64,000 nt of DNA from contig NZ_CP027727.1 of assembly GCF_003851685.1 (NCBI RefSeq), positions 2,232,001-2,296,000 of the forward strand. The letters are read 5' to 3'. The notes under the pieces were generated by a model. The model saw only the letters and a program-made list of their open reading frames with translations. It was not told the origin of the DNA and ran no database searches. Origin of the DNA: Pseudomonas sp. R5-89-07. Lineage in GTDB: Bacteria > Pseudomonadota > Gammaproteobacteria > Pseudomonadales > Pseudomonadaceae. Shown here in pieces: positions 1 to 64,000 of this stretch (positions are counted from its first letter, which is position 1; each line of letters begins with the position of its first letter). Position numbers and translations under genes: made by a program.

Positions 1-2
1 CC

Positions 3-284
3 TTGATGGGCGATAAAAAAGCCAGGGGGATGCTGCTTCAGCGTTTGATCGAACCGCTGGCCAACCGAAAGAACGGCACCATGCTTCTGGAGACGGTATG
101 CGCATTATCCAGCGAAGGCTTTCAACTGGCCAACACTGCCAAAGTGCTGGAGGTGCATATCAGTACCTTGCGATACCGTTTAGCCCGCATTGAGAAACTG
201 TTGGACATCTCGCTGGAAAATCCGGAGTCGCGGTTTCAAATTCAAGTCGCTGCAGAAATGTATCGCTTGGAGCATGACGAGTGA
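3..284 (+). CDS. PucR/CdaR-type transcriptional regulator, C-terminal fragment
   Basis: Only the last ~93 residues are in the window; the gene runs in from the left edge. They form the C-terminal helix-turn-helix seen in PucR and CdaR-type activators: a leucine-rich helix, then an LANTAKVLEVHISTLRYRLARIE-like recognition segment (residues ~43-65) and a short closing helix. In the family this domain binds DNA and the missing N-terminal part senses purines, sugar diacids or aromatic acids, so the effector cannot be guessed. It converges on the HAD gene, and a hairpin overlapping the HAD stop probably ends its transcript. Family call is good; target unknown. Confidence 0.75.
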   Translation: MMGDKKARGMLLQRLIEPLANRKNGTMLLETVCALSSEGFQLANTAKVLEVHISTLRYRLARIEKLLDISLENPESRFQIQVAAEMYRLEHDE

Positions 285-396
285 GAAACCGCATCGGTTC
301 GGTATCGAGAAAGGGCAGTCATTCACCCTGGGCCTCGTTTCCTATGAGACGTTTGACGCTTGGCCATGACGCTTTTACTCGCTGCATGACAGGGGA

Positions 397-1140
397 TCAG
401 ACAATCACGCTGTCTGTCTTTTCCGAGATCAGTTTTTTATGGCTCTCAACCATTTTTGCCAAGCTGATAAAACGAAAATTATAGGTGGCTTCAGTGGCGG
501 GTACATGAATCGCGCCAAAGCCTTCTTTGCCGTGGCGACGATGGATCCATGAGCTCGCAAGTCCAGCCGCGTTGGCCGGTACGTGGTCGTGATACAGGCT
601 TTCGGCGACGTGAAGAATGGATTTTTTTTCAAACCCCATTTTCCCCAGGGCGTCCGTCAAGTAAGCAAAGTTTTTAGGGTCCGGTTTATAGGAACCGACG
701 TCTTGAGCTGTTACGACGCAGTCGAATTCAACGCCCAGTTTCTCTTTACTGAACTCAAATTCACCGCGGTCAATGTTGGATAAGATGGCAAGCTTATGGT
801 ACTGCTTGAAGTAGTTGAGCGCCTTGATCGAATCGGGAAACGGTGGCCAGTGCTGGACGGACGTTCCGAACGCCTCGCGCTCTTGTTCATTGATCTCGAC
901 TTTCCATTCTTTCGCAATACGGTCGTACACTTTGCGCAAAATATCTGAATACAGTGCCGTCGGCGTGGCTTTTTGCTGCGGGGACTCGTGCCGACCGAAC
1001 ACCTCAAGAATTTGATCGCGAGTAAGGGTTTTTCCCGAGCGTAGTACCAGCGGCTTCAGTGCATTGAATATGCCACTTTCCCAATCGATCAGTGTGCCGT
1101 AGCAGTCGAAGCTAAGGACCTCGAAATCTGTCAGTTTCAT
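397..1140 (-). CDS. HAD superfamily type II hydrolase (2-haloacid dehalogenase-like)
   Basis: 247 residues, cytoplasmic, typical length for L-2-haloacid dehalogenase-like HAD enzymes. Motif I is [11 protein letters not shown] with the nucleophile Asp12 and the type II hallmark D-x-Y-G-T. Motif II is LSNIDRGE, motif III contains KPDPKNF, and the distal acidic motif is [10 protein letters not shown] followed by a SSWIHRR segment. The family hydrolyses small organic halides or phosphates; substrate cannot be read from sequence, and many chromosomal members are not true dehalogenases. The start has an upstream purine-rich stretch (GAGGTAGAGC before ATG). It stands alone, with a 410-base gap upstream. 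Confidence 0.85.
398..420 (+). terminator. Probable intrinsic terminator of the PucR-type gene
   Basis: CAGACA (398-403), a 7-base loop, TGTCTG (411-416), followed by TCTTTT. It is a short 6-bp stem with a T-rich tail on the plus strand, and lies over the last codons of the convergent HAD gene. Confidence 0.5.
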
Positions 1141-1550
1141 GCTCTACCTCTCATTTTTAGGCAGTGGGAACGGTCTTTGGCCAGCCTCATCCTGAAGTTG
1201 GTGCCATCTCAACAAAGCCCCCTCTGGCCGAGCATACCCTGTCAGTTGGCTCACATCATCTGGTGCACAGCTGCGCGTGAGGGCTGCCTACGCTGCACGC
1301 GCCCCGGACCGGCATTTGCTGTGCCTTCAGGCCGGCCGCTTGTCTTTCTTTTGCACGGACCTTGATCCCGGCCTTGCGCAAAAAACACATAACCCAGCAA
1401 GTCTTGAGACTCATATGCGCACCCTCACTTCGATGGTGGTTGTCGTTGAACGGGCAAAGGTACTAGCGGGTCATGATAACGCTGCGTGTTTGAAGGTATT
1501 ACCTAGAAATAATAGGAAAATAGAGCGATTTTTTCCCTTGTCTCGCGTGA
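1141..1550. other. Gap without a convincing gene
   Basis: 410 bases between two minus-strand genes. It must hold the HAD promoter and the end of the RND transcript. Two open frames cross it (1177-1365 and 1277-1609, plus) but lack ribosome binding sites and family-like sequence. The last 60 bases before the RND stop are AT-rich (polyA/T runs near 1507-1540). No clear terminator or operator seen. Confidence 0.5.
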
Positions 1551-4500
1551 TTATGGCGTGCGCTCGCTACCCGATTTACCTGACGCCAGGCGCTCGGTGC
1601 CTGGATTGAACAGCGACACGTAAAGCACAGGGATCAACCCCAGAGTCACCAATGTTCCCAGCGCGAGCCCGCCCATCAGCGTGATCGCCATGCCTTCCCA
1701 CAGTGGCCCGGCAAACAGCATCAGCGGGATCAGCCCGATGATGCAGGTCAACTTGGTCATGACGATAGGGCGCAGGCGTTTCACGGCCGCGTTCACCACC
1801 GCCTCATACACCGGCAGGCCAGCGTGGATTTCCGCCTCGATTCGTTCCAGCAGCAACACGGCGTTGTTGACGATGATCCCCGCCAAGGATAACAGGCCAA
1901 ACGTGGCCATGAAGCCAAACGGGTAGCCGGTGATCAACAGCGCGACCGCAACGCCAATCAATACAAAGGGGATTGCTGAGACCACGATCAGCAGCTTGCG
2001 GAACGAATTGAATTGCCAGACGAACAACAGCAGCATGGCGATCAATGCGTGGGGCAGGTACTGCAACAGCGCCTGGTTGGCGTCTGCCGAGTCTTCGATT
2101 TCGCCGCCCAACTCGATGCGGTAGCCCGGCGGTAAGGCCAGCGCAGCCACCTGTGGCGCCAGTTGCTCGACAATGGAGGTCGCAGTCAGCGAAGGGTTGT
2201 GCCCGACCACGGTGATGCTGCGTTCCTGATTGCGGCGGATCAGTGTGGAGGGTTCACTGGACGCGACGATGTGTGCAATGGCCATCAGCGGCAAAGGCGT
2301 CGAGCCGTCGGCCGGATAGACCAGAATGCCGCGCAGATCCGGCGAGTCGTGGTTGGTCGCAGCGGGTTCGCGCACCACCAGGGGTACGCGGGTTTCGTTA
2401 TCCTGCAGCGACGATACCTGGATGCCGCCGAAGTGCAGTTGCAAGGCCTGGGCAATGGCCTGGGTGTCCACCCCGGCACGGCGCGCTCGGTGCTGATCGA
2501 CCTCGACGGTATAGCGCGCCAGGCGTGTGCTCCAGTCATCGCGCACATCCAGCGTGCCCGGCACGTTACGCAGAGCCTTCTCAATCTGGCCGGCCAGCGA
2601 GCGCAGTAGGTTCTCGTCCGGGCCAATCACACGATAAATGGCGACACCGGCCTCGGTGGTTCCCAGGGAAAACCGTTTGGGCTCGGCGCGCAGCTCAGGG
2701 TGTTGTTTGAGCAGATAGCGACGCATATTGCCCATGACCGCTTCGATATCCGTCCCCGCCTTGACGCTGACGGTGAAGTAAGCGGTTTCCGGTGCCGGCA
2801 ACGGCGGGTTGAGGCCCAGCACGATACGCGGCCCGCCATCGCCCACGTAGCCGATGCTGTCGACCACCTGCGGTTCCTTGCTCAGCCACAGGCTGATTTC
2901 GCGCACGCTTTGCAAGGTACTGCGCGAGCCGCTGCCGGGCTCCAGGGCGATGGGCACCTGAAACTGCAACCGGTCCGACTGGGGCAGAAAGTCGTAGGGC
3001 ACACGCATCAGTTCGAAGAGGGCGGCGGCCAGTAGCACCAGCATGGCCATCAGAAACAGCGTCTTGTGTTGAAGCACCCGGCAGATGATGGCCCGATAAC
3101 CACGGTAAAAACTGCTGTTGTAGTTGCCCTCTGACGCTTCGCTGGGCGCAGCCTTGGCGAAATACAGGCACAGCAGGGGCGTAACCGTGATGCTCAGTAA
3201 CCACGAGCCGAGCAGGGTAAGTGCCAGCACGATGGCCAATGAGCGCAGGTATTCATTGGTGCTGGTCTGGCCAAGAAAGAACGGCGAGAAGGCCAGCACG
3301 ATCACCAGCGATGAGGTCAACAACGGTATTGCCAGGGTGCGTCCGGCTTCTTCGCAGGCCTGGCGCCGTTCCTCACCGGCCTGCAACCGGCGTTCGATGT
3401 CCTCGGCAATCACAATACCGTTGTCCACCAGCAAGCCGAGTGCGAGGATGATCGCGGCGATCGACACGGTTTGCAGCTCCACCCCCAGCATGCGCATGGC
3501 GATCAATGTACCCAGAATGGTCAGCGGTACGATGGCACCCACCACCAGCCCGGTGCGCCACCCCAGGAACAGCATGACCACGGCCATTACAATGACCACT
3601 GTCTCAATCATCACATGCTTCATTTTGGCCATTTGCTGATCGACCACATCGGCTTGAAACGTCACCATATGCGCCGAAAAGCCTAGCGGCAGTTGCTGTT
3701 CCAGCTGCGCCAAACGGGCGCGCAAGGCTGCGCCGAACTGATGAATGTTCTGCCCGGCAGCCATGGACACCGCCAGCACCACCGCGTCCTGGCCCTGGTA
3801 AACCGCGGCGGTCTGGGGTGGATCGGCGGCCATCACCGACACCTGCGCTATGGCACCTAGAGGTACGCTTTGCGCGCCGCCACTCGAATCAGGCAGTTGG
3901 ATGGGCAACTCGCGCAGTTGATCCACACTGAGCAGTTCGCCGGTCACGGTGAGGGTGGTGATCTGTCCGCCAATGTTGGCGACGCCAGCTGGCGCCAGGA
4001 CATTCTGTTGCTGCAATTGCTGGAACAGTTGTTGGGGAGACAAACCCAGGCCCGCCAGGCGCTGCGGGTTGAAATCAATCGAAAGCTGCTGGTCTTGGAT
4101 ACCGTGCAAGGTGACCTGGCCAATGCCGGGTATTCCCCCCAATTGATCGCGCAGGCGCTTCAACGGCCCGCGCATCTCGCTCATGCTGTAGCCCGGCGCG
4201 GTGACGGCAATGGAGGCGACAGCGACGCGCCCGAAATTGTCGTCGACAAACGGGCCTTGGGCGCCCGGCGGAAAGCCGGCACCCGCTTCGGCGACTTTAT
4301 TGCGTACCTGTTGCCACAGCACCCCGAGGTCCTTGATTTCATCGCGAGCCGTTACCTGGATCACCACGCTGCCGGGGTGGATGGTGGTCACGATGTTTTT
4401 GATCTGCGACAGCTCGCGCAGTTTTTCTTCCGTTGGACGCGCCAGCAGTTCTTCGGCACGTTCGCTGGGCAGCCCGGGGTACTGAATACTCACCAGTGCG

Positions 4501-4634
4501 TCGCGGATGGTCACCGAGGGTTCCTCCTGGGTCGGGAAGCTCAGGAACGTTGCCACGCCTGCCAGCAGAATCAGCAGGGCGGTGAACAGCGTCAGGCGGC
4601 TCGCACCCAAGGCGTGACGGGTCAGGTTGATCAT
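1551..4634 (-). CDS. RND efflux pump, inner-membrane permease
   Basis: 1027 residues, full length for the HAE/AcrB-type RND family. It has the usual plan: TM1 at residues ~10-30, a periplasmic porter domain, a TM2-TM6 block (~340-500), a second porter domain and TM8-TM12 (~860-1010). The FxSFPxxEEPxxxIRxA N-terminus resembles TriC/MdtB-like pumps more than MexB. In TM4 the proton-relay motif is LGLLVDNGIVIAED: the first Asp is kept, the second is Asn. It is the last gene of the OMF-MipA-adaptor-pump operon, and its ATG overlaps the adaptor stop by four bases. It should export a hydrophobic or amphiphilic compound using proton motive force; substrate unknown. Confidence 0.92.
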   Translation of the reverse strand: MINLTRHALGASRLTLFTALLILLAGVATFLSFPTQEEPSVTIRDALVSIQYPGLPSERAEELLARPTEEKLRELSQIKNIVTTIHPGSVVIQVTARDEIKDLGVLWQQVRNKVAEAGAGFPPGAQGPFVDDNFGRVAVASIAVTAPGYSMSEMRGPLKRLRDQLGGIPGIGQVTLHGIQDQQLSIDFNPQRLAGLGLSPQQLFQQLQQQNVLAPAGVANIGGQITTLTVTGELLSVDQLRELPIQLPDSSGGAQSVPLGAIAQVSVMAADPPQTAAVYQGQDAVVLAVSMAAGQNIHQFGAALRARLAQLEQQLPLGFSAHMVTFQADVVDQQMAKMKHVMIETVVIVMAVVMLFLGWRTGLVVGAIVPLTILGTLIAMRMLGVELQTVSIAAIILALGLLVDNGIVIAEDIERRLQAGEERRQACEEAGRTLAIPLLTSSLVIVLAFSPFFLGQTSTNEYLRSLAIVLALTLLGSWLLSITVTPLLCLYFAKAAPSEASEGNYNSSFYRGYRAIICRVLQHKTLFLMAMLVLLAAALFELMRVPYDFLPQSDRLQFQVPIALEPGSGSRSTLQSVREISLWLSKEPQVVDSIGYVGDGGPRIVLGLNPPLPAPETAYFTVSVKAGTDIEAVMGNMRRYLLKQHPELRAEPKRFSLGTTEAGVAIYRVIGPDENLLRSLAGQIEKALRNVPGTLDVRDDWSTRLARYTVEVDQHRARRAGVDTQAIAQALQLHFGGIQVSSLQDNETRVPLVVREPAATNHDSPDLRGILVYPADGSTPLPLMAIAHIVASSEPSTLIRRNQERSITVVGHNPSLTATSIVEQLAPQVAALALPPGYRIELGGEIEDSADANQALLQYLPHALIAMLLLFVWQFNSFRKLLIVVSAIPFVLIGVAVALLITGYPFGFMATFGLLSLAGIIVNNAVLLLERIEAEIHAGLPVYEAVVNAAVKRLRPIVMTKLTCIIGLIPLMLFAGPLWEGMAITLMGGLALGTLVTLGLIPVLYVSLFNPGTERLASGKSGSERTP

Positions 4635-5749
4635 TCGGATGTGCTCAAACGGCTGGAGGGCGAGAGCAGGTTGACGGGCTGGCCGTCAGTGAGAAACGCG
4701 ACGCCCGTGACGACCACTTGTTCGCCGCCCTTGAGGCCTTTGTCGATGGCGACACGGCCCTGGTCGATCAGGCCGATCGTGATATCACGTTGGGCGACCT
4801 TGCCCAGGGTTGGGTCATAGACGAATACCTGCACCTGACCGGCATCACCGCCCATGCGCAGGGCCTGGATCGGAATGGTCAGCGCGAGCGGAGCGGGGTC
4901 CGCCAATCGCACGTTGAGGCTTATGCCGCTGGGGAGCGCGAGGTCGTGGGCGTTCAGGTGAAAGCGTGCGCTTTGCAACAGACCGTTCTGCGCACGCGTC
5001 GACAAGCCTTCCAGTACCAGCGGCAGGGTGGAACCAGGCGCGGCCGGGTCGGCTGCGACGGCGTGGTCGCCAGGTTTGAGGCCGGCGGCCTGTTCCACCG
5101 GGATTTGCACGATGACCTGCAACGCGCCGCTGGCTTCCAGCTCCATCACCACTTGGCCTGCCGACAACTCGCTGTACAGCTGCGCGGGTCTTGCCACGAC
5201 ACGGCCGTCAAATGGCGCAATCAACTGGCCCTGGCGTTGATCGCGCCGCACCAGGTCCAGTGCCGCTTCATCGGCGGCCTGCTGCGCAACGGCCTGCTGC
5301 CAGGCTGCTTCGGCTTGTTCCACAGCGCTGGCCGCGACGCTGCCCTGGGCATACAGCTGTTGCTGGCGAACCTTGTTGCGCTTGCGCTCGCCGGCTTGTG
5401 CCACGCCAGCGAATAAAGTGGCCTGCGCCTGTTTCAAGCGTAACCGGACGGCGGCCGTGTCCAGGCTCGCCAGCACCTGGCCTTGTTTCACCGCATCGCC
5501 GACGTCGACATTCAACACCATCAATCGGCCCGCACCTTCAAAGGCCAGGGCAGCGCGTTGGCGTTGGCGAACCACACCCGTCAACGGCGCGGTGTCGGCC
5601 CCTGTGGCGTGCACGGTGGCGACTTTCACCGACCTTACGGCCGGCTCCGGCACAGCTTCCTCGCGCGAACAGGCCGCCACCATCAGGCAGACAACACCTA
5701 GCATCAGGGGATGGCCCCAGGGACGAAACAACTGAGCAAAACCCTGCAT
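4631..5749 (-). CDS. RND periplasmic adaptor (membrane fusion) lipoprotein
   Basis: About 372 residues from the ATG at 5749, chosen because GAGG lies nine bases upstream, it clears the mipA stop, and it gives a lipoprotein signal (MQGFAQLF...VCLMVAAC, lipobox VAAC at ~residue 27). The body has biotinyl-lipoyl halves (GDAVKQGQVLASLD and LIAPFDGRVVARPAQLYSELSAGQ) around a helical hairpin, then beta-barrel and membrane-proximal domains ending GEQVVVTGVAFLTDGQPV. It would bridge the pump and the outer membrane factor encoded three genes upstream. A longer frame to 5812 exists but would overlap mipA by 47 bases. Confidence 0.9.
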   Translation of the reverse strand: MQGFAQLFRPWGHPLMLGVVCLMVAACSREEAVPEPAVRSVKVATVHATGADTAPLTGVVRQRQRAALAFEGAGRLMVLNVDVGDAVKQGQVLASLDTAAVRLRLKQAQATLFAGVAQAGERKRNKVRQQQLYAQGSVAASAVEQAEAAWQQAVAQQAADEAALDLVRRDQRQGQLIAPFDGRVVARPAQLYSELSAGQVVMELEASGALQVIVQIPVEQAAGLKPGDHAVAADPAAPGSTLPLVLEGLSTRAQNGLLQSARFHLNAHDLALPSGISLNVRLADPAPLALTIPIQALRMGGDAGQVQVFVYDPTLGKVAQRDITIGLIDQGRVAIDKGLKGGEQVVVTGVAFLTDGQPVNLLSPSSRLSTSE

Positions 5750-5765
5750 GCCGGACGCCTCGTTA

Positions 5766-6578
5766 TCAGAAGGTGTAGTTGATGGCGAACATGCCCAGGC
5801 CGGCGCTCTCACGCCTGACCAGAGGGCTGTTGCGGGCCTGGTCGGCGTACTGGGTCAGCGTCAGGCTGGCGAGCGTCGACCAGTGCGCGTCCAGGCTGTG
5901 CTGCCAGTTCAAGGCGGCAGAGTAGGCGTAGATCCCGGCGTCGGCGTCGTATCGCCCGTAGAGCGAACGTTGGCTCTGTGCCTGGGTGACGCCGAAGAAG
6001 GTCTGGTTGTAGCGGCCATCACCGGCGTGAGCGTCGATGTCCAGGACCAGGGTGTCGCTGCCTGCGTGATACAGGATGCCTTCCAGGCCGAATCGGTAGC
6101 GGTTGCCGCGATGCTCGCCGGCCATGCGCAGTTCGGCTTCGCCGCTGACCGACAGCCAGTCAAGCAGTTGCTGGCTGAGGGTGAAGTCGGCGACGGTGGC
6201 GCCGTTGATATCGCCCATGCCGCTCAGTTCTCGATCTCCTGGGCGTGTCGTGCTGTCCTTTTCCTTGCGGCCCAGGTCGTAGTTGATTGCCGCGCTGGCG
6301 GCAAAGCCGCTGTCGGATTGAAACTGCACGCCGACGCCTCGGGTGGTGTCGGCAAACAGCACGCCGCGCTGGATGCTGAACATCGGCAGCACGAGGGCGC
6401 GGTAACGGTCGGCGCCCATGTAGCGCGGCGTGACGCCCATGCCGAGTCCCAGGGTTGCCGTGGTCTCGTCGGCCGCAGGGCTGGCATCGGCCGCCTGTGC
6501 GTTGGTCATGAGCGTGCAGCATGTAAGCAGGGCGGCGCCCCATAGCACGGCGCGGGTAGGGGGGGTGGTCAAGTTCAT
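5766..6578 (-). CDS. MipA/OmpV family outer membrane protein
   Basis: 270 residues with a Sec signal peptide ending near NAQAA (residue ~29) and alternating amphipathic beta strands closing on an aromatic C-terminus (FAINYTF), as expected for a 12-stranded outer membrane barrel. The LGLGMGVTPRYMGADRYRALVLPMFSIQRG segment is the usual MipA/OmpV N-terminal signature. MipA was first described as a scaffold for MltA in murein synthesis; OmpV members are also linked to envelope stress. Placement inside an RND operon, coupled to the outer membrane factor by an ATGA overlap, suggests a role in efflux or envelope damage sensing. That role is inference. Confidence 0.88.
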   Translation of the reverse strand: MNLTTPPTRAVLWGAALLTCCTLMTNAQAADASPAADETTATLGLGMGVTPRYMGADRYRALVLPMFSIQRGVLFADTTRGVGVQFQSDSGFAASAAINYDLGRKEKDSTTRPGDRELSGMGDINGATVADFTLSQQLLDWLSVSGEAELRMAGEHRGNRYRFGLEGILYHAGSDTLVLDIDAHAGDGRYNQTFFGVTQAQSQRSLYGRYDADAGIYAYSAALNWQHSLDAHWSTLASLTLTQYADQARNSPLVRRESAGLGMFAINYTF

Positions 6579-8056
6579 GGTGAAACCCTTTCTGCGGAGG
6601 AAAACAACGGTGCGCCGGACAGCGCGCGATACAGCGCCAGGCGGTTGAACAGCAATTGGTAGGTGGCCTTGCGTAATTCAGTGGCCGATTCAGCCAGGCG
6701 AATGGCAGCCGTCGGGTGCTCCGAACGTGCCGCCGCACCCGCGGCGATCTGCTGGTCGAGACGCTTGGCCTTTAATGCGGTCAACGCTGCCAGATCGATT
6801 TGCGTGGTGGCGTTGGCCAAGGCTTGTTGGCGTTGGCTCAACAGGTCGGCGATTTCGCGGAAGGCGTCCTGCACGGTCTTTTCGTATTGGGCGACAGCTG
6901 ACTGTTGGCGCGCAGTGGCCAAATCAAGGTTGGCCTGGTTACGGCCACCGTCGAACAGCGGCAGGTTCAGTTGCGGTGTGAACAACCACGCGCCGCTGCC
7001 GGATGAGAACAAGCTGCTCAAGCGTGGGCTGGCTATGCCTGCACCGGTGCTCAAGGTGATCGAGGGGAAGAACGCCGCACGCGCGGCACCGATGTTGGCA
7101 TTCGCTGCGCGCAGCGCTTCTTCAGATTGGCGCACATCGAACCGCTGCAACAGTCGCTGTGACGGCAGTTCGACCAGCCATGGCGGAGTGCCGAGGTCGA
7201 CGGCGGGGATTTGTGTGGCCTGCGTCGTAGGGGCGACCTGATAACCGGTGACCCATGACAGCGCCTGCAATGCGCGCTCATGGTCGGCGCTTGCATCCTG
7301 CAATTGCTGGGTAGCTCGATGAACCTCCAAGCGTTGGGTATCGACCGTGTCCTGGGCTACCAGGCCTTCCTTTTGCTGGCCGATGAGCATGCTCAGCAGA
7401 TGGTTTTGGTCGTCGGAAATGGACTGCGTGTCGGCCTGCACGCCTGCTTGCAAGCGCTCCTGCAAATACAAACGTGCCACTTCCACGATCAGCGCCTTGC
7501 GCGCGGCAAGGGCGCCGTAGTGCGTCGCGAGGTAGTCATGCTGCGCCGCGTCGGCCAGGCTGCGAACCCTGCCGAAAAAATCCAGCTCGAAGTCCGACAC
7601 GCCCACGGAGGCCACCGCGATGTCCTGGCCATAACGCTCGTCGGCAGCCTTGTCGTGCAAGTGCTGGCGGTTGCGTTGCAGCCCCAGTGCCACGGTTGGC
7701 CAGCGATCGGCGCGGGAAATGCCGTACTGGGCGCGAGCCTGCTCGACACGCAATAACGCCAGGCGCAGGTCCCGATTGTATTGCAGGGCCTGATCAACCA
7801 ACCGGGGTAGCTGCGCCGATGAATCCAGCCCGATCAGTAACTGTTTTTCTTCTTCGGTAAGCGCCTCTACCGCGTTGGTCATGGCCGATGGCGCGCCCGT
7901 TTCGGGGCCGCCGTGCAGGTTGTTCGGCACCGGCAGCGCGGGCGCCTGGTACGCCGGAGCCAGTGAGCAACCAGCCAACATGCCGACCAGCAGCAAAACC
8001 GCGCTTAGGCGTTCAGGCAGCTTGATAGGCTTGGACAGCGATGCAGTGGTCGGCAT
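6575..8056 (-). CDS. Outer membrane efflux lipoprotein, OprM/NodT family
   Basis: 493 residues. A lipoprotein signal (VLLLVGMLAGCSLAPAY, Cys at ~residue 30) is followed by two OEP repeats, each with long helices rich in Gln and Ala (for example LRLALLRVEQARAQYGISRADRWP and the repeat-like QANLDLATARQQSAVAQYEKTVQDAFREIADLLSQRQ near residue 380). It forms the trimeric outer membrane channel of the tripartite pump. First gene of the minus-strand operon, divergent from the response regulator across 97 bases. Confidence 0.92.
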   Translation of the reverse strand: MPTTASLSKPIKLPERLSAVLLLVGMLAGCSLAPAYQAPALPVPNNLHGGPETGAPSAMTNAVEALTEEEKQLLIGLDSSAQLPRLVDQALQYNRDLRLALLRVEQARAQYGISRADRWPTVALGLQRNRQHLHDKAADERYGQDIAVASVGVSDFELDFFGRVRSLADAAQHDYLATHYGALAARKALIVEVARLYLQERLQAGVQADTQSISDDQNHLLSMLIGQQKEGLVAQDTVDTQRLEVHRATQQLQDASADHERALQALSWVTGYQVAPTTQATQIPAVDLGTPPWLVELPSQRLLQRFDVRQSEEALRAANANIGAARAAFFPSITLSTGAGIASPRLSSLFSSGSGAWLFTPQLNLPLFDGGRNQANLDLATARQQSAVAQYEKTVQDAFREIADLLSQRQQALANATTQIDLAALTALKAKRLDQQIAAGAAARSEHPTAAIRLAESATELRKATYQLLFNRLALYRALSGAPLFSSAERVSP

Positions 8057-8126
8057 AGGATCGGTTCGCGAAAGTCAGGCGTAAGGCAATACTGGCAGCA
8101 GACTTTCAATAAACCGTTCGTGAATT

Positions 8127-8143
8127 ATCAAGGTTTCATCAAG
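8127..8143. promoter_or_regulatory. Candidate OmpR-type direct repeat in the efflux/two-component intergenic region
   Basis: ATCAAG occurs at 8127-8132 and again at 8138-8143, an 11-base period typical of tandem binding by OmpR/PhoB-type regulators. The second copy abuts the ribosome binding site of the response regulator gene (AAGAGG, 8141-8146), so it could mediate autoregulation. Suggestive only. Confidence 0.3.
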
Positions 8144-8153
8144 AGGCGTATTT

Positions 8154-8843
8154 GTGTCAGGGAAACGTATCCTTATCGTCGAAGACGATGCCGACAGTGC
8201 CAATATTCTGGAAGCCTATTTGCAGCGGGACGGCTTTGAGGTGGCGTTGGCCGAAGACGGCCAGCGCGGTCTCGACCTGCACAAGAGCTGGCGGCCCGAC
8301 CTGATACTGCTGGATGTGATGCTGCCGCGCTTGAGTGGCATCGAGGTGTTGTCCGCCGTACGTCGCAGCAGCGACACGCCGGTGATCATGGTCACGGCCA
8401 TGGGCGACGAGCCGGAAAAACTGGGTGCCTTGCGTTATGGCGCCGACGACTATGTGGTCAAGCCCTACAGTCCGCGCGAGGTGGTGGCGCGGGTGCACGC
8501 CGTGTTGCGGCGTACCGCGGGCAGCCAACCGGTGGAGCAACTGCTGCGCTATGAAAACCTGCGGGTCGACCTCATTGCCTTTACCGCTGCCATTGAACGC
8601 GGTGATGGGCAACCGCAGCTGTTGGACCTGACACCCACGGAATTCAAACTGCTGGTCACGTTGCTCAAGACACCCTCGAAAGCCTTCACCCGCGATGAAC
8701 TGCTCGAAATCTGCCTGCCGGACAGCGAAGCGTTGGCCCGCGTGGTGGACGCACATGTGCATAATCTTCGGCGCAAGCTTGAAAGCCAGGGCATCGCGGG
8801 TGTGCTGGTGACGGTGCGCTCCATTGGCTATCGGTTCAGGTGA
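8154..8843 (+). CDS. OmpR/PhoB-family response regulator
   Basis: 229 residues from a GTG start with AAGAGG seven bases upstream. The receiver domain has the acidic pair Asp11-Asp12, phospho-acceptor Asp54 (LILLDVMLP), Thr81 and Lys103 (VVKPYSPRE). A winged helix follows from ~residue 130 with the usual LTPTEFKLLVTLL and RVVDAHVHNLRRKLE elements, ending in VRSIGYRFR. It overlaps the kinase gene by four bases. Divergent placement suggests it controls the OMF-mipA-adaptor-pump operon, like BaeR- or CpxR-type regulators of RND pumps. Confidence 0.93.
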   Translation: MSGKRILIVEDDADSANILEAYLQRDGFEVALAEDGQRGLDLHKSWRPDLILLDVMLPRLSGIEVLSAVRRSSDTPVIMVTAMGDEPEKLGALRYGADDYVVKPYSPREVVARVHAVLRRTAGSQPVEQLLRYENLRVDLIAFTAAIERGDGQPQLLDLTPTEFKLLVTLLKTPSKAFTRDELLEICLPDSEALARVVDAHVHNLRRKLESQGIAGVLVTVRSIGYRFR

Positions 8844-10024
8844 GCAACATGCTTGAGACATCACGAGGCAACGACAAACCGTTGTGGCGCTGGGTCGGCA
8901 TGCGCATGAGCCTGTTGGCGATCGGCGCCGTGGTGGTGATCGCCCTCTGCATGTGGATCAACTTCAGGCTGTCAGACCGGAATTTTTTGCAGCACTTGCC
9001 GCCGGCGGCGCGCGAGGAGTTGCTGCAGCTGCGCGCCGAGCCGCAGCTCAACGAGACACGCTTGCGCCAGCTGGTTGCCGAATACTATCCGGTGGAGTTC
9101 TTCCAGCCGGACATAGCCAACCGCGACTGGCTGATTCTGGCCTGCCTGGTGATGGCTGCTATCCCGATCATCATTGTCTGTGGCATGTGGTTTTCGCGAC
9201 CGTTGTCCAGCCAGTTCTCGGCGATTGCTCAGGGTGCACGGCGCGTTGCCGGGGGGGATTTCCTCACCCGCCTGCCACCTCACAAGCAAGCACCCGACGA
9301 GCTGCAACGGTTGGTCAGCGACTTCAACAGCATGACCACGCAACTGGAGCGCTACGAGCGTGATGTGCGTGAGTCCAGCGCGGTCATCGCTCACGAACTG
9401 CGCACGCCGTTGAATGCGGCCATGGGCCGGGTTCAGGGCATGCTTGATGAGGTGTTCCCAAGCGATACCGTGCAGTTAAGCATGGTCAAACGCCAGCTTG
9501 ACCAACTCAGAAAACTGGTGGACGACCTGCACCTGTTGTCGATGGCCAGGGCGGGGCGGCTGGTGCTGGAGCGCAGCGACTTTTCATTGGCCGGCTTGCT
9601 CGCCGAACGGCTGGCCTGGTTCCAGCCGCAACTGGATGAGGCTCATGTTCAAACGCACGTCAGCATTGCAGATGGGCTTCATATCCATGCCGATCGTGAT
9701 CGCCTGGGGCAGGTGCTGAACATCCTGTTCGATAACCTGCTGCGTTACGCGGGGGGCGGTGGCGAACTGAACGTCATGGCGCACAAAATTCATGATCGGG
9801 TCGTGATTGAAATCGGTGACCGCGGCCCCGGCATCGAGGCGCAACACCTGGACAGCGTGTTTGACCGGTTCTGGCGGGCAGAGCGTTCCAGGGCCCGGTA
9901 TTCCGGTGGCAGTGGCTTGGGCCTGTCCATCGCCCGTGCCATCTGTCAGGCCCATGGTGGGACAATTACCGCAAGCAATTGCCCCCAAGGCGGGACCCTG
10001 GTCAGGGCTGAGTTTCCGCTGTGA
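8840..10024 (+). CDS. Membrane sensor histidine kinase
   Basis: 394 residues, GTG start inside the stop of the regulator (GTGA overlap). TM1 lies at ~20-42, a short periplasmic domain of ~50 residues follows, TM2 at ~95-117, then a HAMP-like linker (FSRPLSSQFSAIAQGARRVAGGDF), HisKA with phospho-acceptor His185 (VIAHELRTPLNAAMG), and a HATPase domain with N (ILFDNLLRYA), G1 (DRGPGIE), F (FDRFWRAERSR) and G2 (GGSGLGLSIA) boxes. The small sensor domain fits BaeS-like envelope-stress kinases. The ligand is unknown. Confidence 0.92.
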   Translation: MSNMLETSRGNDKPLWRWVGMRMSLLAIGAVVVIALCMWINFRLSDRNFLQHLPPAAREELLQLRAEPQLNETRLRQLVAEYYPVEFFQPDIANRDWLILACLVMAAIPIIIVCGMWFSRPLSSQFSAIAQGARRVAGGDFLTRLPPHKQAPDELQRLVSDFNSMTTQLERYERDVRESSAVIAHELRTPLNAAMGRVQGMLDEVFPSDTVQLSMVKRQLDQLRKLVDDLHLLSMARAGRLVLERSDFSLAGLLAERLAWFQPQLDEAHVQTHVSIADGLHIHADRDRLGQVLNILFDNLLRYAGGGGELNVMAHKIHDRVVIEIGDRGPGIEAQHLDSVFDRFWRAERSRARYSGGSGLGLSIARAICQAHGGTITASNCPQGGTLVRAEFPL

Positions 10025-10057
10025 TTGCATGGCTTGCTGCCCGAATACAGATAGGGT

Positions 10058-11644
10058 CTACATCAACTGCACACTATCAAACACAAAACCCGGGCTCAGG
10101 AAACCGCTGCCGGCTTGTCCCGATACAACGCCGATCTCCAGCGTATTCGTGCCCGGCCGTAACGCGCTGGCCGGAATGCTCACCTCAAACACGGTGTTAT
10201 TGCCCCGATAAGTGCCTCGGGTGATACCGCGGCTGTTGGGTTGGTTGGAGGCGGGGGGCACGGGTGCGGTCCAGTGCTGGTTGACGCTTACTTGTGGGCG
10301 GCCGCCGGCTTGAGCCAGCGAGATGAACACACGCAGGTGATAGTCATGCAGCTCGTTGGCGGCCAGTACGAACTCGATCCGAGTAGGGCTGTTGATGTCG
10401 CGCCATTGCGCAGCGGGAAACGCGTCGAGGTGACTGCTGCCGACGATGTAGGTGGCAGGAGCCCATGGCGCCATTCGTGTGTCGCTTGGATGGGCCGATG
10501 ACAGCAGCCCGGCGTTACGAAAACCCGTGGGGGTGCCATCGGGTACGCCGATTTGCCATTTCATCTGGCCTGTCGGTGGCCGTGCCTGCAGGGTCGTTTG
10601 CGCGGTGCTGCCTGCCTTCACCTGCACAGTGCTTTGCGCCACTTCCAGCTCGCGCTGATAAAGCGTCATTCGGTATTGCCCTGGACGTACAGTCGTCAGT
10701 TGAAACCGACCGTTGCCATCGACAGGCGCCCAGTACTCGGCGCTGGTATTGCTCAGGCCCACCACGGCGGGCAGGCTAGGGGCAACCCCGTAAACGTGAC
10801 CTGTTACCGTGCCGCGTCCGGCACTGTCCAAAAAGCCCGCGAGCCCCAGGGTGTTGTTGACGAAAGCCAGGTTGGTCAAGGCTTCGGACGGGGCTTCACC
10901 GTCGGTAAACAGCAACCCATACACCCCGTGCAGGCCGCCTCGGTAGGGCTCGGTCTGGGTGTGGTTGGAGAACATGTAGTTGTACAGCTCATGGGTGACG
11001 GCGGTCTTTTGGGTGGCGATATCCTTGAAAAACGGCCCGCCGGAACTGTGTTCGCGATTGCCCATCAGCATGTACACCGCGACGTCCGGGCCCTTAACGC
11101 CGTGCATGGGGTCATCGATCATCGGTTGTGCCGAGTAGAACTTGGAACTGGTGCGCCCATCCGGCAGCAGGAATACATCCTTGCCTTCGATCGCGGTGCC
11201 GACATTGGAATCGGTACCGCGGGCGGCTTTTGGCAACGTGTTGACGTTGAGCCGCGCGACAAAACGCAATTCGCCCACCGGCAGCAAGGTCGGAGCATAG
11301 GTCGCCATGTAAATCGCGTTGCGCCCTTTATCGGCGAGGTAATACTGGATCAAATCACCTGCCCGTGCGCTGATCACGATAACGTCGCCCACCGTGCGGG
11401 CGTCCACTTGTGCGGAGCCCAGGCCGGAAGCGATTTGCGAGGCTTTGGGCTCGGTGGTCTGCAACTCGTGGCCGTGAAAGCGCATGGACACCAGGTCGCC
11501 GTTACGGATGTCCACGCTGAAGATCAAATCGGCACCGGTGTCGACGACGATCCGGGTACCCGTGCGCGTAGCCCCGAAACTGGCGGCGTGCGCTTGAGCG
11601 ACAACCGCTATGCCACACAACATAATCAGCAGTGCACGTCGCAT
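10058..11644 (-). CDS. Rhamnogalacturonan lyase-like protein (polysaccharide lyase family 4)
   Basis: 528 residues with a Sec signal (MRRALLIMLCGIAVVAQAHA). The N-terminal half carries PL4-like features: MRFHGHELQ, YYLADKGRNAIYMATYAP, the TSSKFYSAQPMIDDPMHGVKG stretch, and YNYMFSNHTQTEPYRGGLHGVYGLLFTDGEAPS. A fibronectin-like middle domain (GHVYGVAPSLPAVVGLSNTSAEYWAPVDGNGRFQL) and a C-terminal CBM-like beta-sandwich follow. This three-domain plan matches RhiE-type rhamnogalacturonate lyases, which cleave the pectin backbone by beta-elimination. Its ATG shares one base with the pectin lyase stop (TGATG), so the two form an operon. Secreted or periplasmic location is expected. Confidence 0.82.
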   Translation of the reverse strand: MRRALLIMLCGIAVVAQAHAASFGATRTGTRIVVDTGADLIFSVDIRNGDLVSMRFHGHELQTTEPKASQIASGLGSAQVDARTVGDVIVISARAGDLIQYYLADKGRNAIYMATYAPTLLPVGELRFVARLNVNTLPKAARGTDSNVGTAIEGKDVFLLPDGRTSSKFYSAQPMIDDPMHGVKGPDVAVYMLMGNREHSSGGPFFKDIATQKTAVTHELYNYMFSNHTQTEPYRGGLHGVYGLLFTDGEAPSEALTNLAFVNNTLGLAGFLDSAGRGTVTGHVYGVAPSLPAVVGLSNTSAEYWAPVDGNGRFQLTTVRPGQYRMTLYQRELEVAQSTVQVKAGSTAQTTLQARPPTGQMKWQIGVPDGTPTGFRNAGLLSSAHPSDTRMAPWAPATYIVGSSHLDAFPAAQWRDINSPTRIEFVLAANELHDYHLRVFISLAQAGGRPQVSVNQHWTAPVPPASNQPNSRGITRGTYRGNNTVFEVSIPASALRPGTNTLEIGVVSGQAGSGFLSPGFVFDSVQLM

Positions 11645-12894
11645 CAGATGTTCCCCGCGTTAAGGTGGCCTGCTCCTGCGTTTGCGGGCACTTGGGCCAG
11701 CGCAATCTCAGCAGGCTGTGGCGTGATGAGGTATTCACGGTACGCACTGAACGCCGCCAGCGCCGGCACGTCCTGGGGCCGGTAATCATCGCCGCTCAGG
11801 TGTTGTTGATTGGCCACACAAGGCCTGCCGATCGCGACGCGGCAGGCGTCCCCAGCCGCTTGTGCGAAGGGCGCGAAGGCCGTACCGGGTTGCCGAGTGT
11901 CGTTGAACAGAGGATGCGACACATCCTCGAAAGCGTTGCCCTCCACCAGCAGGTGCGAGGTGGCGGTGCGCGACATGATCGCGCCCTGGTAGGACAGGTG
12001 CGCGAACAGGTTGTTGACCAGTTGCGCGCGAACATCGGCATCGCCCATGCCGCCGGAATGAGGCGCGCGTCCCGAGGTGTCATGCACGTAGTTGCCGACC
12101 AATGTCAGGGTGTCGTGATGCCCCAGAAACAACCACACCCAGTAATGATGACCGTCACAGGTGGCGGAGTAGGGCGTGCGGCCATCGAACTCGTTGTTGG
12201 ACAGCGTCACGTGCGTCGCGCTGCCCCAACCGGTCACCACCATCTGGCGGCCAATACGTACGAACGTGTCATGGTCGATCCAGACACCATCGGCATCGTC
12301 CAGCGTGAGCGCGTCGCCGCCCCAGACCACGCGCGGGTTGATGTCAGACAGGGTCAGGTTACGCACAATCACGTTGTGCGCGCCGCCGCCGACGAACAGG
12401 CCCATGCCCTGGATACCGGCGTGACTGCCCAGGCCTATCAGCGTCTTGTTCGACCCGACCTTCAGGCGCTGCAATCCGGCCTTGTCATAGGTTACGGTGG
12501 CTGGTGGCCTGGACTGGCAAAAATGATTGGCGCCGTTGATCGCCCATTGCCCACCGCCGTGGGGGCAGGCATTAGCCATGCAACCGGCCTCTGTGACCTG
12601 GGCGCTGCCGTCGGTAATGACCGAACCGCGAAAATCGAACATGTGGTCCAGGGCAATGACGCGCGGCGTGTCATCTGTGCACTGCCCTCGGGTATCGTAG
12701 GTCGCACACAGGGCCGTTTTAAGTTCATCGGGCGTTGCGGGGCGCACAATAAAGGCGTTACCGCCCCCGGTGACGCCCTCGGCAAAGCCCACAGGATGAG
12801 CGTCGGCGAGTGCACACTGGGGGGGTATCAGAACCGCGCAGAGTATGGACGCGGACAAGCAGCGCACAAGGCAAGTGCTGAGCTTCAAGTGCAT
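11644..12894 (-). CDS. Pectin lyase-like enzyme (polysaccharide lyase family 1), fungal-type sequence
   Basis: About 416 residues with a signal peptide (LVRCLSASILCAVLIPPQCALA). The beta-helix carries the PL1 series NKTLIGLG, INPRVVWGGDALTLDDADGVWIDH, the GRxxxVTGW strand, SATCDGHHYWVWLFLG and YVHDTSGRAPHSGG, followed by NNLFAHLSYQG. These read like pectin lyases (EC 4.2.2.10) of fungi and a few bacteria rather than calcium-dependent pectate lyases; in those the conserved RxPK Arg is catalytic, and here the following residues are H-S-G. Start is uncertain: GGAG directly touches the ATG at 12894, so the TTG six bases downstream (12888) may be used; a longer frame to 12972 lacks a site. Translationally coupled to the PL4 gene. 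Confidence 0.82.
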   Translation of the reverse strand: MHLKLSTCLVRCLSASILCAVLIPPQCALADAHPVGFAEGVTGGGNAFIVRPATPDELKTALCATYDTRGQCTDDTPRVIALDHMFDFRGSVITDGSAQVTEAGCMANACPHGGGQWAINGANHFCQSRPPATVTYDKAGLQRLKVGSNKTLIGLGSHAGIQGMGLFVGGGAHNVIVRNLTLSDINPRVVWGGDALTLDDADGVWIDHDTFVRIGRQMVVTGWGSATHVTLSNNEFDGRTPYSATCDGHHYWVWLFLGHHDTLTLVGNYVHDTSGRAPHSGGMGDADVRAQLVNNLFAHLSYQGAIMSRTATSHLLVEGNAFEDVSHPLFNDTRQPGTAFAPFAQAAGDACRVAIGRPCVANQQHLSGDDYRPQDVPALAAFSAYREYLITPQPAEIALAQVPANAGAGHLNAGNI

Positions 12895-13226
12895 CTCCTG
12901 AGTGTTTGAGTTCGGGCACAAAAATGTCGGCAGGGCCTGGTGAATGAGGCAAGCTATGATTTGAATACCCAACGAAATTTATCAAATGGTTTGATTCCCG
13001 ACCCTGAGTGCCTTCAGGTTAGGTTCAGTTGGAACAGGTGCTGGCTATCCGTTTGCCGGGTTGCGCTGGGCTTGGGAGCGTGCGCATTCATGCGGTTTTA
13101 TAACCTCTGATTGGTCGTTTGCTGAAACGGGGGTTTACTGCACACATCCGGAGCAGCGTCGTCGCCCCCAAGGGGATCGAAAGCACCGCGTGATGCGTGC
13201 AACGCTGCGGCTTTAGGGAGCTTTAC
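12895..13226. promoter_or_regulatory. Divergent promoter region between pectin lyase and LysR, with a palindrome
   Basis: 332 bases separating the minus-strand lyase operon from the plus-strand LysR gene. The clearest element is ATCAAA-TGG-TTTGAT at 12981-12995, a 6-bp inverted repeat in an AT-rich patch ~90 bases upstream of the lyase start, suitable for a repressor such as a KdgR- or GntR-like protein (inference). No other strong structure seen. Confidence 0.4.
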
Positions 13227-14138
13227 ATGCAGTATCTGGATCATCTTTCCTTGCGCCTGTTCATTCTGGTCTGCGAGGAAGGCACCATCGCCCGCGCCAG
13301 TGCACGGGCGTTTATCGCACCCTCGGCGGTCAGCAAGCGGCTTTCCGATATCGAGGCGCGCTTCGGTACGCCGCTGCTCAAGCGCAGTAAACGTGGAGTC
13401 GAACCGACGCCGGCGGGGCAGGCCTTGCTTCGACATGCATGCTCATTGACCCGTGCGATGGAAAGGCTCGACAGCGAACTCAGTGAGTACGCCGACGGCG
13501 CGCGCGGGCATGTGCGGGTATTGGCGAACGTGTCGTCGATCATGGAGTTCCTGCCTGAAGAACTCTCCGATTTCATGTTGGCCAACCCGCGGATACAAGC
13601 TGACATCGAAGAGCGTTTCAGCCCCGACGTCGTGCGTGGGGTGGTTGAGGGCGATGCGGACCTGGGGATTTGCCGGCGCTCGATGGCCGTGGGCGACCTG
13701 GAGTTCCTGCCTTACCGTCAGGACCACCTCGCCGTCGTGGTGAGCGCAAGTCATCCCTTGGCCGGTCGCACCTGTATTGCGTTCGAAGAGACGCTGGAGT
13801 TTGACCAGCTAGGGTTGTCGGCCTTCGCCACGCTGAATACCTTCATGCGCGAAACGGCGGAAAAACACGGCCGGGAGCTGCGGTTCCGCTCCTATGTGTC
13901 GTCGTTTGATGCTGCGTTCCGGCTGGTTCAGTTCGGCTTGGGGCTGGCGGTGTTCCCACTCGAAGCGGTGGCGCGCTACAGGCAACTGTTCGACCTGCAC
14001 ATCATCCCCTTGACCGACGATTGGGCGCTCGGTGAATTTGTGATCTGCGTGCGCGACCGTGACGCACTGTCGCTGTCCGCGCGTCGCCTGCTCGACCATC
14101 TGCTGTTACGCGCACTGCCACGCCAGTCGACCGACTGA
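13227..14138 (+). CDS. LysR-family transcriptional regulator
   Basis: 303 residues from the ATG at 13227, preferred over an in-frame start 30 bases earlier because AGGGAG sits six bases upstream. The N-terminal winged HTH spans ~1-60 (LFILVCEEGTIARASARAFIAPSAVSKRLSDIEARFGTPLLKRSKRG), followed by the periplasmic-binding-like effector domain. Same strand as the HMG-CoA lyase cluster that begins 104 bases downstream and divergent from the pectin lyase operon, so it could regulate either. The acid-catabolism genes are the more usual partner. Confidence 0.88.
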   Translation: MQYLDHLSLRLFILVCEEGTIARASARAFIAPSAVSKRLSDIEARFGTPLLKRSKRGVEPTPAGQALLRHACSLTRAMERLDSELSEYADGARGHVRVLANVSSIMEFLPEELSDFMLANPRIQADIEERFSPDVVRGVVEGDADLGICRRSMAVGDLEFLPYRQDHLAVVVSASHPLAGRTCIAFEETLEFDQLGLSAFATLNTFMRETAEKHGRELRFRSYVSSFDAAFRLVQFGLGLAVFPLEAVARYRQLFDLHIIPLTDDWALGEFVICVRDRDALSLSARRLLDHLLLRALPRQSTD

Positions 14139-14242
14139 CCTATCCATCGCGGTTGACGATGAATCAGGCCGTGAATCACGTCTTTTCGCCGCCGAGGTGT
14201 CTCTTTAGTCTGAGCCTGTGCTTCAGCCTGTGAGAGAGCTTC

Positions 14243-15172
14243 ATGACAATAATAACGATCAACGAAGTTGGCATGCGTGATGGTTTGCAGAGCCTTCAAG
14301 TCATCATGCCGACCGCTGCCAAATGCCAATGGATCGATGCCGCTTATGCGGCTGGCGTACGCCATATGGAAGTCGCGTCGTTCGTACCCGCCAAACTGCT
14401 GCCGCAAATGGCCGATGCCAAGGAAGTCGTGGCCCACGCCTTGAGTTACCCGGACCTGCTTGTCTCGGTGCTGGCGCCGAACCTGCGTGGTTGTCGCGAT
14501 GCACTTGAGTCTGGTGCCCACCGCATCATCGCGCCTGTTTCCGTAAGCGCGGCCCACAGCCTGGCTAATGTGCGTCGCACGCCGCTGGAAATGGTGGAGG
14601 AGTTGGCGCGCATGTGCCAATTACGCACCGAAATGGGTTTGCACAATGTTCAACTCATTGCCGGAATGTCCGTTGCGTTTGGCTGCACCCGCCAGGGCGA
14701 CGTGCCGTTGAGCGACCTGTGCGAGTTGACCGGCCACGTGCTTGAAGCCGGCTGCGATCTGGTTTCGCTCGGCGACACTACCGGCTATGCCAATCCCGGC
14801 CAGGTGGCGACCACCTTGCAGGCAGTTCGTACCATTGCCGGTGACACACTCAGGGCCGCGCATTTCCATGACACCCGCGGTTTGGCACTGGCCAACAGCC
14901 TGGTGGCGGTGCAGCTAGGCATCACTGAGCTTGATGCTTCGCTGGCCGGGTTGGGCGGTTGCCCGTTCGCGCCCGGCGCGTCCGGCAATACCGTGACCGA
15001 AGACCTGGTGTTCATGCTGCAAAGCATGGGCTACGACACCGGCATCGATCTGGCCGCACTGATTGCTTCACGGGATGTGCTGCGCCGCGCCTTACCGGAC
15101 GAATCCCTCTACGGCTGCATTGCCCGGGCCGGACTGCCACTCAACTACACGCCTGTCGCCCACCGCGCTTGA
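14243..15172 (+). CDS. Hydroxymethylglutaryl-CoA lyase
   Basis: 309 residues, TIM-barrel of the HMGL family. It keeps the signature NEVGMRDGLQ with catalytic Arg and metal-binding Asp, the HFHDTRG metal motif, and GLGGCPFAPGASGNTVTEDLVFML with the catalytic Cys240. That set is specific for HMG-CoA lyases, which split 3-hydroxy-3-methylglutaryl-CoA into acetyl-CoA and acetoacetate; homologues may take related branched acyl-CoAs. GAGAGAG precedes the ATG. The CoA transferase starts 25 bases after its stop. There is no leucine-degradation (liu) gene set here, which argues for use of a free acid rather than leucine catabolism. Confidence 0.88.
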   Translation: MTIITINEVGMRDGLQSLQVIMPTAAKCQWIDAAYAAGVRHMEVASFVPAKLLPQMADAKEVVAHALSYPDLLVSVLAPNLRGCRDALESGAHRIIAPVSVSAAHSLANVRRTPLEMVEELARMCQLRTEMGLHNVQLIAGMSVAFGCTRQGDVPLSDLCELTGHVLEAGCDLVSLGDTTGYANPGQVATTLQAVRTIAGDTLRAAHFHDTRGLALANSLVAVQLGITELDASLAGLGGCPFAPGASGNTVTEDLVFMLQSMGYDTGIDLAALIASRDVLRRALPDESLYGCIARAGLPLNYTPVAHRA

Positions 15173-15197
15173 GCCTGTCCGATCAAGGAACACGCTA

Positions 15198-16388
15198 ATG
15201 TCCAGACTTCCATTGGACGGCATTCGTGTCGTCGAAATTTCGCATATGGTGATGGGGCCGACCTGCGGCATGATCCTGGGGGACCTCGGTGCCGAAGTGA
15301 TCAAGATCGAGCCGACCCGGGGCGATGGCACGCGCCGCCTGTTGGGGGCTGGTGCCGGGTTCTTTCGCACCTTCAACCGCAACAAACAGTGCATCGCCGT
15401 CGACGTCAACACCCCCCAGGGACGCGACGCCGTGCTGGAACTCATCGACACCGCTGACGTGTTCATTGAGAACTTCAAACCCGGCCGCATGCAGGCACTT
15501 GGCTTTGGCTATGCCGCGATTCGTGAGCGTAACCCGCGCATCATCTATGCCTCGCACAAAGGCTTTCTCAACGGCCCCTACGACAATCGCCTGGCCTTGG
15601 ACGAAGTGGTGCAGATGATGGCAGGACTGGCCTACATGACCGGCCCCGTCGGCAGACCGCTGCGTGCCGGCAGTTCAGTGAACGACATCATGGGCGGGAT
15701 GTTCGGTGCCATCGGGGTGCTTGCCGCGCTCAACGACCGCAACGCCACCGGTGTCGGACGCGAGGTGCAGAGCGCGCTCTATGAAAACTGCGTATTGCTC
15801 GCCGCCCAACATATGCAGCAATACGCGGTGACCGGGCAGGCGGCCGCGCCGATGCCGAACCGCATCAGCGCCTGGGCGATCTATGACGTGTTCGAGTTCG
15901 CTGGCGGTGAGCAGATGTTCGTCGCCGCCACCGGCGAAGGTCAGTGGAACGCCTTGTGCCAGTTGCTGGGCCAAACCGCGCTGCTCGACGACCAGACTCT
16001 CGCTACCAACAACGACCGGGTGCTGCAACGCCCACGGCTGCTGGCGCACCTGGCTGAAGTCTTTGCGACCATGGACGCGCAGGCCCTGGCGCTGCAGCTC
16101 GAAGCCCACAGTATTCCCTTCGCACCGATTCGTCGCCCGCAAGAGTTGTTCGACGATCCTCACCTGCTGCAAAGCGGGGGGCTGGCGAATCTGGCGCTTG
16201 AAGACGGATCGTTCACTGCCATGCCATTGCTGCCGTTGTCCCTGGATGGCGAGCGTTTGCAACCACGTCGATCGATTCCGCGCATCGGCGAGCACACCTA
16301 TACGGTTATGCGCGAATTGGGCTACAGCGATGAACGCATTGCCGCGCTGTGTGCTGCGGGTGTTCTGAAAACTGATGCGCAGGCCTGA
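15198..16388 (+). CDS. CaiB/BaiF family III CoA transferase
   Basis: 396 residues from the ATG at 15198 (AAGGA upstream). It has the N-terminal PLDGIRVVEISHMVMGPTCGMILGDLGAEVIKIEPTRGD signature, RNKQCIAVDV, ENFKPGRM, and the catalytic Asp163 in SSVNDIMGG. Family III enzymes move CoA from an acyl-CoA such as succinyl-CoA to a carboxylate through an aspartyl anhydride. Sandwiched between HMG-CoA lyase and a permease, it is the likely activating enzyme for 3-hydroxy-3-methylglutarate or a related dicarboxylate; the human homologue SUGCT accepts such acids. Substrate is inferred. Confidence 0.9.
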   Translation: MSRLPLDGIRVVEISHMVMGPTCGMILGDLGAEVIKIEPTRGDGTRRLLGAGAGFFRTFNRNKQCIAVDVNTPQGRDAVLELIDTADVFIENFKPGRMQALGFGYAAIRERNPRIIYASHKGFLNGPYDNRLALDEVVQMMAGLAYMTGPVGRPLRAGSSVNDIMGGMFGAIGVLAALNDRNATGVGREVQSALYENCVLLAAQHMQQYAVTGQAAAPMPNRISAWAIYDVFEFAGGEQMFVAATGEGQWNALCQLLGQTALLDDQTLATNNDRVLQRPRLLAHLAEVFATMDAQALALQLEAHSIPFAPIRRPQELFDDPHLLQSGGLANLALEDGSFTAMPLLPLSLDGERLQPRRSIPRIGEHTYTVMRELGYSDERIAALCAAGVLKTDAQA

Positions 16389-16400
16389 GGAGAAGCTGCC

Positions 16401-16925
16401 ATGGCTATCTATCAATACGACACGCTGATCCCCGCCATCCACGCCGAAACCTTCGTCGCTGACGATGCCACTGTGATCGGCAATGTCACGCTGGAGCAGG
16501 GCGTCAGTGTCTGGCCCCAGGCGGTCCTGAGGGGCGACAACGCACCGATTCGCATCGGTCAGCACAGCAATGTGCAGGAAGGCGCGGTGCTGCATGCCGA
16601 CCCGGGATTTGCGCTGACAGTGGGCGAGAGCGTCACCATCGGCCACCAAGCCATGTTGCATGGCTGCACCATCGGCGATGGTGCGCTGATCGGGATCCAG
16701 GCGGTTGTCCTCAATGGTGCCGTCATCGGCAAGAACTGCCTGGTGGGCGCCGGCTCGATTGTCACCGAAGGCAAGGTGTTCCCGGACAACTCGCTGATCC
16801 TGGGCGCACCTGCCAAGGTCGTGCGAGAGCTGACACCTGAAGCGATCGCCGGCATGCATCGAAACGCCGAGGACTATGTCACCAAGGGTCAGGGGTACAG
16901 GGACAAATTGATTCGTATCCGTTAA
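16401..16925 (+). CDS. Gamma-carbonic anhydrase-like hexapeptide-repeat protein
   Basis: 174 residues of left-handed beta-helix: repeated [LIV]-G-x4 turns (VIGNVTLEQGVSVWPQAVLRGD, IRIGQHSNVQEGAVLHAD, VTIGHQAMLHGCTIGDGALIG) and a C-terminal helix. His residues in LHAD and IGHQAMLHG match the trimer-interface zinc ligands of YrdA/PaaY/CaiE proteins. PaaY acts as a thioesterase that rescues CoA from dead-end thioesters, which would suit a protein next to a CoA transferase; carbonic anhydrase activity is the other option. AGGAG precedes the start; 12 bases separate it from the transferase gene. Confidence 0.87.
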   Translation: MAIYQYDTLIPAIHAETFVADDATVIGNVTLEQGVSVWPQAVLRGDNAPIRIGQHSNVQEGAVLHADPGFALTVGESVTIGHQAMLHGCTIGDGALIGIQAVVLNGAVIGKNCLVGAGSIVTEGKVFPDNSLILGAPAKVVRELTPEAIAGMHRNAEDYVTKGQGYRDKLIRIR

Positions 16926-16993
16926 AGAACCGCTGAGTAACGTCCCTGGCGGGCGTTGCCTCTCTCCAATAATTACAACAATGGAGAAACATC

Positions 16994-18310
16994 ATGGTTG
17001 CCATGACTGGCGATATTGCGCTCGCGCGCAGCGAAGAAACCATTAACGAACTGCTGCTCTATCGGCGCGTGGCCTGGCGCATTATGCCGCTGGCCATTAT
17101 CTGCTTTTTGTTTTCCTATTTTGACCGGATCAACATCAGCTTCGCCAAGACCCAGATGCAGCATGAACTGGGCTTGAGCGACGCGGCGTATGGCCTGGCC
17201 GCGAGCATGTTCTTCATTGGCTATGTGCTGTTCGAAGTACCCAGCAGCCTGGGCCTCAAACGCTACGGCGCGCCGGCCTGGATCTGCCGGATCATGGTCT
17301 CCTGGGGCCTGGCCACGGCAGCGATGATGTTCGCCTACACCCAATACACGCTCTACTTCTTGCGCTTCCTGATTGGCGTAATGGAAGCCGGCTTCGGCCC
17401 GGCGATCCTGTTCTATCTGGCGTGCTGGTTCCCGAAAAAACACTTGGCGAAGATGAACGGCCTGTGGTTCCTGTCGGTGCCCCTGGCAGGTGCAGTCGGC
17501 GGGCCGGCTGCGGGAATCCTGTTGGGTACGATGGACGGCGTGTTCGGCCTGGCCGGCTGGCACTGGTTGTTCCTGATGTCCGGATTGCCGTGTGTCGTAT
17601 TGGGCGTGCTGGTGTTGTGGAAACTGGACCGGGACATCGAGTCGGCCAAGTGGCTCAGCCGCAGCGAGAAAGACCTGCTGGCGGCCAATCTCGAGCATGA
17701 CAAAGTCAACCAGAAGCCGGTGCTGGGCTCTCTGTGGCGCGTATTGTTGACGTGGGAAGTCGCGGTCATGGCGTTCATTTACTTCGTGATCAAGTCCGCT
17801 TCCTATGGCCTTAATTTCTGGATGCCACACCTGATCAAATCTTCCGGCATCCAAAGCCTGTTGTGGGTCGGGATGTTCTCGGCGCTGCCCTACATCGTCG
17901 CGTGCATCGGCATGATCTGGCTCACCCGGCGCTCCGATCGAACCGGCGAGCGTAAAACTTATCTGGTCATGTGCCTGATTGCAGCAGCAGTCGGCTATCT
18001 CTTGGCCTGCCTGTTCTCGGACTCATCCTGGGCAATGATGGCAGCGCTCGTACTGGCTACCGCCGGCACCTTTATTGCGATCCCGATTTTCTGGACGATT
18101 CCGCAATCGACCTTTTCGGGATTGGCGGTCGCGACGGGAACGGCGGCGATCAACTCCATCGGTCAACTTAGCGGCATGGTTGCGCCTGTGATGGTGGGCA
18201 AGATCAACGATCTGTCGGGCTCAACCTACATGGGCATGCTCTCCATTGCCCCGCTGATTCTGATCGCCTGTTTCGTTGTGATGCGCTTTGTCCGTAACCC
18301 CAAAACTTGA
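16994..18310 (+). CDS. MFS permease, anion:cation symporter type
   Basis: 438 residues with 12 predicted membrane segments and a cytoplasmic N-terminus. SYFDRINISFAKTQM in TM1 and GYVLFEVPSSLGLKRYGAPAWICRIMVSWGLA in TM2-TM3 are hallmarks of the ACS (phthalate, tartrate, glucarate) subgroup of organic acid importers. GGAG lies before the ATG. As last gene of the LysR-lyase-transferase cluster it probably imports the acid that the cluster degrades. Confidence 0.9.
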   Translation: MVAMTGDIALARSEETINELLLYRRVAWRIMPLAIICFLFSYFDRINISFAKTQMQHELGLSDAAYGLAASMFFIGYVLFEVPSSLGLKRYGAPAWICRIMVSWGLATAAMMFAYTQYTLYFLRFLIGVMEAGFGPAILFYLACWFPKKHLAKMNGLWFLSVPLAGAVGGPAAGILLGTMDGVFGLAGWHWLFLMSGLPCVVLGVLVLWKLDRDIESAKWLSRSEKDLLAANLEHDKVNQKPVLGSLWRVLLTWEVAVMAFIYFVIKSASYGLNFWMPHLIKSSGIQSLLWVGMFSALPYIVACIGMIWLTRRSDRTGERKTYLVMCLIAAAVGYLLACLFSDSSWAMMAALVLATAGTFIAIPIFWTIPQSTFSGLAVATGTAAINSIGQLSGMVAPVMVGKINDLSGSTYMGMLSIAPLILIACFVVMRFVRNPKT

Positions 18311-18611
18311 GGTGTTCAGAAGTATTTTCAATACTGATAATCACAGCGCCATCTCATACCGGATTAACAGACGCTGAGCTCGGTGTGCGCGTAAGTTAAA
18401 GGAGAGAAGGGTTTGCCTTTTCTGCGATTTGGCGGGAATAGATCGGTGTCACGCAAATTGGTCTTTCTACAAATGGCGTCCAGGGCTCTTGCCAAGGGCA
18501 TGAGCAAACGGGTTTATTTTTTCCTTAGTGCCGTACACTTCGTTAGAATTGCCGCCTTCACGTGCCGTGCCACCTCTACCTGCCCACCCGATGACGCTTA
18601 CAGGGATCGCA
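18311..18611. other. Gap upstream of the MATE gene, no gene seen
   Basis: 301 bases. A small inverted repeat AGTATT-TTC-AATACT lies just after the MFS stop (near 18330-18344), without a T-tract. Near 18560 there is AT-rich sequence suitable for a promoter of the MATE gene. A TTG-started frame from 18413 has an AAGGAGAG-like site but only yields low-complexity sequence that overlaps the MATE gene. Confidence 0.4.
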
Positions 18612-19973
18612 ATGCCAAGCAGCTACGCGCGTTTTACCCGCGCCAGCATCCCGCGACATGTGACGGTGATGGCCGGTTCCAGTGCCGTGAGCCTGTTCGC
18701 GGTGTTCCTGGTGGATATTTTCACGCTGGTGTACGTGTCCATGCTGCACCAGCCGGTCCTGCTGGCCGCGGTCGGCATCGCCAAAGTGTTGATCTTTTTC
18801 AACGGCGCGCTGGCCAATGGGTTGATTATCGCGGCGGCGTCGGTGCTGTCCGAGCGCATCGGCCACCGGGCGAGGCAGACGGTGCCACACCTCACTGCGT
18901 GCCTGATGCTCATGGTGGTGGCGGTTTCCGGGCTGTGCGCGGCTGTGCAGTTGGCGCTGGTGGCCCCGATCACCCACTGGCTGGGCGCACAGGATGAGGT
19001 GTACGAGGCGGCGCGCCGTTTTATCTGGCTGACGCTGCCGTTCACGGTCGCGCAAGCGGCGATGCAAATGGCAGCGCAGATGCTCAGGAGCGCCGGCGAC
19101 AGCCGCAGGGCATTCTGGGTGGTGCTCTCGGGAGCGGCGACATTGGCAGCGGCAGACCCGCTGCTGATCTTCGAGCTCGGCCTGGGGCTGGATGGCGCGG
19201 GGATCGCCTACGCGTTGTCGGCGCTGGTGTCGGCCGGGCTGGGCATCTATTGGGTACGGCAGCACATCGGCCTGGCGACGGCTGTCAGTCTCAAGCGGCT
19301 GCGGCTGTACGGGCTTCGCATCGCACGGGTGGCCTTACCGGCAACGCTTGCCAATATGGCGACGCCGGTCGGCGTGGCTTATCTGGTGTCGACTGTCTCG
19401 GTCTACGGCACTTCGGCCCTCGCGGCGATGGCGGTGCTGGACCGGGTCATGCAGTTTTCGTTCTGTGCCTTTTTTGCCCTGCCCAGTGCCCTGGCGCCGG
19501 TGTTGGGCCAGAACATCGGTGCCCAGCAGCCTTTGCGCGTGCAGGCGGCCATCGTGTTCACGCGGCGCCTGGTGATTGCCTATGGTTTGGGTGTCTGGGC
19601 TGTATTGCTGGCGTCATGCGCTATGATTGCCGACTTTTATGGTCTGGAAGGCGAGGGGCGTGAACTGTTCCTCGTGTTCTGCCGAGTAGGCGCGGGCCTT
19701 TGGGTGATCATCGGCCTGGACTTCGTCGCGATTGCCGTGTTTGTGACCATGCAGCGTGCCTGGCTGGTGGCGGTCTTCGCCTGGTTGCGCGCAACCCTCG
19801 GCACGCTGCCGTTCGTGTATGTAGGCACACACTCGTTTGGCAGCAGCGGAGCAATGCCCGGCATGTTTCTGGGCAACGCGCTGATCGCGGTGATGTCGAC
19901 GGTCACCGCCACGGTGGTCGCACGCAGGTTTTTGTCGGGAAGGGCCCAGCCAGGCAGTGCTGGGATAAGTTGA
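18612..19973 (+). CDS. MATE family multidrug/metabolite exporter
   Basis: 453 residues from the ATG at 18612, preceded by AGGGA; an earlier in-frame ATG at 18591 lacks a site. Twelve membrane helices in two homologous halves: the first has LVDIFTLVYVSMLHQPVLLAAVGIAKVLIFF, ANGLIIAAASVLSERIG and MQMAAQMLRSAGDSRRAFW; the second has ALAAMAVLDRVMQFSFCAFFALPSALAPVLGQNIGAQQ, the typical MATE repeat. NorM/DinF-type proteins exchange Na+ or H+ for cationic drugs. A TetR gene follows 22 bases downstream on the same strand and may regulate it. Confidence 0.9.
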   Translation: MPSSYARFTRASIPRHVTVMAGSSAVSLFAVFLVDIFTLVYVSMLHQPVLLAAVGIAKVLIFFNGALANGLIIAAASVLSERIGHRARQTVPHLTACLMLMVVAVSGLCAAVQLALVAPITHWLGAQDEVYEAARRFIWLTLPFTVAQAAMQMAAQMLRSAGDSRRAFWVVLSGAATLAAADPLLIFELGLGLDGAGIAYALSALVSAGLGIYWVRQHIGLATAVSLKRLRLYGLRIARVALPATLANMATPVGVAYLVSTVSVYGTSALAAMAVLDRVMQFSFCAFFALPSALAPVLGQNIGAQQPLRVQAAIVFTRRLVIAYGLGVWAVLLASCAMIADFYGLEGEGRELFLVFCRVGAGLWVIIGLDFVAIAVFVTMQRAWLVAVFAWLRATLGTLPFVYVGTHSFGSSGAMPGMFLGNALIAVMSTVTATVVARRFLSGRAQPGSAGIS

Positions 19974-19995
19974 ATGCAGCAGTAATCGGATTTTT

Positions 19996-20646
19996 ATGTC
20001 AGTTGACGAATCAGGGAACGAATCACTTGAAGGCCTGGAGCCCAAGCGCCGTCGAGCCCCCAAGGGCGAGATGCGCCGCGCGGCCTTGCTCGATGCGGCC
20101 ACCGTTATCTTTGCCCGCGATGGTTATACCAGTTCATCCATGCGCGACGTGGCGGCGCTTGCCGGTATCACCACGGTCGGCCTGCTGCACCACTTCGCTA
20201 ACAAGGAAGTACTGCTCAAGGCGCTGCTGGAACGCAGGGATCAGCGTGTTACCTCGAGGTTTCATGAACTGACCATCGAAATGACGCTGGAGGGGTTTCT
20301 CAAGTTCTTGCGCCAGAGCATGAGCTTCAGCATCCAGGATGCGGCCGAGTGCCAGGCGTCACTGGTGATGAACACCGAGAGCCTGTCCCAGGCGCACCCG
20401 GCATGGTCCTGGTACAAGGAGCGCTTTGACCTGACCCATCAGCATGCGCGGGGGCACCTGAACGCGTTGATCGAGGCCGGCGAGATTCGTCCTGACGTGG
20501 ACGTAAAGGCCATCGCCCAAGAGATTTTCTCGATGATGGATGGCTTGCAGATTCAGTGGCTGCGAAGCCCACAGGACGTGGACGTGATGGCAGTGTTCGA
20601 CGGCTACGTGCGTCGCTTGGGGAGGGACCTGCAGGCTCGTCCCTGA
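19996..20646 (+). CDS. TetR/AcrR-family transcriptional regulator
   Basis: 216 residues. The N-terminal HTH (RAALLDAATVIFARDGYTSSSMRDVAALAGITTVGLLHHFANKEVLLKALLE, residues ~28-80) is standard TetR; the variable ligand domain holds DAAECQASLVMNTESLSQAHPAWSWYKERFDLTHQ, typical of the TetR_C_6/BetI-like group. Weak ribosome site. Probably co-transcribed with the MATE exporter. It converges on the GH3 gene with only 16 bases between the stops. Confidence 0.88.
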   Translation: MSVDESGNESLEGLEPKRRRAPKGEMRRAALLDAATVIFARDGYTSSSMRDVAALAGITTVGLLHHFANKEVLLKALLERRDQRVTSRFHELTIEMTLEGFLKFLRQSMSFSIQDAAECQASLVMNTESLSQAHPAWSWYKERFDLTHQHARGHLNALIEAGEIRPDVDVKAIAQEIFSMMDGLQIQWLRSPQDVDVMAVFDGYVRRLGRDLQARP

Positions 20647-20662
20647 GCCGGCAGGTTCGAGC

Positions 20663-23392
20663 TTAGTAGGTCTGCGAAGCGTTGACCTGCACTGCCTTGC
20701 GCAGTGGTAATGGCAGCGGGTTGCTGTCACGAGTGGTGAGGTGTTCGGGAAACAGGGTGGTCAAGGTACGATTGAGCGCCAGGTTTTGCGAGTCCGCGCC
20801 AACCAGGATCTTGAACTTACCGGCGTCCACGTCCCAGCTGTCGGTCTTGTCGACGTAGTAGGCCAGGGAGCGTGAGTCGATCGGGATGCTCACGGTCTTG
20901 CTCTCGCCAGGCTTCAAGTACACCTTGGTGAAGCCCTTGAGTTCTTTCTCCGGACGGTCGACGGCAGGTTTAACCGGCTGCACGTACAGCTGTGCAACTT
21001 CGAAGCCGGCCTTGTCGCCCGTGTTGGTCAGCGTGAACGTCACATCCACGGTCGAACCCGGCGCCATCACGTTGCTCGACAACTTCAGGTCGCTGTAGCC
21101 GAATGAGGTGTAGGACAGACCATAACCGAACGGATACAGCGGCTTGGCGTGCTTCTTGTCATAACCGCGATAGCCCAGGTACAGGCCCTCGCTGTAGGTC
21201 ATTTCAGTCAGCGCGTTGTCGCCACGATAAGCCGCCGGGTCCGGATAGGAGGCGTAGCTCGGGTTGTCTTCGATATGCTGGTCGATGGTCACCGGCAGCT
21301 TGCCCGATGGGTTGACCTTGCCGTACAGGATCTCGGCCAGGGCCTGGCCGCCTTGCTGGCCCGGGAACCAGGCTTGCAACGTGGCACCTACCTTTTTCGC
21401 CCACGGCTGCATGTTCGCGACACCGCCGCCGTGCATGACCACGATGGTGTTGGGGTTGGCCTTGGCCACTTGCTTGATCAGCTCGGCCTGTTGGTCGGGC
21501 AGTTCATAGCCATGGTCAGAGCCTTCGCCTTCGTTTTCGTAGGTCGTGCCGACAGCCACCACTACAGCATCATAATCAGCCAGGTCCGCTGGTGGACGCA
21601 GCGACGCCCAGCTCATCTGCACGCCGGTCACACCGCCCAGCGCCGGGATGAAGTTACCCTGTACACGTTGGTATTCGAGTTTCACGGTGTACGACTTGCC
21701 AGCCTTGAGCGACGCGGTCTTGCCTGATGTGGTCAGGGCATTGACCACATCCGAGGAGTACGGCACGCCATCGCTCTGCAGCACCAGTTCATCGTTGACC
21801 CACAGCTTGTAAGGGCCGTCGGCGCGCACTTTGAATACGTGCGGGCCAGCAATGGTCGGCTTGATCACCGAACTGAAGCGGGCCGAGAACGCACCGGCAT
21901 TCGGGCTGAAGCCGGAGACGGCGGTGGTGCCGGCATTGGTCACGTTGGTGCCGGTGGTCCAATTGAGGTTCACACCCGGCTCTACGCGAGTCAGGGTGGG
22001 GTCGCCGGAGAAGCTGGTATTGGAGAAGTATTCAGCCTTGACCCCGGCGTTGCTCACAGCGTTTTTATCCACGGCGGGCTGGTACCACACCGAACTTTGC
22101 GGGTTAAGGCTCAGGTCGGACAGGTAAGTCACCTTGGCGCTGCTCGAGGCCAGTTGCTGCAGGCCGCTCAGTTCGGTCACGTAGCTGTTGGGCGGCGAGT
22201 TGGCGGTACCGAACGGCGAGGCCGGTGCCTCGTGTGCCCAATTGCCGATCACCGCGACCTTGGCAGTTCGCGCCAGCGGCAGCAGCGGTTTGCCGGCGCT
22301 GGTGTTTTCGTTGCGCAACAGCACGATGGCTTCACGGGCCGCATTCAACGACGTGCGCTGCCCGTATTCAGGATGCTCGAGGGGCTTGGCGGTGTTGAGG
22401 TTTTCCTGGAAGTCATAGCTGACGATGCCACGCAGGTTGCGCTTGACCTTGTCGTCGATGACGTTCTGGGTCAGTTGCCCGCTCCACACATAGGGCAGCA
22501 GGTTGGCCTCGGTAAATTGCAGGCCCGACGGCATGTCGATGTCAGTACCAGCCCACGCGCCCTTGAACGCATTGTGGATGGCATTGAAGTCGCTGATCAC
22601 CATGCCCTGGAAGCCCCATTCGCCCTTCAGCACGTCAGTGATCAGGTGATGGTTTTCACAGGCGTAGTCGCCATTGATCTTGTTGAAACCGCACATGATC
22701 GAAGCGACGTTGGCGTTTTTTACCATCGACTCAAAACCCGGCAGGTACAGCTCGCGCAGGGTGCGCTCATCCACCACCACGTTTAGCGCTTGGCGGTTGG
22801 CTTCCTGTTCGTTGGCCAGGTAATGCTTGCCGCTGGCCTGGATGCCCTGGGCCTGGATGCCGTTGACGATAGCCGGAGCCAGCACCGCGCCAAGGAACGG
22901 GTCTTCACCGCTCACGTATTCCGCAGAACGGCCGTTGTACGGCGTGCGGTACAGGTTGACGCCGGGGGAGAGCATCTGTTGTCCACCCGAGATGCGTGTT
23001 TCGTAGGCAATCGCCAGGCCGAATTCCTTGGCGCGATTGATACTCCAAGTCGCCGCCAATGCGGACTGAGACGGGTATTGCGCGCCAAAGGTGGCGTTGT
23101 TCACGTGCACACCCATGGAAGAGTCATAGGCAACGGTGCCCTTGATGCCCCACTTGAGCAACGAAGGGATCATGTGGCCGTCGTTGACCCGGGTGAAATT
23201 GATCTTTTCCGACTGGTTCATGTTGTCGAGGATCGAACTGACGCGCGCCTCAACCGCGTTACCGGTGGCGGGTGTCACGGCAGCCAGTGCCAGGTTGGCC
23301 TGGGCGATGCCGAAGGCCAGCAGGCTCAGGCCCAGGGTGTGTTTGAAGGATGACAAGACGGGCGTCCTTTGGGTGGCGCTAATAGGGGTCAT
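20663..23392 (-). CDS. Periplasmic glycoside hydrolase family 3 beta-glucosidase with PA14 domain
   Basis: 909 residues from the ATG at 23392, chosen because it forms an ATGA overlap with the preceding gene and is followed by a signal peptide (HTLGLSLLAFGIAQANLALA). Domains: GH3 N-terminal TIM barrel (~50-330) with SGKHYLANEQEANR and nucleophile Asp268 in QGMVISDFNA; GH3 C-terminal domain split by a PA14 insert (~437-567, VKAEYFSNTSFSGDP to DGPYKLWVNDELVLQSDG); then NEGEGSDH and a fibronectin-type III C-terminal domain (~790-880). The PA14 insert is typical of beta-glucosidases acting on plant oligosaccharides. A longer frame to 23593 is Arg-rich and not credible. Confidence 0.92.
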   Translation of the reverse strand: MTPISATQRTPVLSSFKHTLGLSLLAFGIAQANLALAAVTPATGNAVEARVSSILDNMNQSEKINFTRVNDGHMIPSLLKWGIKGTVAYDSSMGVHVNNATFGAQYPSQSALAATWSINRAKEFGLAIAYETRISGGQQMLSPGVNLYRTPYNGRSAEYVSGEDPFLGAVLAPAIVNGIQAQGIQASGKHYLANEQEANRQALNVVVDERTLRELYLPGFESMVKNANVASIMCGFNKINGDYACENHHLITDVLKGEWGFQGMVISDFNAIHNAFKGAWAGTDIDMPSGLQFTEANLLPYVWSGQLTQNVIDDKVKRNLRGIVSYDFQENLNTAKPLEHPEYGQRTSLNAAREAIVLLRNENTSAGKPLLPLARTAKVAVIGNWAHEAPASPFGTANSPPNSYVTELSGLQQLASSSAKVTYLSDLSLNPQSSVWYQPAVDKNAVSNAGVKAEYFSNTSFSGDPTLTRVEPGVNLNWTTGTNVTNAGTTAVSGFSPNAGAFSARFSSVIKPTIAGPHVFKVRADGPYKLWVNDELVLQSDGVPYSSDVVNALTTSGKTASLKAGKSYTVKLEYQRVQGNFIPALGGVTGVQMSWASLRPPADLADYDAVVVAVGTTYENEGEGSDHGYELPDQQAELIKQVAKANPNTIVVMHGGGVANMQPWAKKVGATLQAWFPGQQGGQALAEILYGKVNPSGKLPVTIDQHIEDNPSYASYPDPAAYRGDNALTEMTYSEGLYLGYRGYDKKHAKPLYPFGYGLSYTSFGYSDLKLSSNVMAPGSTVDVTFTLTNTGDKAGFEVAQLYVQPVKPAVDRPEKELKGFTKVYLKPGESKTVSIPIDSRSLAYYVDKTDSWDVDAGKFKILVGADSQNLALNRTLTTLFPEHLTTRDSNPLPLPLRKAVQVNASQTY

Positions 23393-23634
23393 GGGCGTTG
23401 TGCCTGGGAGGGCGCGTCGTCGGTGTCCACCGGCGTATCGAGCAGCGCGCAAGCACCGGCCTGGGCAGATGTGCCGAGTTGGGCGGCGCCGCTCAGCTGG
23501 TCGCGTTGCGCTTCTGCGTGCGCGCGAACCTGTTGTTCCGACGTTGCGCTGGAAGCGGAGTCCGCCGCCAGGGCGTAACCGGTTGACGCGCACACAAGTG
23601 CAGCGCTTAAAACATAAAGCAGCGGTCTGGTCAT
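23389..23634 (-). CDS. Small secreted protein coupled to the GH3 gene
   Basis: 81 residues from the ATG at 23634 (a TTG nine codons earlier is possible). It has a clear signal peptide (MTRPLLYVLSAALVCASTGYALA) and a ~58-residue mature part rich in Ala, Gln, Ser and Asp with one Cys in AGACALLD; no domain recognised. The ATGA overlap with the GH3 gene implies translational coupling, so it is expressed in ratio with the glucosidase and may be its partner or simply a leader cistron. Function unknown. Confidence 0.6.
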   Translation of the reverse strand: MTRPLLYVLSAALVCASTGYALAADSASSATSEQQVRAHAEAQRDQLSGAAQLGTSAQAGACALLDTPVDTDDAPSQAQRP

Positions 23635-24180
23635 CGATGAATCTCGAGTGAGGGTGAACAAGTAAAGTCGTGCGACAGGGCGAACACTGGTCGCTTGATA
23701 GAGCAGTAAGTCCTAGAGGGCGGGTAAAAAGTTCAGAGGTTGAGAAAATATTCTTAAACAGGGATTTATTAAATGATGGCTCTTTGCCTTTGCAGGGCTT
23801 TTGCGCGATTTTGGGAGGGCGTTGATGGATGATTTGTTGATATATCGGTTAAATTTTGTTAAAAAATGTATATAAATGGTCATTTGTAGCTGATAAATCC
23901 AAAAAAACCATATTTACGTGCGTTCTTTAAAACCTAATTGCTGTTAGGTTTAGCGCTCTGGTAAGCTCTGTTACCTGCTGGTCTATGGGTTTTTATTATT
24001 CATCCGTTGGTGACATAGCCGCGTTTAAGTTGTTGTTCTTATATTGGTTTAAATAAGCCCGTTAAATCGCGGGCTTACAGTGCTGTACCTGTGAATAGTG
24101 GGTGCGCACAAAAAAATTAATATCGCCTGAGCCCGAATTAGTTGGGCGTCCCTATTTATTTTTATCGATTGCAGTAACCC
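23635..24180. promoter_or_regulatory. AT-rich intergenic/leader region before the type II secretion operon, with two hairpins
   Basis: 546 bases with no gene. From ~23740 to 24180 the composition is strikingly AT-rich against GC-rich neighbours (runs such as TTAAATTTTGTTAAAAAATG). Two perfect hairpins are visible: AAACCTAA-6-TTAGGTTT (23930-23951) and TAAGCCCG-8-CGGGCTTA (24054-24077). It must hold the promoters of gspE (plus) and of the small secreted protein/GH3 pair (minus). No recognised riboswitch class. The sequence just before the gspE ATG has no strong Shine-Dalgarno motif. Confidence 0.5.
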
Positions 24181-25905
24181 ATGTTGTCAGCCCTTATTGA
24201 TGCTTGCCAAATGCAGATCCCGCACACCGAACAGGTCTGCACGTGGCTGATGGAGCAGGCCGGGTTGAAAACCGTGGATCTGGAGCGTGCCCGTCGCCTG
24301 TCCCAAGAGGACGGCGAAACAGAGTTACTCGGCCTGCTGACCCGCCTGGGGCTGGTCTGCGAAGTCGAACTGGCCCGCGCCTGGGCTGACCTGCTCGGCG
24401 CGCCGCTGCTGCTGGCCGACGCCGCGCCACCCTTGCTTGACCCTTTGCCCGCCTTGACCGAGCGCTTTATGCGCCACTACCAGGTGGTGCCCATGGGCTG
24501 GAGCCAGGGCGGCCTGCGCGTGCTGGCGGCCAACCCGTCGTTGGTCTACCCGTTCCAGGCCATGGCCTATGCCTGCGGCGTGCCGGTGTGGCTGGCGGTC
24601 GGCCCGCGCAACGAGGTCGAAACCTTGATCGAGCGCTACTACGGCCAGGGCCGCTCGGCCATGGGCACGCTGATCGAGAACCTCGATGAGCAGGGCGGTG
24701 CGCTGGAAGACATCGAACACCTCAAGGACATGGCCTCCGAGGCGCCGGTGATTCGCTTGGTCAACCTGATCCTGCAGCGCGCGGTGGAACATCGCGCCTC
24801 GGACATCCACATCGAACCTTTCGAAAACCAGCTCAAGGTGCGCTACCGCATCGATGGCGTGCTGCACGAGGCCGAAGCGCCGCCGTCCAGCTCGTCGGCG
24901 GCGGTGATTTCGCGGGTGAAGATCATGGCGCGCCTGGACATTGCCGAGCGGCGCCTGCCCCAGGACGGCCGGATCATGCTGCGCATCCAGGGCAAGGAAC
25001 TCGACCTGCGCGTGTCCACGGTGCCCACCAGTTTTGGCGAGTCGGTGGTCATGCGTCTGCTCGATCGGCAGACCGTGCAGTTCGATTTCCAGAGCCTGGG
25101 CTTTGATGGCCAGCGCCTGGAAACCTTCCTCGAAGTGCTGGAACGGCCCCACGGGATTCTGCTGGTCACCGGGCCTACCGGCTCGGGCAAGACCACCACG
25201 CTGTACACCGCGCTGTCACGCCTCAATACCGCCGAGCGCAAGATCATCACGGTGGAAGACCCGGTGGAATATCAGCTGGAAGGCATCAACCAGATTCAGG
25301 TCAAGCCGGCCATCGGCCTGGACTTTGCCGGTGCGTTGCGCTCGATCGTGCGTCAGGACCCGGACGTGATCATGATCGGTGAGATCCGTGACCTGGAAAC
25401 CTGCCGCATTGCTATTCAATCGTCGCTGACCGGTCACCTGGTGCTGTCGACCCTGCACACCAACAGTGCCGCGGCGAGTATCACGCGGCTGCTCGACATG
25501 GGCGTCGAAAGCTACCTGATTGCCTCGACCGTCAACGGCATCCTGGCCCAGCGCCTGGTGCGCCGTCTCGACCCGGCCACGCGCGAAGCTTTTGAAGCAC
25601 CGTCCGAACTGATCGCCGAACATGGCCTGGACCGCTTTACCGATGCGCGCCCGATCATGCTTTATCGCCCGCGCGCCAACGCGCCGGGCGGCGGTTACCA
25701 CGGCCGCAGTGCGATCACCGAACTGCTGGTGATGAATGAAGAACTGCGCAGCCTGCTGATGCGCCAGGCCGACGCCGCCACTCTCGAAGCCGCCGCCCGC
25801 CGTGGCGGCCTGCGCACCTTGCATGAAGAGGGCTTGCGCCAGGCCGTGGCCGGCGTCACGTCGCTGGAAGAAGTGCTGCGCGTGACCCGAGGCGAGGGCA
25901 CGTGA
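24181..25905 (+). CDS. gspE: Type II secretion ATPase GspE
   Basis: 574 residues, cytoplasmic hexameric ATPase that powers the pseudopilus. The N-terminal N1E-like domain (~1-150) docks on GspL. The ATPase core has Walker A GPTGSGKTTTLY (~331-342), the Asp box (TVEDPVEYQ), Walker B (DPDVIMIGEIRD) and the His box (HLVLSTLHTN). The region that normally carries the zinc-binding tetracysteine motif (about 460-510) reads LDPATREAF...PRANAPGGGYHGRSAITELL with no cysteine. The order E-F-G-H-I-J-K-L-M-N-D and four-base overlaps show one operon. The GTG of gspF overlaps its stop. Confidence 0.95.
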   Translation: MLSALIDACQMQIPHTEQVCTWLMEQAGLKTVDLERARRLSQEDGETELLGLLTRLGLVCEVELARAWADLLGAPLLLADAAPPLLDPLPALTERFMRHYQVVPMGWSQGGLRVLAANPSLVYPFQAMAYACGVPVWLAVGPRNEVETLIERYYGQGRSAMGTLIENLDEQGGALEDIEHLKDMASEAPVIRLVNLILQRAVEHRASDIHIEPFENQLKVRYRIDGVLHEAEAPPSSSSAAVISRVKIMARLDIAERRLPQDGRIMLRIQGKELDLRVSTVPTSFGESVVMRLLDRQTVQFDFQSLGFDGQRLETFLEVLERPHGILLVTGPTGSGKTTTLYTALSRLNTAERKIITVEDPVEYQLEGINQIQVKPAIGLDFAGALRSIVRQDPDVIMIGEIRDLETCRIAIQSSLTGHLVLSTLHTNSAAASITRLLDMGVESYLIASTVNGILAQRLVRRLDPATREAFEAPSELIAEHGLDRFTDARPIMLYRPRANAPGGGYHGRSAITELLVMNEELRSLLMRQADAATLEAAARRGGLRTLHEEGLRQAVAGVTSLEEVLRVTRGEGT

Positions 25906-27104
25906 GCCTGTTCAAATACCGCGCGCTCGACAGCCAGGGCGCTGCGCAAAACGGCACGTTCGAGGCCAAGGACCACGACGCCGCCGTCGCCCTGTTGCAC
26001 AAGCGCGGGTTGCTGGTGTTGCAGATTGACGTCGCCGGTGCCCAAGGGCTGCGCAATGCCTTTGGCCGTGGCCAGTTGAGCGGCGCAGCGCTGGTCAGTT
26101 TCACCCAACAACTGGCAACCCTTTTGGGCGCCGGCCAGCCGCTGGAGCGCTCGCTGGGCATCCTGCTCAAGCAACCCGGCCAGCCGCAGACCCGCGCGCT
26201 GATCGAGCGCATTCGCGAACAGGTCAAAGCCGGCCAGCCGTTATCCAAAGCGCTGGAAGAAGACGGCAGCCAGTTTTCGCCGCTGTACCTGAGCATGGTG
26301 CGTGCGGGCGAGGCGGGCGGCGCCCTGGAAAACACCCTGCGCCAGCTCAGTGACTACCTGGAGCGCAGCCAGTTACTCAGGGGCGAAGTGATCAACGCGC
26401 TGATCTACCCGGCGTTTCTGGTGGTCGGCGTGCTCGGTTCGCTGGCGCTGCTGCTGGCCTATGTGGTGCCGCAGTTCGTGCCGATCTTCAAGGACTTGGG
26501 CGTGCCCATTCCGCTGATCACCGAGGTGATTCTTGGGCTCGGCCAGTTTCTCGGGTCATACGGCCTGGCGGTGTTTGCCGGGTTGATCGTGATCATCTGG
26601 ACCCTGGCCGCACGCCTGCGTGATCCACAGCGGCGTGAACGTTATGACCGACGCGTGCTAGGCATTCGGGTGATCGGCCCGCTGCTGCAGCGGGTCGAAG
26701 CGGCGCGGTTGACCCGCACCCTCGGTACCTTGCTCAGTAACGGTGTGGCGCTGCTGCAAGCCTTGGTGATCGCGCGGCAGGTGTGCACCAACCGCGCGTT
26801 GCAAGCGCAGGTCGCCCAGGCCGCCGAGTCCGTCAAGGGCGGCGGCACCCTCGCCAGTGCCTTCGGCGCGCAGCCGTTGCTGCCGGACCTGGCCCTGCAA
26901 ATGATTGAAGTCGGCGAACAGGCCGGCGAACTCGACAGCATGCTGCTCAAGGTCGCCGACGTGTTCGACGTCGAGGCCAAGCGCGGCATCGACCGCCTGC
27001 TCGCCGCGCTGGTGCCGTCGCTGACCGTGATCATGGCGGTGCTGGTGGCAGTGATCATGCTCGCGATCATGCTGCCGCTGATGAGCCTGACCAGCAATAT
27101 ATGA
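25902..27104 (+). CDS. gspF: Type II secretion inner-membrane platform protein GspF
   Basis: 400 residues, GTG start overlapping gspE by four bases. Two homologous cytoplasmic T2SSF domains (~65-190 and ~270-390; LSGAALVSFTQQLATLLGAGQPLERSL and VEAARLTRTLGTLLSNGVALLQALVIA) alternate with three membrane helices at ~168-190, ~218-240 and ~372-398. It anchors the ATPase and pseudopilus assembly in the inner membrane. Length and layout are normal. Confidence 0.95.
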   Translation: MSLFKYRALDSQGAAQNGTFEAKDHDAAVALLHKRGLLVLQIDVAGAQGLRNAFGRGQLSGAALVSFTQQLATLLGAGQPLERSLGILLKQPGQPQTRALIERIREQVKAGQPLSKALEEDGSQFSPLYLSMVRAGEAGGALENTLRQLSDYLERSQLLRGEVINALIYPAFLVVGVLGSLALLLAYVVPQFVPIFKDLGVPIPLITEVILGLGQFLGSYGLAVFAGLIVIIWTLAARLRDPQRRERYDRRVLGIRVIGPLLQRVEAARLTRTLGTLLSNGVALLQALVIARQVCTNRALQAQVAQAAESVKGGGTLASAFGAQPLLPDLALQMIEVGEQAGELDSMLLKVADVFDVEAKRGIDRLLAALVPSLTVIMAVLVAVIMLAIMLPLMSLTSNI

Positions 27105-27124
27105 ACCCTCGAGGACCCTTACCC

Positions 27125-27550
27125 ATGCGCCATACCCGCTTCAAGCCCGCCCGCCGCCAGGGTGGTTTTACCCTGCTGGAAATGCTCGCCGTGATCGTGC
27201 TGCTGGGCATCGTCGCGACCATCGTGGTGCGCCAGGTCGGCGGCAATGTCGACAAAGGCAAGTACGGTGCGGGCAAGGCGCAACTGGCCAGCCTGAGCAT
27301 GAAAATCGAAAGCTACGGCCTGGACGTCGGCTCGCCGCCCAAGTCCCTGCAGCAACTGGTCGACAAGCCGGGCAACACCGCCGGTTGGGCCGGGCCGTAT
27401 GCCAAGCCGTCGGACCTCAAGGACCCGTTCGGCCATGCCTTCGGCTACCGCTTCCCCGGCGAGCACGGCGCGTTCGACCTGATCTTCTACGGCCAGGACG
27501 GCCAACCCGGCGGCGAAGGCTACAGCGCCGACCTGGGCAACTGGGAATAA
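27125..27550 (+). CDS. gspG: Major pseudopilin GspG
   Basis: 141 residues from the ATG at 27125 with GAGGA nine bases upstream; an in-frame ATG at 27101 overlaps the gspF stop but lacks a site. Type III signal RRQGG/FTLLEML with prepilin cleavage after Gly14, Glu at mature position 5, and a hydrophobic helix. The C-terminal YGQDGQPGGEGYSADLGNWE is the calcium-binding loop characteristic of major pseudopilins. It needs a prepilin peptidase (PilD/GspO), which is not in this window. Confidence 0.95.
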   Translation: MRHTRFKPARRQGGFTLLEMLAVIVLLGIVATIVVRQVGGNVDKGKYGAGKAQLASLSMKIESYGLDVGSPPKSLQQLVDKPGNTAGWAGPYAKPSDLKDPFGHAFGYRFPGEHGAFDLIFYGQDGQPGGEGYSADLGNWE

Positions 27551-27559
27551 CTGCTGACC

Positions 27560-27991
27560 ATGGCCAACGCCCAACGTGGTTTTACCTTGCTGGAAATGCT
27601 GGTGGTGATCGTCCTGATCAGCATCGCGGCCGGCTTGGTGGGTTTTGGCCTGCAACAAGGCTTGCGTTCGGCCAAGGAGCGTCAAGTGGTCGGGCAAATG
27701 GTCGAGGCGCTTCGCAGCACGCGGGCCAAAGCAATCGTCAACGGCAGCACTGAAGCCACCGTCTTCGACCTGCGCACGCTCAGCTTCCAGGCCCCGGGCC
27801 GGCCGAAAAAGCACTGGCCGGCCGACCTGCAAGTCACCCTGCACACCGCCGAACACGCAGGCTCGGCGGTGGAGTTCTACCCCGATGGCAGTTCCACCGG
27901 CGGTAACCTGTTGTTGGCCAATGGCAGCCGGCGCTGGCGTATCGATATTGGCTGGCTGACCGGCAGCGTGCAGTCCAAGGCGCTGCCATGA
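27560..27991 (+). CDS. gspH: Minor pseudopilin GspH
   Basis: 143 residues. Prepilin motif QRG/FTLLEMLVVIVLI with cleavage after Gly7 and Glu at +5, followed by the FGLQQGLRSAKERQVVGQMVEALRSTRAKAIVNG stretch and a GspH/FimT-like C-terminal beta domain (YPDGSSTGGNLLLANGSRRWRIDI). Starts nine bases after gspG and overlaps gspI by four. Confidence 0.92.
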   Translation: MANAQRGFTLLEMLVVIVLISIAAGLVGFGLQQGLRSAKERQVVGQMVEALRSTRAKAIVNGSTEATVFDLRTLSFQAPGRPKKHWPADLQVTLHTAEHAGSAVEFYPDGSSTGGNLLLANGSRRWRIDIGWLTGSVQSKALP

Positions 27992-28350
27992 AGCGGCAAG
28001 CCGGTTTTACCCTGTTGGAAATGCTCGCCGCGCTCACGCTCATGGCCATCTGCAGCACCGTGCTGCTGGTCGCCTTCGGCCAGAGCGCGCGCTCGCTGTT
28101 GCAAGTCGCCCACAGCGATCGGCTGAGCCATGCCGCGGTCAGCGTGATGGACCAGGAAGCGGCCGGCCCCTTGGCGAATGGCGTGCGCCAAGGCGATTTG
28201 GACGGGATTGCCTGGCAGCTGCGCATCGCCCAGCAGCCGACACGCATCGGCCTGCCGCATTTGTTTCGCCTCGACCTGACGGTCAGCGAAGGCCCGCGCC
28301 AGGCGAGCTTCAGCACCTTGAAACTGCGTGCGGCAGGGGCCGGTTTGTGA
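27988..28350 (+). CDS. gspI: Minor pseudopilin GspI
   Basis: 120 residues, normal for GspI. MKRQAG/FTLLEMLAALTLMAI is the prepilin signal and hydrophobic helix with Glu at +5; the short C-terminal domain carries the WQLRIA and LFRLDLTV strands. It would nucleate the GspI-J-K tip complex. Overlaps gspH and gspJ by four bases each. Confidence 0.9.
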   Translation: MKRQAGFTLLEMLAALTLMAICSTVLLVAFGQSARSLLQVAHSDRLSHAAVSVMDQEAAGPLANGVRQGDLDGIAWQLRIAQQPTRIGLPHLFRLDLTVSEGPRQASFSTLKLRAAGAGL

Positions 28351-28958
28351 AGCGCCGTCAGCAGGGTTTTACCCTGCTCGAAATCATGATTGTGCTGAGC
28401 CTGCTCGGTGTATTGCTGACCCTGGTCGGCGGCGCGCTGTTGGGGGCCAATCGCGCGGTGCTCAAGGCGCAGCGCTACACCGTCAGCCTGGATGAAATGC
28501 GCGCCGCGCAGCAGTTTCTGCGCACATCACTCGCCCAGGCGCTACCGCTGCCTATTGAGCCGCTCGACCGTGATACCCCGGGCCTGTTCTTCGGCTCGGC
28601 ACAGCGCCTGGCGTTCGTCGCAGGCCTGCCGGGGCAGTTGGGCGGCGGCATCAATCGGTACACCCTGGCCCTGCAGGGCGACACCTTGCAGGTTACGTTT
28701 GCCCACATCAACCACGACGCCTCTGACTCGCCGTGGGGCGAGCCGCAGGTGCTGATGCGCGACGTCCAGCAGTTGAACTTCAGTTACCAAGGGTTCAGCG
28801 CCGAGGGCCAACTGACCGATTGGCTCGACCAGTGGCCGTGGCCGCAACGCTTGCCGCGTGCAGTGCGCATCCGGGCCAAGGTCAGTGGCCCTGTGCAGTG
28901 GCTGACCGAAGTGGTTGCGCTGCGTCTGGACCTGGCCGGCGGAGTGCCCGAGCGATGA
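28347..28958 (+). CDS. gspJ: Minor pseudopilin GspJ
   Basis: 203 residues from a GTG that overlaps the gspI stop. Prepilin signal MKRRQQG/FTLLEIMIVLSLLG with Glu at +5, then the GspJ-type body (LDEMRAAQQFLRTSLAQALP, GLFFGSAQRLAFVAGLPGQLGGGINRYTLAL, DVQQLNFSYQG, LPRAVRI). Part of the pseudopilus tip. Confidence 0.92.
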   Translation: MKRRQQGFTLLEIMIVLSLLGVLLTLVGGALLGANRAVLKAQRYTVSLDEMRAAQQFLRTSLAQALPLPIEPLDRDTPGLFFGSAQRLAFVAGLPGQLGGGINRYTLALQGDTLQVTFAHINHDASDSPWGEPQVLMRDVQQLNFSYQGFSAEGQLTDWLDQWPWPQRLPRAVRIRAKVSGPVQWLTEVVALRLDLAGGVPER

Positions 28959-29674
28959 AGCATCAGCGTGGGGTTGCGCTGCTGCTGGCGTTGTGGGTAC
29001 TGGCGTTGCTCAGTGTGATGCTCGGCGCCCTGGCTGGCTGGGTACAGCTGCAAAGTCGCCAGGCCGCGTGGTATCGCCAGCACGCCAGCGCCGAATTCGC
29101 CGCCGAGGCCGGTTTGAACCTGGCCGTGCAAGGGCTGCTCGACCCGCTGCAACGACAGCACTGGGTCGCTGATGGGCGCGAAACCGTGTTGCCGTTCGAC
29201 GGTGTGCACGTGCACATCCGCGTTTACAGCGAGCGCGGCAAGCTCGACTTGAACAGCGCCCCGGGCAGTGACCTGGCGCGGCTCGCCAAGGCCTGTGGCG
29301 CCAGCCAGCCACAAGCGGCGGCCCTGGCGCAGGGCCTGGAAGCACGCCGACGGGACGATGCCGCGCCGCTGCGAGTGATCGAAGAAATACGCCAGCTACC
29401 GGGCATGAGCCAGGCGCTGTACAGCCAGATGCTCCCCGACTTGACCTTGTGGAGTGGCCTCGACCGGCCTGACGCGGCCTTCGCCAGCCCGCTGCTGCGC
29501 CGTGCCCTGCACTTGGGCAGCCCGAGTGCCGTGGGCGCCACCCCGGGTGATGTGCTGCTGATCGACAGCCGCGTCGAACGCCCCGGCTCTCACGCGCGTG
29601 TGCGAACCACGTTGTTATTAAGCCCCGCGCCCGGCAGCGCACAACCGTATCGAGTCCTCGGGTGGCAAGAATGA
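28955..29674 (+). CDS. gspK: Minor pseudopilin GspK (short form)
   Basis: 239 residues starting at the ATG that overlaps gspJ. KHQRG/VALLLALWVLALLSVML is the GspK-type prepilin signal, in which mature residue 5 is Leu rather than Glu. The body has the helix-hairpin-helix-like part (RGKLDLNSAPGSDLARLAKACG, PLRVIEEIRQLPGMSQALYSQMLPDLTLWSG). It is much shorter than the ~320-residue XcpX/PulK, so the alpha-helical insert seen in those appears reduced. Confidence 0.88.
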   Translation: MKHQRGVALLLALWVLALLSVMLGALAGWVQLQSRQAAWYRQHASAEFAAEAGLNLAVQGLLDPLQRQHWVADGRETVLPFDGVHVHIRVYSERGKLDLNSAPGSDLARLAKACGASQPQAAALAQGLEARRRDDAAPLRVIEEIRQLPGMSQALYSQMLPDLTLWSGLDRPDAAFASPLLRRALHLGSPSAVGATPGDVLLIDSRVERPGSHARVRTTLLLSPAPGSAQPYRVLGWQE

Positions 29675-30708
29675 ACGAATACCTGACTGCCTGGTTTCAA
29701 CCACTGGCCGCGCCGCTTGCCCAGCGCTGGCGTGGCAGCTTGCTGCAACAGGGCTGGCGGTTGTGGCTCAACGAGCTGCGCGCCTGCCTGCCGTCATGGC
29801 TGTGCAGCCCGGCGATCCCGCAGCAGGTCTATACCTGGCCATTACGCACACCGTTGCCCGAATCGCCGGTGCAGGCCACACCGGTACTGTTGCTGCCACC
29901 TTCGGCGGTACTGATGCAGCGCCTGCAATTGCCAGTGGCAGCCGCGCGCAATCTGCACGCCGTGGTCGGCTATGAGCTGGACCGGCTTACCCCGTTCGAC
30001 GCCTCGCAGTTGTATTTTGTCGCGCGCCAGGAGCGGCGCAGCGGCGCGTGGTTGCAGGTCACGCTGGTGGCGATCCTGCGCGAACGCCTCGACAGCCTGC
30101 TCGCCGATTGCGCCGCGCAGGGTCTGCAGCCGCAACGCGTGGATGTGGGCGACAGCGCCGACTCTCGCCTGGGCATCAACCTGTTGCCCGCCGCACTGCG
30201 TCCGTCGTCACCGCACAATACGCACCGTCTGCGCCACGCGCTGCTTTGGCTGTGTGGCGCCTTGCTGTTCGCGGCGATGCTGCTGTGGCTCAACAGCCGC
30301 CAAGTGCTGGTGGCGCAGATGCAGACCACGGTGCAGGCGCAAAAAGCCCAGGTGGCGCAGTTGCAACAGGTGCGCCAGCAACTGGCCAATACCCGTGGCG
30401 CGGCCGATTACCTGAATCGGCGCAAGGCCGCGCAACCGACCGTGGCGGCGCTGCTCAACGAGCTGACCACGTGCCTGCCGGCTGACACATGGGTGGAGCA
30501 ATTGGAAATCAACCGCGACGGCGATCTGTCCTTTTCCGGGCAAAGCGCCAAGGCCAGCGGCCTCATCACGCAAATCAAGGGTTGCCGCAGTCTGGAAAAT
30601 GCGCGGTTTGTAGGCGTGATCCAGCCGGATGCGCAAACCGCTAAAGACCATTTTTCCCTGCGTACCGACATTCATCAGGAGGTCGCTGATGGCCCGTCCA
30701 CTGACTGA
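29671..30708 (+). CDS. gspL: Type II secretion protein GspL, PilN-like
   Basis: 345 residues from the ATG overlapping gspK. An N-terminal cytoplasmic actin-like part (~1-190, with AVVGYELDRLTPFDASQLYFVARQ), one membrane helix at ~192-210 (HALLWLCGALLFAAMLLWL), then a coiled coil (TTVQAQKAQVAQLQQVRQQLANTRG) and a ferredoxin-like PilN-type domain (LLNELTTCLPADTWVEQLEINRDGDLSFSGQS). It recruits GspE to the membrane. The C-terminal half resembles type IV pilus PilN more than classical XcpY. Confidence 0.88.
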   Translation: MNEYLTAWFQPLAAPLAQRWRGSLLQQGWRLWLNELRACLPSWLCSPAIPQQVYTWPLRTPLPESPVQATPVLLLPPSAVLMQRLQLPVAAARNLHAVVGYELDRLTPFDASQLYFVARQERRSGAWLQVTLVAILRERLDSLLADCAAQGLQPQRVDVGDSADSRLGINLLPAALRPSSPHNTHRLRHALLWLCGALLFAAMLLWLNSRQVLVAQMQTTVQAQKAQVAQLQQVRQQLANTRGAADYLNRRKAAQPTVAALLNELTTCLPADTWVEQLEINRDGDLSFSGQSAKASGLITQIKGCRSLENARFVGVIQPDAQTAKDHFSLRTDIHQEVADGPSTD

Positions 30709-31288
30709 CCGCGAGCGCCGTGGCGTCGCGTTGATACTCCTCGCGCTGCTGCTTGGCGCCGCCTATTGGCTATTGATTGACAGCTGGTTCGCCGCGCCGC
30801 TGCGCGATCTCAATGCCCAGGCCGACGCGCTGCGCACCCAGCAGCAACGCTATGCCGGAGTGCTGCGCCAGGCCGATACACTGCAAGCGCAATTGCAACA
30901 GGCACGCAGCGATCCCGCCAGCAGCACCAGCTTGCTGCCCGGCGACGACCCCAGCGCGGTGGCTGCTGACTTGATGCAGCGCATGGCTGACCTGATCAGC
31001 CGCCAGGCCGGCAGTGGCGCCGGCTGCGCGCTGAGTCAACGGATGCCGATCACCCCCGAGCAAGATGCAGCCGAGCCTTATCGCCAGGTCAAAGTCAGCC
31101 TGACCCTTAGCTGCGCCATCGAACCCCTGGAAGCGATTCTGCGGACGCTGGAGTATCAGCGGCCGTTTCTGTTTGTGGATGAGCTGAGCGTGCGGCGTGG
31201 GCCAAATGCCCCCGCCAATGGCGCGGCCGGGCAGTTGACGGTGCACCTGCTGGTGCGTGGTTATCTGCAAGCGCAGGCCGCGCCATGA
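30689..31288 (+). CDS. gspM: Type II secretion protein GspM
   Basis: 199 residues from the ATG at 30689, which has CAGGAGG upstream and overlaps gspL by 20 bases; a longer frame to 30629 is less likely. Short cytoplasmic tail, membrane helix at ~12-30 (GVALILLALLLGAAYWLLI), coiled coil (DLNAQADALRTQQQRYAGVLRQADTLQAQLQQ) and a PilO/GspM-like periplasmic domain (PYRQVKVSLTLSCAIEPLEAILRTLEYQRPFLFVDELSVRR). Partner of GspL in the platform. Confidence 0.87.
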   Translation: MARPLTDRERRGVALILLALLLGAAYWLLIDSWFAAPLRDLNAQADALRTQQQRYAGVLRQADTLQAQLQQARSDPASSTSLLPGDDPSAVAADLMQRMADLISRQAGSGAGCALSQRMPITPEQDAAEPYRQVKVSLTLSCAIEPLEAILRTLEYQRPFLFVDELSVRRGPNAPANGAAGQLTVHLLVRGYLQAQAAP

Positions 31289-31797
31289 GCCGTCTCGAAC
31301 GCGGGCTGGTCGGACTGGCGCTGGCCTTGGGGCTGGCCATTGCCGCGATCACCAGTGGTATCGCCGATGACCCGAACTGGTTGCCCGAGCAGGCTGCCCG
31401 CAGCGAGTCCCATGATCAGTTCAAGCCAGTCACTGCGCCGAGTGCCTCGTTGGACAGCCTGGCTGCGACTTGGAAAAATCCGCTGTTCAGCCCCGATCGC
31501 AGCCCGGATCACGCCGTGGTTCAGGCGCAGGCCGCCAGCCTGAGTGGCTTGACCCTGACCGGGGTGCTGATCAATGGCGAGCTGCGCGTTGCCATGCTCA
31601 AACGCAGTGACGGGCCGCCGCTCAACTTGCATCAGGGGCAGTCGCTGCCCAATGGCTGGAAGCTCGACAGCCTGACTGCCACACACGCTGAGTTCTCATC
31701 CCAAGGGCGCAGCCAACGCCTGGCGCTGTATGCGCCGCGCCTGCCACCGCCTTCGACCACACCGCCGACTTTCCTTCCACATGAGTCCACCCCGTAA
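31285..31797 (+). CDS. gspN: Short GspN/GspC-like inner-membrane protein of the type II system
   Basis: 170 residues. One N-terminal membrane helix (GLVGLALALGLAIAAITSGI), a linker, then a GspC homology-region-like beta domain: WKNPLFSPDRSPD, LSGLTLTGVLINGELRVAMLKRSDG, LHQGQSLPNGWKLDSLTATHAEFSSQGRSQRLALY. In complete systems GspC uses this domain to contact the secretin N0 domain and a PDZ or coiled coil to choose cargo; the latter is missing here. Proteins like this are often named GspN or HxcP-like. It overlaps gspM by four bases and gspD by one. Confidence 0.72.
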   Translation: MSRLERGLVGLALALGLAIAAITSGIADDPNWLPEQAARSESHDQFKPVTAPSASLDSLAATWKNPLFSPDRSPDHAVVQAQAASLSGLTLTGVLINGELRVAMLKRSDGPPLNLHQGQSLPNGWKLDSLTATHAEFSSQGRSQRLALYAPRLPPPSTTPPTFLPHESTP

Positions 31798-34049
31798 TGG
31801 CCAGTTCCAAAGGCGCGCCCGCCGTCGCCACCCCTATGCTTTGCCTCGTCGCCGCGGTTGCGCTGGCGGGTTGTGCCACCGCGCCCGAAACCTTCGAGCA
31901 AGACCGCGACATGATGCGCGAAGCCCTGCAGGGCACCGGCTCGCAACGCCCGCCGGTCGACCCGCGCAGCGAGCAGCCGGTGGTCGACACACCGACTGCC
32001 CAGGCGACGCCGCCACGGCGCCAACTGATTCGCGGCAATCAGCAGTTCGTCCGCCCACCGGCCGCTGCGGCGACTGCGCGTGAACAGGACAGCGGCGATA
32101 TTGTGTTCAATTTCAGCAACCAGCCAATTGCGGCGGTGGTCAACAGCATCATGGGCGACCTGCTGCACGAGAACTACAGCATCGCCCAGGGTGTGAAGGG
32201 TGAGGTGAGTTTCTCCACGTCCAAGCCCGTTAATAAAAAACAGGCGCTGTCGATCCTCGAGACATTGCTGTCGTGGACCGATAATGCGCTGATCAAACAG
32301 GGTGATCGCTATGTAATTCTGCCGGCCAACCAGGCGGTGGCCGGCAAGCTGGTGCCGGAGATGAGCGTGGCGCAACCGTCGGCCGGGCTGTCCGCGCGGC
32401 TGTTCGTGCTGCGCTATATCTCGGCCACCGAGATGCAGAAGCTGCTAAAGCCGTTCGCCCGTGAAAACGCGTTCCTGCTGGTCGACCCGGCGCGCAACGT
32501 GCTGAGCCTGGCCGGCACGCCGGAGGAGCTGGCCAACTATCAGGACACTATCGACACCTTTGACGTGAATTGGCTCAAGGGTATGTCTGTCGGCGTGTTC
32601 GGCCTGCAACGCGCGTCAGTCGCCGAACTGATGCCCGAATTGCAAAAGATGTTCGGCCCCGACAGCGGCATGCCTTTGGCGGGCATGGTGCGTTTTCTGC
32701 CGATTGAGCGCACCAATTCGGTGGTAGCTATTTCGTCGCAGCCGCAGTACCTCAGTGAAGTCGGCGACTGGATCCGTACCATCGACGAAGGCGGTGGCAA
32801 CGAGCCGCAGATGTACGTGTACGACGTGCGCAACATGAAGGCCACCGACCTCGCCAAGTATTTGCGCCAGATCTACGGCGGCGGTGCGATCAAGGACGAC
32901 ACCGCGGCCAAGGTCGCGCCGGGCCTGCGAACGCGTAGCTTGTCCTCGTTGAGCAGCGGCGGTACGTCCAGCGGCATCAGCAGCACCGCCAGCATGGGCA
33001 GCGGGATGAACGATAACCAGCCGCTCGCCAGCGATGAATCGGAGGAGGGCGGCGAGAACCTCGACAGCGAAGCCGACAGCGGTGGCGAGCAGGCCGAGAC
33101 CACCGGCGATGCGGCCAAAAGCATCGACGCCGGCACGCGTATCACCGCGCAGAAGAGCAGCAACCAATTGCTGGTGCGCACCCGGCCGGCGCAATGGAAG
33201 GAAATCGAATCGGCGATCAAGCGGCTGGACAATGCACCGCTGCAAGTGCAGATCGAAACGCGGATTCTTGAGGTCAAGCTCAGCGGCGAACTGGACCTCG
33301 GCGTGCAGTGGTACCTGGGACGACTGGCGGGTAATTCTTCCAGCACCACGGTCGCCAATACCACCGGCAGCCAGGGCGCCCTGGGCGGCGGCGGGGTAGC
33401 GGTCGGCAGCAGTTCGCTGTTCTACTCGTTTGTCAGCAATAATTTGCAGGTTGCCTTGCGCGCGCTTGAAACCAATGGCCGCACCCAAGTGCTGTCGGCG
33501 CCGTCGCTGGTGGTGATGAATAACCAGCAGGCGCAGATCCAGGTCGGCGACAACATCCCGATCAACCAGACCACCGTCAACACCAGCACCTCTGACACCA
33601 CCCTGAGCAGCGTCGAGTACGTGCAGACCGGGGTCATTCTCGACGTAGTGCCGCGCATCAACCCGGGCGGCCTGGTGTATATGGACATCAAGCAACAGGT
33701 CAGTGACGCGGACACCAGCTCGATCACCGACACGCAAACCAACCCGCGTATTTCGACGCGTTCGGTGTCGACCCAAGTCGCGGTGCAAAGCGGCCAGACG
33801 GTATTGCTCGGTGGTCTGATCAAACAGGACAACGCCGAAAGCGCTACCTCGGTACCTTACCTGGGCAAAATCCCCGGCCTGCGCTGGTTGTTTGGCACTA
33901 CCAGCAAGTCCAAGGCGCGCACCGAACTCATCGTGCTGATTACCCCGCGTGTCATCACCAGCAGCAGCCAGTCACGCCAGGTCACCGATGACTATCGCCA
34001 GCAGATGCAGTTGCTCAAGGTTGAGCAGCGTCTTCCAGCCCTACAATGA
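31797..34049 (+). CDS. gspD: Type II secretion outer membrane secretin GspD, lipoprotein form
   Basis: 750 residues. The N-terminus is a lipoprotein signal (PMLCLVAAVALAGC, lipid Cys26, Ala at +2, so outer membrane sorting). N0 (~100-170, FNFSNQPIAAVVNSIMGDLL), N1-N3 domains (LFVLRYISATEMQKLLKPF, VFGLQRASVAELMPELQKMFG, VYDVRNMKATDLAKYLRQIYGGG) and an unusually long Ser/Gly/Glu-rich loop in N3 (~375-435) precede the secretin core, ending VPYLGKIPGLRWLFGTTSKSKARTELIVLITPRVI. A lipidated secretin recalls HxcQ, which reaches the outer membrane without a pilotin; no gspS is present here. Last gene of the operon. Confidence 0.94.
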   Translation: MASSKGAPAVATPMLCLVAAVALAGCATAPETFEQDRDMMREALQGTGSQRPPVDPRSEQPVVDTPTAQATPPRRQLIRGNQQFVRPPAAAATAREQDSGDIVFNFSNQPIAAVVNSIMGDLLHENYSIAQGVKGEVSFSTSKPVNKKQALSILETLLSWTDNALIKQGDRYVILPANQAVAGKLVPEMSVAQPSAGLSARLFVLRYISATEMQKLLKPFARENAFLLVDPARNVLSLAGTPEELANYQDTIDTFDVNWLKGMSVGVFGLQRASVAELMPELQKMFGPDSGMPLAGMVRFLPIERTNSVVAISSQPQYLSEVGDWIRTIDEGGGNEPQMYVYDVRNMKATDLAKYLRQIYGGGAIKDDTAAKVAPGLRTRSLSSLSSGGTSSGISSTASMGSGMNDNQPLASDESEEGGENLDSEADSGGEQAETTGDAAKSIDAGTRITAQKSSNQLLVRTRPAQWKEIESAIKRLDNAPLQVQIETRILEVKLSGELDLGVQWYLGRLAGNSSSTTVANTTGSQGALGGGGVAVGSSSLFYSFVSNNLQVALRALETNGRTQVLSAPSLVVMNNQQAQIQVGDNIPINQTTVNTSTSDTTLSSVEYVQTGVILDVVPRINPGGLVYMDIKQQVSDADTSSITDTQTNPRISTRSVSTQVAVQSGQTVLLGGLIKQDNAESATSVPYLGKIPGLRWLFGTTSKSKARTELIVLITPRVITSSSQSRQVTDDYRQQMQLLKVEQRLPALQ

Positions 34050-34062
34050 TGCAGGTAGGGCA

Positions 34063-34230
34063 ATGGGGTACTGCCTCAAGGGTTCTGGACGTCCGCCCTC
34101 GATTGCCAAATATTTTATCCAATCCTTCCGAGCGGCCATCGATCCTGAGCGGGAAAGCGCTCCAGAACATCTACTCATGATCTACTACCCCGAAGAATTG
34201 CCTGCGGTGACCGATATCCATAGGTTGTGA
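34063..34230 (+). CDS. Possible small protein downstream of gspD (doubtful)
   Basis: A 55-residue frame (MGYCLKGSGRPPSIAKYFIQSFRAAIDPERES...) with AGGTAGGG a few bases before its ATG, between gspD and the convergent lactonase gene. It has an ordinary amino-acid mix and no recognised domain. It may be a real short gene, a gene remnant or chance. Confidence 0.25.
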   Translation: MGYCLKGSGRPPSIAKYFIQSFRAAIDPERESAPEHLLMIYYPEELPAVTDIHRL

Positions 34231-34231
34231 A

Positions 34232-35365
34232 TTAGTCTCCCAACGTTTGCAGTACCTCGATCCATAACGCACCTTTGCCCGACGCCGCTTCGCCGACACG
34301 TTTCAAGGCGCCGTTATGGCTGATGGCGTAGGTGCCGACTTTGTCGCTTTTCTCACCCGTCACCAGCAACCAGCGACCGTTGGGTGAAAACGCGATATTG
34401 CGTGGCTGCTGCTCTTGCACGGGGTAGTTCGCAATAAAACTCAAGCCGCCGGTGGAAGGGTCAACCGCGAAGGCCGACACCGAACTGCTGGTACGTTCGG
34501 TCATCAACAGTAGCTTGCCGTTGGGCGAGATCCGCAGGTCCGCCGCCCAGATACGGGGTGTGGGGTCGTCCTTCAAGTCGTTGTTACGTGCATCACGCAC
34601 TTCACCGTGAGCCAGTTTCAAACGCTCAGGAATACCGTTGGAGACGGCAATCTGAGCCAATGCGCCAGTGCTCGCATTGATTGAAAACGCGGTGACCGTG
34701 CCACTCATTTCACCCACCACATACAGGTATTTGCCGTCCGGGGAAAAGGCCAGGTGCCGAGGCCCGGTATTGTCTTGGACTTTGATGTAGCCGCTGCCTA
34801 TGGGGGTCAGCGCGCCGGTGTTGGCATCAAGGCGATATTGCAGCACCCGGTCCACGCCAAGATTGCCCGCGTAGGCAAAACGGTTGCTCGGGTCGGTACG
34901 CACCGAATGCGCATGCAGGCCTGTCTTATAGCTCTGGATGCTGGCAGAAGGCTTATAGGCCTTGTCGATGGCCTGAACGCTGAGGGTGTCGGCACCGTAG
35001 GATGCTCCGAGCAGATAGTGGCCTTTTCTGTCGGTAGACAGGTAAGCCATGCTTTCTGCCAGTGGCGCTTTGGATTGCAGTGTCAGATGCCCGCTTGTGG
35101 GGTCGATGCTGTATCCCAGTACCTTAAACGGCTTGACCCGCAAGGCGGCAAACAACACTTTACCGTCAGGGGTGATGGCCATGGGGTTGACTTGATCACC
35201 GGCGTTGACCTGTTCAATCAGACGCAGCGCGCCGGTGTCCTGATCAAGACGATACTGGGAAATCAGACCGTCTCCCGGGCTCGAGATATAGGCAAACGTT
35301 GCGGCGTTGGCTTGCAGGCTGAGGCCGTAGGCAACGGCAGCGGCCAAAAGAAGAGGGGTCCGCAC
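34232..35365 (-). CDS. Secreted beta-propeller protein of the lactonase (YbhE/PgL) family
   Basis: 377 residues from a GTG at 35365, chosen because AAGGA lies eight bases upstream and a clean signal peptide follows (RTPLLLAAAVAYGLSLQANAATFAY); longer in-frame ATGs add a His/Lys-rich tail. Seven-blade propeller repeats of the lactonase type: YISSPGDGLISQYRLDQDTGALRLIEQV, SPDGKYLYVVGEMSGTVTAFSINASTGAL, SPNGKLLLMTERTSSSVSAFAVDPSTGGL, SPNGRWLLVTGEKSDKVGTYAI. Cytosolic relatives hydrolyse 6-phosphogluconolactone; exported ones have no settled substrate. Divergent from the NRAMP-like gene across a palindromic operator. Confidence 0.82.
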   Translation of the reverse strand: MRTPLLLAAAVAYGLSLQANAATFAYISSPGDGLISQYRLDQDTGALRLIEQVNAGDQVNPMAITPDGKVLFAALRVKPFKVLGYSIDPTSGHLTLQSKAPLAESMAYLSTDRKGHYLLGASYGADTLSVQAIDKAYKPSASIQSYKTGLHAHSVRTDPSNRFAYAGNLGVDRVLQYRLDANTGALTPIGSGYIKVQDNTGPRHLAFSPDGKYLYVVGEMSGTVTAFSINASTGALAQIAVSNGIPERLKLAHGEVRDARNNDLKDDPTPRIWAADLRISPNGKLLLMTERTSSSVSAFAVDPSTGGLSFIANYPVQEQQPRNIAFSPNGRWLLVTGEKSDKVGTYAISHNGALKRVGEAASGKGALWIEVLQTLGD

Positions 35366-35576
35366 GGGTGATTCCTTATTTTTATGATTGTGGTAAGTCA
35401 TCCTATGACCATGCTCGGGCGACATCAATCGTTGTTTTGCTCAGCTCGGCACTCTAAACCGTGCATCAGGCGCTGTTAATGCCGGCTTTTTCCTCGCTAG
35501 TGTCTATTCCACGCACCCGACGTCATCGCGTTTCGGCGCTGAAACATTTCTAAATACACTCATTTAAGAATTGTTG

Positions 35577-35588
35577 TACGACGTCGTA
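35577..35588. promoter_or_regulatory. Perfect 12-bp palindrome in the lactonase/NRAMP intergenic region
   Basis: TACGACGTCGTA, preceded by TTGT and lying 57 bases before the NRAMP start and ~212 bases before the lactonase start. The TTGTACGACGTCGTA form resembles operators of FadR/GntR-type regulators. No GntR gene is present nearby. Confidence 0.45.
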
Positions 35589-35644
35589 TCTATCGTGTTC
35601 GACTGCCCGTGTTCTCACAAAAAAAATAAACGGAGATACCCTCT

Positions 35645-36946
35645 ATGACGAGCATTCGTTCCGTCGAAGGCCAGGTTGCGGCGCCCACGGACAATCGATT
35701 TGTCCGAATACTTAAACTGCTGGGCCCCGGAATCATTGCGGTACTGTCGTGGCTGGGCGCTGGCGACTTGATCACGTCCTCCGTGGCCGGTGCCAATTAC
35801 GGTTACGCAATGATGTGGGTGCTGGCGGTCTCGCTGCTCTTGAGATACCTGATCGTAAACATCATCGCTCGCTTCCAGTTGTGCAATAACCAGGGCCTGA
35901 CCATCCTGCAGGGCTATGCGCAACTGAATCCCTTTTTCGCCTGGTTCATGCTCGTTTACGCCCTGTTGATGGGGCACTTGATGAACGCCTACATGATCAA
36001 AGGGGCAGGTGAGTCGCTGGCGATGCTGTTTAAAAGCGACCAGCCACTGCTGTGTTCATTGGCGGTGGTGCTCGCGGTGTGGCTGCTGGTGGGGCGTAAT
36101 ATTTATTCGATGATCGAAGGCGTGATGAAAGTGCTGTTGGCGATCATGACCCTGGCTTTCATTGCCTTGGCCGTGATGTCCGGTCCCGATGTCGTCGGCA
36201 TCGTCAAAGGCACCATCGGCTTCAGCATCCCGCCGGATGAAGGCGTGCATGGCGCGCTGCTGGTGGCGGTATCGGTTATCGGCGCGGTTGCAGGCTCCAT
36301 CGCCAACTTCGTGCATCCGTATGTCATGCGTCAAAAAGGCTGGGTCGGGCCGCAGCACAAGCGGGTTCAACGCAACGATTTGCTGTTTGCAGTGTTCGTC
36401 GGGATCGTCATCAACCTGGCCATCTGGATCGTCGGCGCGGAAATCCTGCGGCCCAACGGCATCGAGGTGAAGACCTTGGGCGATCTGGGCAAGGCGCTGG
36501 AAATATTCTTCGGCCCGGTAGGTTGGTATGTGTTCTTCATCGGCGTATTCGCCACATTGTTTGCCAGCATTTCCGGCAAGACCACCGCGTTCCCGATGCT
36601 GATTACCGATGCCTTCCAACACGTTCGTCCTGAACGGCGCGAAAAGTACGGCAAGGAGTTTCATCATGACCCGATGCACAAATGGTTCATGCTGTTCATC
36701 CTGGTGACGCCGTTGATCTGGTCGCTGCCAGGCATGCCGGATTTCGTAACCCTGACCATTGGCGTCAGCGCGTTGAACATTATTGGCTTGCCGGTTATTT
36801 CCCTGGGCTTGCTGATCATGTCCAACCAGAAGTCGCTGCTGGACAAGCAATACCGCAATAACCTGTTTGAAAATATCGCGCTGCTCTTTGCGACAGGCCT
36901 CGCGTTGTGGGTCGCTTTCCAGTTGGGCGTCGATCTGTTTACCTGA
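35645..36946 (+). CDS. NRAMP-superfamily transporter lacking the canonical DPGN metal motif
   Basis: 433 residues, 11 predicted membrane helices. KLLGPGIIAVLSWLGAGDLITSSVAGANYGYAMMW is the NRAMP TM1a-TM1b region, but the metal-binding DPGN is replaced by SWLGAGD. The TM6 metal motif (usually MPHNLYLHS) is replaced by SIANFVHPYVM. The family carries Mn2+/Fe2+ with protons; such divergent members may take Mg2+ or another solute. GGAG precedes the ATG. A strong hairpin follows the stop. Confidence 0.8.
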   Translation: MTSIRSVEGQVAAPTDNRFVRILKLLGPGIIAVLSWLGAGDLITSSVAGANYGYAMMWVLAVSLLLRYLIVNIIARFQLCNNQGLTILQGYAQLNPFFAWFMLVYALLMGHLMNAYMIKGAGESLAMLFKSDQPLLCSLAVVLAVWLLVGRNIYSMIEGVMKVLLAIMTLAFIALAVMSGPDVVGIVKGTIGFSIPPDEGVHGALLVAVSVIGAVAGSIANFVHPYVMRQKGWVGPQHKRVQRNDLLFAVFVGIVINLAIWIVGAEILRPNGIEVKTLGDLGKALEIFFGPVGWYVFFIGVFATLFASISGKTTAFPMLITDAFQHVRPERREKYGKEFHHDPMHKWFMLFILVTPLIWSLPGMPDFVTLTIGVSALNIIGLPVISLGLLIMSNQKSLLDKQYRNNLFENIALLFATGLALWVAFQLGVDLFT

Positions 36947-36953
36947 CAACGAG

Positions 36954-36984
36954 CCACCGAGGGAGCGCAATGTTCCCTCGGTGG
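36954..36984 (+). terminator. Hairpin terminator after the NRAMP-like gene
   Basis: Perfect 11-bp stem CCACCGAGGGA (36954-36964) / TCCCTCGGTGG (36974-36984) with a 9-base loop, starting seven bases after the stop. No T-tract follows, so it may act partly as a 3' stabiliser; it also faces the convergent Lrp gene. Confidence 0.6.
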
Positions 36985-37017
36985 TCAACCCAGGTGCCCG
37001 TCGCCACGGGGGCCGCG

Positions 37018-37509
37018 CTACGCCGGCAGCGGGCCGCGCTCAAGATAAGTACCCAAGGCAATAAACGTCTTCACGGCTTTGAAACCCTCCAGGCGATGTA
37101 GCGCGCCTAGCATGTTTTCCAGTTCCGCCGAGTTTTCCGTGCGCACCTTCAGAATCATGGCGGTATCACCCGCAACGGTATGAATCTCTTCAATCTGCGG
37201 GAAAGCAGACATCTCCAGCACACGCCGGGTGGTTTCCCAGTTGCTCGTTTCCAGATGCACGAAGGCAAGCAGGTCTCTGCCGATCATCGGCCCATCCAGT
37301 AACGCAACTGTCGCTCGAATGACACCCCTTTGCTTCAAGCGTTTGACCCGCTCATGGATAGCCGGCGCAGATAAATGAACGTGCGCGCTGAGCTCCTTGT
37401 AACTGAGTTCAGCGTTTTGTGCCAAAAGACCTAACAGCTTTCGGTCGATTGCATCGAGTTCTGCATGGTCGCCGCGCGGGCGCCGAACGGCCTTCGTATC
37501 TTCCTGCAT
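37018..37509 (-). CDS. Lrp/AsnC-family transcriptional regulator
   Basis: 163 residues. N-terminal HTH (LDAIDRKLLGLLAQNAELSYKELSAHVHLSAPAIHERVKRLKQRGVIR, ~18-65) and a C-terminal RAM ligand-binding domain (LAFVHLETSNWETTRRVLEM... IEEIHTVAGDTAMILKVRTENSAELENML). Divergent from an LysE-type exporter with a palindrome between them, the classical arrangement for an amino-acid-responsive activator of an exporter. GGAG lies eight bases before the start. Confidence 0.9.
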   Translation of the reverse strand: MQEDTKAVRRPRGDHAELDAIDRKLLGLLAQNAELSYKELSAHVHLSAPAIHERVKRLKQRGVIRATVALLDGPMIGRDLLAFVHLETSNWETTRRVLEMSAFPQIEEIHTVAGDTAMILKVRTENSAELENMLGALHRLEGFKAVKTFIALGTYLERGPLPA

Positions 37510-37559
37510 GGTATTTCTCCGCCGATGACAGAACCATATTATGCGAACCGAAACTTATG

Positions 37560-37574
37560 CCGAATATTATTCGG
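37560..37574. promoter_or_regulatory. Candidate Lrp-type operator between lrp-like and lysE-like genes
   Basis: CCGAAT-ATT-ATTCGG, a perfect 15-base interrupted palindrome in the 110-base divergent intergenic region, of the size and AT-rich centre usual for Lrp/AsnC sites. Confidence 0.5.
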
Positions 37575-37619
37575 AGTGCCATTGCCAGATTCGGGTTCGT
37601 GGAATGAGGGGGAGGGCAG

Positions 37620-38243
37620 ATGAGTATTAACGTCATGGCCGCATTCTGGGCCGTTTCTTTGCTGCTGGTGCTAACACCGGGCGCTGACTGGGCCTATGCC
37701 ATTGCCGCTGGCATGCGGGGACGCCGAGTGGTCATTCCGGCGGTCGTCGGCATAATGTCTGCACACTTGGCCGCCACATTGGCGGTGGCGGCTGGCGTCG
37801 GTGGTCTGGTGACGAGCACACCGGGCGCGCTATCTCTGCTGACCGTGGCCGGCACGGTCTACCTCGCCTGGATGGGTATCGGCATGCTCAGGCATCCCGG
37901 TGTGCTGGTTCAGGCTGAAGCGCAAACGTCGACCAGCCGATTTCAATGGGCATTGAAAGGCGCTTGCTTGGCCGGGTTGAACCCTAAGCTGTTTCTGTTT
38001 TTCCTGGCCCTCTTGCCGCAATTCACAAGCTTGAGCGCAGCGTGGCCGGTGCCGGTGCAAATCATCTGCCTGGGACTGCTGCACATTGCTGGCTGCAGTC
38101 TCGTTTATCTGGCTGTCGGATTCGGTGCCGGCGTGCTACTGCGCAGTCGACCTGTTGCAGCCAGGCGCGTCAACCAGGTATCCGGGGTCGTGATGATTGT
38201 ACTGGCCGTCGCGCTGACGGCCGAACGCTTGTTCGTACAATAA
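37620..38243 (+). CDS. LysE/RhtB-family amino acid exporter
   Basis: 207 residues with six membrane helices. The family signature is complete: FWAVSLLLVLTPGADWAYAIAAGMRGRRVVIPAVVGIMSAHLAATLAVAAGVGGL at the N-terminus, then GTVYLAWMGIGMLR and LKGACLAGLNPKLFLFFLALLPQF. These proteins export amino acids or homoserine lactones. Substrate unknown; expression is probably set by the divergent Lrp-type regulator. Confidence 0.92.
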   Translation: MSINVMAAFWAVSLLLVLTPGADWAYAIAAGMRGRRVVIPAVVGIMSAHLAATLAVAAGVGGLVTSTPGALSLLTVAGTVYLAWMGIGMLRHPGVLVQAEAQTSTSRFQWALKGACLAGLNPKLFLFFLALLPQFTSLSAAWPVPVQIICLGLLHIAGCSLVYLAVGFGAGVLLRSRPVAARRVNQVSGVVMIVLAVALTAERLFVQ

Positions 38244-38273
38244 AAGGCACAGTGGCGGGCAACGGGCCCCCCT

Positions 38274-39767
38274 TTACCCGCCAATCAGCGTCGAATGCGT
38301 ATGGCGGGACAGGTAGGCACCCAACGCAGCCGGCTGATCTTTGCTGAAGAAACCTGCCAGATAGCCATCCGGCCTGACCAGCACGGCGCAGCCTTCATCG
38401 AGGCTGTAGCACCGGGCGAATTGGCCCAGGTGATCTTCGATCTCCGACCCGGGCCCGATGCTGTGGATGTGCAGGCCCGTGCGTGGCGCGAAGTTCGAGG
38501 GGCCATTGACCAGCAAGGTCCAATGGGTGCCTTGGAACAGGTTGAATAAACGCGTTGGGCTGCCGCTTGCGCGTCGCACGATGGCATCGGGTGCACGATC
38601 GCCTGGCGCGAGCTTGCTGTCGGCAGCCTGCGACGGGAGCGATAACGGTGAGTGCCGATAGCCGATATCCAGCTGCTGAGCTTCACGGGGCCGCCTGTTG
38701 TCGCCAGTCTTGAAGCCTGCAAGCAGGCGCGTGGACAGGCCGAGCACGTCTTCGGCCACCGGCCGACGCTCAGTTTCGTAGGTTTCGAGTAGGGCCTCTG
38801 GTGCGCCGGCCAATACTGCGGCCAACTTCCAGCCCAGGTTGTAGGCGTCCTGGACGCTCGTGTTGAGGCCCTGTCCGCCGGTAGGCGGATGAACATGCGC
38901 CGCATCGCCGACCAGAAATACCGGGCCATCCCGGTAACGCTCGGCGAGCCTGGCATTCATGCTGTAGGTGGAGGACCAGACGACTGAATTAACGGTGATG
39001 TCCGTGCGCCCGGTGTGCAGGGCAACGCGTTCGGTCAGCGCCGCCGCGCAGAGGTCAATCTCGCCCTCTAAAGGAACAGGCGCCTGGATCTGGAACAGGT
39101 CGGTGCCGGCCAACGGGCAGATAGCCAATGGGCCTGCGCCCCCGCCCTCAAACTGGTGCCACACATCGCGCGACAGTCCATCCAATTCCACATCGGCCAC
39201 GATCGCTCGCACGCCCAGGGTCTTGCCCGCAAAATCAATCCCCAAGGTACTGCGCACAAAGCTGCGCCCGCCATCGGCGCCCACCAGGTACCGGGCCTGT
39301 AGGGGGTGCTCGCCATCCGCGGTTGCGAGTATGGCATTGATACCGTAGGTCCCGACCACCATTGCCGTCAGCTCGACACCAAACGCTGGCGCATGCCCCA
39401 GTTCGATCAAGCGTTCGCGCAAGATCGCCTCGGTCTTGAATTGGGGAATCATCAACGCAAGGCAGTAGGGCTCTGCTGGTGTGGGCTCGGCAGCGATGGA
39501 TACCGGCTGGTCAACGTGACTGCCATTGGGCGCGTATTTGCGGATATTAGGGTAGCTACCACCTGCGGCCATCACCCGGTCCAGGATTCCGAGATCTTCG
39601 AAGACCTCCTGGGTGCGAGGCTGTATGCCCTTGCCGCGCGAGCCTAAAAAGGCAGCGGGACGCTTTTCGATAAGGGCAAAGTTCACCCCGCGCCGCGCCA
39701 AGTCGATTGCCAGGGTCAGGCCCGCGGCACCGGCACCACAAATCAGGACGTCTACAGGCTCACGCAT
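38274..39767 (-). CDS. FAD-dependent aromatic monooxygenase (PheA/TfdB, class A flavoprotein)
   Basis: 497 residues from the ATG at 39767 (AGGAG upstream); the longer frame crosses the operator region. The Rossmann motif ICGAGAAGLTLAIDLARRGVNFALIEKRP (~9-38), GSRGKGIQPRTQEVFEDLGI, the DG-like YLVGADGGRSFVRSTLGI, and the GD motif VFLVGDAAHVHPPTGGQGLNTSVQDAYNLGWKLA (~285-320) identify a single-component aromatic hydroxylase, with a thioredoxin-like C-terminal domain (HWTLLVNGPSNFAPR, AVLVRPDGYLAGF). It would use NAD(P)H and O2 to hydroxylate a phenol or similar ring. Divergent MarR repressor and two shared operators suggest induction by the aromatic. Confidence 0.88.
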   Translation of the reverse strand: MREPVDVLICGAGAAGLTLAIDLARRGVNFALIEKRPAAFLGSRGKGIQPRTQEVFEDLGILDRVMAAGGSYPNIRKYAPNGSHVDQPVSIAAEPTPAEPYCLALMIPQFKTEAILRERLIELGHAPAFGVELTAMVVGTYGINAILATADGEHPLQARYLVGADGGRSFVRSTLGIDFAGKTLGVRAIVADVELDGLSRDVWHQFEGGGAGPLAICPLAGTDLFQIQAPVPLEGEIDLCAAALTERVALHTGRTDITVNSVVWSSTYSMNARLAERYRDGPVFLVGDAAHVHPPTGGQGLNTSVQDAYNLGWKLAAVLAGAPEALLETYETERRPVAEDVLGLSTRLLAGFKTGDNRRPREAQQLDIGYRHSPLSLPSQAADSKLAPGDRAPDAIVRRASGSPTRLFNLFQGTHWTLLVNGPSNFAPRTGLHIHSIGPGSEIEDHLGQFARCYSLDEGCAVLVRPDGYLAGFFSKDQPAALGAYLSRHTHSTLIGG

Positions 39768-39783
39768 TTCACTTCTCCTAGGA

Positions 39784-39800
39784 ATGTGTAAGATGCACAT
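39784..39800. promoter_or_regulatory. MarR operator copy 1
   Basis: ATGTGTAAGATGCACAT, an imperfect 17-base palindrome with arms ATGTG/CACAT. It lies 17 bases upstream of the monooxygenase ATG and just before the MarR ribosome binding site, so binding would block both. Confidence 0.65.
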
Positions 39801-39815
39801 AACAGGGAGCAGCTT

Positions 39816-40301
39816 ATGACTACGAAAAATAAAGTGCAAGATACACATATGTCGGTGCAGATGAAGGATCTCCACCGGTCATTGATCTCGATCGTGAGCG
39901 TAATGAACCGGCCTCGCAACGATGAGCGATTGATCGCGCAAGCGGGTGTCCATCTGGATCAGGCGCTCTTTCGTCTGCTGGTGGTCATTGAGCGGGTAGG
40001 GCCGATAGGCGTCGTGGATCTGGCAGGTCGCCTGGGCCGGGACTATACGACCATCAGCCGCCAGGTTTCCAAGCTTGAGCGCATGGAATTAGTGATCCGA
40101 CACGAGAACTCGGAAGATCGCCGAATGCGCGAGGCGGTGGTGTCTGCCAAGGGTAAGGCCGTCACCGATAAGATCGACCAGGCGCGCGAGCGCCTGGCAC
40201 GAGACATCTTTCAGGACTGGGCTGCCGAAGACATCAACTGCCTGGTGCGCCTGATGCGTCAATTCGCGCAGGCCCTGGAACAGGGCACGGAGGCGGGCTA
40301 G
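39816..40301 (+). CDS. MarR-family transcriptional regulator
   Basis: 161 residues. AGGGAG six bases before the ATG at 39816 supports this start over the next ATG at 39849. The winged HTH (IGVVDLAGRLGRDYTTISRQVSKLERMELVIRHENSEDRRMREAVVSAKGKA, ~67-118) is typical MarR; helices at both ends form the dimer interface. Divergent from the FAD monooxygenase with two near-identical operators, one within its own gene, implying autoregulated repression relieved by an aromatic ligand. Confidence 0.9.
   Translation: MTTKNKVQDTHMSVQMKDLHRSLISIVSVMNRPRNDERLIAQAGVHLDQALFRLLVVIERVGPIGVVDLAGRLGRDYTTISRQVSKLERMELVIRHENSEDRRMREAVVSAKGKAVTDKIDQARERLARDIFQDWAAEDINCLVRLMRQFAQALEQGTEAG
39832..39848. promoter_or_regulatory. 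MarR operator copy 2, inside the start of the MarR gene
   Basis: AAGTGCAAGATACACAT; its reverse complement reads ATGTGTA-TCT-TGCAC-TT, sharing ATGTGTA-N3-TGCAC with copy 1 at a 48-base centre-to-centre distance. It covers codons 6-11 of the MarR gene. Confidence 0.6.
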
Positions 40302-40325
40302 CTTGCGCCACTGAAGACGCGCGTG

Positions 40326-40362
40326 GGCCTTTACCGCTGGTGTCACACCAGCGGTAAAGGCC
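40326..40362. terminator. Perfect 18-bp hairpin between MarR and the catabolic operon
   Basis: GGCCTTTACCGCTGGTGT, one base, then its exact complement to position 40362. It stands between two convergent genes and is followed on the plus strand by a T-rich stretch (GGATTTTT at ~40372-40379). Very likely a bidirectional terminator. Confidence 0.7.
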
Positions 40363-40499
40363 GATCTAAAAGGATTTTTCAATGGCAGCCGAGACTCTCG
40401 GTAGCTCTGCGCTCGATGCCGCGTGACGAATCGTCTTCAACATCAAGCGCGTCGCCAAGTCGTCGGTCAAGGCGCTTGGGCGCAAGAACTCCTTGCGCA

Positions 40500-41369
40500 C
40501 TACGGCTCCTGTTGCAGCAGTTTGCGCGCGTTCCCTTGGCTGATCTGCTGCGCTCGCTCACTGCCGATGCCCATTTTTTCAAACCACAGCGAGCTGTCTA
40601 CCTGCCATTGTTCGATATCTGGTTGAGAGGTCTGGCCGAGGTCGGAACTGTACAGCGCCCTGGGAACTTCGCACAGGACCCTGCTCACGTCTTCCCATGG
40701 CTGATAGCCGAGCAGGTAGGTCAGGGCAGTTTGTTCGGTGTAGACCATGGGGGCCTGAGCCAATTCCAGCAGGGCATTGGCGTCCAACCCGGTCAAGGGG
40801 TTGGCTGGTTGGTTGAGCATCAATCTGGGGACATCCAGCCGTACGGCTGCGTCTACCAGCAAACGAACTTCCTGAGCGTCGGAATGACCGGTAGAAATGA
40901 CGATGGGGTAGTCTCGGGCCATCCGCAGCACATCCAAGGTTTGTTCGCTCAACTTCCCTTCATGGCTGACGGTCAGCGGTCGAATGGGGTATTTATCCAG
41001 GATCCAATGACCGCTGTTGCGTTTGAGGCGGGACTGGTGAGTGCGGCCTGTCACGGTGGGGAGGTGAACGATCAGCCGCGCTTCGCTCTCTCCGTGATGG
41101 CATAGCGAACGTTGTACCACCCTGAAATCGATACCACCGGCGATTTCGTTGAGCACCACCGAACCGGACACGGGAAGCCCCTCCTGTCGGGCCTCCCAGG
41201 CTTGTGAAGCGCTGCAGCCCAGATGGTTCTTCAACACCACCCAGCCGTTCAACTGGCCGTAGCGCCGACCCGCCGCCATCACGCCATGACGCCGCAGATA
41301 GGCGTCTGGGCCGGCGTGATAATGCACATCGATGAAGTCAGTCTCGGATAAACGCCGCGGATGGCTCAT
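40500..41369 (-). CDS. DUF6282-like metal-dependent (amido)hydrolase
   Basis: 289 residues, amidohydrolase-like TIM barrel. An HxH metal motif sits near the N-terminus (FIDVHYHAGPDAYLRRHG, His16 and His18); VVLKNHLG, VSGSVVLNEIAGGID, VISTGHSDAQEV and LYSSDLGQTSQPDIEQW supply further candidate metal ligands (Lys, His, Asp). It resembles DUF6282 proteins of unknown reaction. Last gene of the nine-gene operon, overlapping the previous gene by four bases. It probably hydrolyses a lactone, amide or enol intermediate; no substrate is known. Confidence 0.68.
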   Translation of the reverse strand: MSHPRRLSETDFIDVHYHAGPDAYLRRHGVMAAGRRYGQLNGWVVLKNHLGCSASQAWEARQEGLPVSGSVVLNEIAGGIDFRVVQRSLCHHGESEARLIVHLPTVTGRTHQSRLKRNSGHWILDKYPIRPLTVSHEGKLSEQTLDVLRMARDYPIVISTGHSDAQEVRLLVDAAVRLDVPRLMLNQPANPLTGLDANALLELAQAPMVYTEQTALTYLLGYQPWEDVSRVLCEVPRALYSSDLGQTSQPDIEQWQVDSSLWFEKMGIGSERAQQISQGNARKLLQQEP

Positions 41370-42142
41370 GCGGCCACCTCCAGGTTGATGCCCAAGTGGT
41401 CGCGCACGGTGCGAATGACCAATGCCGGCGCATCAAGCAATGGGCGCATGCCGCCATCGGGTATGGGTAACCGGTAATGGCGGGCCTGTTCGTTGATATG
41501 CACATTGATACTGCGTACCAGCTGTGACTGTTCGCCGTAGACCGTCAATAACGCGCCAGGGAAGTTGTGGCTGGCTTGGCGCAGGTCGAGGCGATTGAGT
41601 AGCCGGAAACCCAGATGCAGGCGCCTTGCCTGGAGTGCTGCACTGGCTTGGTCAATGTCGATCGGCCCGCAGGGGTGTATCCGGGTAGCCGGTTGTACGA
41701 GTTGGTCGAGTAGTTGGAGCGCTTGTTCGAGATCGCCGAGCAGGGCCAGATCAGCCATCTTCCCCAGCCGACCGTCTAGAATTCCATCCGCCAGGGCGGG
41801 CGAGGACAGCAACAGTACATTACTGACATGCGGTGCGAGACGGCTGCCGAGTAGCGCTTGAACGACCGCGCCACCCAGAGCTGAGCCTACCAGCAGATCG
41901 ATGTGGCCCAGATCCGACAGGACATGCATCCAACGTCGCGAAAAATCCTCAAGCGATTCACTTTCGTCGGCCAGCAGCGATAACGTGTCGAATACAACCA
42001 CCCGGTAACCTGCTTCTACCAATGGGGCGATCATGGGTTGGAAAAACTGGCCTTTATCCCATAGGGGCATGACCGGTGACATGACCACCGCCAGTTGATG
42101 GCCGTCGCCCCATTGGCTGCTGACTGCATTGGATGTTTGCAT
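41366..42142 (-). CDS. Alpha/beta-hydrolase-fold protein without a catalytic triad
   Basis: 258 residues with the alpha/beta-hydrolase layout (YRVVVFDTLSL, strand-nucleophile-helix IDLLVGSALGGAVVQALL, LLLSSPA). The nucleophile elbow, normally G-x-S-x-G, reads G86-S-A88-L-G90, so Ala sits where Ser should be. The acid position after the YG strand is Ser206 (VYGEQSQLV), and the histidine position is Met232 (IPDGGMRPLLDAP). All three triad positions are therefore altered. It may bind rather than hydrolyse an intermediate, or act like RutD, whose catalytic need is doubtful. Overlaps the metal hydrolase gene by four bases. Confidence 0.75.
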   Translation of the reverse strand: MQTSNAVSSQWGDGHQLAVVMSPVMPLWDKGQFFQPMIAPLVEAGYRVVVFDTLSLLADESESLEDFSRRWMHVLSDLGHIDLLVGSALGGAVVQALLGSRLAPHVSNVLLLSSPALADGILDGRLGKMADLALLGDLEQALQLLDQLVQPATRIHPCGPIDIDQASAALQARRLHLGFRLLNRLDLRQASHNFPGALLTVYGEQSQLVRSINVHINEQARHYRLPIPDGGMRPLLDAPALVIRTVRDHLGINLEVAA

Positions 42143-42160
42143 AGTCGTTCTCCGGGGTGA

Positions 42161-43150
42161 TCAGGCGATTTTATCGAGCGCCAGCAGTTGCTGACTGTTG
42201 CGCAAGATTCGCGTCGTTTCGCTCAGCAGGTCATGGACGATCTGGCGAGCCGGCTTGATATCGCTTACCAGATCCAGAACCTCACCTGCCCAGATCGCTC
42301 GTTGTTCAAGATCGTCAGCGAGGACCGCTTTGGCGTAGTCCTGACGGATCGAATCCGGCGCCTCTCGCAGCGTCTCATCGTGGCCCAGCCACGCTTGCGA
42401 AAAGCGGTTGGCAATAGCCCGGCCACTGTAGTGTTCAGGCCATTCGATGCCGCGCACCAGGTCGAAAATTCGAGTGCGCACCGTGTCCGACGTGCTGGAT
42501 TCGATCAGGCGCTTCTTGAACGCGGCCGAGGGCAGGGCCTCTTCTGAAGCGAGGAAGCGTGTGCCCAGCATGACCCCGTCGGCACCTAGCATCAGCGCCG
42601 CTGCCACGCCACGCCCATCTGCGATGCCGCCGGCCGCGATCAGCGGGATGTGGTCCCCGACCCGATCCTGCACCGCGGGCAACAATGGCATCAGGCCGCG
42701 GCGCAAGCTGTGCCCGCCGGCCTCGGCGCCTTGGACAATCAGTGCATCAGCCCCAGCGTCCAGGGCCGCACTGGCCTGGTCCAGCTCATGGATCTGTACG
42801 ATGGCTTTCGCGCCAGCCCGATGGATGATCGGCACGAATGCCGCAGGATCGCCAAATGATAGTGCGACGGCGTTCGGTCCGTACTCCAGCGCCAGGTCCA
42901 GAAGCGCCATGTTTCGAGCGACGGTAAACATCACCAGGCCAACACCCCATGGTTGCCTCAATTCCCGCATGGGCGCCAGCTCCGCGCGCATCCACTGCTC
43001 GTCGCCATAGCTGGCGCCGACCAGCCCCAACCCTCCGGCCTTGGAGACTGCAGTGGCCAGTTTTGCTCCCGAGGCACCCCCCATGGGCGCGAGGACGATA
43101 GGGTGGGAGATGTTGAAACTATGTGTGAGGCGCGTGTTGAGCTCAGCCAT
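42161..43150 (-). CDS. Nitronate monooxygenase-like / NPD-family FMN enzyme
   Basis: 329 residues, FMN-binding TIM barrel of the 2-nitropropane dioxygenase family: HPIVLAPMGGASGAKLATAVSKAGGLGLVGASYG at the N-terminus, GADALIVQGAEAGGHS with the catalytic His, IPLIAAGGIADGRGVAAALMLGADGVMLGTRFLASEEA for the FMN phosphate. The family oxidises alkyl nitronates or, in other members, reduces enoyl groups or quinones. In an operon with an LLM monooxygenase it could remove a nitro or nitronate group. Eighteen bases separate it from the alpha/beta-fold gene. Confidence 0.85.
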   Translation of the reverse strand: MAELNTRLTHSFNISHPIVLAPMGGASGAKLATAVSKAGGLGLVGASYGDEQWMRAELAPMRELRQPWGVGLVMFTVARNMALLDLALEYGPNAVALSFGDPAAFVPIIHRAGAKAIVQIHELDQASAALDAGADALIVQGAEAGGHSLRRGLMPLLPAVQDRVGDHIPLIAAGGIADGRGVAAALMLGADGVMLGTRFLASEEALPSAAFKKRLIESSTSDTVRTRIFDLVRGIEWPEHYSGRAIANRFSQAWLGHDETLREAPDSIRQDYAKAVLADDLEQRAIWAGEVLDLVSDIKPARQIVHDLLSETTRILRNSQQLLALDKIA

Positions 43151-43213
43151 ATCGATACTCCTGTTCTCGTACGGGCAGGCCGTTGCGGGCCTGCCGGTTT
43201 TCGGCTTTTGGGT

Positions 43214-43582
43214 TCACTCGGCAATGAGCGCTGCGGTCAGCGCCTGGGGAATGAAGTCGCTCACCTGATAAAGATGAAATTCCCAGGTCCCGGTGTCCTT
43301 GAGCCCTGAATAACGCGACATGAATGACTCGTCCTGAAACAACGAGTCGAACGCTTCCTTGCTGCTCCATTGCGCCTGGTTGATGACCGTCTTTCCATCG
43401 AGGCTCTTGTACAGCCGGCTCCATTGGAAGTCCGGGTAGGTTTGCGCCACGTACTGGACGGTATCGCGCAGTACGGCGAGGGCGGCCTCTTGCTGGCCCG
43501 GATTCACATGGACGACGTTCACCAGAAAAATGGCCTGGTCTTCGCCCGATTTTGGTGCCTGGAATTGTTCGATCTGAGTCAT
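43214..43582 (-). CDS. Antibiotic biosynthesis monooxygenase (ABM) domain protein
   Basis: 122 residues, a single ferredoxin-like ABM fold: AIFLVNVVHVNPGQQEAALAVLRDTVQYVAQTYPDFQWSRLYKSLDGKTVINQAQWSSKEAFDSLFQDESF. ABM proteins are dimeric, often cofactor-free oxygenases acting on activated aromatic or polyketide carbons, or accessory binding proteins. Nested in the flavin monooxygenase operon between the flavin reductase and the NPD-like gene. Confidence 0.82.
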   Translation of the reverse strand: MTQIEQFQAPKSGEDQAIFLVNVVHVNPGQQEAALAVLRDTVQYVAQTYPDFQWSRLYKSLDGKTVINQAQWSSKEAFDSLFQDESFMSRYSGLKDTGTWEFHLYQVSDFIPQALTAALIAE

Positions 43583-43610
43583 GCGTCATTCTCCTGGGGA
43601 TGGGGGCGGG

Positions 43611-44171
43611 TCATTGCGTCAGCCGGGCGGATATCGCCGGGCTACCGTTTTCCCAAAGCAGTGGATTGATAGGCTCGGCGAACCGGACTGCGTCAACGCG
43701 GCCGATGATTACGTCGTGGGTACCGTAGCTGAGGCGTTTGTCCAGGGTGCAGATAAGGCTCGATTGCGCATCCGCCAGGCAGGGAAGGCCTTGAATGTCT
43801 TCCCACTGACCGTGGGCGAAACGTTCAGGACCTTTGACCTGGCCCGCGAACACCGGCACCAGTGCGCTATGGGTCGCGCTCAGCAAGTTGACGCTAAAGC
43901 GCCCGGACAGCATGAGCGGGGTGTGCAGGCTGGCGCCGCGGTTGATGCAAATCAGCAGTGCAGGGGGAGTGGTGCTGACTGAGATCACTGCCGTCGCGAC
44001 CATGCCTACCGGGTCATCGCCGTCGCGACTGGCGATGATCGCCACGCTTGATGTCAACCTGCGCATGGCGTTCTTGAACTGATCCGCCAATTCGACAGAC
44101 TCGACGTCGCTGGCGATCGGCAAGGCCGTAACGTTGCCCGAAGCACTGCGGGCCTGGGAGTATCCGCTCAT
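43611..44171 (-). CDS. NAD(P)H:flavin reductase, HpaC/RutF type
   Basis: 186 residues with the flavin-reductase-like domain: FKNAMRRLTSSVAIIASRDGDDPVGMVATAVISVSTTPPALLICINRGASLH, FSVNLLSATHSALVPVFAG, and YGTHDVIIGRVDAVRF. It supplies FMNH2 to a partner monooxygenase. The four-base overlap with the upstream LLM gene makes that enzyme the obvious partner. Confidence 0.92.
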   Translation of the reverse strand: MSGYSQARSASGNVTALPIASDVESVELADQFKNAMRRLTSSVAIIASRDGDDPVGMVATAVISVSTTPPALLICINRGASLHTPLMLSGRFSVNLLSATHSALVPVFAGQVKGPERFAHGQWEDIQGLPCLADAQSSLICTLDKRLSYGTHDVIIGRVDAVRFAEPINPLLWENGSPAISARLTQ

Positions 44172-45337
44172 GCCACGGCCTCCATGATCCTGCCAGCTTT
44201 GTGCGGCGCCCGTTGGCCGGCTTGCTCCATCAAGGGCAGCACGTCCTTGACGAAGCGCTCAAGCCCGCGTTCGTAGTCCAGCCAGGTCAGGTTGATGCCG
44301 TCCACGCCCAGGTCAGACCAGCGCTGCATCTGGTCGACAATCATCTGCGAAGTGCCCACCAATGGCACGCCGGCAAAACCTGCTTTGAAATGGAAGCGGA
44401 AACGCTCGGCATCCGCGGCGTCTTTGAACATGCCGCTTTGTACGCCTATCTCGCGGGTCACGTTATCCAGTGCGGCGTCGTCGCCATGTTGGGTCACGTA
44501 ATAGTCGAGTTGCTGGTGCGCTTGGTCCAGAGTGTCTTCGTGAACTACGTAGGCGTACACCCAGATTTGCAGTTCCCGGCCATGTTCCAGGCGTGCCAGG
44601 TCGCGATAGGCCTTGATCTGAGCACGGATGGTGTCGTCGTCATCTTCGTGTTTGAGGATCAGGAAAGCAGCGTCGCAATGTTTGGCACAGAATTGGCGCC
44701 CCCTCGCAGAGCCGCCGGCGTTCATCAGGAACGGACGGTTGATCGGCTTGGGTTCGGAATAGCCTTGCTTGACGTTGAAGAACTCGCCCTCATAGTCAAA
44801 GTAACCGTTGGCCTCCCATGCCTTTTTAGCGATCTCTACCCATTCATCGGCATGGTCGTAGCGTTTGTCGTGGTCACGCTGGTGACCATTGAACATGCCC
44901 ATTTCCTGGCCGAACCAACCGCAGATCATGTTCAATCCGAAACGGCCGCCGCTGATGTGATCGATAGTCGCCGCCTGCTTGGCAGCGAATAATGGGTGGA
45001 CCGTGGACAGGTGCGAAGTGGTGAACAGCGCGATCTGTTCGGTGACCGATGCGAGGCCGGCAGCCCAGGTGTAGGTTTCGTAGGAAACGCCCATCGGATT
45101 GCTGGCCCCCTCCCAGCCGCGCCAGCGGCCTACGGGTAGCAAGAGCTCAAGGCCTGCGCGATCGGCCAGGGTGGCGATTGCCAGATTGCTCTGCCAGTCA
45201 GCGGCCCTGTGGCGTTCCGGGGCGATGGTCAGCGTGCAGCCCCCTTCAATGTTGAAACCGAACACGCCGAGTTTGATTTTATTTCGGCTGTCGCGCACCG
45301 GGTTAGGCTTGCGAATGGACACGTTTGCAGTGGTCAT
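44168..45337 (-). CDS. LLM-class flavin-dependent monooxygenase, RutA/SsuD-like
   Basis: 389 residues, bacterial luciferase-like TIM barrel. IKLGVFGFNIEGGCTLTIAPERHRA, TYTWAAGLASVTEQIALFTTSHLSTVHPLFAAKQAATIDHISGGRFGLNMICGWFGQEMGMFN and RYDHADEWVEIAKKAWEANGYFDYEGEFFNVKQGYSEPKP are the conserved blocks; GLNMICGWF parallels the GVNLVTGW of RutA. Such enzymes use FMNH2 and O2 for amide, sulfonate or C-Cl cleavage, several through a flavin-N5 adduct. Paired with a flavin reductase; substrate unknown. Confidence 0.88.
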   Translation of the reverse strand: MTTANVSIRKPNPVRDSRNKIKLGVFGFNIEGGCTLTIAPERHRAADWQSNLAIATLADRAGLELLLPVGRWRGWEGASNPMGVSYETYTWAAGLASVTEQIALFTTSHLSTVHPLFAAKQAATIDHISGGRFGLNMICGWFGQEMGMFNGHQRDHDKRYDHADEWVEIAKKAWEANGYFDYEGEFFNVKQGYSEPKPINRPFLMNAGGSARGRQFCAKHCDAAFLILKHEDDDDTIRAQIKAYRDLARLEHGRELQIWVYAYVVHEDTLDQAHQQLDYYVTQHGDDAALDNVTREIGVQSGMFKDAADAERFRFHFKAGFAGVPLVGTSQMIVDQMQRWSDLGVDGINLTWLDYERGLERFVKDVLPLMEQAGQRAPHKAGRIMEAVA

Positions 45338-45377
45338 GTCGTGAGTACTCGTTCAAATGAATGGAATAATTCGCAAC

Positions 45378-46085
45378 TCAAACGCCGGCTTGCTTTTCCT
45401 TGGATGACAGCCATGGCTGGTCGTAGCGGTGCAGGGCGCGCGCCTGCTCCAGGGTGGAGCCCGCATTGACGCTCTGGATGATTTCTTTCTCGGTTCGCTC
45501 GACGGCCTGGGCGCGTTGGATGACCTGTTCGGCCTTGTCCGCAGGTATTGCCAGGCAACCACTGCTGTCACAGAACAGCAGGTCGCCGGGATTGACCGTG
45601 ACCCCGGATATCTGCACGGGTACCTGGGTCGCTTTGAGCTGCACTCGGTTTTTCGCTGATTGCATGAAACGGGCGCGACTGAACAGCGGGTAGTTCAGGC
45701 GCTGGACCGTATCGATATCCCGCGCCGCGCCGTCGATCAGCGTGCCGCGAATACCTCGGCCTATCGCGACGTGAGTCAGGATGTCGCCCCAGGTTGTGCA
45801 GTCGGTGCGCCCAGGGTTGCTGGAAACAATGACCGCGTCGGCCGGCACCTCGTCGATGTAGTTGGCGGCGGTCCTGAAGCCGCCTCGTTCCTGTACAGGT
45901 TCGTATAACACGGTGTAGGCGAAGCCCACGCAGCGGGTTCCCGGTACCTGCTGGTTCAGACCCGCCAACCCCCCGGCCAGCCCCAGGCTGTCGAGTGCAT
46001 CCGACAGGCTGGCGGTGTCAAGGGCCTCGCAGGCTTTGAGCAGCGCATCGTTGCTGTGTACAGCGGGAGAGATGATCGCGTTCAT
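45378..46085 (-). CDS. RraA-like aldolase/decarboxylase family protein
   Basis: 235 residues with the RraA fold: LSDALDSLGL near the N-terminus, DAVIVSSNPGRTDCTTWGDILTHVAIGRGIRGTLIDGAARDIDTVQRLNYPLFSR with the G-x-IDGaxRD motif that binds substrate carboxylate and Mg2+, and VNPGDLLFCDSSGCLAIPADKAEQVIQRA. In LigK/ProA-type enzymes this motif supports cleavage of 4-hydroxy-4-methyl-2-oxoglutarate or oxaloacetate decarboxylation. A catabolic role next to an HOA-aldolase-like gene fits; RNase E inhibition (true RraA) does not. Overlaps the dehydrogenase gene by four bases. Confidence 0.85.
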   Translation of the reverse strand: MNAIISPAVHSNDALLKACEALDTASLSDALDSLGLAGGLAGLNQQVPGTRCVGFAYTVLYEPVQERGGFRTAANYIDEVPADAVIVSSNPGRTDCTTWGDILTHVAIGRGIRGTLIDGAARDIDTVQRLNYPLFSRARFMQSAKNRVQLKATQVPVQISGVTVNPGDLLFCDSSGCLAIPADKAEQVIQRAQAVERTEKEIIQSVNAGSTLEQARALHRYDQPWLSSKEKQAGV

Positions 46086-47272
46086 GCGTGGGCTCCTTTT
46101 TTCAGGGCGTGTTTGTCCTGGTTTCTGAACGGCGGGGAAGTCTGCCCATCAAGCAACGTCGCCCATTCGAGGGTGTGCTTGACAATGGCTGCCGCCACTT
46201 CGAAGGTGCTCGCCGTTCCGCCGAGGTCGTAAGTGCGGCAGTCACTGCGCGCCACCTGGGCAACGGCGTTACGCGTCGCTTGGGCAGCGTGTGCGTGTCC
46301 GAGGTGCTCGAGCATCAGTGCGACTGACAGGAACATCGCGCTCGGGTTGGCCCTGTGCTGCCCTGCATAGGCGGGTGCGCTGCCGTGCACCGGTTCGAAG
46401 TACGCACCCTGGGCCCCGATGTTTGCGCTGGGTGCCAGGCCCAGGCCACCCATGACTCCGGCCCCGAGGTCGGAAAGAATGTCGCCGAACATGTTTTCCG
46501 CCACGATCACGCCGAAGCGTTCCGGGCGTCGAACCATCCACAACGCAACGGCGTCGACGTTATCGATGCTGCAATGGATGTCGGGGAAATCCTTGGCGAC
46601 TGATTCCAGGATCTCTCGGGCAAACGCGCCGCTGTACCTCAGGACGTTGGGTTTGTCCGCCAGGGTGACGCGGTCGTAACCTTGTTGGCGTGCGTGCTCG
46701 AAGGCAAAGCGGAACAGTCGTAAAAGCCCTGCGCGTGTTTGCAGGCGCACCGTCATCGTGGCATCGCTGCAGCTCTCTCTGGTCCACGGTGCTCCATTGC
46801 GCTCGCGCTCGGCCAGTATCGGCTCGAATGCCTGCGGAATGCTGGCAAAATCAAGCCCCGCGTACAGGCCTTCGGTGTTCTCCCGAATCACCGAAAAACG
46901 ATAGCGGTTATCGCCCAGTACATCGGTAACAGGCCGCACATTGGCAAACAACCGAAGTTGCTGGCGAAGTTGGATAACCGGTGAGACATATACGTGGCCG
47001 GTACCCTTGAGTGATGAAGGAAGTTCAGCTTCTGCCTCACGAAGCGGTTTGCTGGTAATCGCTCCCAGCAGCGTTGCATTACTTTCATTGATCAAGTTCC
47101 AAGTGTTTTCCGGAATGCAATTTCCTTCCCTCTGCCAACAGCTCCAACCGATATCTCCAAACGTCAGATCAATGGGTAAGTCAAGGGCTTTAAATAAAGG
47201 TAATACTGCCTCGGTGACTTCGATGCCGATGCCGTCGCCTGCCAATACACAAACTTTTTGGCGCTGGCTCAT
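46082..47272 (-). CDS. Isocitrate/homoisocitrate-type beta-decarboxylating dehydrogenase
   Basis: 396 residues, isopropylmalate/isocitrate dehydrogenase family. GDGIGIEVTEAV at the N-terminus, the substrate loop SVIRENTEGLYAGLDF, Arg residues in LRLFANVRP, catalytic DKPNVLRYS (Lys) and the metal-binding aspartates in DNVDAVALWMVRRPERFGVIVAENMFGDILSDLGAG. RENTEGLY favours isocitrate or homoisocitrate-like substrates over isopropylmalate. It oxidatively decarboxylates a 2-hydroxy acid with a beta-carboxylate. Overlaps both neighbours by four bases. The lack of an aconitase-like isomerase argues against a complete chain-elongation cycle. Confidence 0.88.
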   Translation of the reverse strand: MSQRQKVCVLAGDGIGIEVTEAVLPLFKALDLPIDLTFGDIGWSCWQREGNCIPENTWNLINESNATLLGAITSKPLREAEAELPSSLKGTGHVYVSPVIQLRQQLRLFANVRPVTDVLGDNRYRFSVIRENTEGLYAGLDFASIPQAFEPILAERERNGAPWTRESCSDATMTVRLQTRAGLLRLFRFAFEHARQQGYDRVTLADKPNVLRYSGAFAREILESVAKDFPDIHCSIDNVDAVALWMVRRPERFGVIVAENMFGDILSDLGAGVMGGLGLAPSANIGAQGAYFEPVHGSAPAYAGQHRANPSAMFLSVALMLEHLGHAHAAQATRNAVAQVARSDCRTYDLGGTASTFEVAAAIVKHTLEWATLLDGQTSPPFRNQDKHALKKGAHA

Positions 47273-48294
47273 GAGCGGACACCTCCGCTGGCGAGCGTGG
47301 GCGACAACGTGGTCGGTAATGGATGCATGGATTTTTGCGGTTTGCGGTTCCCTTGTTCATGCAATATCTGCAAGGCGTGGAAAGTTGAAGCTGGGCGGTG
47401 TGCCTTTATCACTTCATCCAAGCGATTCTGAACATCGAACGGCATGTTGTAAGTGCCCATCAAGACATCCGTCAGCGACAACGGAAGACTGCTGGCTGGC
47501 ACGGTGTCAGCGGTGTGCTGGGATAAGTGCAGGGCACTCACCAGGTCGTAGTCGTTGCGAATGCCCGCGCGGTGCAGATAGGCGACAAAAACCCCCAGGT
47601 GCAGGTTGCCGGCTCCCTTGCCCATGCCGCAAATGGACGCATCGATGTATTCGGCTCCGGCGTCCATGGCGGCAATGGAGTTGGAAAGTGCCAGGGACAG
47701 ATTGTTATGTGCATGGAAGCCCAGAGGAATCAGGACGCGGCTGGATATCCGCGTGATCAGCCGGTCGACGTCGGCCGGAATCATGTTGCCATTGGAGTCC
47801 GCGAACACCAGCACGTCCGCTCCGGCGTTTTCCGCGCGCAAGCTCATGTCGGAGATTTCTCCTGGCCCCAGCGTCGTGACATGGGTGATATTGGCGCTTA
47901 CCTGAAAGCCATAGGCCTTGGCCATCCGCACGGTGGCCAACCCGTCCTCAAGGCGGTCGCGACGCAGGCACACCCTGATCATCGACACGCCGTGTTCCTG
48001 AAGCAGTTGAAAATCACTGGCGTCGACGTTGTGCGGGTGCACCATGACGCATAAGTCGATCCGACCCGCGGCGGCGGCATGGGCCGCGCTCAGGTACCGG
48101 GCATCGACAGCACTCGTCAGCCCGTGCTCATGCTTGCGCACGAACGAACCGTTGCGATAACCGATTTCGCAGTAAGGGATGCCGGCTTCGATCATTTGAG
48201 AAATTGCAGACTGGGCGTAATCAACGGTGAAGTTGAAATCATTACGGTACCCACCATCTCGCAACGTGACATCGATAATCTTTATCTGGCTCAT
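47269..48294 (-). CDS. 4-Hydroxy-2-oxovalerate aldolase-like (HMGL/DRE-TIM) enzyme
   Basis: 341 residues from the ATG at 48294 (AGGGA eight bases upstream); a longer frame to 48327 lacks a site. IKIIDVTLRDGGYRNDFNF carries the catalytic Arg12 and metal-binding Asp13; GFHAHNNLSLALSNSIAAMDAGAEYIDASICGMGKGAGN supplies the two metal His and the typical DRE-TIM C-terminal signature of HOA aldolases. The ~90 C-terminal residues do not look like the dehydrogenase-docking domain of MhpE/DmpG, and no acylating aldehyde dehydrogenase is nearby. First gene of the nine-gene operon; it probably makes or breaks a C-C bond to a 2-oxo acid. Confidence 0.83.
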   Translation of the reverse strand: MSQIKIIDVTLRDGGYRNDFNFTVDYAQSAISQMIEAGIPYCEIGYRNGSFVRKHEHGLTSAVDARYLSAAHAAAAGRIDLCVMVHPHNVDASDFQLLQEHGVSMIRVCLRRDRLEDGLATVRMAKAYGFQVSANITHVTTLGPGEISDMSLRAENAGADVLVFADSNGNMIPADVDRLITRISSRVLIPLGFHAHNNLSLALSNSIAAMDAGAEYIDASICGMGKGAGNLHLGVFVAYLHRAGIRNDYDLVSALHLSQHTADTVPASSLPLSLTDVLMGTYNMPFDVQNRLDEVIKAHRPASTFHALQILHEQGNRKPQKSMHPLPTTLSPTLASGGVRS

Positions 48295-48603
48295 GAATAC
48301 AGTCCCTTTATCATGTTTCGAAGGCACGCAAGTGTGCCGCTTTACTTCGAATAAGCAGAGTTAACCAGGAGTCACAATGTCTTGCGCAGCCGGGTACGTA
48401 TAACGATCTACCAGCAAAGGCAGCGTTAAGTGTCGTACGGGCAGGGGGATTATTATTATAAGAAAATAACGGTTTGCAGAGTCATGGTTCAAACGAGAGT
48501 GCGTTTGCCTGACGTGGTTCGATACTGGGCAATATCCTACAGGTTGTAAACAGGTTGTTTTTAACAGCGACTGTTAAAAATTTCCCAGTAGAGCCAGACC
48601 TCA
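48295..48603 (-). promoter_or_regulatory. Promoter region of the nine-gene operon, with TATAAT and a perfect AT-rich palindrome
   Basis: 309 bases between the LysR gene and the first operon gene. On the minus strand TATAAT lies at 48460-48455 without a good -35 at 17 bases, as in activator-dependent promoters; TTAT-N6-ATAA overlaps it. At 48558-48580 TTTTTAACAG-CGA-CTGTTAAAAA is a perfect inverted repeat just after the LysR stop, suitable as a LysR operator or a weak terminator. Confidence 0.45.
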
Positions 48604-49524
48604 TTAGCGATGTTGCTGTGCAAAGCAATCGATGATGAAGTCCATCATTGCCCGTATTCCGGGGGCAGTGCGCATGTCGCGATGGACCACCAGCCATAGC
48701 TCTGCATGTAACGGCCGCTCTTCGATTGGAACCCTTTGCAAACCGCCTGGGGCATCGGCCATGAAAATAGGCAGCAACGCGATACCAGCCCCCGCCCTGG
48801 CCGCTTCGGCCTGCACATCGAAGGATTTGACCCTGAGTACCACCGGCCGCTGGCCTGCGGCATTTTCCAGCCAGATGCGCTGAGGGGAGGGTTCATGTTC
48901 ATCGTCATGGGCAATGAATTCATAGGCTGAGGCGATGCGGTTGTGAAGATAGGAAGGTGCGGCGAAGAAGCCGAAGTCGAGGGTGCCAATCTTGCGCACC
49001 ACCAGATCCGTCTCGGTCGGTCGCCCAACGCTGATCGCGATATCGGCTTCACGCCTGGCCATGGAAGCCATGCGCGGGTTGGACAGGATCCGCACGTTGA
49101 CGTCCGGGCATTGTTCCCGTAACCGACCAAGGTGGGGGGCGATGAAATGTGTGGTCAGGTGGGGCGGCGCGCTAAGGGTGATATCCGCGACCTTGTCGGT
49201 GCGGATTGCGCAGACTGCGCGGCTAAGGGCGCAGGCGGTCTCTTGCATGCGGTTACCCAACTGGGCGATGCGTTCGCCGTTGTCGGTCAACTCGTACCGA
49301 TGGCTGCGTCGGTCCACCAGGCGTATCTTCAGTGCCGTTTCGAGGGCGGCTATCCGTCGCGATACGGTGGCGTGCTCGACGTTCAAGGACCGCGCTGCGG
49401 CGGCCAGGGATCGTATCCTCGCGAAGGCGATGAAGTATCGAAGGTTTTCCCAGTCGAACTGGGTGCTGTCTACAGGGAAATCGACGGCCTGTGTGGCAGT
49501 AGGTGAGATGCTGCTAACATCCAT
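48604..49524 (-). CDS. LysR-family transcriptional regulator
   Basis: 306 residues from the ATG at 49524, which has GGAG eight bases upstream; a longer frame reaches 49605. The HTH is FDWENLRYFIAFARIRSLAAAARSLNVEHATVSRRIAALETALKIRLVDRRSHRYELT, followed by an effector domain (ITLSAPPHLTTHFIAPHLGRLREQCPDVNVRILSNPRMASMARREADIAIS) of the type that senses small acids or aromatics. It lies immediately upstream of the nine-gene operon on the same strand and 90 bases after the MFS gene, so it may regulate the operon, the exporters, or both. Confidence 0.88.
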   Translation of the reverse strand: MDVSSISPTATQAVDFPVDSTQFDWENLRYFIAFARIRSLAAAARSLNVEHATVSRRIAALETALKIRLVDRRSHRYELTDNGERIAQLGNRMQETACALSRAVCAIRTDKVADITLSAPPHLTTHFIAPHLGRLREQCPDVNVRILSNPRMASMARREADIAISVGRPTETDLVVRKIGTLDFGFFAAPSYLHNRIASAYEFIAHDDEHEPSPQRIWLENAAGQRPVVLRVKSFDVQAEAARAGAGIALLPIFMADAPGGLQRVPIEERPLHAELWLVVHRDMRTAPGIRAMMDFIIDCFAQQHR

Positions 49525-49614
49525 ATCGTGGCTCCGTCCGAGTGGTTTTGACCGATAGAAACTCCGCTGAGTTCGAGAAAGACCGTGGCTTGCCACGGTC
49601 TTCAATGAATGACT

Positions 49615-50805
49615 TTAGTGCAAAACCGCTTGGGTTTCCGGCGCAAGATCTGGCTGTCGTGCTCCGTACACTAGCACCTTGGTCGCGATCGTCGCGGCTG
49701 CCAGTGCGCAGAAAGCCAGGCCGCTGATGATGGTTCCTTCCATGCCCATGCGTGCCAGGAACCAGCCGCCGGCAGTTGCGCCGAGCGTCACGCCCAGATT
49801 GATGAACGAGATATACAGACCTGTCACGAACTCAGGCGCCTCCGGAGCTTCGGAGGTCAGCCAGACCTGGGTCACGATCAGGCCACTGGTGTGGGTGGCG
49901 CCCCACAGAACCACGATCAGGATCATCGGCAAAATGGCTGGACTGGCAAAGAAATGCAGAATCAGGTACGACGCGCCCAGCATGATCGGATGCATCAGCG
50001 TCGTCCCCACTTTGTTGGTGGACAGCAGGCGGCCTGCAAGCAGGTTACCGGCGACGCCTCCCACGCCGAACAGGATCAGCATGGCACTGATCACTTCTCC
50101 GCTCATGCCGGCTTCGCGAGACAGGTATTCGGCACTGTAGGAGTACACCGAAAACATTGCACCGAAGATCAGGGTGGAGGCCAGGATATTGAGCCACAAC
50201 GTCGGTTTGCGCAGGATAGCCAGTTGTTCGGCGTAAGGCGTGCGCTGCCCGGCAAAGGTGTCGGGTAACCGGGCGATGATGCCCAGGCCGGCGATCACAT
50301 TGACGGCGGTGCAGAACAGAAACGCGGCTTCGTAGGAAAAACGTGCAGCGATCCAGGTGGTGATAGGTACGCCGAGAACCATGCCCATGCTGGTGCCGAC
50401 AAACGCCTTGGCCGTCGCCTGCGTAGCCTGCTCCTTGGGATACAGAGACACCACCGCCACAAATGCCAGCGAGAAATACACCGGATGGAAAAACGCTGGA
50501 ATGATCCGCAGCACGGCGAGTGTTCCGTAATCGGGCGCGTAAGCCGACAAGGCGCTGGAGCCGGCGAATATGAACAGCGACAGGGTCAGGATCCGCTTGC
50601 GGTTGTAGCGCGATAGCCACAGCACCATGAAGGGACCGAATACCGCAATGATCAGGGCGAACAGGCCTACCAGATAGCCCGCCTCGGAGGCGCTGACACT
50701 GTAGCGTTCGACGATCACCGGCAAAATACCGACCACGCCGAACTCGATGGTGTAGACCCCGAACAAACCCAGGGCAATGAAGAATAACGGGTTGAACATT
50801 TTCAT
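49615..50805 (-). CDS. MFS exporter, DHA1/AraJ type
   Basis: 396 residues, 12 membrane helices. FIALGLFGVYTIEFGVVGILPVIVERYSVSASEAGYLVGLFALIIAVFGPFMVLWLSRYNRKRILT is the DHA1 N-terminus with motif A; VGTSMGMVLGVPITTWIAARFSYEAAF is the antiporter motif C region. DHA1 proteins export drugs, sugars or nucleosides. Overlaps the upstream oxidoreductase by four bases. Confidence 0.9.
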   Translation of the reverse strand: MKMFNPLFFIALGLFGVYTIEFGVVGILPVIVERYSVSASEAGYLVGLFALIIAVFGPFMVLWLSRYNRKRILTLSLFIFAGSSALSAYAPDYGTLAVLRIIPAFFHPVYFSLAFVAVVSLYPKEQATQATAKAFVGTSMGMVLGVPITTWIAARFSYEAAFLFCTAVNVIAGLGIIARLPDTFAGQRTPYAEQLAILRKPTLWLNILASTLIFGAMFSVYSYSAEYLSREAGMSGEVISAMLILFGVGGVAGNLLAGRLLSTNKVGTTLMHPIMLGASYLILHFFASPAILPMILIVVLWGATHTSGLIVTQVWLTSEAPEAPEFVTGLYISFINLGVTLGATAGGWFLARMGMEGTIISGLAFCALAAATIATKVLVYGARQPDLAPETQAVLH

Positions 50806-51803
50806 GGCCGGTCCTCCAGGGTCACGATGACTTTGCCGAACTGTTCACCGGCTTCCAGGTATTGATGAGCCTTGACGATTTCGTCGAAGGCAAATCTTTT
50901 GGCGATCACCGGGGACAGACTGCCATCAACCAGGCCGCTGGAGACGAACGCCTTGCCTTGGGCAAACAGGGTGGGATCGTTGACGACTTCGTGCAGCAGA
51001 TAGCCCCGAAGCGTGAGGCTTTTTCCCAACACGGTGAATAGAGGGAAGGGCGAGGGTTCGCTGCTCAGCGCCCCGTACTCGATGATGATGCCGCCGCGAC
51101 GGGTGGCGTCCGCCAGTGGCTCGATAGCCGGGCCGCCCACGGGATCAAAGACAACCCGAGCGCCATTTCCGGACGTAATCTGCGCGACACGTGAGGCCAA
51201 GTCCTCTTCGCCGCTGACAATCACATGGACAGCACCGGCGGCCAGCAATTTGCGCACTTTCTGCTCGCCACGCGTCACTGCGATAGGGATCGCCCCTACC
51301 CGGTTGGCGATCTGGATGGCGGCCAGGCCTACGCTGCTCGATGCCGCGGTTATCAGCACGAAGTCCCCTGCGACCAGCCCGGCCACGGGCAACAGCGCAC
51401 CCCAGGCCGTGAGGTATTGCATCCAGATGCCAGCGGCCTGCTCCATGCTGAGTGTGTCGGGATGCCGGACCAGCATTGCCGCCGGCACTACGGCCTGCTC
51501 AGCGTAGGTTCCCCATTGAGCAATGCTGGAAGGAGGAACCAGGCTGACCGGATCACCAACATCGAAGTCGCGAACGGCGTCACCGACGGCTTCGACAATT
51601 CCTGCCGCTTCATACCCCAGTCGGCTGGGAAACTCAGCCTGTTCAAGATATTGGCCGCGCCTGAACATTGATTCGGCGCGGTTCAGGCCTATGGCTTTTA
51701 CGCGTATGCGGACCTCATCAGGGCCTGGCTGGGGGACCGGTAGATCTTCGATCTGCAGAACCTCTGGATCACCATACTCATGGAATCGAACGACACGTGT
51801 CAT
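50802..51803 (-). CDS. Zinc-independent quinone oxidoreductase (MDR alcohol dehydrogenase family)
   Basis: 333 residues. GroES-like N-terminal domain (VRFHEYGDPEVLQIEDLPVPQPGPDEVRIRVKAIGLNRAESMFRRGQYL), ADH-type Rossmann core (DFVLITAASSSVGLAAIQIANRVGAIPIAV), and QOR-like GARVVFDPVGGPAI. No zinc-ligand Cys cluster is present, so it is a QOR-type NADPH reductase for quinones or enones. Probably co-transcribed with the MFS exporter, perhaps handling a reactive compound that the pumps also remove. Confidence 0.9.
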   Translation of the reverse strand: MTRVVRFHEYGDPEVLQIEDLPVPQPGPDEVRIRVKAIGLNRAESMFRRGQYLEQAEFPSRLGYEAAGIVEAVGDAVRDFDVGDPVSLVPPSSIAQWGTYAEQAVVPAAMLVRHPDTLSMEQAAGIWMQYLTAWGALLPVAGLVAGDFVLITAASSSVGLAAIQIANRVGAIPIAVTRGEQKVRKLLAAGAVHVIVSGEEDLASRVAQITSGNGARVVFDPVGGPAIEPLADATRRGGIIIEYGALSSEPSPFPLFTVLGKSLTLRGYLLHEVVNDPTLFAQGKAFVSSGLVDGSLSPVIAKRFAFDEIVKAHQYLEAGEQFGKVIVTLEDRP

Positions 51804-51881
51804 GGCATTTCTCGCAAGGATTAGGAACGTTTGCAGTCTAGAGGCGCGTCCAATACAGAAAAACGCGCTGGAGTTCCGGTG

Positions 51882-54800
51882 TTAACGGATATATGTGTCC
51901 GCAATGGGAATCGATTGGCGTTGGGGTAGCCGGCGGCCGATGCTGCGAACCAGCACGTAGAAGACGGGGGTGAAGAGCAGTCCGAATGCGGTCACGCCCA
52001 GCATGCCGAAGAACACCGCGACGCCCATTGCCTGGCGCATTTCCGCTCCGGCGCCGGTGGAAATCACCAGGGGTACCACGCCCATGATGAAGGCAATCGA
52101 GGTCATCAGGATCGGTCGAAGTCTCAGCTTGCTGGCCTCCCAGGCAGCGCCAAGGGGGGCATGCCCCTGGCTTTCCAGATGCCTTGCAAACTCGACAATC
52201 AGGATGGCGTTCTTCGACGCCAGTCCCACCAGCACCATCAGGCCGATCTGGGTGAAGATGTTGTTATCGCCCCCGGTCAGCCATACCCCTGCCAAGGCCG
52301 AGAGCACACCCATCGGCACGATCAGGATCACCGCCAGCGGCAACAAAAGGCTTTCGTACAGTGCCGCCAGCACCAGGAATACCAGTACCGTGCTAACTGC
52401 GAGTACCCAGCCGGTTGCGTCACCGGCCAGCCGCTGCTGATAGGTCAGATCGGTCCATTCCATGCGTATACCCTGAGGCAGAGTCTGCCTGGCGATGCGC
52501 TCAATGGCTGCTTCTGCCTGGCCCGAGGAGTAACCAGGCGCGGGTGCGCCGTTGACGTCCGCCGCGGTAAAGGCGTTGTAATGCACGACCATTTCCGGCC
52601 CGTAGCCGGGATCGACCGACAACAACGTCGACAGGGGCACCATGGCACCGTATGCATTGCGTACCTTCAAGCGCGTAATATCTTCCGGGTTGGCCCTGAA
52701 GGGGGCGTCGGCCTGCGCACGAACCTGGTAGACACGTCCGAAAAGGTTGAAATCATTGACGTACAAGGACCCCAGGTAAATCTGCAGGGTTTCGAACACG
52801 TCGGTCACTGACACGCCCAGTTGCTTGGCTTTGACCCGGTCAAGATCGACGTCCAGTTGGGGCACGTTTATCTGATAGCTGGAGAACAGCGGGCCTAACT
52901 CCGGCGCTTTGGCAGCCTCGGTCATGAAGGCTTTGACCGCGCTATCGAGGGCAACATAACCCAGGCTGGCGCGGTCCTCGATCTGCAGTTTGAATCCACC
53001 AAGTGTTCCCAGACCCAGAACGGGGGGCGGCGGGAAGACCGCTGTGAAGGACTGCGCAATCTTGCTGAATTCGCCATTGAGGTCCGCCGCGATACGGCTC
53101 GCCCCCAACGCCTCGCCGGAGCGTTCGACAAAGGGTTTGAGGATCACAAAAATGATCCCCGAACTGGAAGAGTTCATCAGGCCGTTGACGGACATTCCAG
53201 GAAACTCAAGGGTATGGGCAACGCCAGGATGCTTGAGCGCGATATCGTTCATATGCTGAATGACCTGCTCGGTACGATCCAGCGAGGCTCCGGCGGGCAG
53301 TTGGGCGAAACCTACCAGGAACTCCTTGTCCTGGGCCGGAACGAACCCCGTCGGCAACGTGTGGCTGAGCCATGCGCAGGCACACAGCAGAACGCCAAAT
53401 AACGCCAACGTCCTGCCCTTGTGTGCCAGGACACCCTGTACGCCGGCGCCATAGCGGTCCTCGGCGTGCTTGAACCAACGATTGAAACCCTTGAAGAAAC
53501 GCCCCATAACTTTGTCTATCGCGCGCTCCAGCCGATCCTTCGGGGCTCCGTGTGGCTTGAGCAGCAGGGCGCACAGGGCGGGGGAAAGCGTCAACGAATT
53601 GAACGCCGAGATCACCGTGGAAATGGCGATGGTCAAAGCGAACTGGCGGTAGAACCCGCCGGAGAGACCGGGCATGAACGCTAATGGAATGAATACGCAA
53701 ACCAGCGTAAGGGTGATGGCAATGATCGGTTTGCTGACTTCTGCCATGGCCTGGTGAGTCGCCAGGTGGGGGGACAACCCCTGGCTGATATTGCGCTCGA
53801 CATTTTCCACCACCACGATCGCGTCATCAACGACGATACCGATTGCCAAGACAAGGCCAAACAGCGACAGAGCATTGATGGAAAATCCGAACGCCAGCAA
53901 GAACGCCAGTGTGCCGACGATGGAGATGGGCACGGCGAGCAATGGAATGACCGAGGCACGCCAGGTCTGCAGGAACACGATGACGACCAGCACGACCAGC
54001 ACGATGGCTTCGAACAGGGTACTGATCACCGCATTGATGCTGGAACGAACGAACTGAGTCGGATCGAAGACGATTTTGTAATCGACGCCTGCCGGCATAT
54101 CGGCCTTGGCCTCAGCCATGATCTGCCGGGCACGGGCAGAGATGTCCAGCGCGTTGCCGCCCGCCATCTGGAACACCCCGAAGCCCACCGCCGGTTGCCC
54201 GTCAACCAGCGAGCGGAGCGCGTAGGTTGACGCCGCCAATTCGATCCGGGCCACGTCGCGCAAATACGTAACGCCTCCATCCGGGACGGTCTTGACCACG
54301 ATATTGCCGAATTCCTCTTCGGTTTTCAGCCGACCCTTAGCGTTGACCGAGAGCTGCAGCGGGACGCCAGCGCTCATCGGCGAAGCGCCTATGACGCCGG
54401 CTGCGACCTGAATGTTCTGTTCTCGAATGGCCTGTACCACCTCGCCGGCGGTAAGGCCTCGCTGTACCACGCTGTCGGGGTCGATCCAGATACGCATGGC
54501 GTAATCGCCGCCGCCCCAGATGCGTACTTCGCCGACGCCTGGGATGCGTTCAAGCTGGCTCTTGATGTTCAAGATGCCGTAGTTGCGCAGGTAGTTGGCG
54601 TCGTATTCATTATTGGGTGACACCAGGTGAATCGCCAGGGTCTGGGTCGATGACGACTTGCTGGTGGTGACGCCCAGGTTCAACACGTCGGCAGGCAGAC
54701 GTGGCAGTGCCTCGGAGACGCGGTTCTGCACCAGTTGCTGAGCCTTGTCGGGATCGGTACCCAGGGCGAACGTCACGTTGATCGCCAAGGTGCCATCGCT

Positions 54801-55058
54801 GTTGGCCTGGGATTGCATGTACAGCATGCCTTCCACGCCGTTGATGCGTTCTTCCAGTGGCGCGGCAACGCTTTCAGCCACTACCTTGGGGTTGGCGCCT
54901 GGGTACTGTGCGTTTACCACGATCAACGGCGGCACCACATCGGGGTACTCCGACACCGGCAGCCGCGTCAGCGCCAGCACGCCGGCCAGCAACACGAGCG
55001 CACTGAGAACACCAGAAAAAATCGGACGGTCGATGAAGAATCCGGAAATATTCATCAT
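51882..55058 (-). CDS. RND efflux pump, inner-membrane permease (HAE1, MexB/AcrB-like)
   Basis: 1058 residues, canonical HAE1 architecture with 12 membrane helices. MMNISGFFIDRPIFSGVLSALVLLAGVLALTRLPVSEYPDVVPP at the N-terminus, the TM4 proton-relay pair VLAIGIVVDDAIVVVENVERN and TM10-TM12 blocks (FTQIGLMVLVGLASKNAILIVEFA). Sequence is closest in style to MexF/TtgB-like hydrophobic-compound pumps. Overlaps the adaptor stop by four bases. No outer membrane factor gene is adjacent, so it must borrow one such as OprM. Confidence 0.95.
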   Translation of the reverse strand: MMNISGFFIDRPIFSGVLSALVLLAGVLALTRLPVSEYPDVVPPLIVVNAQYPGANPKVVAESVAAPLEERINGVEGMLYMQSQANSDGTLAINVTFALGTDPDKAQQLVQNRVSEALPRLPADVLNLGVTTSKSSSTQTLAIHLVSPNNEYDANYLRNYGILNIKSQLERIPGVGEVRIWGGGDYAMRIWIDPDSVVQRGLTAGEVVQAIREQNIQVAAGVIGASPMSAGVPLQLSVNAKGRLKTEEEFGNIVVKTVPDGGVTYLRDVARIELAASTYALRSLVDGQPAVGFGVFQMAGGNALDISARARQIMAEAKADMPAGVDYKIVFDPTQFVRSSINAVISTLFEAIVLVVLVVIVFLQTWRASVIPLLAVPISIVGTLAFLLAFGFSINALSLFGLVLAIGIVVDDAIVVVENVERNISQGLSPHLATHQAMAEVSKPIIAITLTLVCVFIPLAFMPGLSGGFYRQFALTIAISTVISAFNSLTLSPALCALLLKPHGAPKDRLERAIDKVMGRFFKGFNRWFKHAEDRYGAGVQGVLAHKGRTLALFGVLLCACAWLSHTLPTGFVPAQDKEFLVGFAQLPAGASLDRTEQVIQHMNDIALKHPGVAHTLEFPGMSVNGLMNSSSSGIIFVILKPFVERSGEALGASRIAADLNGEFSKIAQSFTAVFPPPPVLGLGTLGGFKLQIEDRASLGYVALDSAVKAFMTEAAKAPELGPLFSSYQINVPQLDVDLDRVKAKQLGVSVTDVFETLQIYLGSLYVNDFNLFGRVYQVRAQADAPFRANPEDITRLKVRNAYGAMVPLSTLLSVDPGYGPEMVVHYNAFTAADVNGAPAPGYSSGQAEAAIERIARQTLPQGIRMEWTDLTYQQRLAGDATGWVLAVSTVLVFLVLAALYESLLLPLAVILIVPMGVLSALAGVWLTGGDNNIFTQIGLMVLVGLASKNAILIVEFARHLESQGHAPLGAAWEASKLRLRPILMTSIAFIMGVVPLVISTGAGAEMRQAMGVAVFFGMLGVTAFGLLFTPVFYVLVRSIGRRLPQRQSIPIADTYIR

Positions 55059-56221
55059 TGCTGCGCCTGTGGTTGTGACGGCATGCGTACCGGAGCAACG
55101 CGGGTGCCCGGCGTCGCCAGGTGCAAGGAACTCACGATGACTTGCTCCTCGGGCTCAATGCCCTGGTCGATGACGCGTAGCGCGCCCTGGCGTATCCCGG
55201 GCTTGACCTGCCGGTACTGGACGCGGTCATCGGCATCGACCACCAGCACGTACTTTTTGTCCTGATCGGTGCCGATGGCGCTGTCGTCAACCAGGGTCGC
55301 GGTGTGGCTGGCACTGCCTGGCAGCAGGACCCTGGCAAACAAGCCAGGGCGCAGCTCCCCGTTGCTATTGTCGAAACTTGCCCTGACCCGGATCGTGGCT
55401 GAGCGGGTGTCCAGTCGGTTGTCCAGGGAGCTCAGGTTGCCTTTGCGCGGATAGCCATTTTCATGGGCCAAGCCGAGCATGACGGGGACCGGGTCGTCCG
55501 CCGGGCGGTTGCCCAGATAGCGCAGGAAGGTTTGTTCATCCACATCGAAGTCAGCGTAGATTGGCGAAATCGACACCAGGTTTGTCAGCGCGGTGGAGCG
55601 TTCGCCCACGTCAACGATATTTCCCGGCGTGACCTCCACGCGTGAAGCTCGACCGTCAAACGGCGCGAGAATGCGGGTGTGTTCCAAGTCTAATCTTGCC
55701 AACTCTACCCTGGCCTGGGCTTCATTGACCCTGGCCTGTGCTTCGCTGGCGCTCTGTACGCGCTTGTCCAGGTCGGTTTTTGCGATGGCATTGCTGGTAA
55801 TCAGATGCTCGTAGCGCTGGAGCTCTTTCTGGGCAAACAGTCCCATCGACCTGGCAGCCACGAGCGCAGCTTGGGCTTGTTGCAGCGTGGCGGCATAAGG
55901 GCGAGGGTCAATCTCGAACATCAGGTCGCCTTTGCGAAGCAGCGCGCCATCCTTGAAGTGCACGCTGATCAGCGTACCGGCCACTAAAGGCTTTATGACC
56001 ACGGTGTCGGTAGCGACCAAGCGGCCAGTGTAGCTTTGCCAATCGACGACATCCCGGGTCAAGGCCGTCATCACTTGCACCTGTGGCAACGGTGGGGGGG
56101 CGGCTGTCGCCTGGGCAACCGGCGATCGCATGCTGATGGCGACACCGGCAAGTGCCAGCAGCACCAATGCGCCCAGTGCCCAAGCGGGCACGCCGGCCCA
56201 TTTGCGAATAAACGATGACAT
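55055..56221 (-). CDS. RND periplasmic adaptor (MexE/AcrA-like)
   Basis: 388 residues from the ATG at 56221, nine bases after AAGG; the ATG nine bases upstream touches that site. A single N-terminal signal anchor (WALGALVLLALAGVAISM) without a lipobox, then lipoyl halves (LVAGTLISVHFKDGALLRKGDLMFEIDPRPYAATLQQAQAAL and LAPFDGRASRVEVTPGNIVDVGE), a coiled-coil hairpin and beta-barrel (FLRYLGNRPADDPVPVMLGL). Ends GIEPEEQVIVSSLHLATPGTRVAP. Pairs with the downstream pump. Confidence 0.92.
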   Translation of the reverse strand: MSSFIRKWAGVPAWALGALVLLALAGVAISMRSPVAQATAAPPPLPQVQVMTALTRDVVDWQSYTGRLVATDTVVIKPLVAGTLISVHFKDGALLRKGDLMFEIDPRPYAATLQQAQAALVAARSMGLFAQKELQRYEHLITSNAIAKTDLDKRVQSASEAQARVNEAQARVELARLDLEHTRILAPFDGRASRVEVTPGNIVDVGERSTALTNLVSISPIYADFDVDEQTFLRYLGNRPADDPVPVMLGLAHENGYPRKGNLSSLDNRLDTRSATIRVRASFDNSNGELRPGLFARVLLPGSASHTATLVDDSAIGTDQDKKYVLVVDADDRVQYRQVKPGIRQGALRVIDQGIEPEEQVIVSSLHLATPGTRVAPVRMPSQPQAQQ

Positions 56222-56248
56222 GGCAAGCATCCTTTCTAATGAAAAAAT

Positions 56249-57397
56249 TCAGACCTGGGGCACACTCAATGGCCGCTCCATCGGCTTGGCCTTGCCCCAG
56301 CGCCGCATGACAGGCTGCTCAACGAAGACAAACAGCAGCCAGCCACCCAGGAGTGACAGATAGAACGTGGCGGCAAGAATGAGAGACGCCGGTACAACGG
56401 AAAAACGTTGTCCGTCCAACAATGAGGTCACGCACATCATGATCAGCAGGTGGATCATGTAGAAGCCGAACGAAATTTCCCCCAGCCAGACCATCAGCGG
56501 ATGACGAAACCAGGACTTGCGTTGCGCAACATCGGCAGCAGCCAGGCTGGTGATCAGTAAGGCAATCGGGACCACGGTCGTCAGCGAAAGGCTGTACATA
56601 AAAGGCACTTCCCCTGCGAGGCAGTAGGCTACCGTCGCCAATGCCAGGGCCGGTGCCAACGGAATGGCAATCCAGCGGCCGGCCATCAGGATCCGCGCCA
56701 TCAACATGCCGAGCACGAACTCGAATAGCCTGAGCGGCGGAAAGTAGTAGGCCAACCACCACTGATTCAGAGAGATCGGGTATTCGACGATCTGCGGCGT
56801 ACTGTTGACGACTTCGGCGATGAGCCAGTGAGTTGCGGCCATCGTGCAGACGGTCAGGCCGGCGGTCAGCCAGAGCCGGTCCTCCGGGACCTTCCACAAC
56901 GCGCGCAAGAGAAACGGGAATGCCAGGTAGAACGTCAATTCACAGCACAGCGACCAGGACGGCCCGTTGACACTCAGGAATACCGACATGTCCGGCACCC
57001 AGGCATGGACTAGCAGTAAGTTGGGCAGCCAGGCGCTGACGGCCGTCAGCGGTACGGCGAACACGATCATCGCCAGGACGAAGGTGACCACATGGTTGGG
57101 ATAGATCTTCACCAGGCGCCGGCGCCAGAACGCCCCGAGCGTATCGTTCCTGCGGGCCGACCAAGTGATGACGAAGCCACTGAGCACGAAGAAAAACGAG
57201 ACGCCAATCCAGCCGCCTACACTGAACAGGCGCTGGAAGCGGGCGATGATCTCTTGATCGGCAAACGGATTGAAGCCGATGATCTTGGTCAGTGAGGCAT
57301 GGAAGAAGAACACCAGGGCAGCCGCGACAAATCGAAACCCCGTCAGGGAGTCCAGGCGCACGTTTGCATAGCTGTGGTACAGGCGTGAATGCGTCAT
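56249..57397 (-). CDS. Membrane acyltransferase, family 3 (OafA/NodX type)
   Basis: 382 residues from the ATG at 57397 (AAAGG upstream), with ~10 membrane helices. RLDSLTGFRFVAAALVFFFHASL contains the catalytic His of Acyl_transf_3 proteins; GGWIGVSFFFVLSGFVITWSARR and SWSLCCELTFYLAFPFLL are family blocks. Such enzymes O-acetylate or succinylate sugars, antibiotics or surface polymers in the inner membrane. It begins the acyltransferase-adaptor-pump operon (27-base gap), an unusual combination. Confidence 0.9.
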   Translation of the reverse strand: MTHSRLYHSYANVRLDSLTGFRFVAAALVFFFHASLTKIIGFNPFADQEIIARFQRLFSVGGWIGVSFFFVLSGFVITWSARRNDTLGAFWRRRLVKIYPNHVVTFVLAMIVFAVPLTAVSAWLPNLLLVHAWVPDMSVFLSVNGPSWSLCCELTFYLAFPFLLRALWKVPEDRLWLTAGLTVCTMAATHWLIAEVVNSTPQIVEYPISLNQWWLAYYFPPLRLFEFVLGMLMARILMAGRWIAIPLAPALALATVAYCLAGEVPFMYSLSLTTVVPIALLITSLAAADVAQRKSWFRHPLMVWLGEISFGFYMIHLLIMMCVTSLLDGQRFSVVPASLILAATFYLSLLGGWLLFVFVEQPVMRRWGKAKPMERPLSVPQV

Positions 57398-57512
57398 GAG
57401 TCGATACCTTTCAATAAAGAACATGGCACGGTCGGAAGCCGAAGTGCCTGCTCAATTCCATGGGGCAGGTAGCCAAAACAAAGCTGGACAACTCAAACTG
57501 CATTCGCATGAA

Positions 57513-57532
57513 GGCCGGCTTTCACGCCGGTC
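57513..57532 (-). terminator. Hairpin after the serine hydrolase gene
   Basis: GGCCGGC (57513-57519) / GCCGGTC (57526-57532) with a six-base loop, one G-T pair. It lies 40 bases after the serine hydrolase stop on the minus strand, and reads AAAAGACCGGC...GCCGGCCTT there, the usual form of Pseudomonas terminators although the T-tract is short. Confidence 0.5.
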
Positions 57533-57571
57533 TTTTCATCATGGGCTCCTTAACGCGGCGCGAGACTTACT

Positions 57572-58756
57572 TCAGTCAGCGCCATAAACGGCATTGCACA
57601 GATCGACGGTGAACTGCCCGAACATCCCTTCGAAGGCGGTGTTGGTGAACGCCACCACAGTGATCTGCTGCACCGGATCGACAAACCAGGAGTGCCCGTA
57701 AGCCCCGCCCAGTCGCCAGGTGCCGACGGACTCCGGTGATTGTGCCGCCGCAGGGTCAGCCAGCACGGTGAACCCCAGGCCGAAACCACGCCCAGGCCAA
57801 TTGGCGAGCGCCAGGCTGCCGGTCTGGACGGTGCCCATTTCCTTCGCCAGGCTCGCTGGCATGAGCGGCCCGCCCCCCTGGCGCAACGTTTCGAGCACCG
57901 TCAGGAATTCTTCCGCGGAGCCGATCATCCCCGAGCCTCCCGAATCATAGGCATTGCTATCGAGTGCCCGATCCGCCTCCATCCGGATGCCTGCGGTGTT
58001 CTCGAAAACCTCGATCACTTCCACGCCATTCATGCGACGAGGCGCGGGAGCGGCATTGAGGTACGCGGCCGTCAGGCGGGCGGTGTCGACGACGTTGAAA
58101 CGGGTGTCGGACAGGCCGAGTGGCTCGCACACCAGTTGATCGATCGCGTCAGCCAGACTGGTTTGGCACACGTTGGCGATGAGGGCACCCAATACGTCGG
58201 TGGCGATTGAGTAACCCCAATCAGTGCCAGGGCGATAGAGCAGCGGTGCGGTCGCCAGCCGCCGGATGTTTTCCTCCAGGGTCAGCGGCGCACGTTCAAG
58301 CCCGTCGCACACACCGGCCTGCGCATACGCGCCGCCACCCTGGGCTTCGAGAAATCCGTAGCCCAGGCCGGCCGTATGGCTGAGTAACTGGCGTACGCTG
58401 ATGGACGCGGGCGTACCGTCCGACAGGGTTGGCTGGAACTCTGGTAGCCATCGAGCGATAGGATCATCCAGGCCAATACGGCCTTGGGCAACCAAGGCCA
58501 GGGCGGCGGCCGAGGTGATAGGTTTGGTCACCGAGGAGAGCCGGAACAAGGCGTCGGTGCGCATCGGCAGGTCAGCCTCTCGGTCCGCCAGACCTGCGGC
58601 GTTGCGATAAGTGATTTCGCCACGCCGGGCAACCAGCACCACGGCGCCCACCAGGCGTTTGTCTTCGATGGCACTATTGAGGGCAGCGTCGATTCGCGCC
58701 TGCATGGGGTCAGTGGCGGTGGCGCTGGATAATTGAATGGTTTCTTTGACGGTCAT
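57572..58756 (-). CDS. Beta-lactamase-fold serine hydrolase (class C/EstB-like)
   Basis: 394 residues from the ATG at 58756 (AGGGA nine bases upstream); a longer frame runs over the LysR promoter. The SxxK motif is FRLSSVTKPI (Ser75, Lys78), the second motif is GYSI (Tyr182), and the third region is GGAYGHSWFVDP in place of KTG. No signal peptide, so cytoplasmic. The family includes esterases, D-aminopeptidases and LovD-like transacylases as well as AmpC. Divergent LysR gene 129 bases away is the likely regulator. Confidence 0.9.
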   Translation of the reverse strand: MTVKETIQLSSATATDPMQARIDAALNSAIEDKRLVGAVVLVARRGEITYRNAAGLADREADLPMRTDALFRLSSVTKPITSAAALALVAQGRIGLDDPIARWLPEFQPTLSDGTPASISVRQLLSHTAGLGYGFLEAQGGGAYAQAGVCDGLERAPLTLEENIRRLATAPLLYRPGTDWGYSIATDVLGALIANVCQTSLADAIDQLVCEPLGLSDTRFNVVDTARLTAAYLNAAPAPRRMNGVEVIEVFENTAGIRMEADRALDSNAYDSGGSGMIGSAEEFLTVLETLRQGGGPLMPASLAKEMGTVQTGSLALANWPGRGFGLGFTVLADPAAAQSPESVGTWRLGGAYGHSWFVDPVQQITVVAFTNTAFEGMFGQFTVDLCNAVYGAD

Positions 58757-58885
58757 GATCGCGATTCCCTGCTGTAATGGACGTCGCCATGCTAGGTCGC
58801 AGACGGCAGCGGAAACAGAGGCTAGAATTCCGGACACATCGGACGTTTCGTTCCGCAATCCAACGCGCAAATTCAAGGAGAAAGC

Positions 58886-59764
58886 GTGGACAACCTCAGC
58901 GGAATCTCGGTCTTCGTACAGGTCGCCGAAACGCGCAGTTTTGTCGCGGCTGGACGGCAGCTGGGCGTGTCTTCATCGGCGATCGGTAAAAGCATTGCGC
59001 GCCTGGAGCAGCGCCTGGGCGTCAGGCTGTTTCATCGCAGTACCCGCAGCATCAACCTGACGGCGGAAGGCATGCTTTTCCTGAATCGCTGCCAGCGTGT
59101 GCTCAATGAGCTGGAAGCGGCGCAGCTGGAGCTGTCGAGCACCAACAGCGAACCTCGGGGCAAACTGCGCGTGAGCCTGCCCCTGGCCGGGCAGTTTCTG
59201 TTCACCTTGTTGTCCAGCTTTGCCAAGCGATACCCGGACATCCATTTGGAACTGGACTTCAGCGATCGACTGGTGGATGTGGTGGAGGAGGGCTTCGATG
59301 CGGTGGTCAGGACCGGTGAATTGAATGACTCGCGTCTGGTGGCGCGGCGATTGAGTGCTTTTCGTTTCCTGCTGGTGGGCGCCCCGACCTATTTCCAGGC
59401 CCAGGGTACGCCCATTGACGCCAGTGACTTGAGCAATCATGACTGCCTGTTGTACCGGGTGCCCTCCACCGGCAAGCTTGAGCGTTGGCCGCTACCGGAC
59501 AAAGCCCACAACGGCGCGCAGGATCTGCGGGCGGTACTGGTCTGCAACAACATCGACATGTTGTTCAACGCTGCCATGGAGGGGCGTGGCATTGCCTGCC
59601 TGCCGGAGTTTGCCGTCAAGGCAGCGCTTGAGTCCGGCAACCTGCAGGCCGTGCTGACCGAAGAGGTCACCCGCGTCATCCACTTCAGCGTGCTGTGGCC
59701 GCCGAACCGCTTCATTACGCCCAAGCTGCGCTGTTTTGTGGACTTCATTTCCTTGCATATGTGA
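58886..59764 (+). CDS. LysR-family transcriptional regulator
   Basis: 292 residues from a GTG with AAGGAG upstream. HTH: LSGISVFVQVAETRSFVAAGRQLGVSSSAIGKSIARLEQRLGVRLFHRSTRSINLTAEG, the CrgA/AaeR-like subgroup of LysR. Effector domain follows (GKLRVSLPLAGQFLFTLLSSFAKRYPDIHLELDFSDRLVDVVEEGFDAVVRTGELNDSRLVARRL). Divergent from the serine hydrolase gene, which it probably controls. A hairpin 64 bases after its stop should end transcription. Confidence 0.92.
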   Translation: MDNLSGISVFVQVAETRSFVAAGRQLGVSSSAIGKSIARLEQRLGVRLFHRSTRSINLTAEGMLFLNRCQRVLNELEAAQLELSSTNSEPRGKLRVSLPLAGQFLFTLLSSFAKRYPDIHLELDFSDRLVDVVEEGFDAVVRTGELNDSRLVARRLSAFRFLLVGAPTYFQAQGTPIDASDLSNHDCLLYRVPSTGKLERWPLPDKAHNGAQDLRAVLVCNNIDMLFNAAMEGRGIACLPEFAVKAALESGNLQAVLTEEVTRVIHFSVLWPPNRFITPKLRCFVDFISLHM

Positions 59765-59828
59765 GCGGCAAGGGGCGCATAGTTCTTGACGTCGGCCCTG
59801 CTCCACAATGCCTTCACATACGCCGTAG

Positions 59829-59849
59829 ACCGCTCCAATGATGAGCGGT
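59829..59849 (+). terminator. Probable terminator of the LysR gene
   Basis: ACCGCTC (59829-59835), 7-base loop, GAGCGGT (59843-59849), then TCTTTCGTT. Seven-bp stem with a partly T-rich tail on the plus strand, in the gap between convergent genes. Confidence 0.6.
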
Positions 59850-59857
59850 TCTTTCGT

Positions 59858-60250
59858 TCAAAGTTGTCTTCCGATGACATTCAGCGTTCTGAGTAAGAGT
59901 TCTGCCCCGCGCCGGGTGTCCCTTTCACGTAGCAGTGACAGCAGCCCATAGAGGCTGGGGGGAGCCGCTTGTGCAGCAGTCTCGGCTTTGGCCATACGCA
60001 ACGCGTTTCCAACACTCCAGGACACGGCAGTTGTCTCCTCGAATACCCGGGCAAGTTTTTCTACCAGGGCAGCGTCAAGCAGGTCGACAAGATCGGAGAC
60101 TAGAGCAAGCGCATCGACGATGTTGTCCATGCGCCCGCCGTCGAGCAACGGTTGCAGCTTGATCAACAGCGCTTCGAGCCCGGCATTCTGGTCAGGTGAT
60201 CGGGCATTGGCTGAAGGATTGGTCGCCGATGATTGATTGAGCCCATCCAT
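59858..60250 (-). CDS. DUF1641 family protein
   Basis: 130 residues, all-helical and cytoplasmic: LEALLIKLQPLLDGGRMDNIVDALALVSDLVDLLDAALVEKLARVFEETTAVSWSVGNALRMA, then SLYGLLSLLRERDTRRGAELLLRTLNVIGRQL. DUF1641 proteins are often encoded beside sulfide:quinone-reductase-like or formate dehydrogenase genes, as here. Role unknown; probably an accessory or regulator of the partner flavoprotein. It begins 30 bases after that gene's stop. Confidence 0.82.
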   Translation of the reverse strand: MDGLNQSSATNPSANARSPDQNAGLEALLIKLQPLLDGGRMDNIVDALALVSDLVDLLDAALVEKLARVFEETTAVSWSVGNALRMAKAETAAQAAPPSLYGLLSLLRERDTRRGAELLLRTLNVIGRQL

Positions 60251-60280
60251 GATTATTGACTCCTTCCTTGTTACGCCGCC

Positions 60281-61471
60281 TTAAAGTATTCCGCGAGCTA
60301 CCGCCCAATAGAGGCCACGATTGAATCCATTGCGCAACAGGCCACCCAGCTTGCTCGGTGGGGTTGGCAGCACATCGTGGGCATAGTCATACCAAAGTGG
60401 CATGCCTGCATTGAGCCCCATTTGCGCCACCGCCTGGACACGCCCGTCATACACCGCACAGGGTTTGCCCAAGCGAATTTCGGCGGCAATATTATTGGCA
60501 ATGACGGGGGCTTGATTGTGGCAAGCGCCTCCTGCCTTACTGACAGGCAGATCCACCGTATCGCCGATCACATAGACCCCTTCAAGCCCGTACACCTGCA
60601 GCGTTTCATGATTAGTCGGCAACCAGCCTTCATGGTTCTCGGCCTGTGAGGCGCCACTTTCAAGTACCACGTCTACCGCGCGAATAGGTGGAGTCGCCAT
60701 AAGAATATCGAAGGGCTGCTCGTCCCCCTCTTCGGAGTAGGCGATGCGCCGGTCCGGATCAACCCTGCTCAACGTGAACCCGCGCTGAAAGTGGATGTTT
60801 TTCTGCTCAAAGAGACTCGGCAGAATCTCGCCGGTCGGACGCTGTAGAAAAAGGCAATTACGAAGCAGTTGGGCGGTGGTGGGATAGGTATAAATGATTT
60901 CAACTTTGTCCCGGACACCACGACGACGCAGAAAATCATCCAGCATTAACGTGGTCTCGACCGGTGCGATACCGCATTGGTGTGGCACGTTAGGCGTCTT
61001 GGGAAAGGATACCGTGATAAATATCCGGCCTTTTTCGATGGTACTTAAACGCTCGGCCAATTGCCGCGCTGCCGGGTATTGATAGAAATGATCACCTGCT
61101 TCTTTAAGCCCCTCAATGCGCTCAGGGGCCGGAACGCAGCCGGTGGCAATCACCAGAAAATCATAAACATAGCGTTTACCGCTGCGGGTTTGCAGCTGCT
61201 GCTTCGAAAATTCGAAGCGAGTGACCTCATCGACGTGAAAGTCAATTTCTGGACGTAACAATGACCGTTCCGGGCGCTTTAGTTCTTCTTGAAAGAACTG
61301 ATTGAAGGCCACGTACATAAAGGCAGGTTTATAAAAGTGATCAGGGGAATTCGATAGCAGGGTAATCGCTACTTCGCCGCGCAGAATCTCTGGATAGAGC
61401 TTGATGACCAGTTGATTGGCGAGCATCGTGCCGCCTACACCGCCACCGACAATAAGAATCTGCTTGCTCAC
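60281..61471 (-). CDS. Sulfide:quinone oxidoreductase-like FAD enzyme
   Basis: 396 residues, two-dinucleotide-binding fold. ILIVGGGVGGTMLANQLVIKL at the N-terminus (FAD), YDFLVIATGCVPAPE, FLQRPTGEILPSLFEQKNIHF, and LEGVYVIGDTVDLPVSKAGGACHNQAPVIANNIAAEI for the flavin. Cysteines occur in ATGC, PHQCGIAPVE and GGAC; the second aligns with one redox Cys of SQR, the other two are not at clearly equivalent places. It could oxidise sulfide or polysulfide to a quinone, or be an NDH-2-like relative. The C-terminal LLRNGFNRGLYW may be the amphipathic membrane anchor. Confidence 0.85.
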   Translation of the reverse strand: MSKQILIVGGGVGGTMLANQLVIKLYPEILRGEVAITLLSNSPDHFYKPAFMYVAFNQFFQEELKRPERSLLRPEIDFHVDEVTRFEFSKQQLQTRSGKRYVYDFLVIATGCVPAPERIEGLKEAGDHFYQYPAARQLAERLSTIEKGRIFITVSFPKTPNVPHQCGIAPVETTLMLDDFLRRRGVRDKVEIIYTYPTTAQLLRNCLFLQRPTGEILPSLFEQKNIHFQRGFTLSRVDPDRRIAYSEEGDEQPFDILMATPPIRAVDVVLESGASQAENHEGWLPTNHETLQVYGLEGVYVIGDTVDLPVSKAGGACHNQAPVIANNIAAEIRLGKPCAVYDGRVQAVAQMGLNAGMPLWYDYAHDVLPTPPSKLGGLLRNGFNRGLYWAVARGIL

Positions 61472-61649
61472 TCGTCACCTTCCTTGGGCTGAGTTTTGTC
61501 CAATGAATGGAACTTAGCCTAGATGAGGAGAGTGGCAGGACGAAAATAGAATAAGAACTGCACTGCTAATTGCAATCGATTCAGCAGTTGTGTGTCTCAG
61601 AAATAGATACCTGCCAGATTCTGCACATCGGCGCAGGTGGGTTAATGCG

Positions 61650-61677
61650 CGTTGTTCAAGAGCGCTCTCAAACAACG
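61650..61677. repeat. 28-base interrupted palindrome downstream of levansucrase
   Basis: CGTTGTT-CA-AGAGCGCTCT-CA-AACAACG; two nested arms with symmetric two-base interruptions. It lies 17 bases beyond the lsc stop, so it may end that transcript although no T-tract follows. The other ~200 bases before the SQR-like gene show nothing distinct. Confidence 0.4.
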
Positions 61678-61693
61678 GCGCAATGGAGCGGCT

Positions 61694-62968
61694 TTACTTG
61701 AGCGTCACATCCAGCATCGGCGGAATGAACCCGTAGTCATATTCGGCGACCACGAATGTTTGCTGCCCTTTGATCTTGATGCCGACGGTCGGTGCCTCGG
61801 TGCCACCGATGCGCATCTGTTTACCGTCTTCGCCAGCAGGGACGCTGTCGATGAAGGAGGTCACCAGGCCGTTGGGCATCACGCAGTGCGAGTAGGTCTG
61901 GAACGGCTGGGAAGAGGGGTTGCCCAGGACCAGGCCGGAACCGTTCAACGGCACGTAAGGGCCGAACAACGAGTCCGCGACAAAACCGTATACCCCGTCG
62001 GGCCCGGTTACGCCGTCGCCGTAGGTGAAGGTGTGGCTGATGGTGAACAGGTAATACTTACCGTCCTGGAACACGAAGTGCGGACGTTCGGTCTGGTCGT
62101 TGACGCCGACCGCGGTGAGCAGCGGCGGCAGCATTTCCCAGTCGTCGCCATCCTCGTCTCGGGCCACGGCGATACCGACGCACGCGGTCTGGTAGCGCGA
62201 GTTGCCGACGTCTTCATGACCCGGCGGCACGTCGCCGATTTCTGCTTTGCCCACCTTGTGCGATCCACGCTCGCCGGCCACGTTGCCCTCGAACAGCATG
62301 TACAGCTTGCCGTCCTTCGGGTCGCGGAACGGCCACGGATCGCGGAAACCCCAGAAGGCGTTCTGCGCTTCGGTCTGGTACATCTTGCCGTCGGCTTCGA
62401 ACAGCGGCTTGACCTTCTCGAAGCCCACCAGGCTGACGCCATGCTCGGTGGTCACCACGCGACCACGCACCTTGACGATGGTCGCGCCGGGTGTGACGGC
62501 GGTGTAGTACAGGTCAATTTCACCTTGCTCATTCAACAGGATCGGCGTGCCGGCCCATTCGCGCACCGTCGGCGAAACCCCTTCAGCCATGACTCGGCCG
62601 CCGAGTTTCCAGTCCTTGCCGGTGCGGGAGAACCAGTAGTACATCTTTGCCCGACCGTGGCGATCATTCCAGTCGCGGGTGATGTCGTAGTTACCGTTCT
62701 GATCGAGGTATTGCGGGTCATTCGGGTGACGATCCGCGGTCAGGGTGAAGATCACCGACCAGCCATCGACGGAGGTGATATTGCCGTCGAGGTCACGCAG
62801 CGGCATGGTGTCCCAGATAAACACCTTGTCGCTCAGGACCGGGAAGTCGGCACTGACCAGTGGCTGGGTGGTGGTGGGATCGTCTGCGTGCACTTTCAGC
62901 GCATCGGCGCGAGTCCACAGGCTGGGTTGATGGGGTGTTTTACCAAATGTCGCGGTGGTGCTTTTCAT
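61694..62968 (-). CDS. lsc: Levansucrase (glycoside hydrolase family 68)
   Basis: 424 residues from the ATG at 62968, with GAGG eight bases upstream; six codons further upstream the frame lacks a site. Five-blade propeller of GH68: nucleophile Asp53 (FIWDTMPLR), transition-state Asp210 (GFRDPWPF) and acid/base Glu294 (QTERPHF). These are spaced as in P. syringae Lsc3 (D62/D219/E303, recalled). It splits sucrose and polymerises fructose to levan. There is no signal peptide, as known for Pseudomonas levansucrases, which leave the cell by an unresolved route. The promoter carries a LexA box. Neighbour galE is on the same strand. Confidence 0.96.
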
Positions 62969-63000
62969 AGGGAAAACCTCGTCCATGAAGGTTGGTTGAA

Positions 63001-63020
63001 TACTGTATTTATATACAGTG
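63001..63020 (-). promoter_or_regulatory. LexA (SOS) box in the levansucrase promoter
   Basis: TACTGTATTTATATACAGTG, which fits CTGT-N8-ACAG exactly and differs from the E. coli-type consensus TACTGTATATATATACAGTA at two positions. It sits 33-52 bases upstream of the lsc ATG and just downstream of the -10, where bound LexA would block transcription. Confidence 0.8.
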
Positions 63021-63025
63021 AGTTC

Positions 63026-63054
63026 ACTTTAGAAGGGTCCTTCCTTCGGGTCAA
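63026..63054 (-). promoter_or_regulatory. Sigma-70 promoter of levansucrase
   Basis: On the minus strand: -35 TTGACC (63054-63049), exactly 17 bases, -10 TAAAGT (63031-63026). The start of transcription would fall near 63018-63020, inside the LexA box. Upstream, ATGCAT is repeated at 63063-63068 and 63071-63076 as a 14-base palindrome in an AT-rich patch. Confidence 0.65.
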
Positions 63055-63160
63055 GCAGAAAAATGCATTTATGCATAATCGAGGTTTTTGTCGTAGCTGA
63101 TTCGTTTCACTAATGGAGATAGCCCCAATATTGTCTCTGCGTATTGGGGCAGCTCGTTCA

Positions 63161-64000
63161 TTAATTGGCCTGCCGCACCTCCTCATGCCGATGCTGGTTG
63201 CACTGCCAGCGCCAGGCATCGGCCAGCATGCTTTCCAATGAGTGACGCGCCTGCCAGCCCAGCTCTTCGATTGACTTTTGCGGGTCGGCCCAGCAGCAGG
63301 CGATATCCCCTGGCCGGCGCGCTTCGAAGGTCATGGGTATGTGCACACCGGTGACTCTTTCGAAAGCCTTGATCACCTCCAGCACCGAATACCCACGCCC
63401 CGTTCCCAGGTTCCACACACTGATACCACGCCGCTCGCGCAGCGCTTCGAGCGCGCAGGTATGGCCCTGCGCCAGGTCGACGACATGGATGTAATCGCGA
63501 ACGCCGGTGCCGTCCGGGGTTGGGTAGTCTCGGCCGTAAACCGACAACGCCTGACGTTCGCCGCTGGCAACTTGCAGCAAATAGGGCAGCAGATTATTCG
63601 GTGTACTGGTCGGTGCCTCGCCCAGCAAACCGGAAGCGTGGGCGCCGATGGGGTTGAAGTAGCGCAGCAGGCCTATCGACCAGCGCGGGTCGGCGCCGGC
63701 CACGCTTTTCATCACGTTTTCACACATCAATTTGGACATGCCGTACGGGTTGGTCGGCTGCCCGGTGGTGCACGTCTCGCTGATGGGCATGCTCGTGCAG
63801 TCCCCGTACACGGTGGCCGATGAACTGAACACCAGCCTGAACACACCCGCCTGCGCCATGGCCTGGCAAAGCACCACGCTGCCGCCGACATTGGTGTCGT
63901 AATAGCGCAACGGCTCGCGCACGCTTTCACCGACGGCTTTCAACCCTGCGCAGTGCACCACCGCGTCAATCGGGTAGTCGCGCAACAGCGTGTCGAGCAA
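63161..64000 (-). CDS. galE: UDP-glucose 4-epimerase, 5' end missing
   Basis: 279 residues are present; the N-terminal ~65 residues with the NAD-binding GxxGxxG motif lie beyond the right edge. Seen: VVHCAGLKAVGESVREPLRYYDTNV, catalytic FSSSATVYG and NPYGMSK (Tyr-x3-Lys), LRYFNPIGAHASGLLGE, YPTPDGTGVRDYIHVVDLAQGH and NLGTGRGYSVLEVI. This is the full GalE series. It interconverts UDP-glucose and UDP-galactose for surface polysaccharides. Its stop is 193 bases upstream of the lsc start, with the LexA-type promoter between. Confidence 0.93.
   Translation of the reverse strand: MLDTLLRDYPIDAVVHCAGLKAVGESVREPLRYYDTNVGGSVVLCQAMAQAGVFRLVFSSSATVYGDCTSMPISETCTTGQPTNPYGMSKLMCENVMKSVAGADPRWSIGLLRYFNPIGAHASGLLGEAPTSTPNNLLPYLLQVASGERQALSVYGRDYPTPDGTGVRDYIHVVDLAQGHTCALEALRERRGISVWNLGTGRGYSVLEVIKAFERVTGVHIPMTFEARRPGDIACCWADPQKSIEELGWQARHSLESMLADAWRWQCNQHRHEEVRQAN

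Follow-up and report, generated by a model that had tools for sequence, protein, structure and literature searches.

The window (the whole stretch of DNA that was analysed, 64,000 nucleotides in length) contains the gene lsc on the reverse strand. The gene, its promoter and the sites ahead of the promoter are as follows:

61694 to 62968, minus strand: lsc, GH68 levansucrase (PF02435), 424 amino acid residues from the ATG at 62968
62977 to 62984, minus strand: purine-rich GGACGAGG, putative ribosome-binding stretch, judged by its sequence and distance
63001 to 63020, minus strand: predicted LexA operator CACTGTATATAAATACAGTA, approximately the first 20 bases past the predicted start site, 18 of 20 positions as in the consensus
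63026 to 63031, minus strand: predicted -10 element TAAAGT, by consensus match
63049 to 63054, minus strand: predicted -35 element TTGACC, by consensus match, with a spacer of 17 bp
63063 to 63076, no strand assigned: dyad ATGCATTTATGCAT, putative operator, by its conservation in group-1 promoters
63098 to 63109, minus strand: TGAAACGAATCA, putative operator of the Cra/FruR-like (LacI-family) type, by conservation and resemblance

Judged by its domain match, the product of lsc is a GH68 levansucrase, in agreement with the preliminary description of this DNA: an open reading frame of 430 residues matches PF02435 with E = 4.5e-153 and 510.6 bits, the cut-off being 27. This longer frame opens with an ATG at 62986. 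The codon reads AAG in some orthologues and therefore translation most likely starts at the ATG at 62968, which is kept throughout the group-1 alignment presented below. The purine-rich stretch GGACGAGG is mostly kept across the same alignment. At the N-terminus of the protein no hydrophobic signal stretch is visible by eye. An open reading frame at 63161-64000 on the same strand, which we take from its sequence to be galE-like, has its stop 106 bp upstream of the lsc -35 element.

The preliminary description had placed a promoter TTGACC-17-TAAAGT before lsc and an almost perfect LexA operator at the expected start site. Both are found on the lsc strand, the promoter elements at 63049-63054 and 63026-63031 and the box at 63001-63020, where the forward strand reads TACTGTATTTATATACAGTG and the lsc strand CACTGTATATAAATACAGTA. 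The box begins 5 bp past the predicted -10 element and is separated from the ATG at 62968 by 32 bp. Transcription is predicted to start approximately 50 bp upstream of this ATG.

The 20-mer was compared with the LexA consensus TACTGTATATATATACAGTA. It agrees at 18 of 20 positions, against 12 for the runner-up in the 64-kb window. Simulation of 20,000 stretches, each of 200 bp and of the local composition, yielded a score of 16 once and a score of 18 never. The loose pattern CTGT-N8-ACAG is not significant in the window, with one occurrence against 0.60 expected and at least one in 44 of 100 shuffles. The 6.0-Mb genome contains seven sites within three mismatches of TACTGTATATATATACAGTA and none for a reversed control pattern. 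The lsc box and a box before a PA0069-family radical SAM gene are the joint best of these, with two mismatches each, and another site precedes yebG (PF07130). The other four precede or adjoin genes that are here without a known SOS role: the genes of a 385-residue protein and of a protein cut at 329 residues (no NCBIfam match for the cut protein), a DUF7946/7947 gene and a DUF1654 gene. Less consensus-like boxes of this class are located before lexA (two), recN, dinB and an umuD-like gene of this genome. The genome also encodes LexA (TIGR00498, E = 1.2e-75, over the cut-off).

This promoter can be compared with those of related levansucrase genes, which are present in 63 of the 398 Pseudomonas genomes searched. 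The matches are of two types, group 1 with 88-100% identity to the window protein and group 2 with 73-76%. Group 1 comprises 32 loci, of which 31 were assessed; the G169 fragment, without upstream sequence, was left out. Further rows left out were L108, with its upstream sequence masked, and in group 2 the second G309 copy and the short G380, G326 and G056 fragments. In all 31 assessed loci the best upstream 20-mer has the form CTG-N10-CAG and scores between 14 and 18 of 20, and this form emerged without being required by the search. Every box has C and G as its outer letters, never T and A. The centre is free to vary, with 25 distinct boxes over the 31 loci, ten of which score just 14-15. A variant with CCAG, found in five boxes, also occurs before recN. 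The box lies 5-7 bp past the -10 element in 29 loci, and the alignment has the same layout for L010 and L012; the TTGA core at the -35 position is present in all 31. The identity averages 98% over the 12 half-site positions, 53% over 11 spacer columns and 64% over 10 downstream columns, counted in an ungapped alignment anchored at the box, in which shifts depress the flank values.

The named Pseudomonas genomes give the same picture: wherever the DNA upstream of the levansucrase gene was readable, at 25 of 25 loci, the box is present. This set shares genomes with the 31 loci, so that the two counts are not additive. In 14 Enterobacterales loci (Brenneria, Pectobacterium, Rahnella, Erwinia, Ewingella and Hafnia) no CTG-N10-CAG was found within up to 450 bp upstream of the levansucrase gene, two of these stretches being shorter than 250 bp. 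The question of whether the box is lost from close lsc relatives, raised in the preliminary description, has a clear answer among the assessed group-1 loci, all of which keep it. The features by which a member of the SOS regulon is recognized, namely a near-consensus CTG-N10-CAG, its overlap with a predicted promoter, its conservation and a host LexA, are found together at lsc.

It is highly probable from this arrangement of sites that LexA represses lsc, that DNA damage releases the repression and that the gene belongs to the SOS regulon. In a sigma70-type promoter, a LexA dimer on the box would occupy roughly positions +1 to +20 and would prevent initiation. Activation of RecA by DNA damage would lead to self-cleavage of LexA and to synthesis of levansucrase, which would then form levan wherever sucrose is present. 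What has been observed is the sites, how conserved and how rare they are, and kindred boxes ahead of known SOS genes of this genome; the binding of LexA, the induction by damage and the functions assigned to both upstream sites are inferred.

The first of these upstream sites, TGAAACGnnTCA, is located 75-80 bp ahead of the box in 31 of 31 group-1 promoters, all of which contain TGAAACG..TCA. It resembles Cra/FruR operators and probably supplies a fructose signal. Such an input would fit a levansucrase. The genome has three occurrences of the sequence TGAAACGWWTCA, one of them about 100 bp before a gene resembling those of sugar ABC transporter ATPases, with scores below their curated cut-offs. 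The second site is an ATGCAT dyad, which probably supplies a further, phage-like signal. The form ATGCAyAAATGCA is found in 29 of the 31 group-1 promoters at 40-44 bp before the 20-mer, and the dyad ATGCATnnATGCAT of the window lies 42 bp ahead of it.

Expression data are available for P. chlororaphis 30-84, where RNA-seq compared phenazine producers with a non-producer, which is not a plain damage treatment (PMC4727817). The lsc gene was raised 3.9- and 12.0-fold, alongside recN (2.3 and 3.8), lexA (2.0 and 2.7), lexA2 (2.6 and 5.1) and dnaE2 (2.2 and 5.2) (PMC4727817). The R-tailocin cluster was raised as well, by 2.5-3.6 and 4.7-8.7 among the rows listed, with the exception of cinA at 1.6 (not significant) and 2.6 (PMC4727817). 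Chitinases, aprA and prn genes were likewise raised (PMC4727817). The terms SOS, recA and DNA damage do not occur in the main text of PMC4727817. P. chlororaphis was sought by its phz and prn genes, with phz scanned in 25 and 2 genomes and prn in 49 of the 63 lsc genomes; no genome scanned for both had the two, and the box was thus not seen in this species. In the accessible parts of the literature on levansucrase or levan together with LexA, the SOS response or mitomycin, no LexA control of levansucrase was found, and it is absent from the accessible sections of PMC4727817, PMC6240691 and PMC7822408. The same holds for LexA-binding or damage experiments in the accessible literature on lsc, and the literature on LscR and on PA0069 with LexA gave nothing useful. 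In one relative (G006:C110), lsc occupies 2565-3854 and phzA/B-type genes lie about 14 kb away, at 17997-18979. This proximity is of note in view of the rise of lsc with phenazine production in P. chlororaphis.

The group-2 levansucrase genes have a different promoter arrangement. Among 40 loci, each examined over 700 bp upstream, a LexA-type box of the pattern TACTGTATATAA[AG]CACAGT[GA] is found in five, reading TACTGTATATAAACACAGTG and once GCACAGTA. In these five loci the promoter is TTGACG, 17 bp, TACTGT, and its -10 element falls inside the box. The other 35 have no LexA box, and three of them contain a CTG-N10-CAG far from the consensus. An interrupted inverted repeat, CACTGTATTTATA-TCAAGGA-TATAAATACAGTG or a close variant, with 13-bp arms and a 7-bp gap, is present in 16 of the 40. 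It is located about 205-225 bp before the group-2 lsc start, for example at L148:478-510. The half-sites of this repeat resemble those of LexA, while its spacing is unsuited to LexA, and a different protein that recognizes half-sites of this kind may be at work there.

A protein tree of 70 rows (31 of group 1, 25 of the 40 of group 2 and 14 of Enterobacterales) was built by a quick method with SH-aLRT support only and a midpoint root. The enzymes of Brenneria and Pectobacterium and three of those from Rahnella join group 1; those of Erwinia, Ewingella and Hafnia and one from Rahnella join group 2. The distribution of the box needs two changes on this tree. Because the tree splits the groups and two changes are needed, it appears probable that the two levansucrase types entered Pseudomonas separately and that the LexA box was gained by each. 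This suggests that the formation of levan under DNA damage pays. The lsc gene would then probably be an addition to the SOS regulon, with an unusual product, recruited twice.

The palindrome could also be the operator of another repressor that recognizes CTGTAT half-sites, either a prophage S24-type repressor or a sugar regulator, LexA being uninvolved. The interrupted repeats of the 16 group-2 loci are in favor of such a protein, and the genome has a phage-type repressor gene with an S24 peptidase that is itself preceded by a similar box (L052). However, the CTG-N10-CAG spacing is kept in every assessed group-1 locus and appears again in five group-2 loci, the CCAG variant is shared with recN, and in P. 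chlororaphis lsc rises together with lexA, recN and dnaE2 (PMC4727817). We consider this explanation improbable. For P. syringae it has been reported that a hexR mutant has higher lsc, and the inner part of the box, TGT...ACA, recurs in the HexR motif TTGT-N7-8-ACAA (PMC4357207). An operator of HexR would nevertheless require T and A at the outer positions; all 31 assessed loci have C and G there, and the motif is thus not matched. In addition, the site predicted in P. syringae does not overlie the promoter but is given as +113 to +127 relative to the translational start (PMC4357207). HexR was rejected on these grounds as a very improbable candidate. Control by LexA remains the preferred explanation of the box.

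A separate matter is the origin of the promoter. The preliminary description suggested a captured prophage promoter and pointed to the phage-associated element of P. syringae. In the genome the pattern ATGCAYWWATGCAT occurs at three places: before lsc, before the DUF1654 gene and in a tandem run. The LexA box follows the dyad at the identical gap of 42 bp at lsc and at the DUF1654 gene, where the pair is located at C1 near 3144085 (L063:1443-1536). In viral contigs, with 40-47 bp allowed between dyad and box, at least 60 stretches were found (L205-L264). Those listed all have 43-45 bp, and 57 of the 60 listed are confirmed ahead of a DUF1654 homologue (phrog_2707); a pattern with a longer gap has no match in viral contigs. 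These observations are consistent with descent of the lsc promoter, LexA box included, from one that drove a DUF1654 gene in a phage. However, the intervening DNA is not alike: between 17 lsc spacers (those with a 44-bp gap, of 29 dyad-bearing promoters) and 14 phage spacers (every fourth of 53) there are 11.4 identities, as compared with 11.2 +/- 1.7 after permutation of columns, and 224 of 500 permutations were as high. The phage promoter, TTGCCA-17-TACTGT, also differs in the positions of its -35 and -10 elements, the latter falling inside the box; no Cra-like site was found in it, and in viral contigs the combination of Cra-like site and dyad gave no match. The alignment with phage promoters proposed earlier gave by blastn against phage records a single match with E = 0.7, which was taken as noise. 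Of the proposed capture, the layout of dyad and box in common with the phage gene is thus borne out and the similarity of the DNA between them is not; we regard a capture as possible and rather doubtful. It would be compatible with LexA control of lsc. The shared layout may reflect a common regulator, or an old capture with a changed spacer.

The link to the P. syringae element has to be judged differently. There, lscB and lscC are driven by PAPE, a phage-associated element of about 500 bp that includes the com gene and has its start site 339 bp upstream (PMC3973379, PMC3899960). The promoter in the window resembles PAPE in driving an enzyme of the same family (PMC3973379, PMC3899960) and in its phage connection, but it is compact and without com, the 32 bp between box and start codon leaving no room for this gene. 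A com-type open reading frame is found in seven of the 40 group-2 loci, all without CTG-N10-CAG in the 700 bp upstream; the one such frame that was scanned contains PF10122. The link to PAPE fails because the com-type loci are without the box and because com has no space here, and a PAPE origin of this promoter, which was rejected, has almost no probability. Therefore, of the earlier interpretation, the part concerning PAPE has to be abandoned. The part concerning a LexA operator over a sigma70-type promoter is sustained: the box is conserved, it was probably gained a second time and it resembles the boxes of SOS genes.

The ATGCAT dyad common to lsc and the DUF1654 gene points to an undescribed regulator serving both a bacterial and a phage gene. 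The third place of the dyad in the genome is a tandem run of the unit ATGCATTT at C1:3528852-3528881 (L182-L184), with no CTG-N10-CAG near it. A literature search for DUF1654 led to work on a temperate P. aeruginosa phage.

Most known targets of the SOS response serve repair, mutagenesis, prophages or bacteriocins. The box of lsc resembles the LexA/SOS operators of gamma-proteobacteria as a near-consensus CTG-N10-CAG over a sigma70-type promoter. However, the product makes an extracellular polysaccharide and lies outside the classes of repair, mutagenesis, bacteriocin and prophage proteins, and two extra conserved operator-like sites are present upstream. An exopolysaccharide enzyme is an unusual SOS target. 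If the assignment of lsc is true, oxidative or antibiotic stress, tailocin lysis and the building of the matrix would be linked in pseudomonads.

Colicins and the pyocins or tailocins are SOS-controlled released products (PMC6240691). The levansucrase could be compared with them as a released product under the control of DNA damage. It differs in being a sucrose-using enzyme, and no lysis gene was seen directly adjoining lsc in the window. The lsc gene might belong to the prophage and tailocin arm of the SOS response, and enzyme from lysing damaged cells, released with tailocins and DNA, might build levan round the survivors. We propose this reading because the lsc promoter pairs a LexA box with the dyad of a phage gene and because the protein has no obvious signal peptide; it is speculative and on the whole unlikely.

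Two of the other near-consensus boxes of the genome may be added. The box at C1:3141890-3141909 (L062:1499-1518) is located directly before the DUF7946/DUF7947 gene, and the DUF1654 gene lies about 2.2 kb away. The box at C1:1069617-1069636 (L001:1499-1518) precedes the gene of the 385-residue protein. This protein has no Pfam or NCBIfam match, and its gene is a possible further SOS gene.
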